A stretch of DNA of 58,497 nucleotides from Nocardia ninae NBRC 108245 (GTDB taxonomy: Bacteria; Actinomycetota; Actinomycetes; Mycobacteriales; Mycobacteriaceae), in the NCBI RefSeq assembly GCF_007990755.1, contig NZ_BJXA01000058.1, positions 1 to 58,497 on the forward strand, given 5' to 3'. Position 1 is the stretch's first letter, and the number at the start of each line of letters is the position of its first letter. Both the position numbers and the translations under genes were made by a program. Shown here piece after piece: positions 1 through 58,497 of this stretch. The notes beneath the pieces were generated by a model. It saw only the letters and a program-made list of their open reading frames with translations, was not told the origin of the DNA and made no database searches.

Positions 1-1059
1 ACCGGTCGCCGACGCGGCCAGATGCCACGCGCGCAGGTCGGCGTTCTCCGGCCCGGTCGACGCCTCGGCGAGCGCGCCGTGCACGGCTAGGCGCTGGGTC
101 AGCGGCGCACCCTGGTACACGGCCGAGCGCAGCAGCGGATGCCGGAAGGTGAGGGTTCGTCCGTCGCTGTGCACCAGGCCCGCGTCTTCGGCGGGTTGCA
201 GGTCGGCGAGCTGCGCGCCGAGCGTGGCGGCGGCCCGCAGCGTCGTCGCCAGTTCCGCGGTGCCCGCGGCGGCCGCGACCAGCAGCAGCGTTCTGGTGGG
301 CAGCGGCAGCTTGCTCACCCGACCGTGGAAGGCGACCTGCAAGCGCTGGGTCAGCGGTAGCGGACTGAGCCCGGCGTCCGGCGCCTCGGCGGCCAGCACC
401 GCCGGAAGTTCCAGCAGCGCAAGCGGATTGCCCGCCGACTCGGCGAGCAGCCGGTACCGCAGCGCAGGTGCCAGATCGGGGCCGTGCCGGTCCACCAGCG
501 CCGCCGCCGCTTCCTGGCGCAGCCCGGGCACCACGAGTTCGGGCAGGCCGGGCGCGGGGAACTCGGCAGCACCGGTCCGGGTCGCGAAGATCATCACCAC
601 GCCCTCGGCGTCGAGGCGTCGCGCCGCGAACAGCAGGGTCTCCGCCGTCGCGCGGTCGAGCCAGTGCGCGTCATCGATCAGGCAGAGCAGCGGGCCGTCG
701 GCCGCCTCCTCGGCCAGCAGCGACAGCACGGCGAGCCCGATGAGCATGCGATCGGCCGGATCGTGCTCGGCCAGGCCGAAGGCGCCGCGCAGTGCGTCGC
801 GCTGCCGGTCGGGCAGCGTATCGAGCAGATGGATTCCCGGCCGGACCAGCAGATGCAGTCCGGCGAAAGGCAATTCGGCCTCGGACTCGATGCCCGCGCT
901 GCGCACCGTCGGAAGGCCCTGCGCGGCCGCGTAATTTAGCAGCGCCGTCTTGCCGATGCCCGGCTCGCCGCGCACGACCAGTGCGGCGCTGCGACCGTCG
1001 CGGGCCGCAGTGAGAAGCCGATCGATCTGGTTTTGTTCGGCTTCTCTTCCTTGGAGCAT
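1..1059 (-). CDS. LuxR-type large ATPase transcriptional regulator, N-terminal part
   Basis: An open minus-strand frame runs off the left edge, so only the first 353 codons are present. The product begins MLQGREAEQNQIDRLL and has a Walker A motif GEPGIGKTALL near residue 30 and a Walker B-like LLCLIDDAHWLD near residue 130. Later segments (AESAGNPLALLELP and FRHPLLRSAVYQGA) match the AAA/NACHT-like ATPase module of LAL/MalT-type regulators. The DNA-binding LuxR HTH of this family lies at the C-terminus and would be outside the window, so the family call rests on the ATPase half. A GTG two codons upstream (1065) is an alternative start. The effector is unknown. Confidence 0.8.
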   Translation of the reverse strand, partial: MLQGREAEQNQIDRLLTAARDGRSAALVVRGEPGIGKTALLNYAAAQGLPTVRSAGIESEAELPFAGLHLLVRPGIHLLDTLPDRQRDALRGAFGLAEHDPADRMLIGLAVLSLLAEEAADGPLLCLIDDAHWLDRATAETLLFAARRLDAEGVVMIFATRTGAAEFPAPGLPELVVPGLRQEAAAALVDRHGPDLAPALRYRLLAESAGNPLALLELPAVLAAEAPDAGLSPLPLTQRLQVAFHGRVSKLPLPTRTLLLVAAAAGTAELATTLRAAATLGAQLADLQPAEDAGLVHSDGRTLTFRHPLLRSAVYQGAPLTQRLAVHGALAEASTGPENADLRAWHLAASATG

Positions 1060-1178
1060 GTGCACACCGTAGCCGTCTGCTGGACGGGTGATCAGTGGTC
1101 GGTGGGCATTGCGTTCGACGCACCGTTCCGTCGTGTCGTACCCAGGGGATATAGCCAGCTGCTACTAAGGTCTGGGCT

Positions 1179-1787
1179 ATGGCGTCGAATGTGAAAAGGG
1201 CGGTCCGGGCACTGACGGGCGTCGTGGTGGCCTCCGCGTCCGTGGCCGCGCTGGCGCCGACCGCGGAGGCCGAGATCATCAGCATGCCGCCGCACGAGAA
1301 GTCGTTCACCCCGCCGGGCAGCTCGAAGAAGTTCACCATCGGCAGCCGGGAGGAGTACATCTACCGGATCCCGCCGTTGAACTTCATGGCGACCACCCGG
1401 GAGGCGCTGGTCAGTTCCATCGCCTACGGCCTGGTCGACGGTGCGACAGCGGGCAAGCTCCGGATCGGCTACCACGTGGGCTGCGCGGTGACCATCGGCG
1501 CGACCACCCTCGGCGCGACGCCCGATGTCGTCATCGGGCAACAACCGAGTTTCAATCCCAACCCGGTCGCCACGCTGAATCTCGCCCCCGGCGACGTCGG
1601 CGAAGTCGCGATCGCGGAAAAGGACATGATTCCCGGCAAGCTGATCCAGCTCAGTTTCCGCGACTTCCACATCAAGGTGAATTCGTGCACCGGCCCGGTC
1701 ACTATCCGGCAATATGCTTACGTCGAATACAAGTCTCCCGAGGTCGATGATTCCGGAGCTGTTTTCGGCGATCCAACCTGGCTCTGA
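1179..1787 (+). CDS. MspA family porin
   Basis: A 202-residue exported protein. Residues 1-31 form a signal peptide (basic start, hydrophobic VVVASASVAALAP, AEA cleavage site). The mature part resembles the MspA family of outer-membrane (mycomembrane) porins: beta-rich, with segments such as GKLRIGYHVGCAVTIGA and a C-terminal PVTIRQYAYVEYKSP. Known MspA proteins form octameric channels for small hydrophilic solutes; that role is inferred by family. Two cysteines (in YHVGCAV and NSCTGPV) could form a disulfide. It is monocistronic, with a TACTAA -10-like box at 1163-1168 just before the ATG. Its presence supports a mycolate-layered host. Confidence 0.88.
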   Translation: MASNVKRAVRALTGVVVASASVAALAPTAEAEIISMPPHEKSFTPPGSSKKFTIGSREEYIYRIPPLNFMATTREALVSSIAYGLVDGATAGKLRIGYHVGCAVTIGATTLGATPDVVIGQQPSFNPNPVATLNLAPGDVGEVAIAEKDMIPGKLIQLSFRDFHIKVNSCTGPVTIRQYAYVEYKSPEVDDSGAVFGDPTWL

Positions 1788-1926
1788 ACTGGGCATATCC
1801 CACTTCTCGCCCGGCTCTACCTGATTGAAACAAGCGCTGTTCATTAACGCTGCCGCATGCGCCCTCGATGATTCGAGTAGTCGAGTACGCGGGTTTCCTC
1901 AGGAATCCAGCGGGAGGATCTGGTTC

Positions 1927-3162
1927 ATGAAACGCCTGGTTGTGTGTTGTGACGGCACTTGGAAAGCAGAGTCGAGCGGCACGGTCTCGAACATCATCAA
2001 GATCGCGCAGACGATCCGGTTCGACGCGCCCGGTCCGGCGGGGGAGAAGATCCAGCAGTGGGTCACCTACGTGTCCGGCCCCGGCGCCCGCGGCTTCCTC
2101 GCCGACCGGGTGATGGGTGGCGCGTTCGGCCTCGGGCTGCAGGCGAACCTGTCGTCCGCGTACTGGCACCTGGCACTGAACTGGGAGCCGGGCGACGAGA
2201 TCTACATCTTCGGCTTCAGCCGGGGCGCGTTCACCGCGCGCAGCCTGGCCAGCCTGATCGACCGCATCGGCCTGCTGACGCCGGAGGCGATGATCGGCGG
2301 CAAGTACCCGGACGCGCTGGACATCTACAAGGAAGTACTGCCGCTGGACGGCGAGATCCCGGAGCGGTGGAAGAAGTTCCGCAGGGACAATTGCCACCAG
2401 GAGGCGCCCAAGATCAATTTCCTCGGCGTCTTCGACACCGTCGGCGCGCTCGGCGTGCCGGGGGTGACCTCGCTGCGCTACAAGTTCCATGACGTCAAGC
2501 TGTCCCCGAGCGTGCACTGCGCCAGGCAGGCCCTGGCCATCGACGAGCGGCGGCGCAATTTCGAGCCGTGCCTGTGGGAGGTGCCCGTCGTCCCAGATGT
2601 GAAGTACCGCAAGGGATTCCAGCGGGTGAAGCAGGTGTGGTTCGAAGGCGCGCACAGCGATATCGGTGGCGGGCACAAGGAATGCGGGCTCGCCGACCTC
2701 ACGCTGCGCTGGATGGTGCGCGAAGCCGAATCCGTCGGGCTCGCCTTCGATCGCGATCGGCTGGACAAACTGTCCGAGGGCTGCCGGGCACTGGGCGAAC
2801 GCCACATGTGGCCGCATCCGTCGCTGAAGCCCGTCTACCGCATCTTGAATGTGGTGCGCACACTGCGTAATCCGCGCAGCGCGCGGTTCTACCTGGACTC
2901 CTGGCGCAAGCTCGCGAACGGGCACGAGCAGGGCATCCGGCTCGCCTCGCTGGTCAACGAGAAAGAGGGCTACGATCCGCCCAATCTGCGCCGCTGGCGC
3001 GCGCAGCTGGGCGGCATGTTCCCCGAGGAGCTGCTGGAGAAGGTCAGCCCGGTCTCAGCGCACGAGCAGTGCGACGGGCAGCAGGCCGAAGAGCTTCTCG
3101 AGCCGAGCCCGGCCCTGGAAGGTGTGACCGGTCAGCCGGTCCGTCCAGGTGCCCTGCGGTAG
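1927..3162 (+). CDS. DUF2235 (Tle1-like) alpha/beta hydrolase
   Basis: A 411-residue product beginning MKRLVVCCDGTWKAE, the usual opening of DUF2235 proteins. The nucleophile elbow GFSRGAF is near residue 100, and the segments NFLGVFDTVGALGVPG and WFEGAHSDIGGGH supply the expected Asp and His regions. The ATG at 1927 is chosen because a strong GGGAGG lies a few bases upstream and the frame before it has no family similarity. DUF2235 includes the catalytic domain of type VI phospholipase effectors, but no secretion genes are nearby and no signal peptide is seen, so this is probably a cytoplasmic hydrolase of unknown substrate. Its last ~36 codons overlap the 3' end of treY on the other strand. 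Confidence 0.85.
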   Translation: MKRLVVCCDGTWKAESSGTVSNIIKIAQTIRFDAPGPAGEKIQQWVTYVSGPGARGFLADRVMGGAFGLGLQANLSSAYWHLALNWEPGDEIYIFGFSRGAFTARSLASLIDRIGLLTPEAMIGGKYPDALDIYKEVLPLDGEIPERWKKFRRDNCHQEAPKINFLGVFDTVGALGVPGVTSLRYKFHDVKLSPSVHCARQALAIDERRRNFEPCLWEVPVVPDVKYRKGFQRVKQVWFEGAHSDIGGGHKECGLADLTLRWMVREAESVGLAFDRDRLDKLSEGCRALGERHMWPHPSLKPVYRILNVVRTLRNPRSARFYLDSWRKLANGHEQGIRLASLVNEKEGYDPPNLRRWRAQLGGMFPEELLEKVSPVSAHEQCDGQQAEELLEPSPALEGVTGQPVRPGALR

Positions 3163-5498
3163 GTCGAGGGTCGTGTCGCCCCAACCGGTTTCGGCGAGGC
3201 CGAGACTGTGCCGGGTGGTCGCGACGATCACTTCCGGGGCCGCACCGACGCGGCCCCGGGCGTAGGACACCAACCTGCCCGCCTGCTCGCCGGTAGCGAA
3301 CAGCGGCAGGTAGGTGCCCCCGACAAAGCAGTCGGGGCGCTCCCTGCGCAGCCACAGCGCGTACGCGACGATCCACATCTTCGCCGCGCCGGTGGTATCC
3401 AATGCCGGTGTGCCGGTGAGCGATTGCAGCATTCCGATGCGGATCGTGAAATCCACCGGGCGGCGGTTGTCCGGGTCGACAAGGGAGTCTTCCCACAACT
3501 CGCAGCCCTGATAGATGTCCGGGATACCCGGCCCGCAGAGCTGGAGCAGCTTCTGCGACAACGCGTCCGACCAGGCGTGCGGCGCCAGCTCGTGCACCAG
3601 GTCGCCGAGCTCGCTGCCGACCGGGCCGTCGATCACCGTGTCGATCCAGCTGTGCACCGCGGACTCGAACTCGGCATCGGGCTCCTCCCAGGAGGTTTTG
3701 GTGCCGGCTTCGCGAATCGCCTTCTCGGCGAACAGGTGCAGCCGCTCGCGCAGGCCGGGTACGGAGGCGGCGGGCCTGCCGTCGGCGGGCCACACGCCGA
3801 ACATGTTCTGCAACAAGAACAGGGTGGTCGCGCCGTCCGGACCGGGCGCGGCCTCGTCCCACGCCTCGACGCATTGTGCCCAGGTGTCGGCGACCTGGGA
3901 GAGCACGCCGATGCGGGCGCGCACGTCCTCACCGCGCTTGGTGTCGTGGGTGGACAGCGTCGTCATGGTGGCAGGCCACCGATGCGCGCGTTCGCTGTTG
4001 GACAGGTGGAACTCGTTGAGCGAGTGGCCGAATCGGGCCGGATTGCCGCCGACCTCCTGGAGCGAGACCAGCCGGGCGGCCTGGTAGAACATGGTGTCCT
4101 CCACCGCCTTCGCGGTGACCGCGCCACAGACCTGGCTGAACCGCACCGCCGCCTCGCCGTCCGCGGCGAGGGCGGCGACCAGCACCGCGAGCGGCGCGGT
4201 GAGTTCGCTGTTGCGCCGCTCCACCTCGGCGATGACGGCGCCGGCCATGCCGGCCAGCGGCGCGTAGTCGGCCCGGTACACCGGCATGAACGCGAGCACC
4301 TCGATGGTCGCGTTGGTCATCGCCATGGTGTCGAAGCTGTCCGCGCCCGCGTCCCGCTTGATCGCCGCGACCAGCCGCCGGATCTCCGGTGCCAGCAGGT
4401 TTTCCGCGACCGCCCGCTTGATCCGGTGTTCGGTCTCGCCGATCCAGGCGCGGTCGCTGCCGTGGCCGGCCAGCTGCTTGGACAGCTCGGTCAGCGCCTG
4501 CTCGCCCTCCGGCTTGATGAGCACGTTACCGAGATCGGCCAGCGCGTCGTAGCCGGTGGTGCCGTCGACCGGCAGGGTCGGATCCAGCGGCTCCCGGTTG
4601 GCCAGGATCTTCTCCACCAGCAGCAGCCGGTTCGGGCCGATCAGCCTGCGCACCCGCGCGAGATAGGCGGCGGGATAGGACAATCCGTCCGGGTGGTCGA
4701 TCCGCACCCCGTCGATGAGGTCGTGCTCGCACCAGGCGGCGAGCTCACGGTGGGTGGCCTCGAAGACCTCGTTGTCCTCCTGGCGGATCGCGGCCAGGCT
4801 GCTGACCGCGAAGAACCGGCGGTAGGTGCACACCCCGGCCTTCCAGCTCACCAGCCGGTAGTGCTGCTTGTCGTGGATGCGCAGCGCATTGTCGCCGTCG
4901 GTGCCGGGCGCGATGGGAAATCGCAGATCGTGCAGGGCGAGCATCGGTTCCGGGCCGGAGCGGTCGACGGTGAGGGCCGCCGGATCGTTCTCGCTTTGCA
5001 GCACCGGGAGGGCCAGGCGCCCGCCCGCGCCGTTGCCCGGGCTCCAATCGATGTCGAAGTAGTGGGCGAAGCTGGATTCGCGACCGTTGCGCAGTACGTC
5101 CCACCACCACGCGTTCTGCCGTGGGTCGGCCACCCCGACGTGGTTGGGCACCAGGTCGACGACCAATCCCATGCCGCGGCTGCGCACCTCGTCGGACAGC
5201 GCCTTGAGCCCTGCGGGTCCACCCAGCGCGGCCGACACCGTGGTGGGGTCGGTGACGTCGTAGCCGTGGTTGGAGCCGTGCGCCGCGGTGAGGATCGGCG
5301 ACAGGTAAAGGTGCGAGATGCCCAGCTGCTGTAGGTATTCCGCGATCGTGCGGGCGTCGCTGAAGGTCAGCGCGTCGGGCCGGAGCTGGAGCCGGTAGGT
5401 GCTGCGAATCGTCGTCGGCCTGGCCGTGGTGCGGCGCAGCGAGAGCGGATCGGTCACGTGCGTCTCGGGGGATTCCGTTGGGGTCATGGGCGTTCGGG

Positions 5499-5502
<4 letters not shown>
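3055..5502 (-). CDS. treY: malto-oligosyltrehalose synthase
   Basis: An 815-residue GH13 enzyme that isomerises the reducing-end alpha-1,4 bond of maltodextrins to alpha,alpha-1,1, giving maltooligosyl-trehalose. Seen: STYRLQLRPDALTFSDA at the N-terminus, the TIM-barrel segments GISHLYLSPILTAAHGSNHGYDVTDP, GLVVDLVPNHVG and DGVRIDHPDGL, and the late WIGETEHRIKR and STHDTKRGEDVRAR regions. The ATG at 5502 overlaps the glgX stop as ATGA, so the two genes are translationally coupled. A second ATG at 5487 is possible. TreZ, the next enzyme of the pathway, is not found downstream here; the DUF2235 gene converges on treY instead. Confidence 0.95.
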
Positions 5503-7619
<2,117 letters not shown>

Positions 7620-7692
7620 AGCAACGACATTAGCGGCAGTGGCGTTTTACTCGGCGGGGGCGGTTGCGACGGGCGGGTCCGCGGGGACCCGG

Positions 7693-8226
7693 TCAGGTGT
7701 CCAGCCAGCGCCGAGAGTAACCGAGCCGGACGGCGAGGTGGGCCAGTCCGCCCAGTACGGCGCGCTGCGCCCAGCGCGGGATCCCGGCGAGGTAGCCGTC
7801 CTGGTAATCCCACAGCAATGCCAGGGCGAGTGGGTCGCGTGGGATCCGGGACCGGGTGGTTTTGCCGGCGGTGTCCAGGTTGTGCCAGAGCTGGAACATC
7901 TCCCAGTGCCGCAGCGGCGGCCGGATCTCATGATCGAACGTGGTGTCGGGTGCCTCGCTCCAGAACTCGTGCACGACGCCCGCCGGAGCCGTCACGGTGT
8001 CGCCGGGCTCGGCGACGAGCTCGACGCCGTCGATCTTGAAGCGTGCGCGGCCTTCGCGAATGGTCCACTGCTCGGACAGCACCGGGTGCCAATGCGGGCC
8101 CGCCTGCCGTTCGGCTCGCGGCAGTCGATGGTGCAGCCGCAGATAGGGGCCCTGCTCGTCCTCGCCCTTGGCAATGAAGGTGACCTGATGTCCGTTGCGG
8201 TAGGTGAGCGTTCTGCCGTCTTCCAT
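7693..8226 (-). CDS. cupin-domain protein divergent from MarR
   Basis: A 177-residue protein. The central part (residues ~40-110) is a single cupin barrel: GPHWHPVLSEQWTIREGRARFKI gives cupin motif 1 with the metal-ligand histidines, and PGDTVTAPAGVVHEFW gives motif 2. The ~60-residue tail, rich in Trp, Leu and Arg, is unusual for a minimal cupin. Substrate unknown. The ATG at 8226 is only 30 bp from the divergent MarR start, and that gap is filled by a palindrome, so MarR very likely controls this gene. It could bind a small ligand or act as a dioxygenase-like enzyme; nothing in the sequence decides. Confidence 0.85.
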   Translation of the reverse strand: MEDGRTLTYRNGHQVTFIAKGEDEQGPYLRLHHRLPRAERQAGPHWHPVLSEQWTIREGRARFKIDGVELVAEPGDTVTAPAGVVHEFWSEAPDTTFDHEIRPPLRHWEMFQLWHNLDTAGKTTRSRIPRDPLALALLWDYQDGYLAGIPRWAQRAVLGGLAHLAVRLGYSRRWLDT

Positions 8227-8234
8227 AACCCAAT

Positions 8235-8255
8235 TTATAAAGGTAACCTTTGTAA
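8235..8255. promoter_or_regulatory. 21-bp palindromic operator between cupin and MarR genes
   Basis: Arms TTATAAAGGT and ACCTTTGTAA flank a central A; all ten arm pairs match but one. It fills nearly the whole 30-bp gap between the two divergent start codons, so a bound regulator would block both genes. It is also the most AT-rich stretch nearby and may contain both -10 boxes. The adjacent MarR is the obvious candidate ligand. Confidence 0.8.
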
Positions 8256-8256
8256 T

Positions 8257-8706
8257 ATGTCAACGGTCGATCCGGACGCCACGTTGCTCAAACTGCTGAG
8301 CCAGGCGACTACCGCTTACGAACGCGCGCTGAACCGGGAACTGCGTGCGCGGCTCGATGATCAGCTACGCCCGGCGCACTACGCGGTTTTTCGCCATCTG
8401 GATCCGTCCGGCTCGCGGATAACCGCGCTGGCGGAGTCGGCGGGCATGACGCAGCAGTCGATGGGGGAGTTGGTGACTCATCTGGAGCGCTGCGGTTTGG
8501 TGGAGCGGCAGGTCGACCCCGCTGATCGGCGGGCGCGGTTGGTCGTGCTGACCGATGCCGGTAAGGACGCGCTCGGCATTGCGGCGCAACGGATTCAGGG
8601 TATCGAGCAGATGATCGCGGGCAGTTTGGGCGATGACGGGCTGGTCGATTTGCGGCGGGCGCTCGTGGTGGTGAACGAGGTGCTGGAGGCTGACATCGCG
8701 GAATGA
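8257..8706 (+). CDS. MarR family regulator
   Basis: A 149-residue winged-helix repressor. The recognition region reads SRITALAESAGMTQQSMGELVTHLERCGLVERQVDPADRRARLVVLTDAGKDAL, the standard MarR helix-turn-helix plus wing with the DRRARLV signature. The frame is open for 200 codons upstream, but the ATG at 8257 sits just after the palindrome and gives a normal MarR length. The transcript is probably leaderless or nearly so. It likely represses itself and the divergent cupin gene; the inducer is unknown. Confidence 0.9.
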   Translation: MSTVDPDATLLKLLSQATTAYERALNRELRARLDDQLRPAHYAVFRHLDPSGSRITALAESAGMTQQSMGELVTHLERCGLVERQVDPADRRARLVVLTDAGKDALGIAAQRIQGIEQMIAGSLGDDGLVDLRRALVVVNEVLEADIAE

Positions 8707-8805
8707 CGACGTGGGCGCAGATCGTGGGATCGGTCTGCCGTTGATCGACGGCCGCGCCGGCACTCCGGATGTGGCGCAAGGCATTCAGACGTGAGGCAAG
8801 CAGCG

Positions 8806-9747
8806 CTACCTGGGTGACTCGAGCGAACGACGCCAGGTCTGGCCGATCAGGTCCGCGCCCCAACTGTGGTGCGGGCTCTCTTCGATCAGTTCGAAACCGG
8901 CCCGCTGATAGATGTGCCGGGCCGCCGTGAGGACGTCGTTGGTCCACAGCACCATCTCGCGGTAGCCGGCGGCGGTCGCGAAGCGCAGGCACTCCTCGAC
9001 CAGAGCCGACCCGACGCCGAGTCCGCGCGCGCTCGGCTCGACCAGCAGCAGCCGCAACCGTGCGGTGGTCTCGTTCTCGGCAACGCAGAAGATGCTGCCC
9101 ACCGGCTCGCCGCCGGACTCGGCGATCCAGGCCTGCTCGCGCCGCTCGTCGTGGGTGTTGAGGTAGTCGGCGATGATGCGCACGATCAACTCCTCATACG
9201 TTCCGTCCCAACCGTATTCGGCGGTGTAGAGCCGGGCGTGCCGCTCGATGACCCAGCCGTAGTCGCCGGGCTTCGGCGCCCGGATGACGAACGGTGGCGC
9301 CGCCGCGTTGGCGGGATGATCCAGGATCTGCTGGATGGTTCGCATCGCGGTGACCAGCCGGGCGCGGGCGGCGGGCGGTTTGGCGGTGAGCAGGTAGCCG
9401 ATCTCGTCGCTGGAGCGTTGGTCGAGCACGGCGAAGATTTCCTTGCCCTTGGTGGTGAGCCGGACCTCTTGGCGGCGGCCGTCGCTGTCGGAGCGGTTGC
9501 GCTGGACCAGGCCCGCGCTCTCGAAGCGGGCCAGGATGCGGCTCAGATAGCCGGCGTCGAGATCCAGTGTCTGCCGCAGGGTTACCACCTCGGCGGTGCC
9601 GGAGTTGGCCAGCTCGAACAGGATTCGGACCTCGGTCAGCGAATACTCGCTGTCCAGCAAGCCTTCTCGGAGCACGCCGATGACCTTGGTGTAGCGGCGG
9701 TTGAATTCCCGGACTGCGGCGATATCCGTGGCGGCGACAGTGGTCAC
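8806..9747 (-). CDS. MarR-GNAT fusion: regulator with N-acetyltransferase domain
   Basis: A 313-residue two-domain protein with a GTG start. Residues 1-~145 form a MarR domain (SLTEVRILFELAN, LDAGYLSRILARFESAGLVQRNRSDSDGRRQEVRLT). Residues ~150-313 form a GNAT acetyltransferase: the acetyl-CoA loop reads VEPSARGLGVGSALVEECLRFA, followed by LWTNDVLTAARHIYQRAGFELIEE. Such fusions are known in actinobacteria and firmicutes, with substrate mostly unknown. A perfect palindrome at 9781-9799, 34 bp upstream of the start, suggests autoregulation. It is divergent from bioA but its palindrome is distinct from the biotin operator. Confidence 0.9.
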   Translation of the reverse strand: MTTVAATDIAAVREFNRRYTKVIGVLREGLLDSEYSLTEVRILFELANSGTAEVVTLRQTLDLDAGYLSRILARFESAGLVQRNRSDSDGRRQEVRLTTKGKEIFAVLDQRSSDEIGYLLTAKPPAARARLVTAMRTIQQILDHPANAAAPPFVIRAPKPGDYGWVIERHARLYTAEYGWDGTYEELIVRIIADYLNTHDERREQAWIAESGGEPVGSIFCVAENETTARLRLLLVEPSARGLGVGSALVEECLRFATAAGYREMVLWTNDVLTAARHIYQRAGFELIEESPHHSWGADLIGQTWRRSLESPR

Positions 9748-9780
9748 GACGGCTCCGTTCCTGCGGTGCGACTCTGTTGA

Positions 9781-9799
9781 TCTTTGACGGAGTCAAAGA
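9781..9799. promoter_or_regulatory. Perfect palindrome upstream of the MarR-GNAT gene
   Basis: TCTTTGACGGAGTCAAAGA has two perfect 8-bp arms around a 3-bp centre. It lies 34 bp upstream of the MarR-GNAT GTG and 70 bp before the bioA operator. Its size fits a MarR dimer site, so autoregulation by the fusion protein is the simplest reading. Confidence 0.7.
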
Positions 9800-9868
9800 A
9801 TAACCCCGGTGGGCCGCTGAGCGCCGGGAATTCGCACGGATGCCGCTCGCCCGCAGCTCCGGTGGTAA

Positions 9869-9885
9869 CTTGAACGGCGTTCAAG
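9869..9885. promoter_or_regulatory. BioQ-type operator upstream of bioA
   Basis: CTTGAACGGCGTTCAAG is a 17-bp palindrome around a central G. The core TGAAC-N3-GTTCA recurs only before bioF and bioB in this window. It corresponds to the known BioQ box of corynebacteria and mycobacteria (TGAAC-N3 type). It lies 45 bp before the bioA GTG and argues against the upstream ATG at 9840 as start, because that would put the operator inside the gene. Confidence 0.85.
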
Positions 9886-9929
9886 CCCGTCCGCTGGGGC
9901 GGGGTCGTCGCTCGACCGCGAGGATTCCT

Positions 9930-11204
9930 GTGGCACTGACCCGTGACGAGATCGCCGCCATCGACGCCAAACACGTCTGGCACCCCTACGGCGGATTCCC
10001 GGCCACCACCGAACCATTGGTGGTCGCCGAAGCCTGCGGCACCCGGCTGACGCTGGCCGACGGCCGCGAGGTGATCGACGGCATGAGCTCCTGGTGGGCC
10101 GCCATCCACGGTTACCGGCACCCGGTGCTCGACGCCGCGCTGGTGGCGCAGTCGCAGCGGATGAGCCACGTGATGTTCGGCGGACTGACCCACGAACCCG
10201 CTGCGCGGCTGGCCGAACTGCTCGTCGAGCTGACGCCGCCCGGCCTGGACAAGGTGTTCCTGTGCGACTCCGGTTCGGTGTCGGTCGAGGTTTCGGTGAA
10301 GATGTGCCTGCAATATTGGCGTGCGCTCGGCCGGCCGGAGAAACGGCGGCTGCTCACCTGGCGCGGCGGCTATCACGGCGACACCTTCACGCCGATGAGC
10401 GTGTGCGATCCGACCGGCGGCATGCACTCGCTGTGGACCGACGTGCTGGTCGATCAGGTCTTCGCGCCGATGCCGCCGAGCGACTACCGGCCGGAGTATG
10501 TGGCGGAGCTGGATCGGCTGATCGGCGCCAACGCCGACGAACTCGCGGCGGTGATCGTGGAACCCGTCGTGCAAGGCGCGGGCGGGATGCGCTGGCATCA
10601 TCCGCGCTACCTGACCGATTTGCGCAGGCTGTGCGACGAGCACGGTGTGTTGCTCGTCTTCGATGAGATCGCGACCGGATTCGGCCGCACCGGAACGTTT
10701 TTCGCGGCCGATCAGGTCGGCATCGGACCGGACGTGATGTGTGTCGGCAAGGCGCTGACTGGCGGCTACCTCACCCTGGCCGCCACGCTGTGCACCGCGC
10801 TGATCGCCGAGACGATCAGCGCGGGACACGGCGGCTTGATGCACGGGCCGACCTTCATGGGCAACCCGCTGGCCTGCGCGGTCGCGGTGGCCTCGCTCGA
10901 ACTGCTGACGGCCGGGGACTGGCGTGGCGACGTGGCACGGATCGAAGCCGGTCTCGAAGCCGGCCTTGCCCCGTTGCGTGCGCTGCCGAATGTCGTCGAG
11001 GCCCGGGTGCTCGGTGCGATCGGCGTGATCGAGCTCGACCGCCCCGTGGACATGCGTACCGCGACCGACGCCGCCGTCGCCGCCGGGGTGTGGCTGCGAC
11101 CGTTCCGGAATCTCGTGTACACCATGCCGCCGTTCATCAGCACAGACGAGGACATCGCGGCGATCGCGACCGGGATGCGTGCCGCCGTGGCGGCGCAGTC
11201 GTGA
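9930..11204 (+). CDS. bioA: adenosylmethionine-8-amino-7-oxononanoate aminotransferase
   Basis: A 424-residue PLP enzyme converting KAPA to DAPA with SAM as amino donor, the antepenultimate step of biotin synthesis. Seen: [56 protein letters not shown] and the PLP lysine K274 in [17 protein letters not shown], then [17 protein letters not shown]. The GTG at 9930 is preferred over the ATG at 9840: it has a GAGGA five bases upstream, and the biotin operator lies between the two. It is separated from bioF by an unrelated cupin/MarR pair, unlike the contiguous bioAFD of mycobacteria. Confidence 0.96.
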
Positions 11205-11216
11205 TCGCCGCTCGGC

Positions 11217-11588
11217 TCAGGCGATCCAGGGCGGCACGACCATGGTGTCGCTGCCCTGCACGCCCGCCTTGGCGCCCGCCTGTGCCGTGACGATGGCGGT
11301 GAAGCCATGCTCGGTGTGTACCTGGCGCAACACATTGGCGGGCATGATCACCGTATCGCCTTCGGCGGCAGTGAGTTTCGTGCCGTCGAGGTCGACGGTG
11401 AGGCTGCCCGCGACGACGGTCCAGATCTGTTCGGTGTCGATGATGTGCACCGGGCCCGACTTGTCGGCGGGCACCTCGACCCGCCAGAGGGCGAGCGCGG
11501 TGCCGCCCTGGGTGGGCGAGGCGAGGGTGGTCATGACACCGCCGGGGGTTTCGGTGCGACGGGTTTCGGTGTGTTGGATGAGCGTCAT
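11217..11588 (-). CDS. small cupin protein divergent from MarR
   Basis: A 123-residue single-cupin protein: SGPVHIIDTEQIWTVVAGSLTVDLDGTKL gives motif 1 and EGDTVIMPANVLRQVHTE gives motif 2. The metal ligands are partly non-canonical (H in VHII, E in TEQIW). No other domain. The ATG at 11588 is chosen because the frame upstream runs into the facing MarR gene and has no similarity. Two operator-like repeats lie between the divergent starts. It ends 12 bp from the bioA stop, tail to tail. Function unknown; probably a small-molecule-binding or isomerase-like cupin controlled by the neighbouring MarR. Confidence 0.85.
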   Translation of the reverse strand: MTLIQHTETRRTETPGGVMTTLASPTQGGTALALWRVEVPADKSGPVHIIDTEQIWTVVAGSLTVDLDGTKLTAAEGDTVIMPANVLRQVHTEHGFTAIVTAQAGAKAGVQGSDTMVVPPWIA

Positions 11589-11608
11589 GCGTGGGCACTC
11601 CGTAAGAT

Positions 11609-11646
11609 AGACAATCAGGTTGTCCATATAGTCAACGAGGTTGTCC
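11609..11646. promoter_or_regulatory. tandem MarR-type operators between cupin and MarR
   Basis: Two inverted repeats share the pattern GACAA-N5-TTGTC. The first is GACAATCAGGTTGTC at 11610-11624 (arms perfect), the second GTCAACGAGGTTGTC at 11631-11645 (one mismatch). They are 21 bp apart, two helical turns, so two dimers could bind one face. The second ends only a few bases before the marR ATG, so binding should block that gene and the divergent cupin. Confidence 0.75.
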
Positions 11647-11649
11647 AAT

Positions 11650-12129
11650 ATGTCAAGTGATTCCGGTGGATACGAACTGCCGTTGCGGATGCTGCTCGGC
11701 TTTCGTGCGGTGATCGACGAGGTGCACGCCGAGTTGGCCGAGCACGGGCACGCCGAACTGCGGCCGATGCACGGCTTTCTGTTCCAGGCCGTCGGCCGGG
11801 TGGGTGGGCCGTACGGGTGTACCGCCGCCGATCTCGGTCGCGCCCTTGGTATCTCGAAACAGGCCGCGGGCAAGCATATCGAGACGCTCGAGCGGTTGGG
11901 GTATCTGCGGCCGGGGCATGATCCGACTGATGCGCGGCGCAAGGTCTACACGCTGACCGAGCGCGCCGTCGACATGCTGAACCGGTCCGCGCAGGTCTTC
12001 GATCGGATCCATGAGCGGTGGGCGCGGCAGCTCGGGGCGGATCGGCTGGCGCAACTCGAGCAGGATCTGCGCACGGTGACGCCGGGGGAGGTTTTCCGGT
12101 TCGATACGCCGAACTGGTTCTCCGGGTGA
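11650..12129 (+). CDS. MarR family regulator
   Basis: A 159-residue winged-helix protein: YGCTAADLGRALGISKQAAGKHIETLERLGYLRPGHDPTDARRKVYTLTERA. The DARRKVYTLT wing is typical. The ATG at 11650 follows the tandem operator directly; a TTG three codons upstream is in frame but falls in the operator. It probably represses the divergent cupin and itself. It stops shortly before the bioF operator. Confidence 0.9.
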   Translation: MSSDSGGYELPLRMLLGFRAVIDEVHAELAEHGHAELRPMHGFLFQAVGRVGGPYGCTAADLGRALGISKQAAGKHIETLERLGYLRPGHDPTDARRKVYTLTERAVDMLNRSAQVFDRIHERWARQLGADRLAQLEQDLRTVTPGEVFRFDTPNWFSG

Positions 12130-12152
12130 GTGGATCGGTCGGGGCTATGCGT

Positions 12153-12169
12153 CCTGAACGGTGTTCAAG
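12153..12169. promoter_or_regulatory. BioQ-type operator upstream of bioF
   Basis: TGAACGGTGTTCA at 12155-12167 is a palindrome with perfect 5-bp arms, followed by AG as in the bioA and bioB copies. It is 16 bp before the bioF GTG, so binding would occlude the promoter or the start of a short-leader mRNA. Confidence 0.85.
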
Positions 12170-12183
12170 TATGCTCCGGAGCT

Positions 12184-13368
12184 GTGACTACCGATCCATT
12201 GAGTTGGTTGGACGAGCGTGCGTCCGCGCGGGTGGCCGCCGGGCTGCGGCGTGAACTTCGTCCCCGCGCGGCGCGGTCGCCGTCGCTCGACCTGGCCTCC
12301 AACGACTATCTCGGGCTGGTCCGCCACCCCGAGGTGATCGACGGAGCGATCGAGTCGGTGCGGCGCTGGGGAGCAGGCGCGACCGGCTCCCGGCTCGTAA
12401 CCGGCACCACCGCCGAGCACGAGCTGCTGGAGACCGAGCTCGCCGAATTCGTCGGTGCCGAGGCGGGACTCGTGTTCGCCTCGGGGTACGCCGCCAACCT
12501 CGGCGCGGTCACGGCGCTGGCGGGGCGTGGTGCGCTGGTCGTTTCGGATGCGGGCAGCCACGCGTCGCTCGTCGACGCGTGCAGGCTGTCGCGGGCGCGA
12601 GTGGAGGTCGCCGCGCACGGGGATGTCGACGCGGTGGATCGCCTGCTTGCCGCGCGGACTGAGGAGCGGGCGCTCGTGCTCACCGATTCGGTGTTCAGTG
12701 CGGACGGTGATCTCGCGCCGCTCGCCGCGTTGCACCGGGTGACCCGGGCGCGGGGCGCGGTGCTGATCGTGGACGAGGCGCATGGTCTCGGGGTTCGTGG
12801 TGCGGGTGGGCGCGGGCTGGTGCACGAGCTCGGGCTGGCCGGGGAGCCGGACCTGGTGATCACCGCGACCTTGTCGAAATCTCTTGCGGCGCAAGGTGGC
12901 GTGGTGCTGGCCAGTGAGCGGGTTCGGGCGCATCTGATCGATGCCGCGCGCACCTTCATCTTCGATACCGGTCTCGCGCCCGCTGCAGTCGGCGCGGCGC
13001 GGGCAGCGCTGCGGGTGCTGCGCCGGGAACCGGAATTGGCGGGCCGGGTGCTGGAGCGGGCCGCCGCTATCGCGCGGATCGCCGCTGTGCCGGTGCCGGA
13101 TTCGGCGGTGGTGTCGGTGGTGCTCGGCAAGGCGCAGGTCGCCTTCGATGCCGCGCAGGCCTGCCGGGCGCAGGGGTTGGATGTCGGGTGCTTCCGTCCG
13201 CCGTCGGTGCCGGAGGGCACGTCGCGGCTCCGGCTCACCGCCCGCGCCAACTTGACGGATGCCGAACTCGACACCATCGCAACGGTCCTCGGTGATGTGC
13301 TGGCGCAGGCGCGCGGTGCGGGCGTGGGCATCGCCGGAACGGTGGGAATTCGAAGGATGGCGGTATGA
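12184..13368 (+). CDS. bioF: 8-amino-7-oxononanoate synthase
   Basis: A 394-residue PLP enzyme condensing pimeloyl thioester with alanine to KAPA. Seen: [72 protein letters not shown] and the PLP lysine K232 in [14 protein letters not shown]. The GTG at 12184 is chosen over an in-frame codon at 12130 because the biotin operator lies between them. Its stop overlaps the bioD start as ATGA, so bioF and bioD are coupled. Confidence 0.96.
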
Positions 13369-14039
13369 GCGTTCTCTTGGTTACCGGGACTTCTACGGAA
13401 GTCGGTAAGACCGTGGTCACTGCGGCTGTCGCGGCGGCCACGCTGGCCGTCGGTCGGTCGGTGGCGGTCTGCAAACCGGGCCAAACTGGTGTAGCCGCAG
13501 GTGAACCCGGCGACCTCGCCGAAATTGAACGGCTCAGTGGTGTCACCCGGACCTCGGAATTCGCGCGTTACCCGGATCCGCTCGCGCCCGATACCGCCGC
13601 CCATCGTGCGGGACTGCCCGAGCTCACCCTGGCCGAAACCGTCGCAGGCATAGCGGCACTCGATGACGCCGACCTCACCCTGGTGGAGGGTGCGGGCGGT
13701 CTGCTTGTTCGGCTCGGTGATTTCACCCTGCTCGATCTCGCCCAGAAGCTCGACGCGCCAGTGCTTCTGGTGACCGCCGCCGGTCTCGGCACGCTCAACC
13801 ACACCGAATTGACCACGCGTGCCTTGCATTCGGCGGGTGTGCGCTGCGCGGGCTTGGTGATCGGCTCGTGGCCCGCCGAACCCGACCTTGCCGCGACGTG
13901 CAACCGCGTCGATCTACCGCGCGTCACCGGTGTCGACCTGGTCGGCGCCGTCCCCGAAGGTGCGGGCTCCTGGGGCCGCGACCGTTTCGCCGCCGCGGCA
14001 CCCGGCTGGTTCACTCCCGACTGGTCGCCGTTCACCTGA
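13365..14039 (+). CDS. bioD: dethiobiotin synthetase
   Basis: A 224-residue ATP-dependent carboxylase closing the ureido ring of dethiobiotin. The P-loop is [15 protein letters not shown] at residues ~7-21. [19 protein letters not shown] and the nucleotide-binding VIGSWP are also seen. Normal length. It is the last gene of the bioF-bioD unit. The next 247 bp (14040-14286) hold no gene, only a short GACGCG triple repeat near 14117, before the convergent ABC operon. Confidence 0.95.
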
Positions 14040-14286
14040 CCTTGATCGCCGCCTCGACCTTCCGATTGCGATGGCACGCGCAGGCACCCAGGGCGGCCGC
14101 CTGCTACTCGACGCGGACGCGGACGCGGCCGCGGTAGTGGGTGTGCCGATCGCATCGCCGTAGATGTGGTGCACGATGGGCGCCGCCGGTGACTCGCTGG
14201 CAGCCAACGAAAGCGGCTGGTTTCGGCCCCTCGGCAAGCTGGCCGCCTTGCCGAGGCCGACGCTGTGCCCTGACTGTGTGCTGGCT

Positions 14287-15312
14287 TCAGCGGAGGGCGT
14301 CGTCTGCCAGGGGTTGAATGTTGGAGGCGGGGACCAGATTCCAGTGTTCGAGTTGCTTGCGGATCTGCTCGGCGGCGTCGATGTTGAGGGGGCCGCTGGT
14401 CCACATGGCGTAGGGGAGGTTGAGGAAGCGGCCCTCGGTGACGGCACGGAGTTGGTTGATGCCGGGCTTGGCGCGCAGGGCCTCGACCTTCTGGGCGAAG
14501 GTCTGCGGCGGGTAGTCGACGAACATGATGGCGTCGGGGTCCGCGGCGGCCAGGCGCTCCCAGGACACCCTGGTCCAGGTGTCGGCCACGTCGCTCAGCG
14601 CGTTGCGACCACCGGCGGCGTCCAGGATCGCTTGGGGTGCACCGAAACTGCCGCTGGACATCAGGGAATCGGTGGCGCTGTCGAACAGGAAGATGGTCGG
14701 CTTGCGCTCGGACTGCGGTGCGGCGCTCAGTGCGGCCAGGCGTCGGTCCAGGTCGGCGGTCAACTCGGTGGCGCGGTCGGCGCGGCCGGTGATGGCGCCG
14801 AGATTGGTGAGATCGGTGCGCAGCGCCGTCCACGGCTCGACGATGCCACGCGGGCGTTCGCCATTGCGCTGACGGCAGCTCTCGGTGAGGGTGTAGGCCG
14901 CGATTCCGGCCTTGCTCAACGACTCCGGAGTCAGATTCTTGGCTTCGTCATAGCCGTAGCTCCAGCCCGCGACCATCACATCGGGTCCCTGCGCCAGCAC
15001 GGTCTCGCGTGAAGGATATTCGGGCGCAACAGACTTCAGCTGATCGACCACCGGTCCGTAGTGCCTGCGCAACGTATCGGCGTCGCGCTGCACGCTCGAC
15101 ACCGCGACCACCTGATCCTGTGCCCCTAGCGCGAGCGCCATCGAGATCAGATTTCCGTCGTTGACGAACAACCGTTGCGCGGGAGCCGGAAACCGCACGT
15201 CCACATCGCAATTCCGGATCGTGAGATCCCCGGCCCTCGTGTTCTCCGCACTGCATCCGGCCACCGCCGCGGCCAGTGCGACCGCTACCAACACTCGCAG
15301 AGTGTGCTTCAT
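14287..15312 (-). CDS. ABC transporter substrate-binding lipoprotein, corrinoid type (BtuF-like)
   Basis: A 341-residue lipoprotein. The signal peptide MKHTLRVLVAVALAAAVAGC ends in a lipobox with Cys20. The mature protein is a class III (FepB/BtuF) periplasmic-binding fold: FVNDGNLISMALALGAQDQVVAVSS, PDVMVAGWSYG, and SWERLAAADPDAIMFVDY. ATG 15312 is chosen because the frame upstream has no signal. It is third in the minus-strand operon permease-ATPase-binding protein. By sequence alone this family takes iron-siderophores or cobalamin; the cobalamin riboswitch ahead of the operon favours cobalamin or cobinamide. The 163-bp gap before it shows no separate riboswitch. Confidence 0.88.
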   Translation of the reverse strand: MKHTLRVLVAVALAAAVAGCSAENTRAGDLTIRNCDVDVRFPAPAQRLFVNDGNLISMALALGAQDQVVAVSSVQRDADTLRRHYGPVVDQLKSVAPEYPSRETVLAQGPDVMVAGWSYGYDEAKNLTPESLSKAGIAAYTLTESCRQRNGERPRGIVEPWTALRTDLTNLGAITGRADRATELTADLDRRLAALSAAPQSERKPTIFLFDSATDSLMSSGSFGAPQAILDAAGGRNALSDVADTWTRVSWERLAAADPDAIMFVDYPPQTFAQKVEALRAKPGINQLRAVTEGRFLNLPYAMWTSGPLNIDAAEQIRKQLEHWNLVPASNIQPLADDALR

Positions 15313-15475
15313 AGTTTCGCCTCTCAAGGTATTCAACGGTTCGAGTAGTCCACGAACGGGGATGGCGGCGCCGATAGGCTCGAGAACCCGCCTTGATGGC
15401 CCGTTCGATGTGCAGCGGCCGCGCACGGGATTGCTGGGTGATTCGTGCGCGGTGAACTGATTCGCGCGCACCGTG

Positions 15476-16480
15476 TCATGGGCCCGCCTCGCGGGGAGTG
15501 ATCAGGAGGTGGGGGTCGCCGGTTTCGGGGTGCGGGACGCGGAGGGCGCGGACGCCGAACACGGTGTCCACCACCTCTGGAGCGAGGGCGGTGGCCGGCT
15601 CGGCAAGGGGATGGGCGGTGCCGTTGTGTAGCACCAGGATTCGGTCGCAGTAGCGGTCCGCCAAGGTCAGATCATGCAGCGCCATGATGACGGTTCGTTG
15701 CAGGGTGCGGGTCAGCGCGAGGAGTTCGAGGCGGTGAGTGATATCCAGGTGATTCGTCGGTTCGTCCAGCAGTAGCACCGGGGTGTTCTGCACGAGAGCG
15801 CGGGCGAGCAGCACTCGTTGGCGTTCGCCGCCGGAGAGTCGATGCACCGGTCGGTCGGCGAATCCGGTCAGGTCCACCGTGGCCAACGCCTCTTGGACAG
15901 CCTGCTGTTCGAGCGGCGAGCCGGCACCCCATGGCGGCAGGTACGGGGTGAGGCCCAGCGCCACTACCTCGCCCGCGCGCAGGTCGGCGGGTGGGCGCTC
16001 GTCTTGCGCGACCATCGCGACCGTGCGGGCCCGTCGGCGCGACGACATCTCGTGCAGCACTTCGTCATCCACCGTGACCCGACCACGCACCGGCCGCCGC
16101 ACCCCGGCGAGAGTCTGCAACAGCGTCGACTTCCCAGCGCCGTTCGGCCCGACGATCCCGATCGTCTCGCCGGGCTGGATCGCGAAACTCACGTCAGTGA
16201 CCACCGTCCGACGCCCAGCGGCGCACGTGAGTCCGTGCACTTCTAATGCCCCAGTGGTGCTGGTGGTTTCGACGCTGCCGTGCGCAGTTCGAGTGGTGCT
16301 GGTGGATTCGGCGACGCCGTATGCAGTGCCAGTGGTTTCGGCGATGCCCTGTGCAGCGCCAGCGACGGCGGAGGTTTCCATGACGCCGCTTCCAGTGGGT
16401 TCCTTGCCGTTGACGCGACGATCGGCTGCCTCGCTCAGCTCTGGCTTCGTGCGGCCCCGGGCAGTTTCGTTGCTGCTCAT
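15476..16480 (-). CDS. ABC transporter ATPase, corrinoid type (BtuD-like), with repetitive N-terminus
   Basis: A 334-residue ATPase. The nucleotide-binding domain starts near residue 78 (ALEVHGLTCAAGRRTVVTDV). Walker A is GPNGAGKSTLL, the signature LSGGERQRVLLARAL, Walker B VLLLDEPTNHLD, and the H-loop IMALHDLTLA. The start at 16480 overlaps the permease stop as ATGA. The first ~78 residues are atypical: low complexity, Thr/Ala/Ser rich, with three 30-bp DNA repeats at 16263-16361. Similar ATPases lack this tail, so a later start near LEVHG cannot be excluded, though no good RBS is seen there. It energises uptake with the flanking permease and binding protein. Confidence 0.88.
   Translation of the reverse strand: MSSNETARGRTKPELSEAADRRVNGKEPTGSGVMETSAVAGAAQGIAETTGTAYGVAESTSTTRTAHGSVETTSTTGALEVHGLTCAAGRRTVVTDVSFAIQPGETIGIVGPNGAGKSTLLQTLAGVRRPVRGRVTVDDEVLHEMSSRRRARTVAMVAQDERPPADLRAGEVVALGLTPYLPPWGAGSPLEQQAVQEALATVDLTGFADRPVHRLSGGERQRVLLARALVQNTPVLLLDEPTNHLDITHRLELLALTRTLQRTVIMALHDLTLADRYCDRILVLHNGTAHPLAEPATALAPEVVDTVFGVRALRVPHPETGDPHLLITPREAGP
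16263..16361. repeat. Three 30-bp imperfect repeats inside the ABC ATPase N-terminus
   Basis: Units at 16263-16292, 16302-16331 and 16332-16361, each starting GTGG(T/A)TTCG. Copies 1 and 2 are separated by a 9-bp GTGGTGCTG. Being multiples of three, they keep the reading frame and encode the variants GIAETTGTA, GVAEST and GSVETT on the minus strand. Probably slippage or expansion of a linker. Confidence 0.75.
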
Positions 16481-17508
16481 GACTCCCCGAACCGGTAACG
16501 CCGTCGCCCCATCAGAAGCAGGAAGGTGGGTGCGCCGATGAGCCCGGTCAGCACCCCGACGGGGATCTCGATGGGGCGAACCACGATTCGAGTGGCGGCG
16601 TCGGCCACGACGAGGAACAGTGCACCGCAGAGCGCACAGGCGGGTAACAGATTGCGGTGACGCGGGCCGACCAGCAGACGAGCCGCGTGCGGGACAACCA
16701 GCCCGACGAAGCCGATACCACCGGAGACCGCCACGAGCACGCCGACCAGCACCGCGAGCAACACGAACAGCGCAATGCGGAGCTCTTTGACGGGAACGCC
16801 CAGCGAGGCGGCGGTATCGCCGCCGACGGTCAGCGCGTCGAGCCAGCCACTCGCACCTAGCAGCGCGACACCCGCGACAACTACCACGCTCAGCGGCAAC
16901 GCGATTCGCGTCCAGTCGGCGCCCGCGAGGCTGCCGAGCAACCAGAACAGCACCGCCTGGGCGTGCGAAGGATCCGGGCGGCGGAAGATGAGATAACTGC
17001 TCAACGCGGCGAACCCGGAGCCGAGCACGGTGCCGGTGAGCACCAGCCGCAACGGCGTCAGCCCGCCTTGCATGACCGCAATCAGGAACACCAGCCCCGC
17101 CGCGACGAACGCCCCGACGAGTGCACCACCGGACAACGCCCACACCCCGGCCCCGGCGAACAACCCGGAGGTGATGACCGCAGCCGCGCCGACGCCCGCA
17201 CCTGACGAAACTCCGAGCAGATACGGGTCGGCCAGCGGATTACGCACCAGGGTCTGCATGGCCGCGCCCGCCAGCGCCAGCCCAGCGCCGACGATCGCGG
17301 CGAGCACAGTTCGCGGCACCCGCAGCTGCCACACGATGGTGTCCAAGCCGAAGTCGGTGGGCGCCTCCCCGGTCACCCGGTGTTGCAGCACCGTCAATAC
17401 CGAAGAGACGGGCAAGGTTTCCGCACCGAATCCGGTGGCGAGGATCATCGCGCAGATCAGTAAGGCCCCGAGGACAGGGAAGATGATCGCCGCACGGACA
17501 CGAGTCAT
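16477..17508 (-). CDS. FecCD-type ABC permease (BtuC-like)
   Basis: A 343-residue polytopic permease of the FecCD/BtuC family with about ten hydrophobic segments. Signatures: WQLRVPRTVLAAIVGAGLALAGAAMQ, RNPLADPYLLGVSSGAGVGAA, and the ATPase-coupling region GGIGFVGLVVPHAARLLVG followed by EIPVGVLTGLIGAPTFLLLM. The ATG at 17508 overlaps the stop of a 26-codon ORF (17505-17585) as ATGA. The frame is open further upstream, but the MTRVRAAIIFPVL start gives the normal N-terminus. First full-length gene behind the cobalamin riboswitch. Confidence 0.92.
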   Translation of the reverse strand: MTRVRAAIIFPVLGALLICAMILATGFGAETLPVSSVLTVLQHRVTGEAPTDFGLDTIVWQLRVPRTVLAAIVGAGLALAGAAMQTLVRNPLADPYLLGVSSGAGVGAAAVITSGLFAGAGVWALSGGALVGAFVAAGLVFLIAVMQGGLTPLRLVLTGTVLGSGFAALSSYLIFRRPDPSHAQAVLFWLLGSLAGADWTRIALPLSVVVVAGVALLGASGWLDALTVGGDTAASLGVPVKELRIALFVLLAVLVGVLVAVSGGIGFVGLVVPHAARLLVGPRHRNLLPACALCGALFLVVADAATRIVVRPIEIPVGVLTGLIGAPTFLLLMGRRRYRFGES

Positions 17509-17585
17509 GCCGCCACCCCGCCAGCGCTGGGTTTCGGCGTGCCGCAAGGGCACTGCCACACGATTGGCTCGCTGCGATCGCTCAT
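17505..17585 (-). CDS. short ORF coupled to the permease gene
   Basis: A 26-codon ORF whose stop overlaps the permease ATG (ATGA) and whose ATG overlaps the stop of the previous short ORF (also ATGA). It has one Trp, a CPC motif (WQCPCGTPKP) and ends PSAGGVAA. The end resembles the end of the upstream short ORF (EPSAGAAAA), because both come from the same DNA repeat. No family is recognised. It may be a leader peptide used to couple translation from the riboswitch to the permease, or a by-product of the repeat. Expression is not shown. Confidence 0.45.
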   Translation of the reverse strand: MSDRSEPIVWQCPCGTPKPSAGGVAA

Positions 17586-17745
17586 GCCGCCGCCGCGCCT
17601 GCGCTCGGTTCCGGCATGCTCCAAGGGGGCCGTGATGCCTGTCCCGCGCCAGCGGTCGGTTCCGTCAGGCCCCAGGAACGCTGCCAATTGACGCGCTCGC
17701 TCATGCCCGCCCCGGCACCGGCGGTCGGCTGCGGAATGCGCCGGG
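17506..17745. repeat. four imperfect ~44-bp repeats in the permease leader
   Basis: Copies start at 17506, 17583, 17634 and 17702. On the plus strand they share CATGCC(G)CC ... CCAGCG(C/G)T(G/C)GG(T)TTC(C)GGC(A/G)TGC. Copies 1, 2 and 4 carry a minus-strand ATG at the same place; the ATG of copy 1 is the permease start. The repeat thus duplicates the translation-start region of the permease upstream. Confidence 0.65.
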
Positions 17746-17758
17746 CGTACCGGCGCAT
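17582..17758 (-). CDS. short ORF downstream of the cobalamin riboswitch
   Basis: A 58-codon frame from ATG 17758; an internal ATG at 17704 gives 40 codons starting MSERVNWQRSWGL, and an upstream GTG at 17776 gives 64. It contains three Trp and four variants of the motif (E/Q)P(S/T)AG. It begins after the riboswitch aptamer and ends ATGA-coupled to the 26-codon ORF. The start is uncertain because no strong RBS is seen at any choice. No known family. Confidence 0.4.
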   Translation of the reverse strand: MRRYARRIPQPTAGAGAGMSERVNWQRSWGLTEPTAGAGQASRPPWSMPEPSAGAAAA

Positions 17759-17794
17759 GGTTCGGTGGTGCTCCACAGGCAAGTCGCGGCCTCT

Positions 17795-17935
17795 CCAGAG
17801 TTGTCCCGGCAGGGGAGGTCTGACTTTCGCCGTGAGGGCGATCACAGTGGCGCGACCGTTCCGGAATTGCACCGGATTCCCGCACCCGCCGAGGGTTGAC
17901 GGCAGAACTCTACCGTTCGGTCGGGTTCGCGGCGT
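17795..17935 (-). ncRNA. cobalamin riboswitch
   Basis: Read on the minus strand, the region contains the conserved cobalamin aptamer parts in the right order: GGGTGCGGGAATCCGGTG then CAATTCCGG (the GGGAA-NCGGTG-NAA-NCCG core, around 17861-17888), then GCGCCACTGTGATCG (around 17837-17852, the GCCACTG element), then AAGTCAGACCTCCCCTGCC (B12 box, 17808-17826). It lies ~300 nt upstream of the BtuC-like permease on the same strand. In this class adenosylcobalamin or a related corrinoid binding lowers expression. Boundaries are approximate. The platform could act on translation, since no clear terminator with a U-run follows. Confidence 0.92.
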
Positions 17936-17979
17936 CGCGGGGGCAAGGTGTGGAATGGCGACAGTCCACATTCTTTACC

Positions 17980-17992
17980 TACAGTGGGACAG
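17980..17992 (+). promoter_or_regulatory. -10 box for a leaderless hydrolase mRNA
   Basis: TACAGT at 17980-17985 lies 7 bases before the ATG at 17993, the spacing expected if transcription starts at the start codon. No RBS is seen. An inverted repeat TGTGGA/TCCACA (17949-17954 and 17965-17970) lies just upstream and could be an operator. No convincing -35. Confidence 0.45.
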
Positions 17993-19162
17993 ATGTCGCC
18001 GTTCGATGACCGGCACCCGTCCACTGTCGCGGACTGGGACGACGCGCGACGCAAAGCCCGGCTACGGGACACCAGCCTGTGGCACGAGTGGAAGACGTTG
18101 CGTCGGACCAGGTCCGCGGTGCTGCGGGTGGTCGTACTGCTGGCCGCCGTACTGGTCGTCTTCGCCCAGTACCTCACCTACGACGTAGAACCCGAACAGG
18201 TACGACTCGCCCGCACCGACCCCGCGATCCTGCCCGTCGCCGCCCCGGCCGATCCCGAAGACTGGGACACGGTGGTGGTCGACATGGTCGGCCTCGGCGG
18301 CCTGGACGCCAGCGCGACCGCCGCCGCCCTGCCCGCGCTGCGCGGGATGGGCGTGGTCTGGGCCATCCGCTACGACAACGAAGGTATCGACACCAAGGTC
18401 ATCGCCGACCTGATCGTGCGCGCCACCGAGCTGTCCGGGTTGAAGAACATCGTGCTGGTCGGGCACAGCATGGGTGGGGTGATCGCGCTGGAAGTCGCCA
18501 AACACATCCACCTCGACAGCGACCGCCGCCTGGCCGGTGTGATCCTGGACTGCACCCCGGTGGACCTGAACGCCGTCCGCCCGGAGAGCCGCGGCCGCGG
18601 CGAGGACATGGTGCGCTGGATGCGCTGGCTGCCCGGCGCCCGGGAAAGCCGCCTGCTGCGGCTGACCGTGGAAACCTATGCGCGCCGCGACCGTTTCGTC
18701 TCGTACGGCGGCGACGGCCGGCCGCCCGGCATCCGCTTCGCCCGGCTGCGGGCGGTGATAGGGGAGGTGTTGCGGGAGAAGATCTTCTCCCGCAACGCGG
18801 CGAGCAACGGACTGATCGAGGCGCAGTTCACCGCGATCGTGGCGGGCGGCGCGACCAAGGATCTGAAGGCGCTGGCCGCTCCGGTGGACGGAAAGCCGCG
18901 CCCCGCCATCGTTTTCATCCGCCCGCGCGACCCGAGCCGGGACCGGGTGGTCGATGTCGAGTACTCGCACCAGGTGTTGATCGAGCAGGTCGGCGGCGTG
19001 GACGGCACGCTCTCGGTGGTGCAGGCGCGAAACACCGGGCATGCCAATCCCATGCAGCGCCCGGTCGAATACAACACGGTGATCGACCAGCAGATCCTGC
19101 CGTTCATCCGGCAATACCAGGAGCAGGTCCGGGCGCAGACGACCGCGGCGGCACCGCGCTGA
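17993..19162 (+). CDS. membrane-anchored alpha/beta hydrolase
   Basis: A 389-residue protein. An N-terminal cytoplasmic stretch of ~45 charged residues is followed by one membrane segment (SAVLRVVVLLAAVLVVFAQY, ~46-65) and an extracytoplasmic alpha/beta hydrolase domain. The nucleophile elbow is VLVGHSMGGVIALEVA. The late VQARNTGHANPMQ region may provide the catalytic His. Natural substrate unknown. The ATG at 17993 fits a leaderless transcript. It faces away from the cobalamin operon and precedes the sulfonate-type ABC genes, but a 63-bp gap and no shared function argue that it is independent. Confidence 0.82.
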   Translation: MSPFDDRHPSTVADWDDARRKARLRDTSLWHEWKTLRRTRSAVLRVVVLLAAVLVVFAQYLTYDVEPEQVRLARTDPAILPVAAPADPEDWDTVVVDMVGLGGLDASATAAALPALRGMGVVWAIRYDNEGIDTKVIADLIVRATELSGLKNIVLVGHSMGGVIALEVAKHIHLDSDRRLAGVILDCTPVDLNAVRPESRGRGEDMVRWMRWLPGARESRLLRLTVETYARRDRFVSYGGDGRPPGIRFARLRAVIGEVLREKIFSRNAASNGLIEAQFTAIVAGGATKDLKALAAPVDGKPRPAIVFIRPRDPSRDRVVDVEYSHQVLIEQVGGVDGTLSVVQARNTGHANPMQRPVEYNTVIDQQILPFIRQYQEQVRAQTTAAAPR

Positions 19163-19225
19163 GCAGTTCGAACCAGCATGCGACAAACGGTGTTCGGGCC
19201 GGATTTGTCTTGTTTGAATCCCTGC

Positions 19226-20320
19226 ATGTACCGACCACGCACGTTTCTGTTCGGCCGCCAAGGCCGCACCACCGCCGCATTGCTCGCCGTGGCCACCGTT
19301 GCGACCCTCGGACTCACCGGCTGCGCGAACAACGACAAGCCGGTCGGTCCCGTCGCCGCGGACACGCCGCTACCCGTTGAGGTTCCGGCAGGGACCAAGC
19401 TGATCGTCGCCGACCAGTCCGAGCGCCTGCAGTCGGTGCTCCGGATCTCCGGTGAGCTGGACAAGCTGCCGTTCCAGGTCGAGTTCGCCAATTTCGTCGG
19501 CGGACCGGCCATTCTCGAAGCCTTCCGCGCCGAGGCCGCCGACGTCGCGCAGGTGGGCGATGTGCCACCGATCCACGCGTTGATCGCCGGGCAGGACGTG
19601 CCGATCGTCGCCGCCTACCAAACCAGCCCGACCGCACTGAAACTCGCGGTGGCGCCGGGCAAGTCGGTGAGCACGCTGGCCGACTTGAAGGGCAAGAAGA
19701 TCGCCTACGCCGAGGGCACCGCCCAGCAGGCCGCGGTGCTGCGCGCACTGGACAAGGCCGGATTGAAACCCGGTGACGTGCAATTGATCCGGCTGCAGCT
19801 GGCTGAGTTCCTCGACGCCGTGCGCACCGCACAGGTCGACGTCGCGCCGCTGATCGAGCCGAATGTGACTCGGCTGCTGCGTACTCCGGGTGCGTCGCTG
19901 ATCCCGGACGCGCAGACCGAAGGCATCTACGGCGGGCTCGGCTACCTGTATGCCCGCCGCGCGGTGGCGCAGGATCCGGCCAAGGCCGCCGCGACCCGTG
20001 CCCTCGTCGGCGCGTTCGTGCGGGCGAACCAGTGGGTCAACGCCCATCAGGAAGAGTGGGCGCGCAGGTATTACGTGGACAACCAGAAGGTCAGTCCCGA
20101 GGACGCCAAGCGCATCGTGGACTCGCTCGGCACCTTCACCTTCCCGCATCTGGATCAGAAGCTGGTCGACCGGCAGCAGGCCACCATCGACGCCATCGCC
20201 AAGGCCGGTGAGCTGCCGAAGAAGGTGCAGGCGGCCAACGGCTTCGACCTGCGCTACGACGCCGCGATCACCGAGGCGGTCACCGCCAGCGGTGCCGCGT
20301 TCGCCCCGAAGGAACGCTGA
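19226..20320 (+). CDS. ABC substrate-binding lipoprotein, sulfonate/nitrate/taurine type (SsuA-like)
   Basis: A 364-residue lipoprotein. The signal peptide ends LGLTGCANND (lipobox LTGC). The mature part is an NMT1/SsuA-like binding protein: FVGGPAILEAFRAEAADVAQVGDVPPIHA, SVSTLADLKGKKIAYAEGTAQQAAVLRAL, and DVAPLIEPNVTRLL. ATG 19226 is chosen because it gives a proper signal peptide; the open frame continues 16 codons upstream. Its stop overlaps the permease start as TGATG. With the following permease, ATPase and flavin monooxygenase it forms a four-gene import-and-desulfonation-type unit; substrate inferred. Confidence 0.9.
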   Translation: MYRPRTFLFGRQGRTTAALLAVATVATLGLTGCANNDKPVGPVAADTPLPVEVPAGTKLIVADQSERLQSVLRISGELDKLPFQVEFANFVGGPAILEAFRAEAADVAQVGDVPPIHALIAGQDVPIVAAYQTSPTALKLAVAPGKSVSTLADLKGKKIAYAEGTAQQAAVLRALDKAGLKPGDVQLIRLQLAEFLDAVRTAQVDVAPLIEPNVTRLLRTPGASLIPDAQTEGIYGGLGYLYARRAVAQDPAKAAATRALVGAFVRANQWVNAHQEEWARRYYVDNQKVSPEDAKRIVDSLGTFTFPHLDQKLVDRQQATIDAIAKAGELPKKVQAANGFDLRYDAAITEAVTASGAAFAPKER

Positions 20321-21180
20321 TGGCCACCTTGGACGCCGGAGTATGGAACAAGTTCGGGCGCAGTGCCGCACCGGCGCGCGAACTCGCCAAGCGCAGGCCG
20401 ACCCGGCCCCGGCTAGGCCCCGGCCGGCCGATCCCGTTCGGCGCTGCTGTCGGACCGACGCTGCTGGTCGCCGCGTGGGTGCTCGGATCTGCCTCCGGCA
20501 CACTGGATCCGGAGACCCTTCCTGCGCCCTGGACGGTCGCCGAAACGGCCGGTGACCTGCTCGCCGACGGCAGGCTGCAATCCAACCTGCTCACCTCGAT
20601 GCAGCGCGCCGGTTACGGCCTGGTCCTCGGTGTCGCCGTCGGGCTGGTCCTCGCGCTCGTCGCGGGCCTGAGCCGGATCGGTGAAGCGCTGGTGGACGGT
20701 CCGATTCAAATCAAACGCGCGATTCCGACGCTCGCGCTGATCCCGCTGTTCATCGTGTGGTTCGGCATCGGCGAGGAGATGAAGCTGCTCGTCATCACGA
20801 CCAGCGTGGCCATCCCGATCTATCTGAACACCCACGCCTACCTGCGCAGCGTCGACGCCAGGTACGTGGAACTCGCACAGACGGTAGGGCTTTCGCGCTG
20901 GGGCTTCATCCGCCGCATCGCGCTCCCCGGTTCGCTGCCGGGCTTCTTCCTCGGACTTCGCCTCGCGGTCACCATCGCCTGGCTGGCCCTGGTGGTGGTG
21001 GAACAGGTCAACGCCACCAGCGGCATCGGCTACCTGATGACCCAGGCCCGCACCTACGGCCAGATCGACGTGATCGTGGTCGGGCTCGTGATCTACGGCC
21101 TGCTCGGACTTTTCGGTGATCTCGCCGTGCGTGCGGTGGAAAGGAAGGCGCTGTCATGGCGACAGACATTGGGGGACTGA
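20320..21180 (+). CDS. ABC permease, SsuC/TauC type
   Basis: A 286-residue inner-membrane permease with about six hydrophobic helices. The EAA loop for ATPase contact reads ELAQTVGLSRWGFIRRIALPGSLPGFFLGLR. The first ~45 residues are a basic cytoplasmic tail. It overlaps the binding-protein gene by one base and the ATPase gene by 25 bp, indicating tight coupling. Family members import aliphatic sulfonates, taurine, nitrate or thiamine precursors; the neighbouring monooxygenase favours an organosulfur substrate. Confidence 0.92.
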   Translation: MATLDAGVWNKFGRSAAPARELAKRRPTRPRLGPGRPIPFGAAVGPTLLVAAWVLGSASGTLDPETLPAPWTVAETAGDLLADGRLQSNLLTSMQRAGYGLVLGVAVGLVLALVAGLSRIGEALVDGPIQIKRAIPTLALIPLFIVWFGIGEEMKLLVITTSVAIPIYLNTHAYLRSVDARYVELAQTVGLSRWGFIRRIALPGSLPGFFLGLRLAVTIAWLALVVVEQVNATSGIGYLMTQARTYGQIDVIVVGLVIYGLLGLFGDLAVRAVERKALSWRQTLGD

Positions 21181-21908
21181 ACGTCGTGCGAACACGCGCG
21201 TTGCGTCGCGGCTTCGGCGAGCGGGTCGTGCTGCGCGACATCGACCTCGACATCGCGCGCGGGGAGTTCGTTGCCCTGCTCGGTCGTAGCGGTTCCGGAA
21301 AGAGCACGCTGCTGCGTGCGTTAGCGGAACTGGACTACGACGTGCCCGGCTCGGGCGAACTGACGGTTCCGGCCGAACGTGCGGTGGTGTTCCAGGATTC
21401 CCGGCTGCTGCCGTGGATCCGGGTACTCGACAACGTGATCCTCGGTCTGCGCGGGCCGGGCGCCGCCGAGCGCGGGCGGGCCGCACTCGCCGAAGTCGGC
21501 CTGGCCGGTCGCGAAAAGGCTTGGCCCAGGGAACTTTCCGGCGGCGAACAGCAACGCGTCGCGCTGGCCCGTTCGCTGGTGCGGGAGCCGGAACTGCTGC
21601 TGGCCGACGAACCGTTCGGCGCGCTCGACGCGCTCACCCGGATCAGGATGCATGTGCTGCTGCAAGACCTGTGCGCGCGGCACAAGCCGGCCGTCCTGCT
21701 GGTCACCCACGATGTCGATGAGGCGCTGCTGCTCGCCGACCGTGTCCTCGTGCTCGACGAGGGGCGAATCGCCCTCGACCAGCGGATCGATCTGGAACGT
21801 CCACGCAGGCACGGTGATCCGGCCTTCATCCGGCACCGCGCCCTGCTGCTGGCCAGCCTCGGCGTCGGCGCCGACGACCTCCACGAAGAAGAGAAGCAAG
21901 CCTCATGA
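21156..21908 (+). CDS. ABC ATPase, SsuB/TauB type
   Basis: A 250-residue nucleotide-binding protein. Walker A is GRSGSGKSTLLRALA, the Q-loop is VVFQDSRLLPW (typical of SsuB), the signature is ELSGGEQQRVALARSL, Walker B is LLADEPFGALDALTR, and the H-loop is LLVTHDVDEALLLADR. It overlaps the permease gene by 25 bp and the monooxygenase gene by four bases (ATGA). It powers import through the preceding permease. Confidence 0.93.
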   Translation: MATDIGGLNVVRTRALRRGFGERVVLRDIDLDIARGEFVALLGRSGSGKSTLLRALAELDYDVPGSGELTVPAERAVVFQDSRLLPWIRVLDNVILGLRGPGAAERGRAALAEVGLAGREKAWPRELSGGEQQRVALARSLVREPELLLADEPFGALDALTRIRMHVLLQDLCARHKPAVLLVTHDVDEALLLADRVLVLDEGRIALDQRIDLERPRRHGDPAFIRHRALLLASLGVGADDLHEEEKQAS

Positions 21909-23254
21909 GTATTCCGCGTCAGCTCAGCCTCAACGCGTTCATCTACCCGTCGGGCCACCACGAGGCCGCCTGGCGGCATCCCGACAGTCAGCCCGGCCGG
22001 ATCTACGACGTGGACTACTACCAGCAGATCGGGCGCACCGCCGAGGCCGCGAAGCTGGACGCGGTGTTCTTCGCCGACGGACCGGCGCTGCGCACCAACG
22101 TCAAGCACAACGCGGGCTCCGGACTGGAGCCGATTACCCTGCTCACCGCCATCGCCACGGCGACAACGCATCTCGGCCTGATCGCCACCGCGTCGACCAC
22201 CTACTACGAGCCCTACAACCTGGCCAGGCTGTTCTCCACGCTGGACCACATCTCGCGCGGCCGGGCGGGCTGGAACATCGTCACCACCGGCACCGACCTC
22301 GCCGCCGCCAATTTCGGCCTCGACAAGCATCCCGACCATGCCGAACGTTACGCGCGGGCACGGGAATTCGTGGACGCTGTGGTCGCATTGTGGGACAGCT
22401 GGGAGGACGACGCCATCCTGCTCGACCAGGCGAGTGGCGTGTACGCCGACCCGGACAAGATCCACCCGATCGACTTCGTCGGCGAACACCTCAGTGTCCG
22501 TGGTCCGTTCAACGCGCCGCGCACACCACAGGGGTACCCGGTGCTCGTGCAGGCCGGTGCCTCCAACGAGGGCCGCTCCTTCGCGGGTAAGTACGCCGAG
22601 GCGATCTTCACCGCGCACCAGCGGCTCGAGGACGCGCAGCGGTTCTATGCCGACATCAAGGCGCAGGCACTGGGTTTCGGCCGCAACCCGGACCACGTCA
22701 AGATCCTGCCGGGCATCAGCCCGTTCATCGGCGACACCGAGGCCGCCGCCAAGCGGCTCGAGCGCGAGTTCAACGAGCTCACCGTGCCGGAATACGGTCT
22801 GACGCAATTGGAGAACATCGTCGGCAAGAGCCTGCGTCACCTCCCGCTGGACGAGGCGGTCCCGGTGGATCTGTTCGACGACGCGGGCGAGGTCACCGAC
22901 AACGCCCGCAGCCGGCTCCAGGTCGTCGCGGGCATCGTGCAGCGGGAACGGCCGACCGTGCGCGGCCTGCTGCACAAGCTGGCCGGTGCGCGCGGTCACC
23001 GGGTGTTCGCAGGCACCCCTGAGCAGGTCGCCGACACGATCGAAGAGTGGTTCCGCAACGGCGCCGCCGACGGTTTCAATGTGATGCCGCCGTACTACCC
23101 GGGCGGTCTGGAGATGTTCGCCGAGACCGTCGTCCCGATCCTCCAGCAGCGCGGCCTGTTCCGCACCGAGTACACCGGCAGCACACTGCGCGACCACTTC
23201 GGTCTGCCCCGCCCCGCAGGCCGGACCGCCGCGCAACCGGCGCTGGCCGGCTAG
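21905..23254 (+). CDS. NtaA/SnaA/DszA family FMN-dependent monooxygenase
   Basis: A 449-residue flavin monooxygenase of the bacterial luciferase superfamily. Typical segments: LNAFIYPSGHHEAAWRHP, KLDAVFFADGPALR, LGLIATASTTYYEPYNLAR, DHISRGRAGWNIVTT, PVLVQAGASNEGRSFAG and the late DGFNVMPPYYPGG. Family members use FMNH2 supplied by a separate reductase to attack C-N or C-S bonds (nitrilotriacetate, dibenzothiophene sulfone, sulfonates). No reductase is encoded alongside. ATGA overlap with the ATPase gene indicates an import-plus-oxidation unit for an organosulfur compound (inference). Confidence 0.92.
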   Translation: MSIPRQLSLNAFIYPSGHHEAAWRHPDSQPGRIYDVDYYQQIGRTAEAAKLDAVFFADGPALRTNVKHNAGSGLEPITLLTAIATATTHLGLIATASTTYYEPYNLARLFSTLDHISRGRAGWNIVTTGTDLAAANFGLDKHPDHAERYARAREFVDAVVALWDSWEDDAILLDQASGVYADPDKIHPIDFVGEHLSVRGPFNAPRTPQGYPVLVQAGASNEGRSFAGKYAEAIFTAHQRLEDAQRFYADIKAQALGFGRNPDHVKILPGISPFIGDTEAAAKRLEREFNELTVPEYGLTQLENIVGKSLRHLPLDEAVPVDLFDDAGEVTDNARSRLQVVAGIVQRERPTVRGLLHKLAGARGHRVFAGTPEQVADTIEEWFRNGAADGFNVMPPYYPGGLEMFAETVVPILQQRGLFRTEYTGSTLRDHFGLPRPAGRTAAQPALAG

Positions 23255-23257
23255 AAC

Positions 23258-23333
23258 AGCCGCACACTTTCTGTCGAGACGCACACAGAATCGCATGCGA
23301 TTCCGTGTGCAGGAACTCGAAAAGTGTGCGGCT
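23258..23333. terminator. 76-bp near-palindromic hairpin between convergent genes
   Basis: The outer arms AGCCGCACACTTT (23258-23270) and AAAGTGTGCGGCT (23321-23333) pair perfectly. The inner arms form GCACAC(A/C)GAATCGCA on each side, centred between 23295 and 23296, and include a perfect 16-bp GAATCGCATGCGATTC. A third short pair TCGAG/CTCGA lies offset in the internal loop. It fills the gap between the monooxygenase stop and the tetR stop, so a bidirectional terminator is likely. Confidence 0.75.
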
Positions 23334-23917
23334 CAGCGCACTCGGGTGCCGAGCAGGTGGCGGACGCCTGCGATGAACAGTTGCAGGCCGAAGTCGAAAC
23401 GTGCGGTGGGGTCGGGGGTTTCGTCGAGGGGGGTCTCGTCGTCGGGCAGGGCGCCGGCGGATTCCATCTGCATCCTGGACTGTTCGTCGACGGTCTGGCC
23501 GAGGACGTAGTACAGCAGGGTGAACGAGCTGAGCTCGGCTTCGTGGCGCGGCATGCCTGCGCGAATGGCCGCGCCCGCCATGCGTTCCCGGCCCTTGCTC
23601 GTGGTGAGCCGTGATGCGTAAGTGGCGGAGACCAATTCGGCGCCGTCGCGGTAGGCGAGCAGGCAGTCGCGTAGCCGGTGCGCCAATTCGCTGATCTGGC
23701 CGGACCATTCGGTGGCGACGATCGGCTCGTCCATCGGCAGCAGGATCTTGTCCGCGACCGCGCCGAGCAGTGCCTGCTTGTTGGGGAAGTGCCAGTACAG
23801 CGCGCCCGGCTGGACCTGGAGCGAGCCGGCGAGGCGGCGCATGGTCAGGTCGGCGAGGCCGTACTGGTCGAGGATCGCGATGGCACCGTCGACCACGTCC
23901 GCTCTGTGCAGTTGCAC
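23333..23917 (-). CDS. bioQ: TetR family regulator, probable biotin repressor BioQ
   Basis: A 194-residue TetR protein. The N-terminal HTH reads [45 protein letters not shown]. The C-terminal ligand domain is of the TetR_C_1-like type ([43 protein letters not shown]). It is divergent from bioB, and the 217-bp gap carries the TGAAC-N3-GTTCA box also found before bioA and bioF. In Mycobacterium and Corynebacterium, BioQ is a TetR repressor binding this box; biotin control of BioQ is indirect or unresolved. The assignment rests on position plus the boxes, not on a distinctive sequence signature. Confidence 0.75.
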
Positions 23918-24053
23918 CCGATTTCCTTCCCTGTCCGAGGGGGCGTCGCCAGCCCCTTCGTGGTTCGCAGGTTACCGCCTCGGGGTCGCTCGCTGGTGCG
24001 CCGCGGTGGTCGATGAGAGCCACGGCACGGTCGATCATCCGGCCCGCAGTGTT

Positions 24054-24096
24054 TTGACTCACTGTCCCGTCTACCCTAGCCTGAACACCGTTCAAG
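24054..24096 (+). promoter_or_regulatory. bioB promoter with overlapping BioQ box
   Basis: TTGACT (24054-24059) and TAGCCT (24077-24082) are spaced 17 bp, a normal sigma-A promoter. TGAACACCGTTCA (24082-24094) starts at the last base of the -10 and covers the transcription start, an ideal repressor position. The core differs from the bioF box only in that it reads as its reverse complement. Confidence 0.8.
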
Positions 24097-24134
24097 TTGC
24101 ACGGCCACCTCGGCCGAACGAAGGGATTCGTGCA

Positions 24135-25148
24135 GTGACCCAGGCCCCCGTAGACCTCTCCATCCTGGCGCTCGCCCGCGAGCAAGTGCTCGACCGCGGC
24201 GAAGGACTCACCCAGGAACAGACCCTGGAGGTGCTCCGCCTCGGCGACGAACACCTCGAAGAATTGCTGGCCCTGGCGCACGACGTGCGGATGAAGTGGT
24301 GCGGCCCGGAGGTCGAGGTCGAGGGCATCATCAGCCTGAAGACCGGCGGCTGCCCCGAGGACTGCCACTTCTGCTCGCAGTCCGGCCTGTTCCAGTCGCC
24401 GGTGCGCGCGGCCTGGCTCGACATCCCCAGTCTGGTCGAGGCGGCCAAGCAGACCGCGAAGACCGGTGCCACCGAGTTCTGCATTGTGGCCGCCGTGCGC
24501 GGGCCGGACGAGCGGCTGATGGCGCAGGTCGCGGCCGGCGTGGAGGCGATCCGCAACGAGGTCGACATCCAGGTCGCGTGCTCGCTGGGCATGCTCACCC
24601 AGGAGCAGGTCGACCAGCTCGCGGCCATGGGCGTGCACCGCTACAACCACAACCTGGAAACCTCGCGCTCGCATTTCCCGAACGTGGTCACCACGCACAC
24701 CTGGGAGGAGCGCTGGGACACGCTGCGCATGGTCCGCGAGGCGGGCATGGAGGTCTGCTGCGGCGGCATCCTCGGCATGGGCGAAACGCTGGAGCAGCGT
24801 GCGGAATTCGCGGCGAACCTCGCCGAGCTGGAGCCCGACGAGGTGCCGCTGAACTTCCTCAACCCGCGCCCCGGCACGCCCTTCGGCGACCTCGAGGTGC
24901 TGCCCGCCGCCGACGCGCTGCGCGCCGTCGCCGCGTTCCGGCTCGCGTTGCCGCGCACCATCCTTCGCTTCGCGGGCGGTCGCGAGATCACCCTCGGCGA
25001 CCTCGGCGCCAAGCAGGGCATCCTCGGCGGCATCAACGCCGTCATCGTCGGCAACTACCTGACCACCCTCGGCAGGCCCGCCGAGGCGGATCTCGATCTG
25101 CTCGGTGAGTTGAAGATGCCGATCAAGGCGCTCAACGAAACCCTCTGA
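24135..25148 (+). CDS. bioB: biotin synthase
   Basis: A 337-residue radical-SAM enzyme inserting sulfur into dethiobiotin. The [4Fe-4S] motif is C73-PED-C77-HF-C80 in [18 protein letters not shown]. Also seen: [36 protein letters not shown] and [16 protein letters not shown]. The GTG at 24135 is preferred; the frame is open upstream but would cover the promoter and operator. An AAGGG lies ~10 bases upstream. It is followed after 8 bp by bsaP, which supports its auxiliary cluster. Confidence 0.96.
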
Positions 25149-25156
25149 GCGCCCCC

Positions 25157-25384
25157 ATGAGTAAGGTCTTGCCTATGGACGAGCGCTACAACCCGTTCAC
25201 CGGCAAACGGATCGTGCCCGGCCTCGACGACGCCGTGCCCGCGGCTGCCGCGCTGGGATTGGAGCCGCCGCGCTTCTGCGAGCAGTGCGGTCGCCGGATG
25301 GTCGTGCAGGTGAGTCCCGACGGCTGGTGGGCCAAGTGTTCCCGGCACGGCGTGATCGACGCGACCAGTCTGGAACGCCGCTAG
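25157..25384 (+). CDS. bsaP: biotin synthase auxiliary protein BsaP
   Basis: A 75-residue protein immediately after bioB, the position of Rv1590 in M. tuberculosis. The N-terminus [17 protein letters not shown] and the cysteines in FCEQCGRRM and WAKCSRHG match the BsaP family, reported to be required for actinobacterial BioB through its auxiliary [2Fe-2S] cluster. The ATG at 25157 has a weak RBS; an in-frame ATG at 25175 (MDERY) is equally plausible. Its TAG stop overlaps a GTG that begins the next gene. Confidence 0.85.
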
Positions 25385-26052
25385 TGCAGGCGCTGCGGAG
25401 CGGAATGCGGAACGAGGCGCGCGCGGCCGCGGTGATCGCGCTGGCCGTAGTGCTGGTCAGTGCGGTCGTCGGCGTCGGGTGGGGACTGCTCGCGCCGACC
25501 GAGCAGCTGTTCGTGGTCGAGCCCGGCCGCGGCGCCGTCTTGACCGGTGAGAGCGTGCACCAGTTCGACGGTGTGGCGATGTTCGTGTGTCTGGCGGCCG
25601 TCGTCGGCCTGCTGACCGCCGTCGCCGCCTGGCGGTGGCGGGCGGCGCGCGGGCCGTTGCTGCCCATCGGTCTCCTGCTCGGCTCGCTCGTCGGCGCCGT
25701 GGTGATGGCGCGGCTGGGTGAACAGGTCGCCGAGTGGGCGCACCCGCGGCCGGACGATCCGCCGCTCGGACAGATCGTCGAACTGCCGACGGAAGTCGGC
25801 ACCTGGCTCGCGCTGATCGTGCAGCCGCTGATCGCGTCACTGCTCGTGCTGTTCCTCGCCGCGTTGAATTCTTCGGAGGATCTGGGCAACAACACCGCCG
25901 TGCCGTCCGGATCGTTCGACCCGGCAGGCGCATTCGGGCCATACGGTGCCGCGTCGTACCCGGCGGGCGGTGCCCCGATGCCTTACCGTGGCTACGAACC
26001 GGCCCCCGAGGCCGGTTCCGGTTCGATGCCGGAGACTCGTCCCCGCCGCTGA
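25384..26052 (+). CDS. DUF2567 membrane protein
   Basis: A 222-residue protein with four hydrophobic segments (about residues 15-37, 60-80, 90-110 and 140-165) and a Pro/Gly/Tyr-rich cytoplasmic tail. It matches the DUF2567 family and the position of Rv1591 after bioB and bsaP. The GTG at 25384 overlaps the bsaP stop (TAGTG); an ATG at 25405 is the alternative. Conserved linkage to bioB across mycobacteria and nocardiae hints at a link to biotin or simple co-transcription; no function is known. Confidence 0.82.
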   Translation: MQALRSGMRNEARAAAVIALAVVLVSAVVGVGWGLLAPTEQLFVVEPGRGAVLTGESVHQFDGVAMFVCLAAVVGLLTAVAAWRWRAARGPLLPIGLLLGSLVGAVVMARLGEQVAEWAHPRPDDPPLGQIVELPTEVGTWLALIVQPLIASLLVLFLAALNSSEDLGNNTAVPSGSFDPAGAFGPYGAASYPAGGAPMPYRGYEPAPEAGSGSMPETRPRR

Positions 26053-26115
26053 GCGTTGTCCGAACCGTTGCCCGCGGGACGGCACCGGCGTACCGAAAAA
26101 ACCTAGAATGGTGGC

Positions 26116-26679
26116 ATGCGCTGTGCGTTCAGAGAGGAACGAGTCGTGGCGTTCGTCGGTAGCGGGCTGGTTGTCGAGGAGATCGACGCCAAGTTCTGGC
26201 GGGTGGTCGAACCCCTCGTCTATCAAGGTGATTCCCAAGAATTCGTGATCCCGGCCGGGTTCCGTACCGACTTCGCCTCGGTGCCACGGGCTTTGGTCTG
26301 GCTCGTGCCGCGCTACGGCGCCTACACCCGTGCCGCCATCCTGCACGACTACCTGCGCGACACCCGTCAGGTGAGTATCGCCGACGCCGACGGGATCTTC
26401 CGGCGCTGCCTGCGTGAGCTCGGTGTCTCGGTGCCGCGGTACTGGATGATGTGGGCCGCAGTGCGATTGGCCAGCAGGCTGCGCGGCGCGAGTTTCGGCG
26501 CGGTCGTCATCTGGGTGCTGATCGCCGTGCCGTCGGTGCTGTTCCTGGCGATCCCGGTGATCGTCGTCCAGGTGTTCCTGGTGCTGTTCTGGTTTGTGGA
26601 ATTGATCTTCTGGGGCTTGGCGCGCGTGTTCGCCCGCACCGCCACCCCGCCGCCGCAGCCGCAGATGAAGACCGCCTGA
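26116..26679 (+). CDS. DUF1353 family protein with C-terminal membrane segment
   Basis: A 187-residue protein. Residues ~25-110 match DUF1353: FWRVVEPLVYQG, FVIPAGFRTDFASVPRALVWLVPRYGAYTRAAILHDYLRD. The invariant TDFASVP and HDYL motifs are present. DUF1353 is often phage or tail associated, but no phage genes are nearby. The C-terminal half has two close hydrophobic segments (FGAVVIWVLIAVPSVLFLAIPVIVV and VFLVLFWFVELIFWGL), so it is probably membrane-anchored. Start: ATG 26116; a GTG at 26146 is the alternative. Confidence 0.82.
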   Translation: MRCAFREERVVAFVGSGLVVEEIDAKFWRVVEPLVYQGDSQEFVIPAGFRTDFASVPRALVWLVPRYGAYTRAAILHDYLRDTRQVSIADADGIFRRCLRELGVSVPRYWMMWAAVRLASRLRGASFGAVVIWVLIAVPSVLFLAIPVIVVQVFLVLFWFVELIFWGLARVFARTATPPPQPQMKTA

Positions 26680-26818
26680 GCCGTTCTCGCCGTGGCACTT
26701 CCACCGCTTCGCTGTGCACCATGATGTGCTGCCTGGTAGGGCGGCATAAATTGAGTGGAGGCGATGTTGGGGGTGGGGGTAGCTTGTGCTGGCCCGGCTA
26801 TGGAAGGGAGGTCCGGTG

Positions 26819-27001
26819 ATGAACGAGAACAACAGGGTGGGGACAGCGTCGGATCTGCCCGCCGAGCAGGTGCGTGAGCGGGCGGATCTGGCCGCTTGGC
26901 GGCGGCGGGATGCGTTGCGGCGCAGCAGTGCCGCGCAACCGGTGGCGAACAAGCGGCGGTATCGGCGGGGGAGTAAGCATCGCAAGGCGAGCGTCGAATA
27001 G
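26819..27001 (+). CDS. small basic hypothetical protein
   Basis: A 60-codon ORF with a strong GGGAGG about 10 bases before its ATG. The product begins acidic (MNENNRVGTASDLPAEQVRERAD) and ends strongly basic (KRRYRRGSKHRKASVE), with no membrane segment. No family is recognised. It lies between DUF1353 and the convergent nrtR, ending 6 bp before the nrtR stop. The RBS and lack of overlap support a real gene. A basic tail of this kind could bind nucleic acid, but this is a guess. Confidence 0.5.
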   Translation: MNENNRVGTASDLPAEQVRERADLAAWRRRDALRRSSAAQPVANKRRYRRGSKHRKASVE

Positions 27002-27007
27002 GTCTCG

Positions 27008-27766
27008 TCAGGTCGGCGGGCGTAACGCGGCGAATTCGTCGGTGACGCGGATGCCGGAGTCGGTGTAGCGGTAGACGGCTGCGGGGCGACCGCCCGCGCG
27101 GCCGGGGGCCCGGGTCTTGCCGGTGGGCGTGATCACCTTGCGGCGCGTGAGGACTCGTTGCAGGTTCGTGGTGTCGACGTCGTAACCGAGTGCCGCACAA
27201 TAAATTTCGCGCAGCGTGGACATGGTGAAGTCGGCCGGGGCGAGTGCGAAGGCGATATTCGTGTAGGAGAGCTTGGCGGCCAGACGGGTGCGCGCGTGCT
27301 CGACAACCGTGCCGTGGTCGAAGGACATCGGCGGCAGCGCGGAGAGCGGATGCCAGGCCGTGTCGCCGGGTAGCTGTGGGTCTGCCGTGAGCGGGACCAG
27401 TCCGAGATAGGCCGAGGCGATGCGGCGCGGCGCAGGCACCCGGTCCGGGGCGCTGAACACCGACAGCTGCTCGAGATGGGCCAGTTCGCGCACATCGACC
27501 TTCTCGGCGAGCTGACGACGCGCGGAGGTGTCGAGGTCCTCGTCGTCGCGCAAACGGCCGCCGGGTAGCGACCAGGTGCCTTTCTGCGGGTCGAGCGCGC
27601 GCTCCCACAGCAGCACCGCCAATTCGGTCCGCTGCCCAGGTGGGCAGCGACCAATAACCCCGTTTCCGACGTCGGCAGGGCTGGGACCTGCGGCGATGTT
27701 CGCGGGGAAGCGGCGAACCTGGAACACCGCGGTGAGCGATTCGTGGATAGTGCTACTATGGGCCAC
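27008..27766 (-). CDS. nrtR: NrtR, Nudix-related repressor of NAD synthesis
   Basis: A 252-residue protein. Residues ~30-160 form a Nudix domain with a degenerate box ([23 protein letters not shown]: the RE of the canonical box is RQ and the EE is EK), so catalysis is probably lost. Residues ~170-250 form the NrtR winged helix ([33 protein letters not shown]). NrtR binds ADP-ribose or NAD to control nad genes. The GTG at 27766 is chosen because a perfect minus-strand TATAAT (27774-27779) lies 7 bases away, giving a leaderless mRNA. It is divergent from nadA, as for Rv1593c. Confidence 0.9.
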
Positions 27767-27789
27767 GTTTTCGATTATAAGTCGAAAAC
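27767..27789. promoter_or_regulatory. NrtR operator with overlapping nrtR -10 box
   Basis: GTTTTCGA (27767-27774) and TCGAAAAC (27782-27789) form perfect 8-bp arms with a 7-bp centre. The centre overlaps TATAAT on the minus strand (27774-27779) for nrtR. A plus-strand TACTAT at 27754-27759 fits a -10 for nadA whose start falls in the operator. Binding would shut both promoters. Confidence 0.82.
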
Positions 27790-27842
27790 CTGGTTTGGTG
27801 CGAATCGGCGGAGGAGTCGGTCGCACGACGAAGGGAGCCATC

Positions 27843-28901
27843 ATGGCGACGATGGGTGCGAAACTAGCGCCTCCGCTGATGGGGCAGGTGTTCGACGGGC
27901 CGTCGGGGTTCACCGGTGTCGAAGCAACCCCGGAGTGGGCGCAGGAAGTCAAGCGACTGGCCCGCGCACAGAACGCGACGATTCTCGCGCACAACTATCA
28001 GTTGCCGGAGATCCAGGACGTGGCCGATCACGTCGGCGACTCGCTGGCACTGTCGCGGATCGCCGCGGCCGCACCCGAGGACACCATCGTGTTCTGTGGC
28101 GTGCACTTCATGGCCGAGACCGCGAAGATCCTCAGCCCCGCCAAGACCGTGCTGATCCCCGATCAGCGGGCAGGCTGCTCGCTTGCGGACTCCATCACCG
28201 CGGACGAATTGCGTTCCTGGAAAGCCGAATTCCCGAACGCGGTGGTGGTGTCGTACGTGAACACCACCGCGGAGGTGAAGGCGCTCACCGACATCTGCTG
28301 CACGTCGTCCAACGCGGTCGACGTGGTCGCCTCGATCGACCCGGACCGCGAGGTGCTGTTCCTGCCGGATCAGTTCCTCGGCGCGCACGTCAAGCGGATC
28401 ACCGGCCGGGAGAACATGCACATCTGGGCAGGCGAGTGCCACGTGCACGCGGGCATCAACGGCGACGAGCTGACCGAGCAGGCGCGCACCCACCCGGACG
28501 CGGATCTGTTCGTGCACCCCGAATGTGGTTGCGCCACTTCGGCGTTGTACCTGGCGGGCGAGGGCGCGTTCCCGGCCGACCGGGTGCACATCCTGTCCAC
28601 CGGCGGCATGATCGACGCGGCCAAGCAGGTGCGCGAACAGCGCGGCCAGGCGACCCAGGTACTGGTCGCCACCGAGGTCGGCATGCTGCACCAGCTGCGT
28701 AAGGCCGCTCCAGGCGTCGACTTCCAGGCCGTGAACGACCGGGCCTCGTGCAAGTACATGAAGATGATCACTCCGGCGGCGCTGCTGCGCTGCCTGGTCG
28801 AGGGCAAGGACGAGGTGCACGTCGACCTGGAAACCGCTGCGCGCGGCCGTAACTCGGTGCAGCGGATGATCGAGATCGGCAATCCGGGCGGTGGTGAATG
28901 A
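27843..28901 (+). CDS. nadA: quinolinate synthase
   Basis: A 352-residue [4Fe-4S] enzyme condensing iminoaspartate with dihydroxyacetone phosphate to quinolinate. Seen: [24 protein letters not shown], the [22 protein letters not shown] segment, the ECHVHAGI segment, [16 protein letters not shown] and a late conserved Cys in [14 protein letters not shown]. Start ATG 27843 has a good GAAGGGAG. First of nadA-nadB-nadC. Its promoter carries the NrtR operator. Confidence 0.96.
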
Positions 28902-28950
28902 CGCCGACCCCTGCCGTAACGGCGGTGGTCGGCGAGGAAGGCACGGGCCG

Positions 28951-30558
28951 ATGACTCCGGTGTCGATCGACTGGGAGGCCGAGGCCGATCTGGTGGTGAT
29001 CGGCGGCGGCGTCGCCGGTCTCACGGCGGCGCGCACCGCGTCGCTACGCGGGCTGCGGGTGCTCACCCTCAGCAAGGGCGGTGCCACCGATACGTCGACG
29101 CAGTACGCCCAGGGCGGGATCGCCGTCGTTGCGCCGCATGGTGATTCGGTCGAATCGCATGTGCACGACACGGTCGAGGCCGGTGCCGGGCTGTGCGACG
29201 TCGAGGCCGTGCGATCCATCGTCGAGGGCGGGCAGGCCGCGGTCGCGGCACTGACCGATCTCGGCGCGGTCTTCGATCTCGGCCGGGACGGGCAGATTTC
29301 GCGGACCCGCGAGGGCGGGCACAGCACCCGGCGGATCATCCACGCCGGCGGCGACGCCACCGGCGCGGAGGTGCAGCGTGCGCTGAACGCGGCCGGGCTT
29401 CCGGTGTTGTTCGGCGCGGCGGCCTGCGAGATCCTCCCCGGCCCCGCCGGGGTGCAGGGCGTACTCGCGGTGTCCGACAAGGGTTTCGGGGTCGTGCACG
29501 CGCCCGCGGTGCTGCTGGCGACCGGTGGCCTCGGCCAGCTGTACGCACTCAGCACCAACCCGCCGGGGGCGACCGCCGACGGAGTCGCGCTCGCGCTGTG
29601 GGCGGGTGCGGCGGTGGCGGATCTGGAATTCCTGCAGTTCCATCCGACCGTGCTGTACACGCCGGGTGGACTCGGACGGCGTCCGCTGATCAGTGAGGCC
29701 GTGCGCGGTGAGGGCGGCATTCTGGTCGACTCCGCAGGTGATTCGGTGACCGCCGGGGTTCATCCGCGCGGGGATCTGGCACCTCGGGATGTGGTGTCGC
29801 GGGCCATTGCGGCGCGGATGCGTGCCCTCGGTACCGATCACATCTATCTCGACGCACGGGCGATCGACGGGTTCGCGCAACGGTTTCCGACGATCACCGC
29901 GTCCTGCCTGGCCGCGGGTATCGATCCGGGCATCGATCTGATCCCGGTTGCCCCGGCGGCGCACTATCAGTGCGGCGGTGTGGTGACCGACCCCTACGGT
30001 CGAACGGCGGTCGCCGGTCTGTACGCGGCGGGCGAGGTGGCCCGTACGGGACTGCACGGGGCGAACCGGTTGGCGTCCAACAGTTTGCTCGAAGGTCTCG
30101 TGGTCGGTGAGCGAGTCGGGGCGGCCGCGGCCGAACGGCTCGGAGAGCGAGTCCGCGTTACCGACGTCCGTACCAGGGTTGCCGAACGTGCGGATCGTAA
30201 TGTGCTGCAGCAGTTGATGACCGAGCACGCCTCGGTGGTGCGGGACCGGGCAGGGCTGGACGAGGCGATCAAGCGCATGAAAGATGCGGTGACGCAACGT
30301 GAAACGGTGTCTGCCGCAGTCTCGTTCGACGGTGTTGCGGCGGATGACACGGCAGAGCCGGTAATCGCCGACCGCATAGCCGAAATCGAGGACGCCGCAC
30401 TCACCCTCACGGCGCAAACCCTGCTCCTCGCGGCGGCGGCCCGTACCGAAAGTCGCGGCTGCCATACCCGATCCGATTACCCGGAGTCCGACGACCGGCT
30501 CCGGCGCAGCAGGTCGGTGGTTCTGGACGAACAGGGGCGTCCCCAGCTCGACCGATGA
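28951..30558 (+). CDS. nadB: L-aspartate oxidase
   Basis: A 535-residue FAD enzyme making iminoaspartate for NadA. The dinucleotide fold VVIGGGVAGLTAARTA is at residues ~13-28, followed by STQYAQGGIAVV, EGGHSTRRIIHAGGDATGAEV, FLQFHPTVLY, ARDVVSRAI-type LAPRDVVSRAIA, and the FAD C-terminal GLYAAGEVARTGLHGANRLASNSLLEGLV. The ATG at 28951 has GAGGAAG ~10 bases upstream; a GTG at 28891 overlapping nadA is the alternative. NadB usually acts next to NadA because iminoaspartate is unstable. Confidence 0.95.
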   Translation: MTPVSIDWEAEADLVVIGGGVAGLTAARTASLRGLRVLTLSKGGATDTSTQYAQGGIAVVAPHGDSVESHVHDTVEAGAGLCDVEAVRSIVEGGQAAVAALTDLGAVFDLGRDGQISRTREGGHSTRRIIHAGGDATGAEVQRALNAAGLPVLFGAAACEILPGPAGVQGVLAVSDKGFGVVHAPAVLLATGGLGQLYALSTNPPGATADGVALALWAGAAVADLEFLQFHPTVLYTPGGLGRRPLISEAVRGEGGILVDSAGDSVTAGVHPRGDLAPRDVVSRAIAARMRALGTDHIYLDARAIDGFAQRFPTITASCLAAGIDPGIDLIPVAPAAHYQCGGVVTDPYGRTAVAGLYAAGEVARTGLHGANRLASNSLLEGLVVGERVGAAAAERLGERVRVTDVRTRVAERADRNVLQQLMTEHASVVRDRAGLDEAIKRMKDAVTQRETVSAAVSFDGVAADDTAEPVIADRIAEIEDAALTLTAQTLLLAAAARTESRGCHTRSDYPESDDRLRRSRSVVLDEQGRPQLDR

Positions 30559-30574
30559 CATCCCGGCGTTGAGC

Positions 30575-30609
30575 CGAGTGGCACAGCAGCTTTCGCCCTG
30601 TGCCGCTCG
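30575..30609. terminator. hairpin between nadB and nadC
   Basis: CGAGTGGCACAG (30575-30586) pairs with CTGTGCCGCTCG (30598-30609), 12 bp with one G-T pair and an 11-base loop. No U-run follows. It may be a processing or attenuation element within the nad operon rather than a true terminator, since nadC has its own RBS 45 bp further on. Confidence 0.5.
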
Positions 30610-30654
30610 ACCTCAGTGAAAAGCGTTCGCGCGTGAGTAGTAGAGGAGAGGTTG

Positions 30655-31515
30655 ATGGGTCTGGACAGTGGGTTGGCTCGGGACGAGGTGGTCGCGCTCA
30701 TCCGGACCGCGCTCGATGAGGACCTGCGCTACGGGCCGGATGTCACCACCGCGGCGACGGTGCCCGCCGATGCGGTGGTGAAGGCGTCCGTGGTGTCGCG
30801 GCAGCCGGGAACGGTCGCCGGGCTCGATGTCGGACTGCTGGTGCTGGACGAGGTGATCGGCGCGGGCAAGTACGAGGTCACCGGGCGGGTCGCCGACGGA
30901 ACCCGGGTGACGCCGGGACAATCCGTGCTCACCGTGGTCGCCCCGACCCGCGGGCTCCTCACCGCGGAGCGGACCATGCTGAACCTGGTCTGCCACCTCT
31001 CCGGCATCGCCACCGCCACCGCCGCTTGGGTCGACGAGGTCGCGGGCACGGACTGCAAGATTCGGGACAGCCGCAAGACCCTGCCCGGGCTGCGCGCGTT
31101 GCAGAAGTACGCGGTCCGCGTCGGCGGTGGGGTGAACCACCGCATGGGTCTCGGTGACGCCGCGCTGATCAAGGACAATCACGTGGTCGCGGCGGGTTCG
31201 GTGGTCGAGGCGTTGCGCGCCGTTCGCGCGCTGGCTCCCGATATCGCCTGCGAGGTGGAGGTCGACAGTCTCGAGCAGTTGGATGCCGTGCTGGCTGAGA
31301 ACGTGGAACTCGTGCTGCTGGACAACTTCCCGCTGTGGCAGACCCAGGCCGCCGTGCAACGCCGCAACGCGGCCGCGCCGGCGACAAAACTGGAATCCTC
31401 CGGTGGGCTCGTTCTCGAGGTGGCCGCCGACTACGCCAGGACCGGTGTCGACTACCTCGCTGTCGGTGCACTGACCCACTCGGTCCGCGTGCTCGACCTC
31501 GGCCTCGACATGTAG
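30655..31515 (+). CDS. nadC: nicotinate-nucleotide pyrophosphorylase
   Basis: A 286-residue quinolinate phosphoribosyltransferase converting quinolinate and PRPP to nicotinate mononucleotide. Seen: IRTALDEDLRYGPDVTT, AERTMLNLVCHLSGIAT, DSRKTLPGLRALQKYAVRVGGGVNHRMGL, IKDNHVVAAG, EVEVDSLEQL and LESSGGLVLE. RBS GAGGAGAGG precedes the ATG at 30655. Last gene of the nad block; NrtR regulation from the nadA promoter is likely if the nadB-nadC hairpin is not a full stop. Confidence 0.96.
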   Translation: MGLDSGLARDEVVALIRTALDEDLRYGPDVTTAATVPADAVVKASVVSRQPGTVAGLDVGLLVLDEVIGAGKYEVTGRVADGTRVTPGQSVLTVVAPTRGLLTAERTMLNLVCHLSGIATATAAWVDEVAGTDCKIRDSRKTLPGLRALQKYAVRVGGGVNHRMGLGDAALIKDNHVVAAGSVVEALRAVRALAPDIACEVEVDSLEQLDAVLAENVELVLLDNFPLWQTQAAVQRRNAAAPATKLESSGGLVLEVAADYARTGVDYLAVGALTHSVRVLDLGLDM

Positions 31516-31617
31516 CGGAACGATCTCCGGCGCCGATCAACAGGCGTGTCGTCTCGTCTTCATCGCTTTACCGTTGTTGCGCAACACGATCGCGTGCGCC
31601 CGTGCCACGATGCCGGG

Positions 31618-32619
31618 ATGAACGGCGGGTATCGCGTGGTTGCCGCGTTGCTGTCGATCGTGACAACCCTTGCGCTCTCCTCGGTCGGCGCGCCCTCGGC
31701 GGTGGCCGAACCCGAGTGCGCGGGGGACGTGACGATGCGGCCGATCACTGTCGCCGTCGACGGGGAGCAGTCGCACGGGTGGGCTTACGAGCCGTACCAC
31801 TGCGCGCCCGGCGACCAAGCGCCGCGCAGTCTGATCCTCGCGGTGCACGGGTTCAACGAGAAGGCCGCCGACTATCCGGATGTCATGTCCGCGATCGCGC
31901 GACGCACCGGTGCCGCGTTGCTGACGTTGGACCAGCGCGGCGGAAACAGTGTGTGGAAGACGGGGGAGTGGAATCCGTGGGCCGGTTGGCACGACGTGGT
32001 GGCCACCGCGGAGTGGTACAAGAAGGAGCATCCGTCGGTCGGTAAAACCGTGCTGTGGGGGTGGAGCCAAGGTGGCATGACGAGTGGGTTGGCATTGGCG
32101 CACGGGCCCGCGGGGCTGTTCGACTATTGGGTCAATACCGCGGGGCCCTCGAATACTGTCGACTACTGGAATGTGGGGAACACGCTGGGTCTGCCGCAAA
32201 TCCAGCAGATCGAACGCGATGCCGGTGGTTGCCCACCTTCGGTCTGTCCGCAGGCGTATGCGGATCGCTCCACCGCGGCGCTCGCGGCGAAAATGACCGC
32301 CCAGCGCGTGTTCTTGGTGCACGGCACCGCGGATCCGATTGTCCCGTACCAGCATTCGCTCGATCTGAAGGTCGGGCTCGCAGCGGCGGGGCAGGCGTAT
32401 TCGATGTACACAATCGTCAGCGGTCGCGGACCCGATGGTGCCGTGCTGCCCGGTACGCACTGGATCGGTCCGGTGTGGTTCCAAGGTGCCTGCGTGGTGG
32501 AGCGGGTGCTCACGGATCTGGAGCCGATGGACGGGGCGGCCCGCGAGTACGTCACGGATGTGCTGGCGGATGTGGATACCGCGCCCGCGCCGCCGCCAGG
32601 TGCAACCTGCGCGGGGTGA
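31618..32619 (+). CDS. secreted alpha/beta hydrolase, paralog 1
   Basis: A 333-residue exported protein. The signal peptide ends PSAVAEPEC at residues ~28-33. The hydrolase domain shows the oxyanion strand LILAVHGFNEKA, nucleophile S150 in LWGWSQGGMTSG, Asp in FLVHGTADPIVPY and His in PGTHWIGPVW. Six cysteines (ECAG, YHCAP, GGCPPSVCP, GACVV, ATCAG) suggest disulfides outside the cell. It resembles polyhydroxybutyrate-depolymerase or lipase-like hydrolases, substrate unknown. Two further paralogs follow. ATG 31618 is chosen for the signal peptide. The tail reads DVDTAPAPPPGATCAG and is echoed in the downstream repeats. Confidence 0.85.
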   Translation: MNGGYRVVAALLSIVTTLALSSVGAPSAVAEPECAGDVTMRPITVAVDGEQSHGWAYEPYHCAPGDQAPRSLILAVHGFNEKAADYPDVMSAIARRTGAALLTLDQRGGNSVWKTGEWNPWAGWHDVVATAEWYKKEHPSVGKTVLWGWSQGGMTSGLALAHGPAGLFDYWVNTAGPSNTVDYWNVGNTLGLPQIQQIERDAGGCPPSVCPQAYADRSTAALAAKMTAQRVFLVHGTADPIVPYQHSLDLKVGLAAAGQAYSMYTIVSGRGPDGAVLPGTHWIGPVWFQGACVVERVLTDLEPMDGAAREYVTDVLADVDTAPAPPPGATCAG

Positions 32620-32945
32620 TCTCATGGCCGGTGGGTTGCGGGTACGCGTCACCGGCGTCGGCCTGCGCCTACGCCGCGGGGTGCCACTTGCGGTTTGACC
32701 TGTGGCCGGGTGGGTTGCGGGTACGCGTCACGGGCGTCAGCCCGCGCCCACGCCGCTGGCTGTCACCTGTGGCTCGATCTGATGGCCGGGCGGCTTGCGG
32801 GTGCGCGTCACGGGCGTCGGCCTGCGCCTACGCAGCCGGGTGCAATCTGTGGTTTGACCTGGTGCCGGGTGGGTTGCGGGCATGCGACACCGGCGTATTC
32901 GTCGATGGCCCCGCGCCGCCACCGGGTGCGATATGCGCGGTGTGA
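32615..32945. repeat. degenerate ~80-bp tandem repeat array downstream of hydrolase 1
   Basis: Four units start near 32615, 32692, 32771 and 32851, a period of 77-80 bp. Each has a G(G/C)T..GA(C/T)CTG boundary, a GGCCGGGTGGGTTGCGGGTACGC-like core (shown by GGGTTGCGGGTACGCGTCAC in units 1 and 2) and a GC-rich end. The unit ends (such as CCGGGTGCAATCTGTGGTTTGACC) resemble the gene 1 and gene 2 3' ends. The last unit still encodes VDGPAPPPGAICAV with a TGA. The remaining 200 bp to the next gene show nothing further. Confidence 0.8.
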
Positions 32946-33149
32946 CCTGTCGTCGGCGTCGAACCACGGCGAGTACCGCTCTGCGCGTGCCGCACCTGAG
33001 GCCGCCGTGGCGTATCGGACCGGTGCCGACCTCGCACAGCCACGCCGCCGACCTGTGCTGGTACTCCGAGTGATGTGCCCGACTCTGCGCCGACGGCCAC
33101 CTCGTCTGCCGTTAGCCGAGCATTTGCCATAGCTGGGTACGATGCGGCG

Positions 33150-34151
33150 ATGACTGCTGGCCGTCGCTCCCTTGCGTGGTTGTTGTCGATGGTGACCGTG
33201 TTGGCCGCATCGTGGCTCGCCGCACCATCGGCGTCCGCCGAGCCCGAGTGCGCCGGGGACGTGGCGGTCCAGTCGATCGCCGCGACCGTCGACGGGGAAG
33301 TGGCGACCGGGCGGGTCTATGAGCCGTTCCGGTGTAATCCGGGTGACCTGGCCCCGCGCAGTCTGATCGTCGCGGTGCACGGGTACAGCGAGACGGCGGC
33401 CTCCTATCCCGACGTGATGGCCGGGATCGCCCGGCGTACCGGTGCGGCTCTGGTGACGCTGGATCAGCGCGCCGAGAACAGCGTGTGGAAGCCCGGCGAG
33501 TTCAACCCGTGGGCCGGTTGGCAGGACGCGGTGGCCATCACTCAGCAGTACAAGGCCGAGCATCCGTCGATCGGCAAGACCGTGCTGTGGGGGTGGAGCC
33601 AAGGTGGGATGACGGCCGGGTTGGCGGTGGCGAACGGGCCCGCCGGGTTGTTCGACTACTGGATCGATGCGTTCGCGCCGACGAACATCGTCGACTACTG
33701 GAACCTCACCAGCGCGTTCTTCCCGGCGCAGCGCGCGCAGATCGAACGCGACGCGGGTGGTTGCACGCCGCAGGTGTGCCCGCAGGCCTACACCGACCGT
33801 TCCTTGGTCGCGCTCGCGCCGAAGATCGACGCCCAGCGCACCTTCCTGATCCACGGGATCTTCGATGTGGATGTGCCGTACCAGCATTCGGTCGATCTGA
33901 AGAACGCTTTGATGGCGGCGGGTAAGCCGTATTCGATGTACACGGTGGTCACCGACCGCGGCACCGACGGGAGCATCCAGCCCGGCGTGCACGACGTCGG
34001 ACCCACCTGGCGGCAAGGCATCTGCGTGGTGGAGCGGGTGGCCGAGGGGCTGGAGCCGCTGGATGGCGCGGCGCGCGACTACGTCACCAACGTGCTCGTC
34101 GGTGTCGATACCGCTCCGCCGCCACCCCCGGGTGGCACCTGCGCGCGGTGA
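33150..34151 (+). CDS. secreted alpha/beta hydrolase, paralog 2
   Basis: A 333-residue exported protein, exactly the length of paralog 1 and gaplessly alignable to it. The signal peptide ends APSASAEPEC. The nucleophile is S150 in LWGWSQGGMTAG, the Asp region FLIHGIFDVDVPY, and the His GVHDVGPTW. All six cysteines are conserved. The tail is PPPPPGGTCAR. It differs most from paralog 1 in the signal peptide and the segment after GLFDYW. The ATG at 33150 is chosen for the signal peptide, although a 25-codon open frame precedes it. Confidence 0.86.
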   Translation: MTAGRRSLAWLLSMVTVLAASWLAAPSASAEPECAGDVAVQSIAATVDGEVATGRVYEPFRCNPGDLAPRSLIVAVHGYSETAASYPDVMAGIARRTGAALVTLDQRAENSVWKPGEFNPWAGWQDAVAITQQYKAEHPSIGKTVLWGWSQGGMTAGLAVANGPAGLFDYWIDAFAPTNIVDYWNLTSAFFPAQRAQIERDAGGCTPQVCPQAYTDRSLVALAPKIDAQRTFLIHGIFDVDVPYQHSVDLKNALMAAGKPYSMYTVVTDRGTDGSIQPGVHDVGPTWRQGICVVERVAEGLEPLDGAARDYVTNVLVGVDTAPPPPPGGTCAR

Positions 34152-34245
34152 GCAAGTCATGCGCCCGGCGGATCATCGGAAGCTTTGTCGACGCTGGGTT
34201 TTCGCGACAGCGCGCGATGCAGGTCTGCCCGAGACATCCTCGCCG

Positions 34246-35424
34246 TCAGGCGGTCAGTTCCCGTTGCAGCGGGGTACGGAAACGCGGGATGGCGCGGACG
34301 TCGCCGAACCACTCGGCGGTCCGCGCGACTTCCGCCTCGATCATCGCCGTGGCGTCGGTGCCAACGTCTTCCAGCAGGCGATAGACGATCTCGCCGTCCT
34401 TGCGCTGCGCCCAACCGCCCACGATGCGTCCGTTCCACCAGATGGACGGCCCGATATTGCCGTTGGTGTCGAACAGGGCGGGCGCGTGCGGGCCGAGGTA
34501 CCAGTCGCGGGACTGCCAGCCCATCGGGGTGGGATCGAGCGCGGGCAGCAGTGACGCCCAAGGTTCCGGCGCCGCAACGGGTTCCACGTCGTCGGCGAGC
34601 AGCAAACCCGTTGTGCCGTCCAGATCGACCTCGACCAGATCGAGATCGGTGAGGGCCTTGCGGACTTCGCCGACGCCCCAGCCGGTCCACCATTTGAGGT
34701 CGGTGATCGGGGCCGGTCCGAAGGCGTGTAGCCACTGCCGGAGCAGTTCGGCGCGGGCCTGCTCGATCGGCAGCGACGGAACACCGTGGGGCAGCCAGGA
34801 TTCGATCGGTTCCCAGGTGTACTGGCTGCTCGACCAGCTGCCGTTCGGGCGGCCGCGGACGATGCGGCCTTCGCAGCCGAGCGTCACCAGCACCCAGGTG
34901 GTGATGTTGGTCGGCTTCGAATACGCCTTGTCCGGCGCGGTATTCACCTGCGTGCGCAGCCGGGGCACATCCTTGCTCAGCTGCATGCCGGTAGCGGCGC
35001 CTCTCGCGAGCAGTGCGTCGTGGGTTTCGGCTTCTACCTCGGCGAGCCACCGCTGGACGTCACCGTCGATGACGCCGGCCTGCTCGAGGTACTTCCCGTA
35101 GGTGCGACGCTGCTTGTGCGCCAATGCATCCGCGCACGACGCCTGCAACACCGGGACCAGCTCGATCGGCGCGACGAACATGGTGCGCCGCATGGCGAGC
35201 AGGCGCAGCAGCGTCCGGTCGTCGTAGAGCGCCCGCTCGACGTGCGCCGGGATGGCGGTGTTGCTGCGCGCGCCGACGGACAGGAACACCGTCGCCGGAT
35301 CGGTCGCGTGCAGCACCACCAGCGACCGGACGATCTCGGCGACCTCGTCGGTACGGTTCGCCGCCGCGAGCCGGTGCCGTACCGCCAGCCTGGCCCGCCG
35401 CTCGGCGACATCAATCGAACGCAT
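34246..35424 (-). CDS. winged-helix DNA-binding domain protein (HTH_42 family)
   Basis: A 392-residue protein of the crosslink-repair-associated winged-helix family (HTH_42, AlkX/YcaQ type). Seen: LAVRHRLAA near the start, LHATDPATVFLSVGARS, MRRTMFVAPIELVPVLQA, a C-terminal PMGWQSRDWYLGPH and FDTNGNIGPSIWWNGRIVGGWAQRKDG. Some relatives unhook DNA crosslinks as glycosylases; whether this one is catalytic cannot be told here. It is monocistronic, convergent with hydrolase 2 across 94 bp, and followed on the same strand upstream by an ArsR gene. Confidence 0.85.
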   Translation of the reverse strand: MRSIDVAERRARLAVRHRLAAANRTDEVAEIVRSLVVLHATDPATVFLSVGARSNTAIPAHVERALYDDRTLLRLLAMRRTMFVAPIELVPVLQASCADALAHKQRRTYGKYLEQAGVIDGDVQRWLAEVEAETHDALLARGAATGMQLSKDVPRLRTQVNTAPDKAYSKPTNITTWVLVTLGCEGRIVRGRPNGSWSSSQYTWEPIESWLPHGVPSLPIEQARAELLRQWLHAFGPAPITDLKWWTGWGVGEVRKALTDLDLVEVDLDGTTGLLLADDVEPVAAPEPWASLLPALDPTPMGWQSRDWYLGPHAPALFDTNGNIGPSIWWNGRIVGGWAQRKDGEIVYRLLEDVGTDATAMIEAEVARTAEWFGDVRAIPRFRTPLQRELTA

Positions 35425-35447
35425 AGGCGAATCCTAGCGTTCGGAGG

Positions 35448-35789
35448 TCATTCCGCCGGTTCCCAGGCGCGGACCAGGTCGAGCAGGCCGGGGAAGCGGG
35501 CGTCGAGGTCGTCGATGCGGACCTTGCTGCGGCGCTCGAGGCCGTAGCGCTGCTGTCTGGTCACGCCCGCTTCGCGCAGCACCCGGAAGTGGTGCGTGAG
35601 TGTCGATTTCGGGCGGTCGATGTCGAACCAGCCGCAGGAGCGGTCGGTGTCGGGGGACTCGGTCAGCAGCTTCTGCACCATGGTCAGCCGCAGCGGGTCG
35701 CTGAGTGCGGCGAGCACCTGGTCGAGGCGCAGGTCGGCGCGGTCCGGTTCGGGCAGACGGGTCTCGGGGACTGTGCTGGCCGGTGGCAT
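35448..35789 (-). CDS. ArsR family regulator
   Basis: A 113-residue winged-helix protein: LDQVLAALSDPLRLTMVQKLLTES, then CGWFDIDRPKSTLTHHFRVLREAGVTRQQRYGLERRSKVRI. The helix-turn-helix (KSTLTHHFRVLREAG) and RSKVRI wing are typical. The metal-site ELCVCDL motif is absent, so it is probably not metal-responsive. The ATG at 35789 has GGAG upstream. It is divergent from an MFS exporter with two inverted repeats between, suggesting control of the exporter. Confidence 0.88.
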   Translation of the reverse strand: MPPASTVPETRLPEPDRADLRLDQVLAALSDPLRLTMVQKLLTESPDTDRSCGWFDIDRPKSTLTHHFRVLREAGVTRQQRYGLERRSKVRIDDLDARFPGLLDLVRAWEPAE

Positions 35790-35815
35790 CGGGTCTCCTG
35801 GGGTCGTCGCGCCCT

Positions 35816-35882
35816 GTACGTATTTTATCGTACTAGATGCTAAGTTCGACCGTGATCGTATCGGTACGAGAAAAGTCGAACT
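35816..35882. promoter_or_regulatory. two inverted repeats between arsR and the MFS gene
   Basis: GTACGTATTTTATCGTAC (35816-35833) has 5-bp GTACG/CGTAC arms with AT-rich centre. AGTTCGAC (35843-35850) and GTCGAACT (35875-35882) form perfect 8-bp arms 24 bp apart. Both lie in the 106-bp divergent gap, and the second overlaps the RBS region of the MFS gene. Likely ArsR operators; which repeat binds is unknown. Confidence 0.65.
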
Positions 35883-35895
35883 AGTGGAGGTTGGT

Positions 35896-37110
35896 ATGGC
35901 GACGCTCACGACGCACCGACAGTCGGTGCCTGCGAAGGACGGCCTCGTGTGGTTGGCGGCGTGGCCGGTCATGACGGTGTTCGTGCTGTCGAACGCCGCG
36001 ACGCCGCTGTATGTGGTGTGGCAGCGCGAGCTCGGCTTTTCCGCAGGAACCTTGACGGCGATCTTCGCCAGCTATATCGCCGGGCTACTCGGCGCGCTGC
36101 TGGTCGCCGGGGTGGTGTCGGATCGGATCGGCCGCAAGCCGGTGCTGCTGCCCGCGATCGCGCTGGCGATGGTGGCGTGCGTGCTGTTCGCCACCGCGGG
36201 TTCGGTTGCGGTGCTTGCCGTTGCGCGGCTGCTCACCGGTATTGCGGTGGGTGCGGCGGTGTCCGCCGGGATGGCGGCGGTGACCGATGTGGGCGGGCCG
36301 GGACGCAAACGTACTGCGGCGCTGGCCGCTTCGTCGGCGATGGTGTTGGGTGCCGGGCTCGGACCGCTGCTCGCCGGTGTCTTGTCCGAGACCGTGCCCG
36401 GCCCGACGGTGACCATCTTCGTGGTCGAGATCGCGCTGCTTGCTTCGGCTTTCGTGGTGGTTGCCCGGCTGGAGCTGCCGAAGGGCGCGGGTGGGCGCGG
36501 GCCGTGGCTGCGGATTCCCGCCGTGGCACCGGGCGGACGAACGGCGGTGCTGCTCGGCATCGCGGTATTCGCGCCGGGGATCACGGCGACCTCCTTCGTG
36601 CTCTCGCTGGGACCGTCGCTGCTCGCGCACCTGCTCGGCGCCACCAACCGGGTCGTCGCCGGCGGGCTCGCTTTCGTGATGTTCCTGGGCGCCACCGGCA
36701 TTCAGTTCGCCGCGCGGCGCTTATCGGTGCGCACGATCCTGCTCGGCGGCGCCGTCGCCACTACGGCGAGCATGCTGACGCTGATCCTCTCGCTGCGGCT
36801 GTCGTCGCTCGTACTGTTCGCGGCGGCTGCGGTCCTGGCCGGAGTCGGGCAGGGGTTGGGCCAATTCGGTGGTCTCAGCGCGATCAGCGCGAGCGTGCCC
36901 GCCGATCGGCTCGCCGAGGCGAACGCCGCACAGAATGTCGGCGGATACCTGCCCGCCGCCGCACTGCCGTTGACCGCCGGATTCCTCAGTGACGCAATCG
37001 GTCTGACCGGTGGTGCGACGGTGTTCGGGATCGTGGTGGGAGCGGCGGCGATGGTGGGCGGCGCAGTTGTCGCGGTTCGGTCTGGTGCCGAATCGCCTCG
37101 AGCTGCGTGA
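35896..37110 (+). CDS. MFS transporter
   Basis: A 404-residue permease with twelve hydrophobic segments and the MFS motif A GVVSDRIGRKPVLLPA in the loop between helices 2 and 3. Motif C-like GAGLGPLLAG appears in helix 5. This pattern is typical of drug/H+ antiporters, so efflux is likely; the substrate is unknown. The ATG at 35896 has GGAGG 6-7 bases upstream. It is divergent from an ArsR-type repressor, a common drug-efflux arrangement. Confidence 0.92.
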   Translation: MATLTTHRQSVPAKDGLVWLAAWPVMTVFVLSNAATPLYVVWQRELGFSAGTLTAIFASYIAGLLGALLVAGVVSDRIGRKPVLLPAIALAMVACVLFATAGSVAVLAVARLLTGIAVGAAVSAGMAAVTDVGGPGRKRTAALAASSAMVLGAGLGPLLAGVLSETVPGPTVTIFVVEIALLASAFVVVARLELPKGAGGRGPWLRIPAVAPGGRTAVLLGIAVFAPGITATSFVLSLGPSLLAHLLGATNRVVAGGLAFVMFLGATGIQFAARRLSVRTILLGGAVATTASMLTLILSLRLSSLVLFAAAAVLAGVGQGLGQFGGLSAISASVPADRLAEANAAQNVGGYLPAAALPLTAGFLSDAIGLTGGATVFGIVVGAAAMVGGAVVAVRSGAESPRAA

Positions 37111-37475
37111 CGGGTCGCGGTCCGGCCCGAGTTGGATCACGCTGGGCCGGGTGGCGCCGGGCGGGGTGACGGTTGGTGTCGGTTCGCGCGGGGTCCGGTC
37201 GGGTCGGCTGGATGACGGTCGACTGTCGGTTCGCGCCGGGCCGCGCGGATCGCGCCGTGTCGGATTGCGCCGGACCGGGCCCCGTCGGGCCGGGTGGGAT
37301 CGCGCCGCGCCCGGCCGGATGGGGTCGCGCAGGGCCGGGCCGGTCGGCTGTCGGTTCGCGCCGGGCCGAGGGGCGGTCGAGGGCTGACGTCGGATGGTGC
37401 TGGGACGGGTGACAGTCGCCGTTCGCTACGGCCGGGTGCTCGGGCGCCGTACCGGTGGCGTGCCATTATTCGAGG
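37111..37475. repeat. GC-rich intergenic stretch with direct repeats
   Basis: 365 bp between the MFS gene and hydrolase 3, with no credible gene. It is very GC-rich and repetitive: CTGTCGGTTCGCGCCGGGCC occurs exactly at 37223-37242 and 37348-37367, with a related copy near 37178, and GCCGGGCCGG-like strings throughout. Frames here are open only because stops are rare in such DNA. Confidence 0.6.
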
Positions 37476-38465
37476 ATGAGGCGCGGATACGTACTGGTGG
37501 CGGTGGGTGCCCTGTTGGCTGCATGCGCGATGACCAGCGCGTCGGTGTCGGCCGAACCGGCGTGTGCGACGGAGGTCGCGGTGCGCTCGGTGACGCTGAC
37601 CGTCGACGGTGAGGAGGCGACGGGGCTGGTCTACGAGCCGTACCGCTGCGCACCGGGTGATCTTCCGCCGACGGATCTGGTCGTCGCGGTGCACGGGCAC
37701 GACGGGGCCGCCGGCGACTACGCGGGTTATCTGACGTCGATCTCCCGGCGCACCGGCACCCCGGTGCTGTCGATGGATCTGCGCTCGGCCAGCAGCGTCT
37801 GGCGCACCGGTGAGTGGAACCTGTGGGCAGGCTGGCGCGACATCGTCGCCGCGACCCAGTGGTACCGGGACGAGCATCGTTCCATCGCGCGCACGGTCCT
37901 GTGGGGCTGGAGCCAAGGCGGCATCATGAGCGGGCTCGCCGCGGCGCACGGACCGCGCGGACTGTTCGACTACTGGGTCGACAACTACGGTCCCGCAGAT
38001 GATTTCACGATGTGGCTCGGCGCGTCGGTGGTCGATCCGGACCTGCCCGCGCAGATCGAACGCGACGCGGGCGGCTGCACGCCGATCGTCTGCCCGCAGG
38101 CCTACGTCGAGCGTTCGCCCGCGCTGCTGGCCGGCCGGATGGACGTAAAGCGCGCGTTCCTGATCCATGGCACCGGCGACGATGTGGTGCCGTATCCGAC
38201 CACGCTGGAGATGCGGGCCGGGTTGCTCGCCGCGGGCAAACCGACCTCGATGTACACCATCGTCACCGGCCGCGACCTGAACGGCGCCGTGGTTCCCGGG
38301 GATCACAGCGTCGGCCCGGCCTTCTTCGAGGGCGGTTGTGTCGTGGAGCGGCTGCTCCTCGGCATCGAACCCGTCGACGGTCCGGACCGCGACTACCTGG
38401 TCGACGTCGCCCACGGCATCGCGACCGGACCTGCCGCACCGCCGAATGCCAAGTGCGCCGCCTGA
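37476..38465 (+). CDS. secreted alpha/beta hydrolase, paralog 3
   Basis: A 329-residue exported protein, the third paralog. The signal region ends SASVSAEPAC; a lipobox-like LLAACAM is also present, so it might be a lipoprotein. Nucleophile S146 in LWGWSQGGIMSG, Asp in IHGTGDDVVPY, His in GDHSVGPAFF. The core cysteines (YRCAP, GGCTPIVCP, GGCVV, AKCAA) are kept. It is more diverged than paralogs 1 and 2 and lies ~3.3 kb away across unrelated genes. The ATG at 37476 follows a GAGG. Confidence 0.85.
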   Translation: MRRGYVLVAVGALLAACAMTSASVSAEPACATEVAVRSVTLTVDGEEATGLVYEPYRCAPGDLPPTDLVVAVHGHDGAAGDYAGYLTSISRRTGTPVLSMDLRSASSVWRTGEWNLWAGWRDIVAATQWYRDEHRSIARTVLWGWSQGGIMSGLAAAHGPRGLFDYWVDNYGPADDFTMWLGASVVDPDLPAQIERDAGGCTPIVCPQAYVERSPALLAGRMDVKRAFLIHGTGDDVVPYPTTLEMRAGLLAAGKPTSMYTIVTGRDLNGAVVPGDHSVGPAFFEGGCVVERLLLGIEPVDGPDRDYLVDVAHGIATGPAAPPNAKCAA

Positions 38466-38586
38466 TCCGGGCCGAACGGAGCAGCAACCATGGCGGAGCC
38501 CACACTCGCCGATTCGCACCACGGGGAACAGGATCGTGACCGGACACGGTTGTGCCTGGCAACACCGACGAGGAAGTGAGGCCACG

Positions 38587-39453
38587 ATGAGCGAACCGAC
38601 GGACCCGGCGTACCACTGGAACGGCGCGGACCTGGACCTGGACGGGTACCTGGCGCGCATCGGGTTCGACGGCGAGCGCGCACCGACCCTCGACACGTTG
38701 CGCAAGCTGGTGCATGCGCACACCACCTCGATCCCCTTCGAGAACCTGGAGATCATCCTCGGCCGCACCATCCCGCTCGATCTGGATTCCTTGCAGGACA
38801 AGCTGATTCGGCAACGCCGCGGCGGCTACTGCTACGAGCACGTCGGCCTGTTCGCGGCTGCGCTGGAGCGACTCGGCTTCGGCATCACCGCCCTGCACGC
38901 ACGGGTGACGATGGGTGCGACGGAGGGCCTGCGCCCCGCGACGCACGCCCTGCTGCGCGTGACCACCAGCGACGACGACCGAGTGTGGTTGTGCGACGTC
39001 GGATTCGGTGCGGGCCCGCTCGCACCGATCGAATTGTCCACCGAGGTGGGCGAATTCACGGCGGGCGACTGGCGGTTCCGGCTGGAGCTCACCCGAGGCG
39101 AGCTGGACAGCGACCTATGGGTGCTGCACCAGTTCGACAAGGACGGGTGGATCGACCGCTACACATTCGCGATGACGCCGCAGTACCGCATCGATTTCGC
39201 GGTCGGCAACCACTTCGTGTCGACGTCGCCGCGTTCACCGTTCACCACTCGCCCCTACGCGCAGCGGTTCCTCCCGGACGTACACCGCGTCGTCGACGGC
39301 ACCACGGTGATCACCGAGCGGCCGGACGGCACCAGCGAAACCCGGCAGATCGAGGCGACCGAACTACCGAAGATTCTGGCCGAAGAGTTCGACATCGAGC
39401 TCACCGAGGCCGATGCCGCCGCCCTCGTCGCGGGCGCCTGGCACACCGCCTGA
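38587..39453 (+). CDS. arylamine N-acetyltransferase
   Basis: A 288-residue NAT that transfers acetyl from acetyl-CoA to arylamines or hydrazines. The catalytic Cys82 is in RRGGYCYEHVGLFAAAL, the His in RPATHALLRV, and the Asp in WLCDVGFGAGPL, completing the triad. The N-terminal DLDGYLARIGFDGERAPTLDTLRKLVHAHTTSIPFENLEI block is typical. RBS GAGGAAG. In mycobacteria NAT acetylates isoniazid and is linked to cholesterol catabolism genes; no such genes are present here. Confidence 0.94.
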   Translation: MSEPTDPAYHWNGADLDLDGYLARIGFDGERAPTLDTLRKLVHAHTTSIPFENLEIILGRTIPLDLDSLQDKLIRQRRGGYCYEHVGLFAAALERLGFGITALHARVTMGATEGLRPATHALLRVTTSDDDRVWLCDVGFGAGPLAPIELSTEVGEFTAGDWRFRLELTRGELDSDLWVLHQFDKDGWIDRYTFAMTPQYRIDFAVGNHFVSTSPRSPFTTRPYAQRFLPDVHRVVDGTTVITERPDGTSETRQIEATELPKILAEEFDIELTEADAAALVAGAWHTA

Positions 39454-39524
39454 TCAGGCACGCGAGCGCCGATCCCGGCACGGCCTCTGCCGACTCGCCG
39501 GGGTCGGCGGTTACAGTCGGCGGG

Positions 39525-41276
39525 GTGCGTACCCACCGGAAGTCCCTCGTCCTGTTCTCCGCACCCGCGCTCGTGCTCGCCGCCTGCTCGTCCGGCCCGG
39601 ACCAGCCCGACACCGTCGCAGGCCAGTTCGCCGACGCGCTGAACCGCGACGACGTGGCCGCCGCCGCAGGCCTCACCGATGACCCGGCGAAGGCCTCCGA
39701 CGCCCTCGGCAAGCTCTATGACGGCCTCGGCAAAGAGGTGCGCTTCGATGTCCGCTCGATCGACAAGAACACCTTCACGCTGGCCGCCACCTGGAAGCTC
39801 GGCAAGGACGGCGCGGCCGAGTGGACCTACACCACCACCGGCACCGCGGACGAGGGCGGCGACGGCTGGAAGGTCAAGTGGAACCCGGACACGGTCGCGC
39901 CGGGCTTGGCCGCAGGTCCGCTGAGTTACAGCCCGGTCTATCCCAAGCCCGCCCGCGTCCTCGACGCCAGCGGCGGCGAGTTGATGACCCAGCAGGTGGT
40001 CACGCTGGTGAACGTGAGCCCAGGCGCGGATACCGCCGCGCTCGCCGCGCTGCTCACCCCGATCGCGCCCGACATCACCGCGCAGTCGCTGCAAGCGGAA
40101 CTCGCTGCGGCGCAGGGTAAACCGATCACCGCGATCAGCCTGCGCGACGCCGACATCGCGCCGATCCAGCCGCAGCTCGCCGCCGTGCCCGGCGTCACGC
40201 TCGCGCCGCAGACCCGCCTGCTCACCACCGACAAGTCGCTGGCCTCGCCCGCCCTGTCCGGACTCGCCGAGCTGTGGCAGCAGAACGCCGACGCCGGCGC
40301 GGGCTGGGCGGTGCGCGCGCAGACCGGCGAGGGCACCCAGCGGGTCGGTGGCCAGGATCCGAAGCCGACCGCCGATATCGCCTCCACCTTGAACATCGAC
40401 CTGCAGCAGGCGGCCGAGGCGGCGCTGGCGCCGATCACCCAGCCCGCGGCGATCGTCGCGCTGCAACCCTCCACCGGCAACGTGGTCGCGGTCGCGCAGA
40501 ACAATGCCGCCGACGCACAGGGCCCGATCGCGCTCACCGGCCTGTACCCGCCCGGTTCGACCTTCAAGACGGTGACCGTCTCGGCCGCACTGCAAGCGGA
40601 CACGGTCACCCCGGACACCGTGCTGCCCTGCCCCGGCGTCGCGAACATCGAGGGTCGCAAGATCCCCAACGACAACAATTTCGACCTGGGACAGGTGCCG
40701 CTACATACTGCGTTCGCGCGTTCCTGCAACACCACCATGGGCTCGCTCGCGGTGAAACTGCCCGCCGATGCGTTGACGAATGCAGCGGCACAGCTCGGTC
40801 TCGGCATCGACTACGTCACACCCGGGCTGACCACCGTCACCGGCAAGGTGCCGCCCGCGGACACCCCGGCGCTGCGGGTCGAGTCGGCTATCGGTCAGGG
40901 AAAGGTGACCGCTACGCCGTTCGGCATGGCGCTGGTCGCCGCGTCCATCGCGCGCGGCTCGGTGCCCGCGCCCGCCATCGTGCAGGGCAAGCCCGGCACG
41001 CCGGACAAGACGCCGGCCGCGCTGCCCGCCAGCGTTGCCGAGCAGGTCAAAGCCATGATGCGGGAGACGGTCACGGCAGGCACCGCGACCCAGCTGCGTG
41101 ATATTCCGGGCTTGCTCGGCAAGACGGGCACCGCGGAATACATCGACGACCAGCACGCGCACGGGTGGTTCGTCGGTATCGCCGATGACCTGGCGTTTGC
41201 GGTATTCGTCAACGACGCGAACAGCTCCGGACCCGCGGTGGACGCGGCGGGGCGGATGCTGCGGGCGGCGCGCTAG
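39525..41276 (+). CDS. penicillin-binding lipoprotein with NTF2-like N-terminal domain
   Basis: A 583-residue D,D-transpeptidase. The signal peptide has lipobox LAAC at residues ~17-20. A MecA_N/NTF2-like domain (DTVAGQFADALNRDDVAAAAGLTDD, residues ~25-140) precedes a dimerisation region and the transpeptidase. Active-site motifs: S345-TFK in PPGSTFKTV, S400-CN in FARSCNTTMG and K533-TG in LLGKTGTAEY. It resembles mycobacterial Rv2864c-type lipoproteins, involved in septal or peptidoglycan crosslinking. The GTG start has GGGG upstream. A kinase with extracellular domain follows 15 bp later, suggesting cell-wall signalling. Confidence 0.93.
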   Translation: MRTHRKSLVLFSAPALVLAACSSGPDQPDTVAGQFADALNRDDVAAAAGLTDDPAKASDALGKLYDGLGKEVRFDVRSIDKNTFTLAATWKLGKDGAAEWTYTTTGTADEGGDGWKVKWNPDTVAPGLAAGPLSYSPVYPKPARVLDASGGELMTQQVVTLVNVSPGADTAALAALLTPIAPDITAQSLQAELAAAQGKPITAISLRDADIAPIQPQLAAVPGVTLAPQTRLLTTDKSLASPALSGLAELWQQNADAGAGWAVRAQTGEGTQRVGGQDPKPTADIASTLNIDLQQAAEAALAPITQPAAIVALQPSTGNVVAVAQNNAADAQGPIALTGLYPPGSTFKTVTVSAALQADTVTPDTVLPCPGVANIEGRKIPNDNNFDLGQVPLHTAFARSCNTTMGSLAVKLPADALTNAAAQLGLGIDYVTPGLTTVTGKVPPADTPALRVESAIGQGKVTATPFGMALVAASIARGSVPAPAIVQGKPGTPDKTPAALPASVAEQVKAMMRETVTAGTATQLRDIPGLLGKTGTAEYIDDQHAHGWFVGIADDLAFAVFVNDANSSGPAVDAAGRMLRAAR

Positions 41277-41291
41277 CCCCGCCGCGCCGAT

Positions 41292-43013
41292 GTGGGCGGA
41301 GAATATGCCCCTGCTGGCGCGGACCGAAGTTCCGCGGCCAGCTACACTCGTCCCCGGACCGCGTCTGTAAGCAATAAGCGGGATGTCACGATTTCGAGAA
41401 GGTTCGGAGTAGGCGCCATCGATACCGGTCAGTTGATCGCGGAGCATTACCGCCTGGTCGAGCGGATTGGTAGCGGCGGCACAGGTGTTGTTTGGCGTGC
41501 CATCGACGAGCGCTTGCAACGCTCGGTGGCCGTCAAGCAGATCCATATCAAGCCGAGCCTGCCCGAGGCCGAGCGTGATGTGGTGCGCCAACGTGCGATC
41601 CGAGAGGCTCGCAACGCTGCCCGCTTCCAGCATCCGAACGCGATCGTCGTGTTCGACATCACCGAGCATCAGGGCGATCCCTGCCTGGTGATGGAGTACC
41701 TGAAGTCCAACAGCCTGGCCGGCGTGCTCTCCACGCAGGGCCCGCTGCCGTTGACGCAGGTCGCCCGCATCGGTGAGCAGGTCGCCTCGGCGCTGATCGC
41801 CGCGCACGACGCGGGCATCGTGCACCGCGACGTGAAGCCGGGCAACATCCTGCTCGACGACCACGGCACCGTGAAGATCACCGACTTCGGCATCTCCCGC
41901 GCCGCCGGTGACGTCACGCTCACCGAAACCGGCCTGATCTGCGGCACCGCCGCCTACCTCGCCCCCGAGATGGCCCGTGGCGCCGACCCGACCCCCGCCT
42001 CGGACGTATTCGCCCTTGGCGCAACACTTTTCCACGCACTGGAAGGTGAACCGCCGTACGGCGCGAACGCCAACCCGCTCGCGGTGCTGTACGCCGCGGC
42101 CAACGGTCAGGTCAGCGAACCCCGCAACGCCGGTCCCGCAACGGATTTCCTGCTGGACCTGCTCAGCCCGGAACCGCAGGACCGGCCGACCATGCGCGCG
42201 GCACTCGACCACCTCGCCGCCTTCGCCGACGCGGGCCCCGCCCCGGTGACCGCTGGATTCGTCCCCGCCAGTGAAGCTTTCGTGCGCCGCCGCAACGGCG
42301 CGCCCGAATCCGCCACCCGGGCACTGCGCCCCTCGGCGGTGTCGGCTCCGGTCCATCAGCCGACCGAACGCCAGCCGCGCCCGCAGCGCCCGGCCCCCCG
42401 CCCGCAGCCCGCGCCGCGTCGCCCCGCGCAGACCAACACCGCGACCCACCCGCGCACCGCAGCCCAGCCCCGCCCTGTTCCGCGCAAGTCCGGCGGTAAG
42501 AGCAAGGCCGTCATCATCGGCGCGGCCATCGGTGCCGTCGTAGCGGTGGGCGCGATCCTCATCGGCACGTTGTCGCAGCAGGACTCGAATTCACCGACGG
42601 TGAACGCAAGCCCGCCGTCCACCAGTTCGCCGACCGGTGGCACGAGCTCGACCCCTCCGTCCGGAACGGTCGGTAAGACCCCCAGCGATGGCACGGTCAC
42701 CGAGGGACCTGCGGCGGCACTGGTGAAGCGGTTCTACGACGACGCAAGCGGCTCGTGGTCCACGCTGACACCCGCGGCGCAGAAGCTCTACGGCTCCGAG
42801 ACGGCGTTCCGCCAGTACTGGACCACGCACACGGTCGAGAACTTCTCCAGCATCCGAGCTGTCAAAGCGGGCAACAACTCCGACGGCTCGCTCGACATCG
42901 AGCTGGCCAGCCTGATCGTCGACGGCCAGGACAAGGCGATGACCCTGCGCGTGATCAGCTCCGGCGGCAAGCTCCTGCTCGACAGCGATACCCGCTTCCC
43001 GTCCCTTACCTGA
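41292..43013 (+). CDS. membrane Ser/Thr protein kinase
   Basis: An up to 573-residue Hanks-type kinase. Kinase domain: glycine loop RIGSGGTGVVWRA, SVAVKQIHI with the lysine, catalytic HRDVKPGNILLD, DFGISRA, and CGTAAYLAPEMARG. A Pro/Arg-rich linker leads to one membrane helix (AVIIGAAIGAVVAVGAILIG) and an extracellular domain resembling a solute-binding or NTF2-like sensor. The GTG at 41292 is the only common in-frame start; it lacks a good RBS. The conserved kinase part begins IDTGQLIAEHYRLVERIG at 41418 behind a GGAG, and a rare ATC start there cannot be excluded. Confidence 0.9.
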   Translation: MGGEYAPAGADRSSAASYTRPRTASVSNKRDVTISRRFGVGAIDTGQLIAEHYRLVERIGSGGTGVVWRAIDERLQRSVAVKQIHIKPSLPEAERDVVRQRAIREARNAARFQHPNAIVVFDITEHQGDPCLVMEYLKSNSLAGVLSTQGPLPLTQVARIGEQVASALIAAHDAGIVHRDVKPGNILLDDHGTVKITDFGISRAAGDVTLTETGLICGTAAYLAPEMARGADPTPASDVFALGATLFHALEGEPPYGANANPLAVLYAAANGQVSEPRNAGPATDFLLDLLSPEPQDRPTMRAALDHLAAFADAGPAPVTAGFVPASEAFVRRRNGAPESATRALRPSAVSAPVHQPTERQPRPQRPAPRPQPAPRRPAQTNTATHPRTAAQPRPVPRKSGGKSKAVIIGAAIGAVVAVGAILIGTLSQQDSNSPTVNASPPSTSSPTGGTSSTPPSGTVGKTPSDGTVTEGPAAALVKRFYDDASGSWSTLTPAAQKLYGSETAFRQYWTTHTVENFSSIRAVKAGNNSDGSLDIELASLIVDGQDKAMTLRVISSGGKLLLDSDTRFPSLT

Positions 43014-43041
43014 AAGGCGTTCGCGCCACTAAACTTTGGAC

Positions 43042-43644
43042 ATGGATGTCCGGGGGATGCTGGCCGAGGAACGTGCTGAACTGATCTCGTTGCTGCGTAC
43101 GTTGAGTGACGAGGAGTGGGAGAGTCCGTCGCTGTGTGACGGGTGGCGGGTGCGGGATGTGGTCGGGCATTTGCTGTACGACACCATCGGGCTGCCGACG
43201 TACGGGGGAATCGCGGTTCGGTGTGGGTTGTCCGTCGATCGGTTCAATGGTCGGCTCGTGGAAAAGGCGAAGGCGCTGTCGACCGAGGCTTTGGTAGACA
43301 AGTTCGAGCATGCGGCGGGGCGGGTCTCGAAGTACGCGCCGAGGCTGGCCCTGGCGGATGTGATGGTCCATCAGCAGGACATCCGGCGACCGCTCGGGCG
43401 TGCTCGCACGATCCCGGCGGATCGCCTGATCACCGTCCTGGAACATCCTGACCCGTTCGCGATGCCGTGGCGGCGCACCAGGGGGCTGCGGTTCGTGGCC
43501 ACCGATGTCAGCTGGTCGAAGGGGCATGGTCCGGAGGTGCGCGGCCCGGGGGAGGCGATCGTGCTCGCCATGGTCGGACGCGCGGTCGCGGTCGATGAGC
43601 TGGCCGGTGACGGCGTGGTCGAACTGCGGCGACGCTGCGGGTGA
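43042..43644 (+). CDS. maleylpyruvate isomerase family mycothiol-dependent enzyme
   Basis: A 200-residue DinB-fold protein (TIGR03083 type). The N-terminal helix bundle shows SLCDGWRVRDVVGHLLYDT, with the metal-ligand His, and the ADVMVHQQDIRRPLG segment with the second and third ligand region. Family members use mycothiol as cofactor, in line with the host. No pathway context is visible; it precedes hisD by 101 bp. The TTG at 43036 is an alternative start two codons upstream. Confidence 0.8.
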   Translation: MDVRGMLAEERAELISLLRTLSDEEWESPSLCDGWRVRDVVGHLLYDTIGLPTYGGIAVRCGLSVDRFNGRLVEKAKALSTEALVDKFEHAAGRVSKYAPRLALADVMVHQQDIRRPLGRARTIPADRLITVLEHPDPFAMPWRRTRGLRFVATDVSWSKGHGPEVRGPGEAIVLAMVGRAVAVDELAGDGVVELRRRCG

Positions 43645-43745
43645 GCCGTAGGACACCACGCGGATAACCGGTGGCGTCGGCCGACTAGGCTGGTAGCTGC
43701 AACTTTCCTGTTGCGGATTCGGCTGAAGACAAGGATCGACACCAC

Positions 43746-46213
<2,468 letters not shown>

Positions 46214-46236
46214 ATCCGCCTGTGGAGGAAAAGATC

Positions 46237-46851
46237 ATGAATAGAACCGCGCGGGTGGAGCGCGTCACCAAAGAGTCCAGCATCGTGGTCGAGCTGGACC
46301 TGGACGGCACCGGCAAGACCGAGATCGCCACGGGCGTCCCGTTCTACGACCACATGCTGACCGCGCTCGGCGCGCACGCCAGCTTCGACCTGACCGTGCG
46401 GGCCGAGGGCGACATCGAGATCGAGGCGCACCACACGGTGGAGGACACCGCGATCGTGTTCGGCCAGGCGCTGGGAAAGGCGTTGGGCGACAAGGTCGGT
46501 ATCCGCCGGTTCGGTGATGCCTTCATCCCGATGGACGAGACCCTGGCGCACGCCGCGGTCGACGTGTCCGGGCGTCCGTACTGTGTGCACACCGGCGAGC
46601 CGGAACACCTGCTGCACGCTGTGATTCCCGGGTCCGGGCCCGGCGCACCGTATTCCACCGTGCTGAACCGCCACGTCTTCGAGTCGATCGCGTTGAACGC
46701 GCGCATCGCCCTGCACGTGCGCGTGCTGTACGGCCGCGACCAGCACCACGTCACCGAGGCCGAATTCAAGGCGGTGGCACGGGCTTTGCGTGCCGCGGTC
46801 GAACTCGATCCGCGGGTGCAGGGCATCCCCTCGACGAAGGGGACGCTGTGA
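46237..46851 (+). CDS. hisB: imidazoleglycerol-phosphate dehydratase
   Basis: A 204-residue Mn enzyme. Both ligand motifs are present: [18 protein letters not shown] and [20 protein letters not shown], plus [20 protein letters not shown]. The ATG at 46237 is chosen because GGAGGAA lies 6 bases upstream; the ATG at 46210 (nine codons earlier, ATGA to hisC) adds MNPPVEEKI, not typical of the family. GTGA overlap with hisH. Actinobacterial HisB is monofunctional, as here. Confidence 0.95.
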
Positions 46852-47477
46852 CCTCTGTTGCCCTGCTCGACTACGGCTCGGGAAATCTGCACTCCGCCGA
46901 GCGGGCGCTGGTTCGTGCGGGCGCGAAGGTCGAGGTGACCGCCGATCCCGAGGTCGCGCTGGCCGCCGACGGCCTCGTCGTCCCCGGCGTCGGCGCCTAC
47001 GCCGCCTGCATGGCGGGACTGCGAAAGGTGCGGGGCGAGCGGATCATCGGTCAGCGCCTGGCCGGTGGCCGCCCGGTGCTCGGCATCTGCGTCGGCATGC
47101 AGATCCTGTTCGAGCGCGGCGTCGAATTCGGCGTGGAAACCGACGGCTGCGCCGAATGGCCGGGCACCGTGGAACGCCTGTCCGCTCCGGTGCTGCCGCA
47201 CATGGGCTGGAACACCGTGTCGGCGCCGCAGGACAGCGTGCTGTTCGCGGGGATGGACGCCGACACCCGGTTCTACTTCGTGCACACCTACGCCGCGCAG
47301 AAGTGGGAGTTGCCGCCCGGCGATCACTTCGACGCCCCCCGGCTGACCTGGGCCGAGCACGGCGTGCCGTTCCTCGCCGCGGTGGAGAACGGGGCGCTCT
47401 CGGCGACCCAGTTCCACCCGGAGAAGTCCGGCGACGCCGGCGCTCAGCTGCTGCGCAATTGGGTGCAGGCGCTGTAG
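46848..47477 (+). CDS. hisH: imidazole glycerol phosphate synthase, glutaminase subunit
   Basis: A 209-residue class I glutamine amidotransferase supplying ammonia to HisF. The nucleophile Cys81 is in [11 protein letters not shown]; the late FHPEKS provides the His/Glu. [16 protein letters not shown] and HMGWNTV are typical. GTG start overlapping the hisB stop. Its partner hisF is ~3.5 kb away, because three foreign genes and then hisA and an IMPase lie between. Confidence 0.95.
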
Positions 47478-47479
47478 CC

Positions 47480-47941
47480 CTACTTGGTTTCGGCCCGGTT
47501 GACCAGCCAGCGACCGTTCACGTTCTCGACGGTGATCAGCAGGGACATCTTGTTGGTCTTCGGCAGGCCATCGGTGGCGTCGCTCGTCGTCGTCCGCACC
47601 ACATCGACGGTGATGTCCGCCGTGGCGGCGTCGCCGGAGACGACCCGGCAGTCCACCGAATTGACCTCGGCGCGGGCGTGATTCGCGGCGGCGTCGGCCT
47701 GGATGGTCGGCCGGGCCTGCTCGAACTCCGTCCGGAACGTCCCGGTCGTCAGCTCGAGCATCTTGTTCGCGTGCTCATCGAAGCTCGCGTAGTCGTAGGT
47801 CCCTGCGACGGTGCCGAAATCGCAGCCGGCCAGCCGTGCTTCCTCGGGCGGGGCGGCCGCGGCGGTCGGCGCGGTGGCGAGCACCGCGGTGCAGGTGGCT
47901 GCCGAAATCATGAGCACGGCAGCGTGAGTCGAGCGCGTCAT
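47480..47941 (-). CDS. small secreted protein of unknown function
   Basis: A 153-residue protein with a signal peptide ending TAPTAAAAPPEE. The mature part has alternating polar strands, VNSVDCRVVSGDAATADITVDVVRTTTSD and NKMSLLITVENVNGRWLVNRAETK, recalling the Mce-associated or NTF2-like extracytoplasmic proteins of mycobacteria. Two Cys (GCDFG, DCRV) could pair. It is antisense to the his operon and ends 2 bp from the hisH stop. No partner genes. Confidence 0.7.
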   Translation of the reverse strand: MTRSTHAAVLMISAATCTAVLATAPTAAAAPPEEARLAGCDFGTVAGTYDYASFDEHANKMLELTTGTFRTEFEQARPTIQADAAANHARAEVNSVDCRVVSGDAATADITVDVVRTTTSDATDGLPKTNKMSLLITVENVNGRWLVNRAETK

Positions 47942-48154
47942 ATGAGATCCCTAGGGAGAGTGCGGAAGTAAGTGACCGGAGCGATCGCCGAGGCGAGACA
48001 CTACCGGTGGTTTCCGGCCGACGGGGCGGCTCGCTCACGAGACCGTGGTCGTCGGCCCTCCGGGTAGACCCTGACCTCGGCGCGGCGGATATGGGGGTTC
48101 GCTCCGGATTCGGCTGCGACGGCTCGGATCTACGGTCGATCCGAGGAGGATGAT

Positions 48155-48682
48155 ATGCGCAGCGTCACAGTTCCATTGGTCGTGCTATCGGGGTATGCGG
48201 TGGTCGCGTGTTTCGCGTTCGGCACCACCGCGGCAGAGACAATGCTGTTGTATCCCAACATTTTCCGGGACATCCCTGAGTCGCTGGAGCTCACCGAACA
48301 GTTCATGAGCGTGGTCGCGGTCGGTGACGTGATGCGCCCACTCGGCGGTGTGCTCACGCTATGCGCGTTGATCGCCGGTGTGGCGGCGGTGCGCTATCGG
48401 ATCGGGCTGCGCTGGGTAGGACTGTCGCTGGCCTCACTGGTCAGCGGACAGTTCCTCCTGTCGATCCTGTACCAGTGGCCGCGCGCATCGATCCTGTTCG
48501 ACGACCGCGACAAGCACACCCTCGCCGAAATCGAGCGCGCCGCAACAGAATTCCTGATCGGGCAAGGTTTCCGAATCGCTGCGGCGGCGTTCACCGCACT
48601 GTTCGCAGTGACCGCCGCGCTGGTCTGTTACCGCCGACGGGTACTGGCAAATGGCGCTGAACCTGTGCCGTCGCTGACCTGA
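48155..48682 (+). CDS. four-helix membrane protein of unknown function
   Basis: A 175-residue protein with four hydrophobic segments (about residues 4-26, 65-85, 92-110, 145-165) and an extracytoplasmic loop after helix 1 (ETMLLYPNIFRDIPESL). The pattern recalls DUF1772/anthrone-oxygenase-like membrane proteins but no diagnostic motif is certain. ATG 48155 has GAGGAGGA close upstream, a strong RBS. It is divergent from the secreted-protein gene and precedes a MarR gene, which might control it. Confidence 0.7.
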   Translation: MRSVTVPLVVLSGYAVVACFAFGTTAAETMLLYPNIFRDIPESLELTEQFMSVVAVGDVMRPLGGVLTLCALIAGVAAVRYRIGLRWVGLSLASLVSGQFLLSILYQWPRASILFDDRDKHTLAEIERAATEFLIGQGFRIAAAAFTALFAVTAALVCYRRRVLANGAEPVPSLT

Positions 48683-48812
48683 CACCGACGGCAGCAGCCG
48701 AATGGTTCGGTTCAAAATGGCCGCCGGCTGCGGTGGGTGATGAAGAGTTGGACGCGGCTTGCAGCAGTTGCCGGCCAAGGCGTCGAGCCGCTGTCCGACC
48801 AGCGGCAACATA

Positions 48813-48831
48813 TTGTGGGTGTGACCAACAA
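48813..48831. promoter_or_regulatory. imperfect palindrome upstream of MarR gene
   Basis: TTGTGGGTGTGACCAACAA pairs TTGT/ACAA and GGT/ACC, with one unpaired base on each side and a 3-bp centre. It lies 17 bp before the marR ATG at 48848, with TTAGAT (48835-48840) as a possible -10 of a leaderless mRNA. Probable autoregulatory operator. Confidence 0.55.
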
Positions 48832-48847
48832 GCGTTAGATTGCTGGC

Positions 48848-49288
48848 ATGGAGATCTCGCGCGAGGACGCTCCCGCCAAATTGCGGGCCTTGCCGACTCG
48901 GCTGGTCAATCAGGTCGCCCTCGTCGCCAACCGGGCGACCGAGCGGGCCCTGCATGCCACCGGCTCGCGGCGCTATCACTACGCGCTGCTCGCCGCGCTC
49001 GGCGAATTCGGTGCTATCAGCCAGGCCGACCTGGGTAGGCGCACCCGGATCGACCGCAGCGACATCGTCGCCACCGTCAACGAGCTAGCCGACCGCGGCT
49101 TCGTCGAGCGCAGCCCGGACACCGGCGACCGCAGGCGCAAAATCGTCACCATCACCGACGCGGGCACGGCCCATCTCGCCGAACTGGACGAGCGCCTGGC
49201 CGGTGCGCAGGACGAACTACTGGCCGGTCTGGACGCCGCGGAGCGCGCCGAGTTCATCCGGCTGCTCACCCGCATCCTCGATCGGTGA
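48848..49288 (+). CDS. MarR family regulator inserted in the his block
   Basis: A 146-residue winged-helix protein: GAISQADLGRRTRIDRSDIVATVNELADRGFVERSPDTGDRRRKIVTITDAG. The DRRRKIVTIT wing is typical. ATG 48848 fits a leaderless transcript after TTAGAT. It lies between hisH and hisA, 131 bp before hisA. Target unknown; the neighbouring membrane protein is the first candidate. No sign that it controls his genes. Confidence 0.9.
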   Translation: MEISREDAPAKLRALPTRLVNQVALVANRATERALHATGSRRYHYALLAALGEFGAISQADLGRRTRIDRSDIVATVNELADRGFVERSPDTGDRRRKIVTITDAGTAHLAELDERLAGAQDELLAGLDAAERAEFIRLLTRILDR

Positions 49289-49419
49289 CCCAGCTCCTAT
49301 CCGCGCAGGCCGGAGACCGGGCGCGCACAGCTAACCACTAGGCTCATGCCCGTGAGTGTGCGCAGCGACCGAACCATCAACACAGCGTCGAGGACGACGG
49401 AGCCGAGCGAGGCACAGTC

Positions 49420-50151
49420 GTGAGTCTCGTGCTTTTGCCTGCCGTCGATGTCGCCAACGGCGAAGCTGTGCGCCTCGTACAAGGTGAGGCCGGTAGCGAA
49501 ACCAACTACGGCTCCCCCCGCGAAGCCGCCCTGGAATGGCAGCGCGCGGGCGCGGAGTGGGTGCACCTGGTCGACCTGGACGCGGCGTTCGGCCGCGGCT
49601 CGAACCGCGAACTGCTGGCCGGGGTCGTCGGCGAACTCGACGTCAAAGTGGAGCTGTCCGGTGGCATCCGCGACGACGACACACTGGAGGCCGCCCTGGC
49701 CACCGGCTGCGCCAGGGTGAACCTGGGCACCGCCGCGCTGGAGGATCCGGTGTGGTGCGCCAAGGCCATCGCCAAGCACGGCGAACGCGTCGCGGTCGGC
49801 CTGGACGTGCGCATCATCGACGGCGACTACCGGTTGCGCGGCCGCGGCTGGGTCAGCGACGGCGGCGACCTGTGGGAGGTGCTCGAGCGCCTGGAGCGCG
49901 ACGGCTGCTCCCGCTACGTGGTCACCGACGTCACCAAGGACGGCACGCTGACCGGCCCCAACCTGGACCTGCTCCGCGAGGTCTGCGCCGCGACCGACGC
50001 ACCGGTGATCGCCTCCGGCGGCGTCTCCACCATCGAGGACCTGATCGCGATCGCCGAACTGGTGCCCGACGGCGTCGAGGGTTCGATCGTCGGCAAGGCG
50101 CTCTACGCGGGCCGGTTCACGCTGCCCGAGGCGCTGGCCGCGGTGAGATGA
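49420..50151 (+). CDS. priA: phosphoribosyl isomerase A (HisA/TrpF bifunctional)
   Basis: A 243-residue TIM barrel: [112 protein letters not shown]. Asp at both phosphate-isomerising strands is present (AVDVA and VTDVT). In actinobacteria this protein serves both HisA and TrpF; the dual role is inferred from the clade. GTG start at 49420 with a weak RBS; ATGA overlap with the next gene. Confidence 0.95.
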
Positions 50152-50963
50152 GCCAGGACCTCCCCGCACTGCTCGCGGTCGCGCGCGAGATCCTGGACTC
50201 GGTCACCTCGCGCTTCATCGAGGGGGTCGGCGCGCCGAGCGCGGTGACCAAGGGCCGCAACGACTTCGCCACCGAACTCGACCTGGAGCTGGAGCGCACC
50301 ATCTCCGCCCAGCTGGAGCAGCGCACCGGAATCGAGGTGCACGGTGAGGAATTCGGCGGCCCGCAGCTCGTGTCGGGCACCGCATGGGTGCTCGATCCGA
50401 TCGACGGAACATTCAATTACTCGTCGGGACACCCACTTTCGGGCATGCTGCTCGCGCTGGTGCACGAGGGCGAGCCGGTACTCGGCCTGACCTGGCTGCC
50501 GCTGCTCGGACAGCGTTACGCCGCCATCGCAGGCGGCCCGGTGCTGCTCAACGGCCAACCGCTGCCGCCGTTGCCGCACGGGAAGCTGGCCGACGCGATG
50601 ATCGGCTTCGGCGCGTTCAACGTGGACGCGCAGGGCCGGATCCCCGGGCAATTCCGCTTCGATCTGCTCGGCCCGCTCAGCAGGCTCTCCTCCCGCGTGC
50701 GGATGCACGGCTCCACCGGCATCGACCTGGCGTTCACCGCGTCGGGGGTGCTCGGCGGGGCCATCGTGTTCGGCCACCATCCCTGGGACAACGCCGCGGG
50801 CGTCGCGCTGATCCGCGCCGCGGGCGGTGTGGTCACCGACCTGGCGGGCGAGCCGTGGACCATCACCTCGGGTTCGGTGCTGGCCGCCGCGCCGGGCGTG
50901 CACGAGGAACTCCTCGAAATGATCTGCACGGTCGCCGATCCGGTGACCACGGAGGAAGGGTGA
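50148..50963 (+). CDS. inositol monophosphatase family protein (ImpA-type)
   Basis: A 271-residue Mg-dependent phosphatase. Metal motifs: E in [23 protein letters not shown], and [19 protein letters not shown] overlap with priA and 4 bp before hisF. In M. tuberculosis the same place holds impA (Rv1604). It may dephosphorylate inositol-1-phosphate or histidinol phosphate; position in the his block makes the second worth testing, but the sequence does not decide. Confidence 0.92.
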
Positions 50964-50967
50964 GCCG

Positions 50968-51741
50968 ATGACGTTGGCGGTACGCGTGATTCCGTGTCTG
51001 GACGTCGACGCCGGCCGGGTGGTCAAGGGCGTCAACTTCGAAAACCTGCGTGACGCAGGCGATCCCGTCGAGCTGGCCGCGGCCTATGACGCGCAGGGCG
51101 CCGACGAGCTGACCTTCCTGGACGTCACCGCCTCCACCGGCGATCGCGGCACCATGATCGACGTGGTCACCCGCACGGCCGAGCAGATCTTCATCCCGCT
51201 CACCGTCGGCGGCGGAGTGCGCACCGTCGAGGACGTCGACCGGCTGCTGCGCGCGGGCGCCGACAAGGTGTCGGTGAACACCGCCGCCATCGCGCGACCC
51301 GAGGTGCTGCGCGAGATGTCGGAGCGGTTCGGCTCGCAGTGCATCGTGCTGTCCGTGGACGCCCGCACGGTTCCGGCCGGGCAAGCCGCCACCCCGTCTG
51401 GCTGGGAGGTCACCACCCACGGCGGCAAACGCGGCACGGGCCTGGACGCGGTCGAATGGGCAACGCGCGGAGCCGAATTGGGCGTCGGCGAGATCCTGCT
51501 CAACTCGATGGACGCCGACGGCACCAAGGCAGGCTTCGACCTCGCCATGATCCGTGCCGTCCGCGCCGCGGTCTCGGTCCCCGTCATCGCCAGCGGGGGA
51601 GCCGGTGCCGTCGAACACTTTGCACCCGCCGTCCAAGCGGGCGCCGACGCGGTGCTCGCGGCCAGCGTCTTCCACTTCGGTGAGCTGACCATCGGGCAGG
51701 TCAAGGACTCGATGCGCGCGGCGGACATCGTCGTCCGCTAG
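50968..51741 (+). CDS. hisF: imidazole glycerol phosphate synthase, cyclase subunit
   Basis: A 257-residue TIM barrel partner of His[111 protein letters not shown]. Asp11-equivalent (CLDV) and Asp130-equivalent (LSVD) catalytic residues are present. ATG has GGAGGAAGG just upstream. Confidence 0.96.
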
Positions 51742-51977
51742 TCACCGCCGCGGCCCACGCCGCCGCGATCCCGATCGATACCCCGCTCTACCGCCGCGTT
51801 GCCACCCGCCGCGGCTGGCGGCAAAGGCATCACCGAGATCGCCTACCTGGATCCGGTGACCAGGCTGCAACGCGACACCACCCGCAGCGACCGCCGCCAC
51901 TCGGTCACGTGGCCGGTCGCGGTGGCGGAATCCACCGTGGCGGAATCAGTTTCGTGGCGACCGATGTTGCACCGGGG

Positions 51978-52922
51978 ATGAGCATCGGAATCTCGCTGTC
52001 GCCCTTCAGCCTCGACGCGACCGACAACGTGGTGGACGCTGCGGTGGCCGCAGGCAGGCAAGCCGCCGCGGCCGGGTTGAGTTCGCTGTGGTTCGGGCAG
52101 ACGTTCAGTCACGACAGCGTCGTGCTGTCCGCGGTGGTCGGCCGGGAGGTGCCCGAGTTGGCCGTCGGGACCTCGGCGATACCGATCTCGGCCCGCCATC
52201 CGCTGCTGATCGGCAGCCAGGCGCAGACCGCGCAGGCCGCGACCTACGGCAGGTTCACGCTCGGTCTTGCCCTCGGCACGCAGGCGTTCACCGAGCCGGC
52301 CTTCGGTGTCACCTACGACCGGCCGATCGCCCGGCTGCGTGAGTTCCTGACCGCGCTGCACGACGTACTCGACAGCGGCACAGTGGATTTCCACGGCGAG
52401 ACGCTCACCGCGGTCGCGCCGTTGACCACCGCGGTCGCGGGCGCGCAGCCGAAGGTACCGGTCCTGGTTGCCGCGATGGGTCCGCAGGCGCTGCGCGTCA
52501 CCGGCGAACTCGCCGACGGCGCACTACCGTTCCTGGTCGGGCCGAAGGCGCTGGCGGACCACATCGTGGCGCCCCTCACCGAGGCCGCCGACCGGGCTGG
52601 TCGGCTCGCGCCGCGCATCGTCGCCATGGTCCCCGGTGTCGTCACCGACGACGTCGACGGCGCACGGGCGGAAGCCGAGGTGCAGTCCGCCTTCTACAAC
52701 GACATCCCCTCCTACCGCCGAATCATCGAGCTGTCCGGGGTTTCTCGCGCCGCGGAGCTCGTCGTCATCGGCGACGAACAAACCGTCGCCGACCGCGTCG
52801 CCGAGTATTTCGAGGCGGGCGCCACCGATGTGGTCTTCGCCCAAACCGACCTCACCACGCCCGCCGATCAGCAGCGCACCTGGCAACTACTCGGCGAACT
52901 GAATCGCGCCGCTGAGCGGTGA
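51978..52922 (+). CDS. LLM class (F420-dependent type) oxidoreductase
   Basis: A 314-residue luciferase-like TIM barrel: GLSSLWFGQTFSHDSVVL, LAVGTSAIPISARHPLLIGSQAQTAQAATYGRFTLGLALG, KVPVLVAAMGPQALRVTGELADGALPFLVGP. No motif fixes F420 over FMN, but F420 use is common in this host group. ATG at 51978; in-frame open sequence upstream shows no similarity. Inserted between hisF and hisI with a MarR gene. The 236 bp upstream hold no gene. Substrate unknown. Confidence 0.88.
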   Translation: MSIGISLSPFSLDATDNVVDAAVAAGRQAAAAGLSSLWFGQTFSHDSVVLSAVVGREVPELAVGTSAIPISARHPLLIGSQAQTAQAATYGRFTLGLALGTQAFTEPAFGVTYDRPIARLREFLTALHDVLDSGTVDFHGETLTAVAPLTTAVAGAQPKVPVLVAAMGPQALRVTGELADGALPFLVGPKALADHIVAPLTEAADRAGRLAPRIVAMVPGVVTDDVDGARAEAEVQSAFYNDIPSYRRIIELSGVSRAAELVVIGDEQTVADRVAEYFEAGATDVVFAQTDLTTPADQQRTWQLLGELNRAAER

Positions 52923-52928
52923 TCTCGG

Positions 52929-52992
52929 CACGAAATCTGCCCGCCGCGCACGGGATTGCCGACGATCCCGTGCGCGGGCAGATGATCTCGTG
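52929..52992. terminator. long hairpin after the LLM gene
   Basis: ATCTGCCCG-CCG-CGCACGGGAT (52935-52956) pairs with ATCCCGTGCG-CGGGCAGAT (52965-52983): 19 pairs with a 3-base bulge and an 8-base loop. CACGA and TCGTG extend it outward. No U-run. It starts 6 bp after the LLM stop, so termination is the likely role. Confidence 0.7.
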
Positions 52993-53047
52993 CACGACCA
53001 GGCCGGCACCCCTCTTTGCGCAGGCAGGAGCATGCATGTACACATAA

Positions 53048-53476
53048 GTGGTGTCGAACAGTGCGCACGACGAGCAGATGTGGAACCGATTGATCGCCCT
53101 GCACGCCCAGGTGGAGGGTCGATTGGCGGCGGCCGTACAGCGTGGGCACGGTCTGGGGCTCTCGGAATTCCGGGCCCTCGGCTTCCTCGCCGAGGCGCCC
53201 GACGGCGAACTGCGGATGCAGGACCTGTCCGCGCGGCTCGGCTTGAATCAGAGTTCGGTGACCAGGCTGGTCGGCAGGCTCGACGCCGCCGGGCTGGCCT
53301 ATCGAGATCTGTGCCCGGATGATCGGCGCGGCGTCTACACGGTGATCACCGACAAAGGGCGCGAACGGCTCCGGTCCGCCGGGGACACCTACCGCAACAC
53401 GCTGACCGCCGCGCTCGACGAATCCGACAGCGACACCGTGGCCGCCCTGCGTAACGCCGATGTCCGACTGTTATAA
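53048..53476 (+). CDS. MarR family regulator between hisF and hisI
   Basis: A 142-residue winged-helix protein: [54 protein letters not shown]. The [14 protein letters not shown] wing is typical. Start is one of two consecutive GTG codons (53048/53051). It ends 7 bp before the hisI ATG, so the two may be co-transcribed. Its target is unknown; the preceding LLM gene is a plausible one although a hairpin separates them. Confidence 0.88.
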
Positions 53477-53483
53477 CGGTCCC

Positions 53484-53831
53484 ATGACTCTCGACCCCAC
53501 CATCGCCGCCCGCCTCAAACGCAATGACGCGGGCCTGGTCGCCGCTGTCGCGCAGGAACGCGGCACCGGTGACGTGCTGATGGTCGCGTGGATGGACGAC
53601 GAGGCGCTGGCCCGCACCTTGGAAACGCGCAAGGCGACCTACTACTCGCGCTCGCGCCAGCAGTACTGGGTCAAGGGGGAGACCTCCGGTCACACCCAGT
53701 ACGTGCACGAGGTTCGGCTCGACTGTGATGGCGACACCATCCTCTTGGTCGTCGACCAAGAGGGCGCGGCCTGCCACACCGGAACACACACCTGCTTCGA
53801 CTCCGACGTCCTGCTGGCCGACCCGGCCTGA
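53484..53831 (+). CDS. hisI: phosphoribosyl-AMP cyclohydrolase
   Basis: A 115-residue Zn enzyme opening the purine ring of PR-AMP in histidine synthesis. Seen: [69 protein letters not shown] with the metal and Zn cysteines. ATG 53484; no clear RBS. It is separated from hisF by ~1.7 kb of unrelated genes. HisE is not found next to it. Confidence 0.95.
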
Positions 53832-53899
53832 TCAGGTCCTCTGTCGAAGTCCCATCGGCGCCTCTGGGCTGGATCGCCGGCCGGATTTCGACGCGCGGC

Positions 53900-54397
53900 C
53901 TAGGTCTCCGAAGACCGATCTTCCTGCCCGGACCCCGGGGAGCGACTCAGCGCATCGGTGAGGTGATCGGCGAGCAGCTCGCTCAATTCCGCCAGCTGGG
54001 CCGTCTGTTCCGGCTCGAGCCCGTCGAACACCAGGTGCCGCACCGCATCCAGATAACCGGGCGCCGCCTCGATGACCTTGTGGTAGCCGTCGTCTGTCAG
54101 TACCGCCTGCACGCCACGGCGCCCGGCGGTAGCGGAGCGCTCCGCCCAGCCCATCCGTTCCAGCTTCGACACGACATGCGAAAGCCGTGATAGCGATGCA
54201 TTTGCCTTGTGGGCGAGGTCACTCATCTGCAGCCGATGACCCGGTTCCTCGGACAACAGGGTCAAAACCCAATACTCGAAATGGGTGACCCCGGACTCGC
54301 GCTGCAGCTGGGTATCCAAAGCGCCTGGTAGGCGGGTCATCAGCGCAACAATCGCGCGCCATGCTCGTTGTTCAATCGGGTCGAGCCACTTCGTCAC
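53900..54397 (-). CDS. MarR family regulator
   Basis: A 165-residue winged-helix protein: THFEYWVLTLLSEEPGHRLQMSDLAHKANASLSRLSHVVSKLERMGWAERSATAGRRGVQAVLTDDGYHKV. The RRGVQAVLTDDG wing is typical. It lies convergent to hisI and downstream of a membrane-protein gene on the same strand, but a 144-bp gap suggests its own promoter. No strong palindrome is seen upstream. Target unknown. Confidence 0.9.
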   Translation of the reverse strand: MTKWLDPIEQRAWRAIVALMTRLPGALDTQLQRESGVTHFEYWVLTLLSEEPGHRLQMSDLAHKANASLSRLSHVVSKLERMGWAERSATAGRRGVQAVLTDDGYHKVIEAAPGYLDAVRHLVFDGLEPEQTAQLAELSELLADHLTDALSRSPGSGQEDRSSET

Positions 54398-54541
54398 TGT
54401 GTGCCTTCTTTCAAGCCAAGTGACGTGGTTTTGTTAGTAAGCCTACCGATTATTGAAAAGCATGTTCACAGTCACCCGTGACTTCGAGTTTGCCACGACT
54501 TCGCTCGCCCGTCATGAAGTTGCTAAGGAGCGTGAGCTCAC

Positions 54542-55114
54542 TCACAAACCGTCGGGCCGCGTCATGGTGGTGTCGCCAGGGGTAGCTGGAGCGGTCTGGC
54601 GCTTCGGATGCCTGCGCCGCCACCAGCGGGTGACCACCAGGAAAAGCGCCGCGAGGAAGACCGCGGCCGCGGCGATCGCACCGGCCATCGTGGCACCGCG
54701 GAAGGCGGGTGCGTCGACATCGAGAATGCGCTGTCCGGCATGCGCGGCATTGCTGCCGCCGAGCACGATGGTCAACGTCATCAGATTGGGAATCGCGACG
54801 AGTACCGCGATGACGGCCGCCACGCCTGCCATGAACCGCCCGCCCCGGCGCCGCCACACCCGCACCGCGAACAGCAGCAGGAACAGCGGGACGACCGTGC
54901 ACACGCAGCCGAAGACCAGCCCCCAGCCGATGCCCTTGCTGAAGCTGCCGTTGACCATCTCCGCGATCCGCTGCGCCCACCAGCGTGGGATGAAGGCGGA
55001 CAGGATGAAGTAGGCGATGAACAAAAGGGCGAGAACCGCAAGCCCGCCGACGGCCCATGTCTTCCAGGCCGGCCCGGTCGATTTCTGCTGCAGCTGTCCG
55101 TCGGTCGCAGTCAT
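54542..55114 (-). CDS. membrane protein of unknown function
   Basis: A 190-residue protein with four hydrophobic segments (about residues 20-43, 62-84, 95-118 and 140-162) and a basic C-terminal tail (RWWRRRHPKRQTAP). The short loop RWWAQRIAEMVNGSFSKG follows helix 1. No family motif is recognised. ATG 55114 has no strong RBS. It is followed by a MarR gene on the same strand. Confidence 0.7.
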   Translation of the reverse strand: MTATDGQLQQKSTGPAWKTWAVGGLAVLALLFIAYFILSAFIPRWWAQRIAEMVNGSFSKGIGWGLVFGCVCTVVPLFLLLFAVRVWRRRGGRFMAGVAAVIAVLVAIPNLMTLTIVLGGSNAAHAGQRILDVDAPAFRGATMAGAIAAAAVFLAALFLVVTRWWRRRHPKRQTAPATPGDTTMTRPDGL

Positions 55115-55196
55115 GGGGCCAGCGTAAGCCGGATGTGTGCGGAAACGGGCTGTTCGCCTCGGCGTTTCGGCCTGCGGACGTCCCGGTGGCCGGAAA

Positions 55197-55658
55197 CTAG
55201 CTCGCGCGCTCGCGCAGGAATTTCAGCGCCTCGTCGGCGTGCACGTTGGCCCGCAGCTCGCCGGTGATGATCTTGCGGACGGTGCGGTCCTGATCGATGA
55301 CGAAGGTCTGGCGCTTCACCGGCGCCAGCTTGCCGAGCAGCCCGCGCTTCACGCCGAACTGCGCGGCGACCGTGCCGTCGGGGTCGGAGAGCAGGGGGTA
55401 GCCGAGGCGCTGCTTGTCGGCGAAACCGGCCTGGGTGTCGACGCCGTCGGCGCTGATGCCCGCGCACGAGGCGCCGAGCGCGGCGAAATCGGCGGCTACG
55501 TCCCGGAAGTGGCAGGCCTCGGCCGTGCACACCGGGGTGTTCGCGCCGGGGTAGAAGAACAGGACCAGCGGACCGTCCGCGAGCAACGCGTCGAGCGACC
55601 GGAGCGTGCCTGATTGATCGGGGAGCTCGAACTGGGGAGCGAGCTGTCCTGTCTGCAT
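55197..55658 (-). CDS. peroxiredoxin, BCP/PrxQ type
   Basis: A 153-residue thiol peroxidase. Peroxidatic Cys in FFYPGANTPVCTAEACHFRD, with a second Cys five residues later that is the usual PrxQ resolving partner. APQFELPDQSGTLRSLDALL and QTFVIDQDRTVRKIITGEL are typical. ATG 55658 is chosen (MQTGQLAP); an open frame precedes it. It matches bcpB (Rv1608c) beside trpE in M. tuberculosis. It would detoxify hydroperoxides in the cytoplasm. Confidence 0.92.
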   Translation of the reverse strand: MQTGQLAPQFELPDQSGTLRSLDALLADGPLVLFFYPGANTPVCTAEACHFRDVAADFAALGASCAGISADGVDTQAGFADKQRLGYPLLSDPDGTVAAQFGVKRGLLGKLAPVKRQTFVIDQDRTVRKIITGELRANVHADEALKFLRERAS

Positions 55659-55777
55659 AGAAAGGGACAGTACCGGGCACATGTCGCACCCGGTACCGCA
55701 CCGTTGCGGCTCAATTGCGCACTCCCGCCTTCGCTGTGGCCAGAGCTGACCTGCTGACGGACTACGCGGCTGCGCCC

Positions 55778-56071
55778 CTAAACGCCGAGCAGGGCCGCCA
55801 CTTCGGGGTTCTTGATCTGCATGACGTCGAGAATGCCGTGCGCGCGCAGGAACGGCCTCAGTTCCTTGATGCGGTCGGCGTGCGTGGCGTACTCGTCCGG
55901 AAAATGGTTCTTGTCCAGGGATTCGAGCGCCTTCGCGTAGGTGACGAAGGTGGCTAGTGCATTCGGGGCACCCTGGGGGCCTGTCTTCGACTGCAGACCG
56001 ACCATCCGTGGGGGCTGGCTCGGCGCACCGCCCGGGGCGGCGTGCCTGCCCTCCGGTTGCGAGGGGTACAT
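55778..56071 (-). CDS. small conserved-looking hypothetical protein
   Basis: A 97-residue soluble protein starting MYPSQPEGRHAAPGG with a good GAGAGGAG seven bases upstream. The N-terminal third is Pro/Gly rich and disordered; the rest is helical and charged: ATFVTYAKALESLDKNHFPDEYATHADRIKELRPFLRAHGILDVMQIKNPEVAALLGV. No domain recognised and no cysteine. It lies between the peroxiredoxin and trpE, where mycobacteria have no such gene. Confidence 0.6.
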   Translation of the reverse strand: MYPSQPEGRHAAPGGAPSQPPRMVGLQSKTGPQGAPNALATFVTYAKALESLDKNHFPDEYATHADRIKELRPFLRAHGILDVMQIKNPEVAALLGV

Positions 56072-56309
56072 CAGTTGTCTCCTCTCGATCATGGGATACC
56101 GCGTGCGAGATGGAACGGAGCGAGTGTAGAGACGCCCGTCACGCGGCGATCGGGGGCATGAGAACCGGGCGGTCGAGTTTGTTACTGGTGTGATGGATGT
56201 GGTTTGGCACGTCCGGGTCGAAGGTGTTCGTGGTGGTCGAAGCCGGTCTCGGCGCAGCCGCTCGGGGTGCGCCGCATGGGCTGTCGGTGTGGCCTGGGAT
56301 GATGTGACC

Positions 56310-57857
56310 ATGCAAGGCGCGTCGACTCCCACCACCACGACCCGCGAACAGTTTCACCAGCTGGCCGCGGAACATCGAGTGGTACCGGTGACCCGAAAGG
56401 TGTTGGCGGACTCCGAAACTCCGCTCTCCGCCTACCGCAAACTGGCCGACGATCGGGCGGGAACGTTCCTGTTCGAGTCGGCGGAGAACGGGCGATCGTG
56501 GTCGCGCTGGTCGTTCATCGGCGCGGGCAGCCCGTCGGCCCTGACCGTGGTCGACGGCGAAGCGGCCTGGTTGGGCAACATTCCGGTGGACGCGCCCTCG
56601 GGCGGCGATCCACTGGTCGCGCTGCGCGAAACCCTCGAACTGCTGCAGACCGAGCGACTGCCCGGCTTGCCCCCGCTGACCAGCGGCATGGTCGGCTACC
56701 TCGGCTACGACGCGGTCCGCCGGATCGAACGGCTGCCGAACCTGGCGCTCGACGATCTGCAACTGCCGGAAATGGTGCTACTGCTCGCCACCGACCTCGC
56801 CGCCTTCGACCACCACGAAGGCGCGATCACGCTGATCGCCAACGCCGTCAACTGGAACGGCACCGCCGAGCGGGTCGACGAGGCGTACGACGACGCGGTC
56901 GCCCGGTTGGACCGGATGACCGAGGCGCTCGGCGCCCCCGCACCGTCCACCGTGTCGGTCTTCGATCGGCCGGAGCCGGAGTTCCGGCGCCGACGCACCA
57001 CCGAGGAGTTCGCCGCGGGCGTGCGCCGCCTGGTCAAGGAGATCGAGGCGGGCGAGGCGTTCCAGGTGGTGCTCTCGCAGCGCTTCGAAATGGATTACGA
57101 CGGCGCGCCACTGGACCTGTACCGGATGTTGCGCGCGTCGAACCCGAGTCCGTACATGTACCTGCTGCACGTGCCCGACGGCGACGGCGGCACCGCGTTC
57201 TCCATCGTCGGCTCCAGCCCGGAGTCGCTGGTCACCGTGAAGGAGGGGGTGGCGACCACCCATCCGATCGCGGGCACCCGGTGGCGCGGCGCCACCGAAG
57301 AGGACGATCTGCTGCTGGAGAAGGGCCTGCTGGCCGACGAGAAGGAGAACGCCGAGCACCTGATGCTCGTCGACCTCGGCCGCAACGACCTCGGGCGGGT
57401 CTGTCAGCCGGGCACGGTGCGGGTCACCGAGTACCGGCACATCGAGCGCTACAGCCATGTGATGCACCTGGTTTCGACGGTGTCGGGCCGGCTCGCCGCG
57501 GGCAAGATCGCGCTCGACGCGGTGAACGCCTGCTTCCCGGCGGGCACGCTGTCCGGTGCGCCGAAGGTGCGCGCGATGGAGCTCATCGAGGAACTCGAAC
57601 CCACCCGCCGCGGCGTCTACGGCGGCGTCGTCGGCTATCTCGACTTCGCGGGTGACGCGGACACCGCGATCGCCATCCGCACCGCGTTGCTGAAGGACGG
57701 CACCGCCTACGTTCAGGCGGGCGCGGGGATCGTCGCCGACTCGGTCGCCGAGTACGAGGACGTCGAGGCGCGCAACAAGGCGATGGCGGTACTCAAGGCG
57801 ATCGCCGCGGCGAAAACGGTCCGCGCGTACGGCGCGACGAACGGTGCGGACGCATGA
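56310..57857 (+). CDS. trpE: anthranilate synthase component I
   Basis: A 515-residue enzyme making anthranilate from chorismate, with TrpG supplying ammonia. The N-terminal [20 protein letters not shown] is the feedback-inhibition region. Catalytic chorismate-binding motifs: [79 protein letters not shown] and [21 protein letters not shown] 56310 is chosen by family length; the open frame continues upstream. ATGA to the next gene. The 238-bp leader shows no Trp-codon cluster. Confidence 0.95.
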
Positions 57858-58497
57858 CGGCAGCCGAGTCCGGCGGCGACATCGACCCGGCCCGCGCCGC
57901 CGATCCCGCCGGCACCGGGACCGGGTCGGGACCTCCGTCCGAAACGGCCCGCCGCGATCCCGGCGTTCCCTCGAGTGCCGGGCCGATCGGCGACGGTGGA
58001 CCTGACGGATCGGTGCCCGATCCCGACCTCGTCACCCCGGAGACCGCAGGTGCGGAGACCGCGGCTACCCCCGAAACGCGGCGCAAATCCCCGGTCGGGC
58101 CCCTCGTCCTGCTCGCCTTCGCGGCCGTGGCCCTCTGGGGTTCCTCGCGCATGACCTGGGTGACCGTCACCTCCTCCGACGGCCTCACCGAACCACGCAC
58201 CGACCGCCTCAACGGCGGCGTCTGGTTCGGCGCGCTCACCCCGCTGGCCCTGGTGCTGCTGGCCTCCATCGCCGCGGTACTGGCCACGCGTGGCTGGCTG
58301 CGCCGCACCCTCGGCGTGCTCATCGCCTTGGTCGCCGCAGTGGCCGCGGTCCCCGCCTTCGCCCTGCTCACCAACTCCGGCAAGATCGCCGAGCGCGCCG
58401 CCAAGCTGGCCGAGCTACCGGCCAGAGCGCAGGTGGGGGAGGCGACCACGTCGCTGCTGCCTGCCGTGCTGGCCCTGCTCGGCGCGCTGGCGGCGTT
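57854..58497 (+). CDS. Trp-associated membrane protein (TIGR02234 type), 5' part
   Basis: The frame starts at an ATG overlapping the trpE stop (ATGA) and runs off the right edge; ~214 codons are present. An acidic, Pro/Gly-rich N-terminal 75 residues are followed by membrane segments at about 82-105 ([21 protein letters not shown]), 125-145 and 150-172. The spacing and position match the Trp biosynthesis-associated membrane protein family that sits between trpE and trpC in actinobacteria. Its function is unknown; it might import or sense aromatic compounds. The end is truncated by the window. Confidence 0.82.

Follow-up and report, generated by a model that had tools for sequence, protein, structure and literature searches.

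Between a cobalamin riboswitch and a permease gene of Nocardia ninae NBRC 108245 lie two short open reading frames, each joined to the coding sequence that follows by an ATGA overlap. Do these upstream frames (uORFs) pass ribosomes from the riboswitch to the permease, or are they decayed duplications, the two accounts put forward in the original prediction for this locus? The locus belongs to a stretch of 58,497 nt (hereafter the window; contig NZ_BJXA01000058.1 of assembly GCF_007990755.1), in which the leader occupies the minus strand. Read from 17893 down to 17505, it consists of an AdoCbl-type aptamer, the two ATGA-joined short frames, and the start of a FecCD permease at ATG 17508.

Anatomy of the leader

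The features of the leader, in the order of the minus strand, are as follows.

17805..17893, minus strand: candidate AdoCbl (B12) riboswitch aptamer (RF01482; 46.7 bits and E 2.2e-7 when 701 bases were searched)
17851..17855, minus strand: TCGCG, putative loop L5 and candidate pairing partner of L13 (from the sequence)
17790..17796, minus strand: GGAGAGG, Shine-Dalgarno (SD) motif of uORF1 (from the sequence; anti-SD duplex -7.0 kcal/mol over the 20 nt before the TTG)
17784..17788, minus strand: CGCGA, putative loop L13, complementary to L5 (from the sequence)
17582..17782, minus strand: uORF1, 66 codons, with a probable TTG start assigned from relatives and a TGA overlapping ATG 17585
17701..17764, minus strand: repeat copy 1, 5' part missing (model R1 positions 19-81, 19.4 bits, E 0.0136, a weak match)
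17635..17701, minus strand: repeat copy 2, degenerate (profile positions 13-79, 25.4 bits)
17582..17627, minus strand: repeat copy 3, 3' half only (profile positions 36-81, 24.0 bits)
17505..17585, minus strand: uORF2, identical with the full repeat copy 4 (81 nt including both ATGA ends; profile positions 1-81, 63.3 bits), 26 codons, with a TGA overlapping ATG 17508
16477..17508, minus strand: FecCD-family (BtuC-like) ABC permease, presumed target of the riboswitch (PF01032, 302.7 bits)

The aptamer score falls below the RF01482 gathering score of 50, so a default Rfam scan of the window lists nothing. The same genome harbors more AdoCbl-like aptamers at two loci (L002 and L004; 32.7 and 22.9 bits), both below the same cut-off. 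Among NCBIfam models, those of an F420-0 permease and a BtuC permease match the downstream gene, both below their cut-offs. Folding of the whole leader (z -1.22 against shuffles) gives no clear picture.

The stop of uORF1 (TGA 17584-17582) overlaps the start of uORF2 (ATG 17585), and the stop of uORF2 (TGA 17507-17505) overlaps that of the permease, bearing out the two ATGA joints that had been predicted. The predicted length of the second frame also stands. The first had been given 58 codons from ATG 17758, but its frame stays open 5' of that codon, and a start at TTG 17782 is more likely because an NTG occupies the same place in 50/50 Nocardia leaders. The peptides end in PEPSAGAAAA and TPKPSAGGVAA and both frames contain Trp codons, as the original prediction described; the tail motif placed there at the peptide ends also recurs inside uORF1, which holds three degenerate repeat copies. 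Searches of both peptides against NCBIfam and Pfam yielded nothing at E<=0.01.

Taken alone, the chain in the window is weak evidence, and the weight is carried by the comparison of 50 leaders described below: when the 274-nt spacer is shuffled, 1812/20000 shuffles (9%) still connect to the permease. This figure and the degenerate state of three of the four window copies would suit functionless chance frames in G+C-rich repeat debris. Such an explanation is nonetheless very improbable, as the entry frame is unbroken in 50/50 leaders of several lengths and stops are avoided in the repeat's frame among the copies examined.

Leaders of other Nocardia

A permease query was used to collect relatives, of which the best 80 of 104 were taken. 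Forty-nine of these are from Nocardia, and together with the window they provide 50 leaders that could be read upstream of the permease. The leaders were located with an anchor containing CGCG and NTG (only A, T, or G as the first base), the final form of which lost no leader; the presence of CGCG in 50/50 leaders is thus by construction. Just 3' of the putative L13 stand 32 TTG, 13 ATG, and 5 GTG codons. Many of the leaders come from close relatives, and the 50 comprise 34 distinct local sequences. The L5 motif TCGCG is recovered by regular expression in 48/50 leaders and is visible with altered flanks in the other two. Because L5 is invariant, covariation gives no test of the kissing loop, and the pairing is putative; complementary L5 and L13 motifs and the NTG are in place in 50/50.

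In 44/50 leaders, a uORF runs from the L13 NTG to a TGA overlapping the permease A/GTG, with 7 codons in 38 of them, 13 codons in five (N. cyriacigeorgica), and 16 codons in one (N. donostiensis). For 3 of the 44 (L066, L067, and L071) the permease start is inferred, the tblastn match beginning 54-72 nt further in within the same open frame. In two further leaders (L079 and L082; Nocardia paucivorans and N. brevicatena) the NTG frame is fused in frame to the permease, which itself therefore seems to begin inside the riboswitch hairpin. The remaining four carry repeats between the NTG and the permease, and the chain is unbroken in each: one 33-codon frame in N. tenerifensis, 26 codons and one further frame in N. 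suismassiliense, 7 codons and then a 78-nt unit sharing an open frame with the permease in N. colli, and the two frames of the window. Thus the expectation that a permease normally follows its cobalamin riboswitch directly does not hold here, the usual state in Nocardia being a 7-codon uORF with an ATGA joint (38/50 leaders). Nor is a chained leader unusual within the genus, and for Mycobacterium tuberculosis ppe2 a uORF under riboswitch control, overlapping the next start as AUGA, has already been published (PMC11260477).

Since the frame from NTG to permease is unbroken across the 50 Nocardia leaders, a relay from riboswitch to uORF to permease looks genus-wide. Outside the genus, 0/26 loci (of 31, with L111-L115 left out) have such an anchor, which was made from Nocardia leaders and leaves room for other uORFs. 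Passing of ribosomes from riboswitch to permease is the better-supported of the functions first proposed, because a frame from the L13 NTG reaches the permease in 50/50 leaders. The peptides are another matter. Absence of the short frames from relatives had been named as telling against the original prediction, and the repeat-derived ORFs are indeed missing from 46/50 leaders, so their peptides are not conserved, whereas a short uORF and its coupling are.

The riboswitch might instead act mainly on transcription, through Rho or intrinsic termination, with translation of the uORF only shielding the RNA. The ppe2 paper has a results heading on premature termination in the leaders of metE and ppe2 (PMC11260477), and Rho is named in the title of a paper on an M-box uORF (PMC12810186). 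In Nocardia, however, the conserved parts are located at the uORF initiation region, and mainly transcriptional control is judged improbable.

Most of the permeases also have initiation signals of their own. Of the 45 direct leaders, counting N. tenerifensis with the 44, 39 have GGAG or GAGG <=20 nt from the permease start. The six leaders that lack both motifs are the six with 13- or 16-codon uORFs, and their permeases would therefore lean on coupling.

A dispersed repeat at gene starts

The extra ORFs of the window consist of tandem, degenerate copies of a 77/80-nt repeat that is dispersed, with matches elsewhere in the genome and in many Nocardia genomes. "Decayed duplications" was therefore an apt description of their origin, as tandem and mostly degenerate copies of a dispersed element; as the sole account of the frames it falls short, a relay function being better supported. 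The repeat unit taken from alignment A1 reads ATGAGCGAGCG.AGCGAGCGAA.CATG...GCGCATGCCGGAGCCGAGCGCCAGCGAGGTGC.GGC(ATGA). A1 contains 22 copies and the profile was built from 8 seeds, with window copy 4 (17505-17585) among both the seeds and the A1 rows. Among the 50 leaders, the repeat is found at nhmmer E<=0.01 only in the window, L038, L040, and L041. In the genome of the window, 150 candidates were scored with model R1, and 120 matched at E<=1. Under stricter filters, the model matches 138/148 genomes of the genus at E<=0.001 and 152/298 genomes of the order at E<=0.01. Tandem arrays occur, with five copies in one array at L155. The PSAG tails of the window peptides are the 3' end of the repeat, which elsewhere is read as PEPSASEVQA, PSASEVQA, and the like.

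A second copy in the window (49352-49423, plus strand) has a GTGA start, 23 codons, and a GTGA end, and stands directly before a 243-codon ORF. Judged by its N-terminus, this ORF looks like HisA. In another family of the order (L180-L184), the repeat precedes a 318-codon ORF in five genomes and is tandem in L180. In a sister genus, 14 weak matches were checked. Two are well-formed short units at gene junctions, one of 35 nt in front of a 389-codon ORF (L226) and one of 65 nt in front of a 447-codon ORF (L231). Eleven are chance-like, and one (L241) resembles a unit but is truncated where the stretch ends. At L226:1501-1539, a 35-nt mini-unit whose start resembles that of the Nocardia repeat lies between two co-directed frames, presumably argB and argD. 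Mycobacterial interspersed repetitive units (MIRUs), reportedly described by Supply et al. in 1997, are the nearest named class of repeat; a primer pattern for the MIRUs of M. tuberculosis was found in 0/396 sister-genus genomes.

The contexts of the repeat were read at 70 loci from the top of the 120 matches, which gave 66 arrays after duplicate removal. ORFs were called coding-like when they had 80 codons or more and showed the G+C pattern typical of coding frames. Such an ORF starts exactly at the terminal NTGA in 61/66 arrays, and no other single offset within 30 nt gives more than 6. In controls, a coding-like ORF starts at 361/837 same-strand RTGA sites elsewhere, at 46/3300 random positions, and, on the opposite strand at the 5' end, in 3/66 arrays. 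In 15/49 testable arrays, a coding-like frame from upstream also ends at the first NTGA.

Full copies were required to have nhmmer E<1e-6 and an NTGA at both ends, for which 51 of 52 were kept and one without both NTGA was dropped. Among these 51, 24 measure 77 nt, 19 measure 80 nt, and 8 have other lengths from 53 to 83 nt. The length is 3n+2 in 48/51, and in 5 of the 8 copies of unusual length, which is close to chance. With two lengths so prevalent, much of the 3n+2 excess is explained by founder copies; the copies share ancestry and the counts are not independent. The frame is open to the terminal TGA in 46/51 full copies. A stop wholly inside the unit occurs in frame in 1/51, compared with 26 and 34 in the other two frames and with 38% in shuffles. 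Variability is about equal across codon positions (0.337/0.318/0.351 and 0.364/0.363/0.340 in the two length classes), with third positions more variable in the first ~20 nt of both classes and less so in the last 36 nt. Because codon positions vary about equally, it seems to be the frame rather than the peptide that is kept, with no overall sign of selection on the peptide.

The same data bear on the idea that Trp codons and (E/K)PSAG peptides stall ribosomes and so control the permease, as in a sensing leader peptide. The tails and Trp codons are common to both frames, but the repeat is missing from 46/50 leaders, no overall codon periodicity appears, and the tails are the repeat 3' end, seen before other genes in its PSASEVQA-like forms. 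With peptides that amount to repeat DNA, a sensing role is hardly credible and was rejected.

A stronger challenge comes from the 3' end of the unit. The motif RRGGYG lies <=20 nt from the terminal NTGA in 52/63 arrays, and the mean anti-SD energy before that NTGA is -8.8, against -7.0 in shuffles. In the window, the permease ATG is preceded by its own SD-like GGGGTG, with an anti-SD duplex of -10.2 kcal/mol compared with -5.6 to -7.9 in six unfused orthologues with an empty site. With so strong an SD of its own, the permease may not need ribosomes fed from the riboswitch, and direct initiation is the main rival: the repeat would have decoupled the permease from the riboswitch, with GGGGTG of the last copy, or a promoter, driving the permease and the uORFs being incidental. 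A promoter would find a parallel in the senX3-regX3 region, where MIRUs are present and promoter activity is mentioned in the part of the source available (PMC4213456). Yet the frame from TTG still reaches the permease in 4/4 carriers, although these differ in copy number and frame. A predicted hairpin also covers the SD-like motif in 6/6 units and the ATG in 5/6 (that of the window being the exception), a coverage not beyond chance. Decoupling is considered unlikely. The shared 3' hairpin itself, predicted in 6/6 unit folds, was set aside as support for any reading because these folds do not exceed shuffles in stability (z only -0.01 to -1.8).

Proposed relay and comparison with known systems

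Relatives record several states of the joint. N. brasiliensis and N. vulneris (L036, L037, and L039) have an empty ATGA joint, N. colli carries a single 78-nt unit close to the consensus, N. tenerifensis has one degenerate unit that is read through, and N. suismassiliense and the window have several units each. A single change on the permease tree accounts for the four carriers, with weak branch support (76/37). Between N. suismassiliense and the window, the permease is 98% identical, the number of units differs, and the first joint differs by one base, which shifts the frame of its ATG; both chains still connect. The best reading of these states is that an insertion of a MIRU-like element at the ATGA joint, possibly a single event, lengthened a conserved ribosome relay.

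The leader is probably a ribosome relay gated by B12 that has taken up a MIRU-like repeat. At low B12, ribosomes would bind GGAGAGG (17796-17790), begin at TTG 17782, and translate uORF1. Termination at TGA 17584-17582 would be followed by a restart on the overlapping ATG 17585 and translation of the 26 codons of uORF2, and termination at TGA 17507-17505 by a restart on permease ATG 17508. When B12 is bound, L5 (TCGCG) would pair with L13 (CGCGA) between the Shine-Dalgarno motif and the TTG, closing the entrance. The usual Nocardia relay would be a single 7-codon uORF, as in most leaders examined, and a MIRU-type element (77/80 nt) would have entered its ATGA joint in the ancestor of the clade that includes the window. 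Because the unit brings a start, an open frame, an SD-like motif, and a terminal ATGA, the insertion, the later change in copy number, and the one-base difference would all have kept the permease connected. More tentatively, the repeat family of Nocardia and other Mycobacteriales may be a mobile, portable translation relay that is nearly harmless before genes; it is possible, if doubtful, that it here turned a one-step hand-over into a multi-step one, whose number of hops could tune the B12 signal.

According to the accessible parts of the sources, MIRUs appear mobile, insert at start codons, and couple the unit ORF to the gene with a -4 nt spacing (PMC12548453), range from 40-100 bp (PMC2734929), and form units of 77 bp and 53 bp at senX3-regX3 (PMC4213456). 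Their spread is disputed: one source assigns them to many mycobacteria (PMC12548453), whereas another confines those of senX3-regX3 to M. leprae and the M. tuberculosis complex (PMC4213456). The Nocardia units, mostly 77 or 80 nt with one of 53, are both tandem and dispersed, with the same start-codon overlap. The repeat matches the described anatomy of MIRUs in length, dispersal, start-codon overlap, and open frame, a likeness drawn from descriptions of MIRUs rather than from sequence comparison. In a literature search that reached few subscription papers, no report of a Nocardia family of such repeats or of this leader was among the matches listed, and in the available parts of the literature on MIRUs and ppe2, no description of an insertion inside a riboswitch-uORF joint was found. 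A term search of the main text of the ppe2 paper gave 0 occurrences each of Nocardia and MIRU (PMC11260477). What is new is apparently a B12-riboswitch uORF relay, apparently general in Nocardia, that is extended by a MIRU-like repeat and whose function is read from the sequence.

The closest known system is the B12 riboswitch of M. tuberculosis ppe2 with its uORF, uPPE2 (Kipkorir et al. 2024, PMC11260477). In the portion of that study available, reporters show that translation of the uORF is needed and that termination-reinitiation predominates. The Nocardia leaders share the AUGA-type overlap of ppe2; the B12 aptamer (below the Rfam cut-off in the window) and the expression-platform hairpin with L13 and the uORF initiation region have putative counterparts here. 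The uORF stop overlaps the next start as NUGA, as in the ppe2 type, directly at the permease in 44/50 Nocardia leaders and via repeats in 4, with 2 fused. Unlike ppe2, the Nocardia target is a FecCD permease, and the Nocardia uORF usually has 7 codons and a TTG, ATG, or GTG start. Genes downstream of the ppe2 type lack their own SD, whereas GGAG or GAGG is present in 39/45 direct Nocardia leaders and GGGGTG in the window; with an SD in front of most Nocardia permeases, this difference speaks against carrying the ppe2 mechanism over unchanged. Also unlike ppe2, repeat units extend the relay in one Nocardia clade, a relay that here is read from sequence.

Control by a coupled uORF, as in ppe2, is suggested as the ordinary state of the B12-type permease leader across Nocardia, and the fused, 7-, 13-, 16-, 33-, and 66+26-codon forms are natural variants for comparison. 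The window and its relatives also offer a natural experiment on how a MIRU-like repeat can enter a regulated operon and leave it intact. In M. tuberculosis fpg1, the length of the preceding tandem repeat goes with the level of expression, according to the part of the source available (PMC2734929). With the Nocardia leaders, coupling and own initiation as the mode of action of such repeats become directly testable against each other.
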